Source: Candidatus Brocadiaceae bacterium (GTDB lineage Bacteria; Planctomycetota; Brocadiia; SM23-32). Taken from it: a DNA stretch of 13,967 nt. The stretch lies in NCBI GenBank assembly GCA_003567495.1, contig PWZK01000331.1, positions 1 to 13,967 of the forward strand, given 5' to 3'. The notes below the pieces were generated by a model. The model saw only the letters and a program-made list of their open reading frames with translations. It ran no database searches and was not told where the DNA came from. This document shows, piece after piece, positions 1-13,967 of this stretch. Numbering within the stretch: the first letter of the stretch is position 1; every line of letters starts with the position of its first letter. Made by a program: the position numbers and the translations under genes.

Positions 1-215
1 ATGTGCTTGACTTTGCAGGCGAGAAAATAAGAAGATACCCTCCTGGCCGTCTGTTCATTTATTTCCCAATAAATTTAGGAAGGTATCCTCTTACAGATTT
101 TGCTGCCAATGGTCCCCGCCGACGGTTTAATTATTAACGCAATACTCAGCGTTGTCAAACGACCGGACCAAAAAAAACGCTACAGCGCAAATTTTTCCCT
201 TATGCCAGATCTTTA
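1..215. other. gene-free left edge with a weak stem and an A/T tract
   Basis: No gene can be supported here. GATACCCTCC (34-43) can pair with GGAAGGTATC (78-87) with one mismatch, and inside that stem ATTTATT (57-63) pairs with AATAAAT (68-74). Read on the minus strand, the segment just past the sugar isomerase-like gene ends in a run of eight T (plus-strand A170-A177) after CGCTGTAGCG. This may help end transcription, but the stem is too short for a confident terminator. An open frame of about 19 codons runs off the left edge on the minus strand from position 58, with no recognisable product. Confidence 0.4.
172..193. repeat. 22-bp direct repeat, left copy
   Basis: Bases 172-193 match 12878-12899 in the same orientation at 21 of 22 positions; the only difference is C180 versus T12886. 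Weaker similarity continues a further 15 bases or so to a shared TGCCA. Both copies lie in non-coding DNA, one just downstream of the isomerase-like gene and the other inside a probable transposase remnant. The shared core contains TACAGCGCAAATT. It may be a piece of a dispersed repeat. Confidence 0.5.
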
Positions 216-1067
216 CTACCTTTTTGCCTTTTCAGCCAGCGTATCGGTCTCCTGAATCAGGGCTTTCCAGGAATCCGGGCTCTGGGATTTATTCGGCCCC
301 CAGCTGAAAGGTGGCGCTTCGATACACACGCTGTTTTCAAATCCGGCTTTCGCCATGCGACCAAATACGCACTTCCAGTCCACCAGACCGTGGCCGGGCG
401 CAAGATGCAAATCACTGTAGCCTGCATTGTCGTGAAGATGGAAAGAAACGAGACGGCTGGACATTGCATCGAACAATTCGGCGGGGCCTTTCGCCCCTCC
501 ACTCATCTGAGCATGCCCGGTGTCCAGGCAAAACCCCAGAGCTGGGTGAGCAAACTTCTCGTCCAAAAGACTAAAATGTTCCGGGTCAGATCCTAAACGC
601 CCGGGCGGCATATTTTCAATGGCTAGTGTCAAACCCAAAGATTCTGCGTGCGGAAGCAGGGCATCCAGACTCTTGCCCATGGCAGATAGAAACCTGTCAA
701 GTCCCTCATCAGCAGGACTGAAACGGTTTGTTGACGGATGCATGACGAGGACTCCGCTGCCCAGCACCGCTGCCTTATCAAAAATCCTCAGCATGTTTTC
801 TACGACCGCTCTTCTGTCGGTCTCATAAAAGGAGGCTATATCATCTTTGGGGCCGAAGGGCAAATGAAAACTCGCCAGAGAGAGCCCGTATTTTTCGTAC
901 AAAAATTTGACTTCTTCCAGCTCGTCTTCCGTTTTTGACACGACGAAATCCGTTTTGGCTTCCACGGCCGAAAACCCGGCATTTGCACACGTCTCACTTA
1001 TTTTTTCGTGAGGAGTTTCATCCACAAACATAAAACTACTTGCCGCCCAGCTCCATTTCTTTCTCAT
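216..1067 (-). CDS. sugar phosphate isomerase/epimerase-like TIM-barrel protein
   Basis: A 283-residue cytoplasmic protein of the xylose isomerase-like TIM-barrel (AP endonuclease 2) superfamily. Its members isomerise or epimerise sugars or keto-acids, or cut abasic DNA, at a divalent-metal site. Visible barrel motifs include SFHLPFG (66-72), VMHPS (108-112), LAIENMP (148-154), the metal-site segment GFCLDTGHAQMSG (178-190), VSFHLHDN (207-214), APGHGLVDW (223-231) and CIEAPPF (248-254). Probable metal ligands are E151, D182, H185, H210 and E250. The length is typical of single-domain sugar isomerases, and no DNA-repair feature stands out, so an isomerase or epimerase is preferred. The substrate is not predictable. 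The gene lies 71 bases downstream of guaB on the same strand and may be cotranscribed with it. The ribosome site before ATG 1067 is weak. Superfamily is confident; function is open. Confidence 0.85.
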   Translation of the reverse strand: MRKKWSWAASSFMFVDETPHEKISETCANAGFSAVEAKTDFVVSKTEDELEEVKFLYEKYGLSLASFHLPFGPKDDIASFYETDRRAVVENMLRIFDKAAVLGSGVLVMHPSTNRFSPADEGLDRFLSAMGKSLDALLPHAESLGLTLAIENMPPGRLGSDPEHFSLLDEKFAHPALGFCLDTGHAQMSGGAKGPAELFDAMSSRLVSFHLHDNAGYSDLHLAPGHGLVDWKCVFGRMAKAGFENSVCIEAPPFSWGPNKSQSPDSWKALIQETDTLAEKAKR

Positions 1068-1138
1068 GCTCGCTCTTCGAGTTAAAATAAGGTTTTTCTT
1101 GGTTCAGACTGATAGATTTCTGATAAATTGCCGGAACG

Positions 1139-2644
1139 TCACGCTCGCGGCAGGCGGTGCGGTTCTGCAAAAGAATGCAGGCTGTGAACTCCACCCTCAC
1201 GCTGCGCAGAGGGGCTGCGCAGTTCAAATCGCACCCGTCCGTCGTAAAGGCCGTCGTGCAACTGCGCTATTGACCGGCAGCCCATGTCCTGCATCGTATG
1301 CTTGACCCCCTGCATCAAATACGGCACGTAGTCCACTACCGACCCTTTGTCAACCACCGAACCACTCACCCCCTGGGCAACCTTAAGCTGCTCATCTTCG
1401 GTCAGGTACCGTTTATCCCCCCCCGCCGCCATAGCTTCGCGCGAGGCCATGCCGCGGTAACTTTTCAACCTGACACCACCCTCGTAATAATACTCGCCCG
1501 GCGCTTCATCAGTACCGGCGAGCATCGAGCCCATCATAACGCAGGACGCCCCGACCGCCACGGCCTTCGCTATGTCCCCTATGGACCGCACTCCGCCGTC
1601 GGCCAGCACGGGCACACCACATTCGCGCGCAACGCCGGCACAATCGTAAACGGCACTGCCCTGCGAACGGCCCACGGCAACCGTCTCCTGGGTAATGCAG
1701 ATCGAACCCGACCCCATGCCGACACGCAGGGCATCGGCGCCGGCTTCTATAAGCCCCACGCTCTGTTCTGCGGTGACCACATTGCCGCCTACAACCTGCA
1801 GATCCGGAAAGTGCTTTTTTGCCCACTTAATCATTTCTATCTGAAAGGATGAAAACCCCTGGGCGCTGTCAAATATCACGACATCGATGCCCGCATCAAC
1901 CAGCGCCTCGAGCCGCTCGCGGTCGGCGGATCGCGTTCCGACCGTAGCACCCACCATCAGTTGTTTGGAAGGACTCTTGCTGGCAAGCGGAAAATCCCGG
2001 TTTTTCCGCAGGTCCGTGCGACTCATAAGTGAGACAAGACAGCCGTCTTCGTCTACCACCGGCAATTTTCCCTTCTTGCTTTCCTTCAGTATCCGGTTTC
2101 CCTCTTCAAGCGTAATCCCCTTTGGTGCGGTAACAACATCGCGCGTCATAACGTCCCTGATATAAAGGCTCCGATCCGTTTCAAAATCTATATCCGTCCT
2201 GGTCACTATGCCGACCAGTTTGCCGCCCATAAGGCCGTTCTCGGTTATAGGCACGCCGCTGAAACCGTGCCTGCTTTTTATCCTGTCCACATCTTCAATC
2301 CTGTGTTCCGGCGAGAGAACCACAGGTTCCATGATAAATCCATTTTCAAAGCGCTTGGCCCTGCGCACGTGTCCGACCTGTTCCTCTATACTGTTGTTAT
2401 AATGAATAAAACCAATACCGCCCAGAAGCGCCATATAGACTGCCATGTTGCTCTCGGTAACCGTATCCATTGGGGAACTGGCAATGGGACGCTTGAGTTC
2501 TATCTCCCTGGTCAGTCTGGTCTCCAGAGAAACGTCGCCGAGTGCAAATGAAATCAGCCCCGGCAACAGGATAACATCGTCATAAGTTATACCCTGTCCG
2601 CTTTTGAACAACTCCTCAGCAGTAAGTCCGCTTTTGCTTGCCAT
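1139..2644 (-). CDS. guaB: IMP dehydrogenase, eukaryote-like type
   Basis: This 501-residue enzyme oxidises IMP to XMP with NAD, the committed step of GMP synthesis in the cytoplasm. The N-terminal barrel part contains SSPMDTVTE (57-65). Two CBS domains occupy about residues 103-215. The catalytic loop GSGSICITQ (311-319) carries the nucleophile C316, followed by [15 protein letters not shown] (347-361), the IMP-site segment MMGSMLAG (370-377) and the flap with R412/Y413 before KVAQGVSG (421-428). The wording is that of eukaryotic [15 protein letters not shown] instead of the usual bacterial IGPGSICTTR, FDSAQG instead of DSAHG, and [23 protein letters not shown] in the CBS region. Start ATG 2644 has GGGAG eight bases upstream, and a TTGAAA-N17-TAGAAT promoter lies just behind it. 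It is divergent from xerC and followed by an isomerase-like gene. Function is secure; the eukaryote-like affinity is judged by eye. Confidence 0.97.
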
Positions 2645-2679
2645 TTTTTTCTCCCTGCTTCATGATATGAAATGCCAAT

Positions 2680-2708
2680 ATTCTACAGACTGGCGTCACG
2701 AATTTCAA
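2680..2708 (-). promoter_or_regulatory. sigma70-type promoter of guaB
   Basis: On the minus strand, TTGAAA (plus 2703-2708) and TAGAAT (plus 2680-2685) are separated by exactly 17 bases, each matching the consensus hexamer at five of six positions. Transcription would begin near 2673, leaving a leader of about 29 bases that contains the GGGAG ribosome site of guaB. The same hexamer pair with the same spacing occurs before nifS. Confidence 0.7.
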
Positions 2709-2780
2709 CCCGCCATCCAAAATTGTCGGGAAATATTCAGTTGTAATAAGATACAGAAAGTCTCTTCAATGCGTAGGCGC

Positions 2781-2810
2781 TTGTTTCCATCTTAAACGTT
2801 CGTATATCAT
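2781..2810 (+). promoter_or_regulatory. candidate promoter of xerC, possibly giving a leaderless mRNA
   Basis: TTGTTT (2781-2786) and TATCAT (2805-2810) are 18 bases apart. Initiation about seven bases past the -10 box would fall at or next to the ATG at 2817, and no Shine-Dalgarno sequence precedes that ATG. A leaderless transcript is therefore possible. The -35 match is poor, so the call is tentative. Confidence 0.35.
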
Positions 2811-2816
2811 TATAGC

Positions 2817-3725
2817 ATGATCGACAAAAAATCTCACACGCCCGAATTTATCGATGAATTCCTGCACCGGCTGCGGGTGGAACGCCAATACTCCCACCAC
2901 ACGCTGCGCAGCTATGCCGTCGACCTTATAGCTTTTGAAGATTTTCTGGGTAAACGACGGAAAAAACTGACCCAGGCAAGCGTAAGGGACATGAGGAGTT
3001 TTATTGCAAAGCTCAGAACCGGCGGGCTGGCCAAAAGCACCGTCGTGAGAAAAGTCTCGGCGGTTCGCTCACTTTATAAATTCCTGCAGCGCGAGGGTTA
3101 TATCGAAAAAAACCCGATGCTCGCTCTGCGTTCCTCGCGAAAAGAAGAAAAACTGCCTAAATTTTTCACCCGAGACGAAATCGATAAACTTATGGCTGTT
3201 TTCAATACTTCTGACTGGATTCAGGCGCGTAACCGGGCGATGATGGAAACGCTGTATGGCGGCGGTTTGCGGGTCAGCGAACTTGTGAGCCTCGACGACG
3301 ACGATCTTGAACCCGGCTCTTCCGCTATAGTCGTCGGCGGGAAAGGCAAAAAAGAAAGGATGGCGCCAATAGGCTCGTACGCCAGGAAAAGTATTGACGA
3401 TTACGTGGAACTTCGAAATAACGCCGGAAAACGGGCGGACGGTGAGAGAGCCCTTTTTGTAAACGCACGCAACGGCCGGAGAATAACCGATCGAAGCGTG
3501 CGCAGGATACTGCGAAAAGCGTTGCTGCAGGCCGGACTCGACGCGGCACGAAGTCCGCACGACCTGCGCCACAGCTTCGCCACCCATATGCTGCAGAACG
3601 GGGCCGACCTCAGAACGGTGCAGGAGCTGCTGGGCCACCGCAACCTCAGCACGACGCAGATATACACCCACCTGACCACAAACGACCTCAAAGACATCTA
3701 CAACAAAGCCCACCCGAGGGCCTGA
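2817..3725 (+). CDS. xerC: tyrosine recombinase XerC/XerD
   Basis: A 302-residue site-specific tyrosine recombinase. Xer proteins resolve chromosome dimers at dif sites near the replication terminus and can be borrowed by phages and integrating elements. The N-terminal SAM-like core-binding domain covers about residues 9-92. The catalytic domain covers about 113-295 and shows R152 (in GGGLRVSEL), K176 (GGKGKKER), H248 and R251 (SPHDLRHSF), H274 (LLGHRNLST) and the nucleophile Y283 (TQIYTHL). The complete set suggests an active enzyme of normal Xer length. The ending KAHPRA favours XerC slightly over XerD, but the two cannot be told apart safely here. The gene stands alone, divergent from guaB. 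No dif-like 28-mer was recognised nearby, and nothing suggests an integrative element. Start ATG 2817 lacks a ribosome site; the N-terminal sequence fits the family from this codon. Confidence 0.93.
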   Translation: MIDKKSHTPEFIDEFLHRLRVERQYSHHTLRSYAVDLIAFEDFLGKRRKKLTQASVRDMRSFIAKLRTGGLAKSTVVRKVSAVRSLYKFLQREGYIEKNPMLALRSSRKEEKLPKFFTRDEIDKLMAVFNTSDWIQARNRAMMETLYGGGLRVSELVSLDDDDLEPGSSAIVVGGKGKKERMAPIGSYARKSIDDYVELRNNAGKRADGERALFVNARNGRRITDRSVRRILRKALLQAGLDAARSPHDLRHSFATHMLQNGADLRTVQELLGHRNLSTTQIYTHLTTNDLKDIYNKAHPRA

Positions 3726-3746
3726 TAATGGGCGCTTAATGTCTCA

Positions 3747-3780
3747 ACATCGACAACAAATTGGCGGTATGCGAAAAAGA
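3747..3780 (-). repeat. 34-bp dispersed intergenic repeat, copy A
   Basis: The reverse complement of 3747-3780 matches 12416-12449 at 30 of 34 positions, with the last 17 bases identical (core CAATTTGTTGTCGATG). Both copies lie in intergenic DNA about 8.7 kb apart, in opposite orientation. Weaker similarity continues past the core (TTAAGCGCC here, CTAAACGCC there). Each copy also has a CCAAT-type repeat stretch in its neighbourhood. It looks like a member of a repeat family. Confidence 0.7.
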
Positions 3781-3783
3781 ATG

Positions 3784-3813
3784 AATATCCAATATCCAAC
3801 ACCCAATATCCAA
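3784..3813. repeat. short CCAATATCC-type tandem repeat
   Basis: The run contains AATATCC, CAATATCCAA and CCCAATATCCAA in imperfect tandem units of about eight to ten bases, directly before the ATG of the four-helix-bundle relic. A related stretch with CCCAATGTCCAATTTCC lies at 12551-12571. From memory, such stretches often accompany four-helix-bundle (S23/intervening sequence) genes in environmental bacterial genomes. That association is an impression, not a checked fact. Confidence 0.6.
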
Positions 3814-3944
3814 TGACAAAGGAACGACAATATGATCTGGAAGATCGGCTGATCGACTGCGCCGTTGGTATCGTAAGGCCGTCCGAAGCCCTTCCAACGA
3901 CAAAGGCAGGAAGGCATGTACCACATCAAATATTAAGAAGTTCG
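3813..3944 (+). pseudogene. truncated four-helix-bundle (23S intervening-sequence/S23 type) protein gene
   Basis: The frame from ATG 3813 reads MTKERQYDLEDRLIDCAVG, then a segment ending in PTTKAGRHVPHQILRSS (residue 44). This matches my knowledge of the N-terminus of the four-helix-bundle family first described in 23S rRNA intervening sequences: YDLEERLIDFAVRII, then EALP.TKAG.HIAGQLLRSGTS. Intact members are about 115-125 residues long. Here similarity stops after QILRSS, just where the family would continue into the second helix, and the frame runs on into the antisense of nifU without further likeness. The gene is therefore cut off after about one third. No other family member is seen in the window. 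The role of these proteins is not well understood. The family call is by eye. Confidence 0.7.
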
Positions 3945-3948
3945 GAAT

Positions 3949-4338
3949 TCAAGCGCCTGCTCCCCCCTCCCCGATTTTCGTCCTGTAATCCTCTATGGCT
4001 TTATGAAGCCCTTCAGCGGCCAGGTTCGAGCAATGCATTTTTTGCGGCGGCAGGCCACCCAGCCGCTCCGCGACTTCCTCTTTCGTGATATCCATTGCTT
4101 CCTCTAAACTCCTGCCTTTCGCCATCTCGGTAGTTATGCTGCTGGTGGCGATGGCGGCTGCACAACCGAGAGTTTTAAACGCTATGTCCTCTATCTTGCC
4201 GTCGTTTACCTTTATGGAAATCCTCATAACGTCACCGCAAACGGGATTGCCCACATCCCCCACCCCATCTGCATCCTTGAGTTCACCAATATTGCGCGGA
4301 TTGGTAAAATGCTCCATAACTACGTCTGAATATACCAT
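3949..4338 (-). CDS. nifU: IscU/NifU-type Fe-S cluster assembly scaffold
   Basis: A 129-residue U-type scaffold on which Fe-S clusters are built from iron and the sulfur delivered by a cysteine desulfurase, then passed to target proteins in the cytoplasm. The three cluster ligands are present: C34 (NPVCGD), C59 (TLGCAAAIA) and C103 (KMHCSNLA), with the conserved D36 and the LPPQK loop before C103 that the Hsc chaperone binds in IscU. The protein ends soon after this domain, so it is a stand-alone scaffold like IscU or the NifU N-terminal domain, without the ferredoxin and Nfu parts of full NifU. Start ATG 4338 has AGGGG about eight bases upstream. It is the last gene of the nifS-nadA-nifU cluster, 154 bases after nadA, and may have its own promoter. 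The neighbouring desulfurase is its likely partner. Confidence 0.95.
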   Translation of the reverse strand: MVYSDVVMEHFTNPRNIGELKDADGVGDVGNPVCGDVMRISIKVNDGKIEDIAFKTLGCAAAIATSSITTEMAKGRSLEEAMDITKEEVAERLGGLPPQKMHCSNLAAEGLHKAIEDYRTKIGEGGAGA

Positions 4339-4367
4339 TTTCAGGCCCCTGTTTATTTATTGTTGTT

Positions 4368-4395
4368 ATTTCAGCTGGCTAACCAAACTTGCCAA
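4368..4395 (-). promoter_or_regulatory. possible internal promoter before nifU
   Basis: On the minus strand, TTGGCA (plus 4390-4395) and TGAAAT (plus 4368-4373) are 16 bases apart, matching consensus at five and four positions. The 154-base gap after nadA makes a separate start plausible, but the -10 is weak. Confidence 0.3.
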
Positions 4396-4396
4396 C

Positions 4397-4416
4397 ATCG
4401 CCGGCGTGCTGGCGAT
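4397..4416. repeat. small inverted repeat between nadA and nifU
   Basis: ATCGCC (4397-4402) and GGCGAT (4411-4416) flank an eight-base loop. There is no T-run next to it on either strand, so it is not a typical terminator. Confidence 0.35.
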
Positions 4417-4431
4417 CTACAACCACCTGGC

Positions 4432-4467
4432 ACCTATAGGACTCATAAGACCTATAGGTCCAATAAG
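4432..4467. repeat. two tandem 18-bp ACCTATAGG units
   Basis: Bases 4432-4449 and 4450-4467 are two head-to-tail 18-base units that each begin ACCTATAGG and end ATAAG, identical at 15 of 18 positions. The junction creates the perfect 12-base palindrome GACCTATAGGTC (4449-4460). The repeat sits between nadA and nifU and could form a small cruciform or bind a dimeric protein. It more likely represents a short simple-repeat stretch. Confidence 0.6.
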
Positions 4468-4492
4468 ATGCGGATAAAACCCTTAACCCGGT

Positions 4493-5413
4493 TCAAGCAT
4501 CCACCATCGACTGCAACGATCTACTCGCGCGCCTTGCGACTTCGGCCGGCACGGTCACTTCGTGCTGCATCTCCTGAAGCGACCACAACACCTTTTCCAG
4601 CGAATTTAATTTCATGTTGGGGCAGGTCGCCGCCGGGGATATGTGAAAAAACTCTTTGTCCGGATTCTCCGTCTTCAGCCGGTGAATCAGCCCCTTCTCG
4701 GTGCCAACCACTATCTGCTCAGCGTCGGTTTCTCGTGCAACACGACACATCCCGCTCGTTGAATCGACCACATCAGCCATCGTGCAAACATCGATCGGGC
4801 ATTCGGGATGGACCATAACCAGCGCATCGGGGTGCTCGCGCCTTGCACGTCGAACATCCTCTGCCGTTATACACGCGTGAGTTGGACAATAGCCATCCCA
4901 CAGAATCATCTCCCGCCCGGTCTGGCGCGCCGTCCATGCGCCGAGATATTTATCAGGCACAAAAATAATTTGCCTGCCTGCGGGAATCGTGCCTACCACC
5001 TCGGCGGCATTGGCGGAAGTGCAGCACAGATCGCTCTCGGCTTTTACTTGCGCGCTGCTGTTTACGTAGCAAACAACCACGGCATCCGGATACTCCGCCT
5101 TTAATTCACGCAACTGCCCGGCGGTTATCATATCGGCCATCGGACAGCCGGCCTGCCGGTCGGGGATCAAAACCGTTTTTTTTGGACTGAGAATTGCCGC
5201 CGTCTCGGCCATGAAATGCACGCCGCAAAAAACTATCACGTCCGCATCGGTTTCGGCGGCGCGGCGACTCAGCCCCAGAGAATCGCCCGTAAAATCAGAT
5301 ATGTCCTGAACTACCGGAATCTGATAATTATGGCCGAGGATAACAGCGTTGCGACGTTCCTTCCAAAGGGCAATATCGTCCTTTAATCTCTGTATCTGTG
5401 GGTTTACCGGCAT
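4493..5413 (-). CDS. nadA: quinolinate synthase NadA
   Basis: A 306-residue enzyme that condenses iminoaspartate with dihydroxyacetone phosphate to quinolinate in NAD synthesis, using a [4Fe-4S] cluster. The three predicted ligands are C90 (RQAGCPMAD), C176 (DGYCPTHA) and C264 (ATCPNMK), matching the short, three-cysteine form of the family. Also visible are ILGHNYQ (25-31) and DFTGDSLGLS (40-49), which build the substrate site, and the family motif VHPECP (201-206). The length is normal. Start ATG 5413 is chosen because the protein begins like other NadA proteins there and the longer frame would run 71 bases into nifS. The gene follows nifS after 49 bases on the same strand, a pairing also seen elsewhere because the desulfurase can supply the cluster sulfur. 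No nadB or nadC is in the window, so the iminoaspartate source lies elsewhere. Confidence 0.96.
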   Translation of the reverse strand: MPVNPQIQRLKDDIALWKERRNAVILGHNYQIPVVQDISDFTGDSLGLSRRAAETDADVIVFCGVHFMAETAAILSPKKTVLIPDRQAGCPMADMITAGQLRELKAEYPDAVVVCYVNSSAQVKAESDLCCTSANAAEVVGTIPAGRQIIFVPDKYLGAWTARQTGREMILWDGYCPTHACITAEDVRRARREHPDALVMVHPECPIDVCTMADVVDSTSGMCRVARETDAEQIVVGTEKGLIHRLKTENPDKEFFHISPAATCPNMKLNSLEKVLWSLQEMQHEVTVPAEVARRASRSLQSMVDA

Positions 5414-5462
5414 GGTATTTTTTTCATCCGATTGTTTGTTTGATTTTCCGAAAAATGGGCCC

Positions 5463-6635
5463 TCAGCTGCTTCTGTAAGTCGGTGACATATCTCTGAGTC
5501 TCTGCACCACCTCGCAAAGCGAGTCCACAACATAGTCTATCTCGGACTCCGCGTTTATATACCCCATGGATACCCGAAGGCTGCCGTGTGCCACCTCCGG
5601 CGGCACGCCCATGGCGATCAGCACATGCGACGGCTCGAGCGTACCGCTTGTGCATGCAGACCCCGTGGACACTGCAATACCCTTTGAGTCAAGCAATAAA
5701 AGCATCGACTCGCCTTCAACCCCCTGAATACTTACATTCAACATGTGCGGCAAACGTCTCGCGCCGGCGCCGTTTACCCTGACATCCTTGATACGCTCCA
5801 TTATGGCGCTTTCCAGTCTGTCGCGCATGCTCGAAAGACGCTTCCCCTCGGCATCCATACTCCCGCACGCCAGCTCCATCGCCCTGGTCAGGCCGACTAT
5901 GCCGGCTACGTTCTCGGTGCCCGCACGCAGGCGATTTTCATGGTGTCCGCCCACCTGCAAAGGCTCTATGCGCACCCCCCCACGCCTGTAAAGCACGCCC
6001 ACTCCTTTAGGACCGTACAACTTGTGCGCTGAAAGCGACAGCATATCCACGCCGAGATCTTCCACATCAACGGGCACCTTTCCCACGGCCTGCACAGCAT
6101 CGGTATGAAAAACGGCACCGGTGTCCGCAACGATCCCGGCAATCTCCCTGATCGGCTGGAGCATCCCCACCTCGTTGTTGGCCAGCATCACGGATACCAG
6201 AATGGTATCATCTCTGAGAGCGGATTCAACATCTGAAAGATTGACCAATCCGTTTTCATCCACCGGCAGACGGGTCACTTCATATCCGCGCTTTTCAAAC
6301 CACTCACACGGACGCAGAACAGCGTGATGCTCTATCGAAGAGGTGATAATATGCCCGGCGGGAACGTCTTTTTTTGCAAAAACAGCACCCTTGACGGCAA
6401 GGTTGTCGCTTTCGGTGCCGCCGCTTGTGAAAATAATATCTTCCGGACACGCGCCCAAAAGTGACGCCACCCTCTCCCGGCAGTCCTGAAGAACCGCCCC
6501 GGCCTCCTGTCCATAGCTGTGCACACTCGACGCATTGCCAAACTTACTGCTGAAATAAGGCATCATAGCCTCAACCACCTCTTCCCTTACAGGAGTGGTG
6601 GCGCTGTGATCCATATAAATCTTCTTCTCCGGCAT
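5463..6635 (-). CDS. nifS: cysteine desulfurase, NifS/IscS type
   Basis: A 390-residue PLP enzyme that converts cysteine to alanine and holds the sulfur as a persulfide for Fe-S assembly and thiolation. It opens with YMDHSATTPV (7-16). SGGTESDNLA (71-80) binds the cofactor phosphate, IEHHAVL holds H103, which stacks on PLP, HTDAVQAVGK (177-186) contains D179, and SAHKLYGPKG carries the Schiff-base lysine K205. The mobile loop STGSACTSG has the nucleophile C328. The short loop around C328 marks group I desulfurases (IscS/NifS). Start ATG 6635 has GGGAG six bases upstream and lies about 47 bases behind a strong predicted transcription start. A GTG at 6686 is in frame but upstream of that start. 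The gene leads the cluster nifS-nadA-nifU, so it probably feeds sulfur to NifU and the NadA cluster, and perhaps to MnmA encoded 3.2 kb upstream. Confidence 0.97.
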   Translation of the reverse strand: MPEKKIYMDHSATTPVREEVVEAMMPYFSSKFGNASSVHSYGQEAGAVLQDCRERVASLLGACPEDIIFTSGGTESDNLAVKGAVFAKKDVPAGHIITSSIEHHAVLRPCEWFEKRGYEVTRLPVDENGLVNLSDVESALRDDTILVSVMLANNEVGMLQPIREIAGIVADTGAVFHTDAVQAVGKVPVDVEDLGVDMLSLSAHKLYGPKGVGVLYRRGGVRIEPLQVGGHHENRLRAGTENVAGIVGLTRAMELACGSMDAEGKRLSSMRDRLESAIMERIKDVRVNGAGARRLPHMLNVSIQGVEGESMLLLLDSKGIAVSTGSACTSGTLEPSHVLIAMGVPPEVAHGSLRVSMGYINAESEIDYVVDSLCEVVQRLRDMSPTYRSS

Positions 6636-6688
6636 ATCGGTCTCCCGCTGATTGTTACCATATCTCCTTCCCCCGCAGGCAAGCACAC

Positions 6689-6717
6689 ATTCTAACGTTT
6701 TTATATCTTTTTTTCAA
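6689..6717 (-). promoter_or_regulatory. strong sigma70-type promoter of nifS-nadA-nifU
   Basis: On the minus strand, TTGAAA (plus 6712-6717) and TAGAAT (plus 6689-6694) are exactly 17 bases apart, five of six matches each. The spacer is A-rich. Transcription would begin near 6682 and give a leader of about 47 bases. An AAGGAG in the leader lies two bases from an out-of-frame ATG. No clear IscR-like or Rrf2 operator was recognised around the hexamers. Confidence 0.7.
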
Positions 6718-6927
6718 GGCTGTGTGTGTTGGTGGTGCGGGATGATGCGTGGTGTCATCACAGCAAGTGGCTTTTTCGTATGTGACAGAATCCTCTTCGA
6801 CCTGCAAGCCGATACGCGTCGAGATTTTCGCGATCCAAGACCATTTTTATTCGATCCCGATCCCGATAGCAATCCCGATTTCGATTATTGCTGTATAGCT
6901 CCAAACACAAAGGGAGTTAACTGAGCA
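6718..6927. other. intergenic region between the ABC transporter and nifS, with TCCCGA repeats
   Basis: This is the non-coding stretch downstream of the transporter ATPase gene and upstream of the nifS promoter. Bases 6851-6886 are a low-complexity run built from TCCCGAT/TTCGAT units (three TCCCGA copies). No terminator with a T-run was found after the ATPase gene on the minus strand, so read-through into nifS is possible. No gene is supported. Confidence 0.45.
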
Positions 6928-8001
6928 CTAATGATGTTCATTTTCCGCGAGTATATGGAGCCCGGAGCGCTGGAACCGTATGTACACCTTTTTTCCGGGG
7001 GGCCATTTATCAGGTGGGAAAATGCCCGGAATCGTCAGGTCTATCCTGCCCCTGAATCGAAGCCCCGGCTCATGATATCCGTTAGAATTCTCCGCTATAC
7101 GATCGCTTAAAACAACATATCCGTCCTCGTCACCGGGGTCGTGCTCGGCAATTGAAAGCTCCGGCACAGGTATTATACAATAAGCCGCCCCCGCAGGTTT
7201 CTCGGTGCTGCATAAAGGAACATCGTTTATGAAAAAAACGTTGCCCTCAGCAGTTTCCCTGATCTCACCTCGTGTCAGGTTACGCAGCTGCAAAAAACGC
7301 GCTACAAAGAGATTGCGCGGCTCGGCAATCAATCGACCGGTCGGTCCGATTTGTTCGATTCGTCCGCCGCGCATCAATCCCAGCGTATCACCAAGAGTAA
7401 AAGCTTCTTCAAGACGATGGCATATGTGTATGAACGTGGTATTGAGGTGATCGTGAAGATTTTTCAAGCGTCCCATCAGTTCCCTGCACGTGCCCTCATC
7501 AAGGGCACTGAGCGGCTCGTCAAGCACCAGCACATCCGGCTCTATGGCAAGAGCGCGTCCCAGCGCCACCCTTTGGCGCTCACCGCCCGAAAGATGTGAA
7601 GGGAACCGCCGGCGCAGATGCCCGATCTCAAGCATCTCGCAAACAGCATCCAGACTTTCCCTGATCTGCTTGCGGCCCATCTTGCGAGCCTGAAGACCGA
7701 ATGCGATGTTCTGTTCCACGGTCTTGAAAGGCAAAAGTGCATAATCCTGAGGAACATAACCAATCCTTCGCGTGGCGGGGTCGGTGTTGGTAACGTCTCG
7801 TCCATCTATATAAATCGATCCTGCATCGGGCATGTTCAGCCCGCAGATACTCTCCACCATCAAAGTCTTACCGCATCCTGTCGGACCGAGCAGAATGAAA
7901 TACTCGCCCCGCTCTATGCTCAGAGAGACGCTCTCCAGACAGAATTCACCTACGCACAGGCGAAGGTCCTTCACAGATACCATTGTGGAGCGTTCTACCA
8001 T
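6928..8001 (-). CDS. ABC transporter ATP-binding protein, molybdate/tungstate class
   Basis: A 357-residue ATPase subunit that powers import at the inner face of the membrane. It shows Walker A GPTGCGKT (39-46), Q-loop Q85, signature LSGGERQ (137-143), Walker B VLVLDEP (157-163) and H-loop H195. Residues about 240-357 form a C-terminal extension after the nucleotide domain, compatible with a TOBE/MOP-like oxyanion-sensing domain, though I cannot match it closely. The start at 8001 gives the usual family N-terminus; M7 (position 7983) is an alternative, and neither has a clear ribosome site. The frame overlaps the permease gene by seven bases, which suggests translational coupling. Frame extension further upstream lies wholly inside the permease gene and is rejected. 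Substrate is inferred from the permease and binding protein; sulfate or another oxyanion is possible. Confidence 0.9.
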   Translation of the reverse strand: MVERSTMVSVKDLRLCVGEFCLESVSLSIERGEYFILLGPTGCGKTLMVESICGLNMPDAGSIYIDGRDVTNTDPATRRIGYVPQDYALLPFKTVEQNIAFGLQARKMGRKQIRESLDAVCEMLEIGHLRRRFPSHLSGGERQRVALGRALAIEPDVLVLDEPLSALDEGTCRELMGRLKNLHDHLNTTFIHICHRLEEAFTLGDTLGLMRGGRIEQIGPTGRLIAEPRNLFVARFLQLRNLTRGEIRETAEGNVFFINDVPLCSTEKPAGAAYCIIPVPELSIAEHDPGDEDGYVVLSDRIAENSNGYHEPGLRFRGRIDLTIPGIFPPDKWPPGKKVYIRFQRSGLHILAENEHH

Positions 8002-8849
8002 ACGGATCTGCCCCCCGCAAATTTTTTGAACAAAAAAAGCGCCGTCAAGGCAAAAAACACCATGATCATCGTAATTGCCAGTGCCGTACCGATGCGCCCC
8101 ACCGACAGCTCCAGGTAAACGGAGGTGGGCAGCACCTCCGTTTTTTGTCTCGTAGTTCCTGCAAAAACCATCATAGGCCCGTAAAGCCCCATCCCCAATG
8201 CCCACGCTATAACACCACCCGCAACAATACCGTTTCGTATCATGGGGAGTGTTACTCTCAAAAAAACCTGCCCCTGCGACCAACCCAGTGTGCGTGAAAC
8301 ATCCTCAAGGCGGGTATCCACGCTGTCAAGCGCCGATTTAACGGTTCGGACCGCGTATGGGGACACGCATATAAACTGTGCAAGCACTATGCCGGCCGGA
8401 GCGTAAACAAACTGCATCCCCAATGACTGTACACCCTGACCTATCGCGGTGCGAAAAAATACCAGCAACACCACTCCGACCACAATGTTCGGCAAAATTA
8501 TGGGCGTGTCAACGAGCATATCAAGTATCGATCTGCCCGGTATACTTGTCCTGGAGAGCGCATAGGCGCCCGGAACGGCAAATCCTACCGCAAGAACCGA
8601 ACTCAGCAGCGATGTCCAGAGCGTGAGCCATGCCGCATGACGTATGTCGGCGCTGCTGAAAATCTCGGTAAAATACGATTCGCCGGTTTCCCGCATCTCA
8701 GCGCCGAGATAAAGCATGGCTGCAGCCAGAAGCAGCGCTATAAAACCTGCATATAATATGAGTATGCCGATCGCGCCGAAATCAAAAAGAGGACGGCGTC
8801 CTGCGGTTCTTGTTCTATGCCTTAAAACGTTTTTTTTATCCCTTGCCAT
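7995..8849 (-). CDS. ABC transporter permease, ModB/WtpB-like
   Basis: A 284-residue inner-membrane permease. The basic N-terminus (1-22) is followed by a first helix (about 26-48), a periplasmic loop, and further helices near 74-98, 113-133, 150-166, 205-225 and 253-275, giving about six. The cytoplasmic EAA loop that docks the ATPase is seen at about 182-204 (EDVSRTLGWSQGQVFLRVTL). The segment EVLPTSVYLELSVGR (238-252) has the wording of molybdate, tungstate and sulfate permeases. It sits between the ATPase gene, which it overlaps by seven bases, and the binding-protein gene 76 bases upstream. No ribosome site is seen before ATG 8849, so the exact start is less certain. It probably works as a homodimer, as only one permease gene is present. 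Confidence 0.92.
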   Translation of the reverse strand: MARDKKNVLRHRTRTAGRRPLFDFGAIGILILYAGFIALLLAAAMLYLGAEMRETGESYFTEIFSSADIRHAAWLTLWTSLLSSVLAVGFAVPGAYALSRTSIPGRSILDMLVDTPIILPNIVVGVVLLVFFRTAIGQGVQSLGMQFVYAPAGIVLAQFICVSPYAVRTVKSALDSVDTRLEDVSRTLGWSQGQVFLRVTLPMIRNGIVAGGVIAWALGMGLYGPMMVFAGTTRQKTEVLPTSVYLELSVGRIGTALAITMIMVFFALTALFLFKKFAGGRSVW

Positions 8850-8925
8850 GTATAATTTTTATCATTGGTAGCGGACCTGATCAGCGCGCTTGCAACCCGT
8901 GTTTTCCCGACAATGCATTGTTTCA

Positions 8926-9747
8926 CTAATCAGCAGGCTCGTAGCCGTATCTTTCAAAAACAGCGCGTGATTCTTCTCCGGAGATAAATTCGGCAAACTT
9001 TAGCGCCGCCTCCCTGTTATCCGAAGTCTCAAGCACGGCTATGACCAGCGGCGAAACAACGTTTTTCTCCGGCTCTATATCCACTATTTCGCTGTTTCGA
9101 GGGTATTGCACGGCCACAGGGCGCCAGACTATGGTCGCATCGACATGCCCCAGCTCCACCGCCTGAGCGATCTCAGGCGCTGTAACCCCCGTGAAATCTA
9201 TATTGTCAAGATTTTCAAAAGATACGCCGTTTTTCTCAAAAATCTCCGGTGTGATTCTACCTATCGCAGCTGCACGCTTCTCGGCAACGGCCAGGCGCAG
9301 GTCCGGATCCGCCAGATCGGAAACGCTCTCTATACCGTGCGGATTTCCGCTCGCCACCATGATCACCGGCACAAACAACGCGACCTTTCTCGTTTCAATA
9401 ACCATGCCTTCCCTGCGAGCTTCTTCTATGTAAAAATCATCTCCCGGGAAAAAAAGATCGCCCGACCCGGTAAGCTTCAACTGCCCAAGCAACAGGTTTG
9501 ATGCGCCATAATTCGTCTCAACCCGGATATCCGGGTGCGCGTTTTGAAACCTCGCTATAACACCCTCCTCGCCTTCCATACCCGACCCGTCAATCGGCGG
9601 CCGAATGCCACCGCCACAAAGGAGAGTCAACTCGACAGTTCCGGCAGGCTCCGACCCGCAAGCGACAAAAAAAACCGCCAACACGCTTGCCACGCAAAAA
9701 AACAACCACGTCTTACCCGATTTTTTTGATATTTTTTTCATAATCAT
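8926..9747 (-). CDS. extracellular substrate-binding lipoprotein, ModA-like
   Basis: A 273-residue binding protein for the ABC importer encoded next to it. A basic start (MIMKKISKKSGK), a hydrophobic stretch (14-28) and the lipobox FVAC place the lipid-modified cysteine at C30, so the mature protein is anchored in the membrane facing the periplasm. The mature part reads like the molybdate/tungstate ModA family: ELTLLCGGGIRPP near 36-48, NYGASNLLLGQLKLTG (about 78-93) and DLFFPGDDFYIEEAR (96-110), then VPVIMVASGNPHGI in the second lobe. Oxyanion binding is by backbone and hydroxyl contacts, so the exact ion cannot be read from motifs. The gene lies only 45 bases after mnmA, so the two may be cotranscribed. 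Either M1 or M3 may start translation; neither has a ribosome site. Confidence 0.88.
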   Translation of the reverse strand: MIMKKISKKSGKTWLFFCVASVLAVFFVACGSEPAGTVELTLLCGGGIRPPIDGSGMEGEEGVIARFQNAHPDIRVETNYGASNLLLGQLKLTGSGDLFFPGDDFYIEEARREGMVIETRKVALFVPVIMVASGNPHGIESVSDLADPDLRLAVAEKRAAAIGRITPEIFEKNGVSFENLDNIDFTGVTAPEIAQAVELGHVDATIVWRPVAVQYPRNSEIVDIEPEKNVVSPLVIAVLETSDNREAALKFAEFISGEESRAVFERYGYEPAD

Positions 9748-9792
9748 AATAATACTGTATTTTTATCAAACCACTCAAATGAAACAGGCTTT

Positions 9793-10911
9793 TTACCCGG
9801 AAAAAGTGTCGGAACTTTCTATAAATCCCCCTCCAATCACGCGGCGTCCGCTGTAAAAAACCGCAGCCTGACCCGGTGCGGGAGCGGTCTGAGGTTCGTC
9901 AAAATCAACCCTGGCTTTTCCGCCGGCCGCCCTGCGCACCGTAGCCCATGTGCCATGATGCCGGAATCTTATCTTCACCACGCAACGAATCGGCTCCCCG
10001 ATCTCCGGAGCGCCGGATATCCAGTTAAGTTCGCCGGCCATCAGCGAGCTTTTCTGTAAATAACGCTTCTCACCGGCCACGACAACATTCTCCGAGGCGT
10101 CGATGCCCACCACATAGAGCGGCTCTTTCCACGCTATGCCCAGCCTTTTGCGCTGACCAATCGTATAGGACACCGCGCCATCGTGACGCCCGAGCTTTCT
10201 GCCCGAAACATGCCTTATCTCTCCGATAGTGCAGAGCTTAGGATATCGTTTTTTCAGCAGCCTCCCGTACCCCCCGTCCGGAAGAAAACACAGGTCCTGG
10301 CTCTTGGGTTTGTCATGGGTATTGAGACCCGCGCTTTTCGCAATTTTGCGCACCTGCTCTTTGGTCATGGCGCCGAGCGGAAAAAACGCTCGCGAGAGCT
10401 GCTCCTGTGAGAGGGAAAACAGAAAATAAGACTGATCCACGCCTTCAAGTCCCTTATGTAACTCATAGACCCAGTCCCGGCCGTTAAACAGCCTCTGCAC
10501 GTAATGTCCGCTCGCCACGGTTGAAACTCCCATGGCCATGGCCGTTTCGGCCAGCACCCCGAACTTCAGCAAATCGTTGCAGCGTATGCAGGGATTCGGG
10601 GTGCGGCCTTTTCGATATTCGCTACAGAAATTTTCAAAAACCGTCCTTTCAAAAATCTCTCGATAATCAAGCACGTAATGTTTTATGCCGAGCCTTCGGC
10701 ATACCCTGCGCGCATCCTCAATGCCGGAAACACCGCAGCACCGGCCCTTGACTTCACCACGCTCACCATAGAAAGGCAATCTGAAAGTAACCCCCGTGAC
10801 ATCCACGCCGTTTTCAGCAAGCAGCATAGCCGCGACCGAAGAGTCGACTCCGCCCGACATGGCTACAACGGCCTTCTGCGGCAGATCGTTTTGCTGTTTT
10901 TTTGTATCCAT
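9793..10911 (-). CDS. mnmA: tRNA-specific 2-thiouridylase MnmA
   Basis: A 372-residue enzyme that activates U34 of Lys, Glu and Gln tRNAs with ATP and replaces O2 by sulfur, giving 2-thiouridine needed for decoding accuracy. The PP-loop SGGVDSS (19-25) binds ATP. NPCIRCN contains C111, the probable nucleophile, and C108. KSQDLCFLPDG contains C208, the partner cysteine. SYTIGQRKRLGI (248-259) starts the central domain, and the C-terminal barrel ends near 365. C108, C111 and C208 would provide the three cysteines invoked in reports of an [4Fe-4S]-dependent MnmA, a point debated for the family. Start ATG 10911 has AAGG about seven bases upstream. The gene diverges from tatC over a palindromic promoter region. 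Persulfide sulfur would come from a cysteine desulfurase such as the NifS encoded 3.2 kb downstream; no TusA-E relay gene is in the window. Confidence 0.96.
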   Translation of the reverse strand: MDTKKQQNDLPQKAVVAMSGGVDSSVAAMLLAENGVDVTGVTFRLPFYGERGEVKGRCCGVSGIEDARRVCRRLGIKHYVLDYREIFERTVFENFCSEYRKGRTPNPCIRCNDLLKFGVLAETAMAMGVSTVASGHYVQRLFNGRDWVYELHKGLEGVDQSYFLFSLSQEQLSRAFFPLGAMTKEQVRKIAKSAGLNTHDKPKSQDLCFLPDGGYGRLLKKRYPKLCTIGEIRHVSGRKLGRHDGAVSYTIGQRKRLGIAWKEPLYVVGIDASENVVVAGEKRYLQKSSLMAGELNWISGAPEIGEPIRCVVKIRFRHHGTWATVRRAAGGKARVDFDEPQTAPAPGQAAVFYSGRRVIGGGFIESSDTFSG

Positions 10912-10924
10912 ACCATACCTTTAC

Positions 10925-10953
10925 ATGAAAAAAGCTACTGAACATGTTACAAT
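10925..10953 (+). promoter_or_regulatory. candidate promoter of tatC
   Basis: ATGAAA (10925-10930) and TACAAT (10948-10953) are 17 bases apart. The -10 matches consensus at five positions and the -35 at four. Transcription would begin near 10960, leaving a leader of about 25 bases. The -10 lies in the left arm of the palindrome at 10939-10971. Confidence 0.45.
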
Positions 10954-10971
10954 ACAATTCTAACATTTTCA
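10939..10971. promoter_or_regulatory. 33-bp near-palindrome in the mnmA/tatC divergent promoter region
   Basis: Fifteen-base arms (10939-10953 and 10957-10971) around the centre ACA are complementary at 13 of 15 positions. The inner arms read ATGTTACAAT and ATTCTAACAT. The symmetry places TACAAT on the plus strand and TAGAAT on the minus strand as opposed -10-like boxes, so it may be a bidirectional promoter, an operator for a dimeric regulator, or both. Confidence 0.5.
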
Positions 10972-10972
10972 A
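10944..10972 (-). promoter_or_regulatory. candidate promoters of mnmA
   Basis: Two alternatives are visible on the minus strand. TTGAAA (plus 10967-10972) with TAACAT (plus 10944-10949) is spaced by 17. TTGGCC (plus 10980-10985) with TAGAAT (plus 10957-10962) is also spaced by 17. The first has the better -35, the second the better -10. The second would start inside the palindrome, mirroring the tatC promoter. Confidence 0.45.
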
Positions 10973-10984
10973 TGTTTCAGGCCA

Positions 10985-12313
10985 ATGAAAACACCTAATT
11001 CAAAAAATTCGCCCGGCGCATCAATGCCCATTGGCGCTCACCTGGAAGAGCTGCGGCTGCGACTGATCCGCAGCATTGCAGTAATAGTGGTCGCGTTCAT
11101 AGCGGCCTGGATATTCAGAGAGCGGATACTTTCCGTGCTGTTTCAGCCCCATATCACCACGGCTGCCGGAGCTCGCATAAGCTCAGCGCTGAAATTCAGG
11201 GATTATACGGAACCCGTGACCGTGCAGCTCAAAGCGTCGCTGGCGGTAGCGATCGGCGTCGCCGCGCCCTATCTGCTGTATCAGATATGGGCGTTTACCG
11301 CGCCCGGGCTTTTCGAAAACGAGCGGCTCTTCTTCACACGCCTTCTCGGGGTCTCGATCATCTGTTTTGCCGCCGGGGTGTTGTTCGGATATTTTTTGTT
11401 TATCCCCATAGCTCTTCGATTTTTGCTTTCTCTGGCGCCCGGCCACACCGAACCGATGCTGATGATGGGCTCTTATCTGTCGCTTTTTTTGATGATGTCG
11501 GTTGCGCTCGGTATCGTTTTCCAGACTCCGCTGGTCGTTTATTATCTGGTAAGGTGGGATATCGTAAGTATTGATTCAATCAAATCCAATCGCAAAAACG
11601 CCGTTATATGCGCATTTATTCTGGCCGCCTTTTTCACGCCCCCGGATCCCGCAACGCAAGTGATGATGGCCGTGCCGGTAATTCTCCTCTACGAACTCGG
11701 CATACTCGCAGCGGCGCCCGCCGGAAAAACGCTGATCCATTTTGCCAAACTGGCGGCGCCCGTTATTCTGGTCGTGTCGGCTGCCACCGCCTGGTACCAC
11801 CTGCGCCCTGTCGCAAGGCTCGATGATTTTGACGGGCTGGTAACCATAAACAATGAACCGGTGCACGAAGCCGGGGTTTTCCGCCTGCGACGCGGCTACG
11901 TGGTGGAGACCGGCAGCGACGGGAAGGCCCTGCTCTTTCCAGGACTCCGGGGAGAGCGGGAAAGCCTGGCGCTTGCGCCCGACACCAGGGTGATACTTCA
12001 CGGAAGCTCGGCAATCACACTTGAGAAAGGCGTTCTACTCGCAGGAATCCGCCGGGAAGGCTCCGGAACGGGTATAAAAGTGCACGGCGGACGCGTCGGG
12101 CCTATTCACGGTTTTGTGGAAATAGAAATAATCGACGAGCGCGCCTTCAAGGTCACGACTGCCACGGGCTCGGCCGAAGTTCTCTATGACGGGCAAAAGG
12201 CCAGTATTCCCGAAGGCCGGACGCGCACCTTCCGCCCGGAAGACGATGCGGCCGTCCGGGATGATATAATGGAGCGCTGGGGCGACTTTTTCACACCGGA
12301 CGTGCTTTTTTGA
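10985..12313 (+). CDS. tatC: Sec-independent translocase TatC with a FecR-like C-terminal extension
   Basis: TatC is the membrane receptor of the twin-arginine pathway, which exports folded proteins. Residues 17-250 are the TatC core: IGAHLEELRLRL (17-28), WAFTAPGLFENE (102-113, with F104 and E113 at signal-peptide-binding positions), and FFTPPDPATQ (216-225) before the last core helix. The position of the conserved E170 of E. coli TatC is Q180 here, aligned by eye. The protein is 442 residues, against about 240-270 usual. After the six core helices and a basic cytosolic stretch (K248-K255), a seventh hydrophobic segment (about 256-270) would bring residues 275-442 to the periplasm. That part (LRRGYVVETGSDGKALLF, then TRVILHG, ITLEKGVL and FKVTTATGSAEVLY) resembles FecR-type beta-rich domains. 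No TatA or TatB gene is present. Ribosome site CAGG is weak. TatC identity is confident; the FecR-like call is moderate. Confidence 0.9.
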   Translation: MKTPNSKNSPGASMPIGAHLEELRLRLIRSIAVIVVAFIAAWIFRERILSVLFQPHITTAAGARISSALKFRDYTEPVTVQLKASLAVAIGVAAPYLLYQIWAFTAPGLFENERLFFTRLLGVSIICFAAGVLFGYFLFIPIALRFLLSLAPGHTEPMLMMGSYLSLFLMMSVALGIVFQTPLVVYYLVRWDIVSIDSIKSNRKNAVICAFILAAFFTPPDPATQVMMAVPVILLYELGILAAAPAGKTLIHFAKLAAPVILVVSAATAWYHLRPVARLDDFDGLVTINNEPVHEAGVFRLRRGYVVETGSDGKALLFPGLRGERESLALAPDTRVILHGSSAITLEKGVLLAGIRREGSGTGIKVHGGRVGPIHGFVEIEIIDERAFKVTTATGSAEVLYDGQKASIPEGRTRTFRPEDDAAVRDDIMERWGDFFTPDVLF

Positions 12314-12332
12314 AAAAAGCAGGCAAAGCACC

Positions 12333-12368
12333 TAATTCTTTTTCAAGACTTCGCTTGAAAAAGAATTA
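12333..12368. repeat. 15-bp perfect stem-loop after tatC
   Basis: TAATTCTTTTTCAAG (12333-12347) and CTTGAAAAAGAATTA (12354-12368) form a perfect stem with the loop ACTTCG. It begins 20 bases past the tatC stop and may end or protect the tatC transcript, although no T-run follows. A similar A/T-rich stem with 11-bp arms lies at 12470-12498. Confidence 0.6.
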
Positions 12369-12415
12369 ATAAAACGACCACGACAACGGCTACGACTAAA
12401 CGGTAAACGACACCA

Positions 12416-12449
12416 TCTTTCCCGCATATCGACAATTTGTTGTCGATGT
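12416..12449 (+). repeat. 34-bp dispersed intergenic repeat, copy B
   Basis: Thirty of 34 bases match the reverse complement of 3747-3780; the last 17 are identical. In this copy ATCGACAA (12428-12435) and TTGTCGAT (12440-12447) form an eight-base stem with loop TTTG. In copy A the first arm has diverged, so only this copy can fold. Confidence 0.7.
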
Positions 12450-12469
12450 ACAGCACCTAAACGCCTACG

Positions 12470-12523
12470 CATTTTCAAGGACTTACGCCTTGAAAATGGG
12501 GCGCCTGCCTGCAGCAGGCAGGC
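12470..12523. repeat. two adjacent inverted repeats
   Basis: CATTTTCAAGG (12470-12480) pairs with CCTTGAAAATG (12488-12498) across a seven-base loop. Directly after it, GCCTGCCTGC (12503-12512) and GCAGGCAGGC (12514-12523) are perfect arms around a single A, flanked by GCGCC and GGCGC. No T-run follows, so a terminator is not called. Confidence 0.55.
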
Positions 12524-12550
12524 CTTCGGCGCAGTTTTCAGGCACGGAAA

Positions 12551-12571
12551 AATACCCAATGTCCAATTTCC
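12551..12571. repeat. degenerate CCAAT-type repeat
   Basis: The stretch contains CCCAATGTCCAATTTCC, related to the CCAATATCC run at 3784-3813. No protein fragment follows it here. Confidence 0.4.
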
Positions 12572-12622
12572 AGGTTAAAAGGGCGGCATTTTTTGCCCGC
12601 CTCGTTTGAAAACACAGCAGCT

Positions 12623-12706
12623 TTTAGCGCCAGCGGCGCGGCATGTTAAAGCCTGTGACGGCGCTAAAGTCCGACAGGACTGAAGCAGAGTCACAGGACA
12701 CGCCGC
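12623..12706. repeat. structured element with interleaved stems
   Basis: Four stems are exact: TTTAGCGCC/GGCGCTAAA (12623-12631 and 12660-12668), GCGGCG/CGCCGC (12633-12638 and 12701-12706), CCTGTGAC/GTCACAGG (12652-12659 and 12690-12697) and AGTCC/GGACT (12668-12672 and 12677-12681). The last three nest into one long hairpin. The first crosses them, so it is either an alternative fold or a pseudoknot. It may be a REP-like repeat or a structured RNA; no gene is adjacent on either side. Confidence 0.5.
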
Positions 12707-12772
12707 ACGCCACAATCGAGCACTGAAAGTGCGGTATGATATCAAGCCTCACGCATGGTCCAACTGCATTTT

Positions 12773-12813
12773 TTATGGCGCCATAATGCGCAATCGTTTA
12801 TATCGTGATAAAC
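12773..12813. repeat. 14-bp palindrome and small stem
   Basis: TTATGGCGCCATAA (12773-12786) is a perfect palindrome. Ten bases on, GTTTAT (12796-12801) and ATAAAC (12808-12813) form a short stem. GCACT-GAA-AGTGC (12720-12732) lies just before. No function is apparent. Confidence 0.4.
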
Positions 12814-12956
12814 ACTTGCTGTAGTGACACCAGAAAACCCAGAAAACCCCTGAACAATCTGCGTTTCGAGATACTCGAAAAAACGTTACAGCGCAAATTC
12901 ATCCTCTTGCCAAGGGCTTGCAAATCGATCTTGTTTGTGGTACACTCTGGTATCAT
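12798..12956 (-). pseudogene. probable remnant of an IS1380-type transposase N-terminus
   Basis: On the minus strand an ATG at 12956 is preceded by AAAGGAGAG seven to eight bases upstream and opens a 52-codon frame beginning MIPECTTNKIDLQALGKR. The pattern M..EC followed by a Q.LGKR motif near residue 18 is what I remember of IS1380-family transposase N-termini, where V...F.GG and a long DDE domain should follow. Here the likeness stops after GKR, exactly where the 22-bp repeat shared with 172-193 begins, and the frame ends at 12798. Complete transposases of this family exceed 400 residues, so this would be a stub. The call rests on a short motif and could be chance. Confidence 0.35.
12878..12899. 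repeat. 22-bp direct repeat, right copy
   Basis: Partner of 172-193, 21 of 22 identical, same orientation. It directly follows the point where the transposase-like reading stops, so it may mark a junction created by recombination between repeats. Confidence 0.5.
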
Positions 12957-13054
12957 AAAGGCTCTCCTTTCTGTGAATGTATCATCTTAATAAGACACCT
13001 TTTAACAGGGAGCAAGGCCCTTTTCAAGTGACCCTTTGTGGGGACTTTAACTTT

Positions 13055-13061
13055 AAGGAGG
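13055..13061 (+). promoter_or_regulatory. ribosome binding site AAGGAGG deciding the marC start
   Basis: A full AAGGAGG lies 11 bases before GTG 13073 and 26 bases before the next in-frame ATG at 13088. It is slightly far for the GTG but too far for the ATG, so GTG is the better start. It also argues against the ATG at 12977, which lacks a site. Confidence 0.65.
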
Positions 13062-13072
13062 AAAATATAACT

Positions 13073-13678
13073 GTGCCAGCACTGTTTATGAGTCTTTGGG
13101 TCAAACTGTTCTTTGTCTTGACACCATTCTTTGCTTTGACTATGTTTCTTACGCTGACAAAAGGTCGCGATGAGATACGGCGCCGCCGTATTGCTGTTAC
13201 GGTATCCGCCTCTGTGGCGGTCATCTGCCTGGTGTTATTCTTTGCCGGTAAACATATTTTTCTGGTATTCGGCATTACCCTCGACTCTTTCCGAATAGGT
13301 GCCGGGATTCTACTGCTTCTTTCCGGCATAGGACTTGTACACGGCCAGATGAGGCCTGGCAGCTCTACCTCAGAGGGGGATGTAGCTGTCGTACCGTTGG
13401 CTATCCCCATTATTGTGGGCCCGGCCACTACCGGCACGCTCCTCGTAATGGGTGCCGAGCTAAGCAAATTATCGGAAAAGGCCGTCGGTGTAACGGCACT
13501 TCTATTCGCCGTATTATGCCTCGGGGCCGTGCTCTTCGCAGGCTCATTTCTTGAGCGTATTTTCGGCACCAGAGGTATATTGATTCTCAATAAATTGACC
13601 GGGTTAATACTGGCGGCGCTGTCAGCCCAGATAATCATGACGGGAATTCAGGGATTTCTCGGCATTCAAGTACGTTGA
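13073..13678 (+). CDS. MarC-family integral membrane protein
   Basis: A 201-residue inner-membrane protein of the MarC/YhcE type. The family was once linked to multiple antibiotic resistance but its real substrate and role are unknown. Hydrophobic helices fall near residues 5-25, 40-58, 68-88, 104-122, 133-155 and 173-195. Family hallmarks are FFALTMFLTLT near the N-terminus, RIGAGILLLLSGI in the third helix, VPLAIPIIVGPATTGTLLV (about 106-124), and RGILILNKLTGLILAALSAQIIMTGI at the end. A GTG start at 13073 is preferred because of AAGGAGG upstream and gives the usual length; ATG 13088 is the alternative. The longer frame from 12977 would add a polar 32-residue tail not seen in the family. 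A weak promoter candidate, TTGCAA (12918-12923) with TACACT (12941-12946), lies 127 bases upstream. The gene stands alone between repeat-rich stretches. Confidence 0.9.
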   Translation: MPALFMSLWVKLFFVLTPFFALTMFLTLTKGRDEIRRRRIAVTVSASVAVICLVLFFAGKHIFLVFGITLDSFRIGAGILLLLSGIGLVHGQMRPGSSTSEGDVAVVPLAIPIIVGPATTGTLLVMGAELSKLSEKAVGVTALLFAVLCLGAVLFAGSFLERIFGTRGILILNKLTGLILAALSAQIIMTGIQGFLGIQVR

Positions 13679-13683
13679 AAAAA

Positions 13684-13707
13684 GTGGGCGCTGCAAGCAG
13701 CGCCCAC
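13684..13707 (-). terminator. strong hairpin, intrinsic terminator on the minus strand
   Basis: GTGGGCGCTG (13684-13693) and CAGCGCCCAC (13698-13707) form a perfect ten-base GC-rich stem with loop CAAG (plus strand). On the minus strand the stem is followed by TTTTTTC, the classic intrinsic terminator form, which would stop transcripts coming from beyond the right edge. On the plus strand it starts six bases after the marC stop but has no T-run, so it may only protect the marC mRNA end. Confidence 0.6.
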
Positions 13708-13731
13708 CGGAAAACACCAACATCACCAAAA

Positions 13732-13809
13732 AGAGCCCCGAAGGCGGCGACTCAAGAAAGGTGCTAGCCCTGGGTTAGCCAAATCTTTGAATCGCCCCTT
13801 CGGGGCTCT
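13732..13809. repeat. long three-tier palindrome
   Basis: AGAGCCCCGAAGG (13732-13744) and CCTTCGGGGCTCT (13797-13809) are perfect arms. The stem continues, after a bulged C, with GGCGACTCAA (13746-13755) against TTGAATCGCC (13787-13796), nine of ten paired. An inner hairpin, GCTAGCCC (13763-13770) with GGGTTAGC (13772-13779), caps it. The whole could fold into one rod-like RNA or cruciform. It looks like a REP/BIME-type element. Confidence 0.65.
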
Positions 13810-13831
13810 GTTCTGTTGTTTGCCCCCTTTC

Positions 13832-13851
13832 CCCGGGGCTTGCGCCCCGGG
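13832..13851. repeat. GC-rich stem-loop at the right edge
   Basis: CCCGGGGC (13832-13839) and GCCCCGGG (13844-13851) form a perfect stem with loop TTGC, 22 bases after the three-tier palindrome and probably part of the same repeat unit. After it, AAGAGTTGT occurs twice (13880-13888 and 13906-13914, approximately). From 13852 to the window end no gene is supported. Confidence 0.5.
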
Positions 13852-13967
13852 CTATGAATCAGACGGCCCTGCTATGTTAAGAGTTGTCAAGTCCAGTCGA
13901 AATTCCAAGAGTTGTGATAGGTGCGAAGTTTCGCGCAGCCTGCTATTCGATCGTGTGCGGGTCAAGC

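Follow-up and report, generated by a model that had tools for sequence, protein, structure and literature searches.

The 13,967-nucleotide stretch of planctomycete DNA analysed here (the window) contains a tatC gene (10985..12313, forward strand) that, judged by its sequence, encodes a complete and normal receptor for Tat signal peptides, predicted to serve in export, plus a C-terminal extension composed of a seventh membrane helix (TM7) and a FecR-type beta domain. TatC-FecR fusions have been known since 2010, and the new finding is their occurrence in relatives without detected hydrazine synthase. As a speculative general picture, the class Brocadiia might share a Tat translocase that has the juxtamembrane half of a cell-surface-signalling regulator as a permanent outer domain, acquired once before anammox and acting as a built-in docking or gating ring at the exit side; anammox bacteria may have reused this domain, and other planctomycetes may have added an unrelated domain in like manner.

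The open reading frame is unbroken over 442 codons plus stop, and its product (P0001) matches PF00902 with residues 19-231, at profile positions 2-208 of 208 (204.1 bits, Pfam scan), and TIGR00945 with 184.9 bits versus a cut-off of 132.7 (NCBIfam scan). The protein has the TatC fold, and the complete TatC core recognised in the initial annotation is borne out (residues 1-246, six helices, 10985..11722, forward strand). M14 (11024, forward strand) is an alternative start, at which database entry P0002 (429 amino acids) begins. Residues E22 and E113 are invariant across 45 aligned sequences, and we take them to be the equivalents of E15 and E103 of Escherichia coli TatC, which are glutamates of the signal-peptide site. 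The genome of the window, a 2.16-Mb metagenome-assembled genome (MAG) of 387 contigs with 82% completeness, has a single TatC match, and the search for tatA/tatB elsewhere in the genome that had been suggested for this locus found one TatA/B/E gene, on a different contig. TatC E103A serves as an inactive control in the excerpted text of PMC13323110.

TM7 (residues 247-273; 11723..11803, forward strand) is a helix in the structure model of P0001, and the 19-residue Kyte-Doolittle peak of 1.82 lies at residues 249-268. All 45 aligned sequences have a hydrophobic peak at this place (1.48-3.02), and at least one basic residue precedes it in 44 of the 45. The initial annotation had proposed that a basic stretch and a hydrophobic segment at residues 256-270 carry the tail across the membrane. 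The seventh helix is supported, although the model assigns it to a longer segment, 247-273. By the Hessa scale, TM7 of P0001 is poor at +4.81, and TM2 is about equal or worse at +3.75 to +6.38; because this scale also rates TM2 poorly, the case for TM7 rests on the orthologues. Six core helices followed by TM7 would place the tail, and with it the FecR domain, on the outer face. This helix count supports the outward orientation that had been proposed, as does the TatC-FecR protein of Kuenenia, whose FecR domain Phobius, TMHMM and HMMTOP all predict to be non-cytoplasmic (Medema et al. 2010, PMC2881027, as excerpted).

An AlphaFold2 model based on an alignment of 45 sequences (P0001 and 44 relatives picked as full length) has a mean pLDDT of 84.6. 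Strands follow TM7 at residues 275-416, in agreement with the beta-rich tail that had been anticipated, and correspond to the FecR-type domain, which is predicted to face outward (11807..12232, forward strand). C-terminal helices (residues 427-441; 12263..12307, forward strand) lie in a region of low model confidence and include W432, which is invariant in the 45 aligned sequences. The tail of P0001 can be aligned along its length with the tails of its 44 relatives, and FecR (PF04773) is matched at E <= 0.01 by 38 of the 45, at best with 6.9e-10. The modelled tail also matches the fold of the juxtamembrane subdomain of PupR (PDB 6ovk). The FecR identity proposed from motif wording is thus supported by orthologues and by fold, but not by a direct profile match, as P0001 itself has no FecR match at E <= 1 in the Pfam scan and none in the NCBIfam scan. 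The FecR domain of the window's family is too diverged for Pfam. VIA-align gave no tail families beyond those named, and its rows mostly reflect the helical core. A protein-database search with the window tail (residues 240-442) returned one protein, its own entry; a Brocadia tail used as query returned 74 proteins from organisms that include Brocadia, Jettenia and Kuenenia, every one with a precomputed TatC domain.

The nucleotide sequences of close pairs indicate that the tail is under purifying selection and that the beta domain itself is selected. In the 70 usable pairs of 217 (core identity 70-98.5%), dN/dS has a median of 0.155 in the tail against 0.076 in the core. These pairs are not independent and derive from 30 sequences, all outside the window's family; three pairs from the window's genus are saturated at silent sites and gave no value. 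The tail evolves about twice as fast as the core, and P0001 is 26-43% identical to six members of its family in the tail and 46-71% in the core. Together, the conserved tail, the PF04773 matches of orthologues and the purifying selection amount to more than chance. Two TatC-FecR proteins, P0089 (636 amino acids) and P0091 (635 amino acids), have an extra acidic stretch, about 150-160 residues long, at the N-terminus, ahead of the TatC core.

Among the roles considered for the domain, we rank a docking and bracing function first, followed by TM7 as the working part and then by sensing. The first of these is the reading we lean towards, while considering it short of probable: the FecR domains would be an assembly brace and docking platform on the outer face of Tat, and not a sigma-factor switch. 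Since the helix ends at residue 273 and the first strand starts at 275, TM7 would enter the beta domain almost without a linker, and each TatC would carry a single, rigid beta domain close above the membrane. The three beta domains of a TatC trimer could then ring the outer face, where they would brace the assembly and dock a partner, which might be emerging cargo or an envelope protein. A possible precedent is the large outer insert of Myxococcus xanthus TatC, which takes up a homotrimeric fold and contributes to the contacts between TatC subunits in (TatBC)3 (PMC13323110, as excerpted). By analogy, this insert and the (TatBC)3 architecture point to ways in which an outer domain might brace the complex or crown it. 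Both M. xanthus and N. salsuginis TatC carry an extra domain on the outer face, but theirs are loop inserts in a six-helix protein (same source), whereas the window domain is C-terminal and stands behind a seventh helix. A common docking partner fits poorly with a tail whose rate of change is about twice that of the core and whose surface may not be conserved, and the TatCs of two genomes of family f3, which have no tail, also speak against this reading.

We think it rather unlikely that TM7 is the working part, either by bracing TatC or by doing a job of TatB/TatA at the edge of the complex, the beta domain being no more than a passive anchor. The presence of the helix in 45 of 45 aligned sequences is consistent with this reading, as is the single TatA/B/E gene in eight of the nine genomes of the window's family. 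However, many f5 and f7 genomes with two TatA/B/E genes retain the fusion, and purifying selection on the beta domain itself does not suit a passive anchor. A tie between the fusion and loss of TatB was also considered and was not upheld.

A sensor, as the initial annotation had suggested, seems less likely again. According to this reading, the FecR domain would detect cargo, a partner or the state of the envelope, and a signal passing through TM7 would gate Tat or reach a regulator. FecR-type domains do act in trans-envelope signalling (PMC7186176, as excerpted), and a protein kinase gene resides beside tatC in one genome (G009), which is one hint for signalling. In FecR/PupR sigma regulators (PDB 6ovk; same source), a membrane helix is likewise followed by a juxtamembrane all-beta subdomain. 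Unlike them, however, TatC-FecR has only this half: TatC takes the place of the cytoplasmic part, and the anti-sigma domain and the STN subdomain are both missing. Before TM7 there is only TatC, and no anti-sigma family was found in the Pfam and NCBIfam scans of P0001. The structural alignment of P0001 stops at PupR residue 251, STN comprises PupR residues 250-324, and P0001 ends at residue 442. Neither half of PupR alone bound the transducer domain, according to the excerpted PMC7186176. STN-domain proteins exceed the Pfam cut-off in one of nine genomes, with weak matches below the cut-off in four more, including the genome of the window. No sigma factor was found among 10 flanking proteins from six genomes (G001, G009, G010, G011, G012 and G024) or among the window genes scanned, and these 10 proteins include no signalling partner shared between genomes. 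Signalling of the TonB type is disfavoured by the missing STN and anti-sigma parts, by the scarcity of STN proteins and by the absence of a sigma factor among the neighbours scanned, and the sensing role is not supported. In G024, no FecR domain was found other than the tail of TatC. The gene that follows tatC in G028 may encode a histidine-kinase-type ATPase.

The fusion is nearly universal in the class. TatC was matched in 69 of 75 Brocadiia genomes (the exceptions are G006, G008, G018, G021, G047 and G074), and 67 of these are informative once two whose gene is cut before the tail (G070 and G071) are dropped. The tail is present in 65 of the 67, single-contig genomes included, which answers the call in the initial annotation for a count of homologues with the same fusion and for their phylum, Planctomycetota. 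This tally counts six broken genes as tailed: in G028 and G059 the tail lies in a different frame, in G036 it sits on a separate contig, in G049 it is partial, and in G056 and G041 the start is missing. For loci whose sequence was not fetched, the tally reads presence from the range of the TatC match. The fusion occurs in all seven informative genomes of the window's family, in the single f2 genome and in the single f4 genome, and P0001 was aligned over its whole length with TatC-FecR proteins of the anammox families, f5-f8. In a scan of the phylum, TatC was matched in 373 of 392 genomes, and outside the class none of the matches listed extends past model position 281. A search with nine non-anammox sequences scored 7998 candidates and gave 142 matches at E <= 1e-30; among the 120 of these that were listed, those matching the whole query belong to Planctomycetota or are unnamed.

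A careful tree of the core (65 rows and 230 columns, tail excluded; one gene, and not a species tree) places the fused TatCs in one clade (98/91), in which the anammox TatCs group together (99/99) and the members of the window's family form another group outside them (100/100). Duplicates (L001 and L033), fragments (L072 and L073) and 21 near-duplicate class members were left out of the trees, and three long branches were also removed from the careful one. L074 (from G071), whose tail is cut off, was assigned to the FecR group by its core, so 29 of the 30 rows in that group show the tail. Because the fused TatCs form one clade and the window's family lies outside the anammox group, the simplest reading of these sequences is that the fusion originated once, before anammox. 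An ancestor of the class would have gained the TM7-FecR unit in a single step, from a membrane protein resembling FecR, and the unit would have been inherited with tatC thereafter. A tail-only tree was poorly resolved and joined long branches, and was set aside.

The two tail-less genomes within the class (G010 and G012) belong to family f3, and each has a sole TatC match (L052 and L053). In a quick tree, their TatCs stand apart from the fused ones: they join first the TatC of G084, a different planctomycete that also lacks the tail (support 96), and next three TatCs from outside the planctomycetes (86). These proteins reflect either loss and replacement or a wrong class placement.

Medema et al. 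(2010; PMC2881027, as excerpted) reported a FecR domain at the C-terminus of TatC of Kuenenia stuttgartiensis (kustc0286), stated that it was alone in this among the TatCs identified by then, and speculated that the domain is involved in sorting to the anammoxosome. A paper on TatC diversity (PMC3827258) uses none of the words fusion, fused, extension and C-terminal, and a search mostly by title and start of abstract, which covered few subscription journals, recognised no further paper on the fusion; later work may exist. The Kuenenia protein resembles that of the window in its C-terminal FecR domain, predicted to be non-cytoplasmic, and in being the one TatC of its genome (same excerpt). However, Kuenenia is an anammox bacterium, whereas the window's family has no match to hydrazine synthase alpha and a FecR domain beyond the reach of Pfam. 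With hydrazine synthase alpha of G024 as query, 46 of the 75 class genomes match. In 40 of these the match is nearly full length with at least 63% identity, and all 40 belong to f5-f8; four genomes have fragments (G034, G036, G048 and G063), and the f2 and f4 genomes (G009 and G011) have distant partial matches of 24-53%, the best in G011. No match was found in the nine genomes of the window's family, the two of f3 or the one of f9. Since the enzyme was also missed in 17 of 61 f5-f8 genomes, which are MAGs, its absence from one MAG means little, and absence from nine of nine means more. The f9 genome (77% complete) has a TatC that groups with anammox TatCs, yet no enzyme match.

The proposal of sorting, in which the domain would guide Tat, or the cargo of Tat, to the organelle of anammox bacteria, was made for Kuenenia when it was the fusion's only known bearer. 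It is now very improbable as an account of the domain: all seven informative genomes of the window's family have the fusion and none of its nine genomes has a hydrazine synthase alpha match, while the f2 and f4 genomes are likewise fused and have only distant relatives of the enzyme. Fusions in relatives without detected hydrazine synthase weaken sorting to the anammoxosome as the origin of the domain, and anammox lineages may have reused it for their organelle. The window's family, f2 and f4, set against f5-f8, provide a comparison set for asking what the domain does. The hydrazine synthase alpha domain PF18582 matches none of the nine genomes of the window's family; this broader family matches, besides f5-f8, G009 and G011 and two genomes outside the class (G077 and G093). 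The matches in G009 (16) and G011 (11), which are non-anammox class members, lie in long proteins. An 877-amino-acid frame in G011 (C183) shares 34-53% identity with hydrazine synthase alpha in pieces and may represent a sister of that enzyme.

The initial annotation raised the concern that an assembly join or frameshift put a FecR gene behind tatC, and the window is indeed one contig from a fragmented MAG. Such an artefact is excluded, since 65 of 67 informative genomes, single-contig ones among them, share the architecture. Separately, in L037/L086 (G028) and in L038 (G059) the tatC frame is broken after TM7 and ahead of the FecR domain, by sequencing error or in reality.

A second type of TatC tail occurs elsewhere in the phylum. 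Nine TatCs from families f16, f45 and f79 (L039, L119-L125 and L133) resemble those of the window's type in that their core is followed by a hydrophobic, seventh-helix-like segment and a tail about 170-200 residues long, but their tail is unrelated to FecR and is predicted to be alpha/beta (pLDDT 77.9). Kinship with FecR was rejected (hhalign probability 0.07), no Pfam family exceeded its cut-off in the eight tails scanned, and a fold search with the model gave no PDB match at E <= 0.001. These TatCs cluster together in the quick tree (support 98). Because the two tails are unrelated, a domain seems to have been added behind a seventh helix at least twice in this phylum. The outer face of TatC has thus been given added domains more than once, and such repeated additions suggest that Tat may interact, on its exit side, with partners unseen in E. 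coli.

The window neighbours of tatC are, by Pfam, housekeeping genes: those for an IMP dehydrogenase and a tyrosine recombinase, nifU- and class-V aminotransferase genes, nadA, those for a molybdate-type ABC transporter, mnmA and one for a MarC-family protein. An Rfam scan gave no match at gathering thresholds, and a promoter and terminator scan gave nothing beyond consensus matches. Among the neighbours scanned in six genomes, mnmA adjoins tatC only in the window and in a genome of the same genus (G001), and it is divergent from tatC in both (window 9793-10911; G001, L082:10464-11777).
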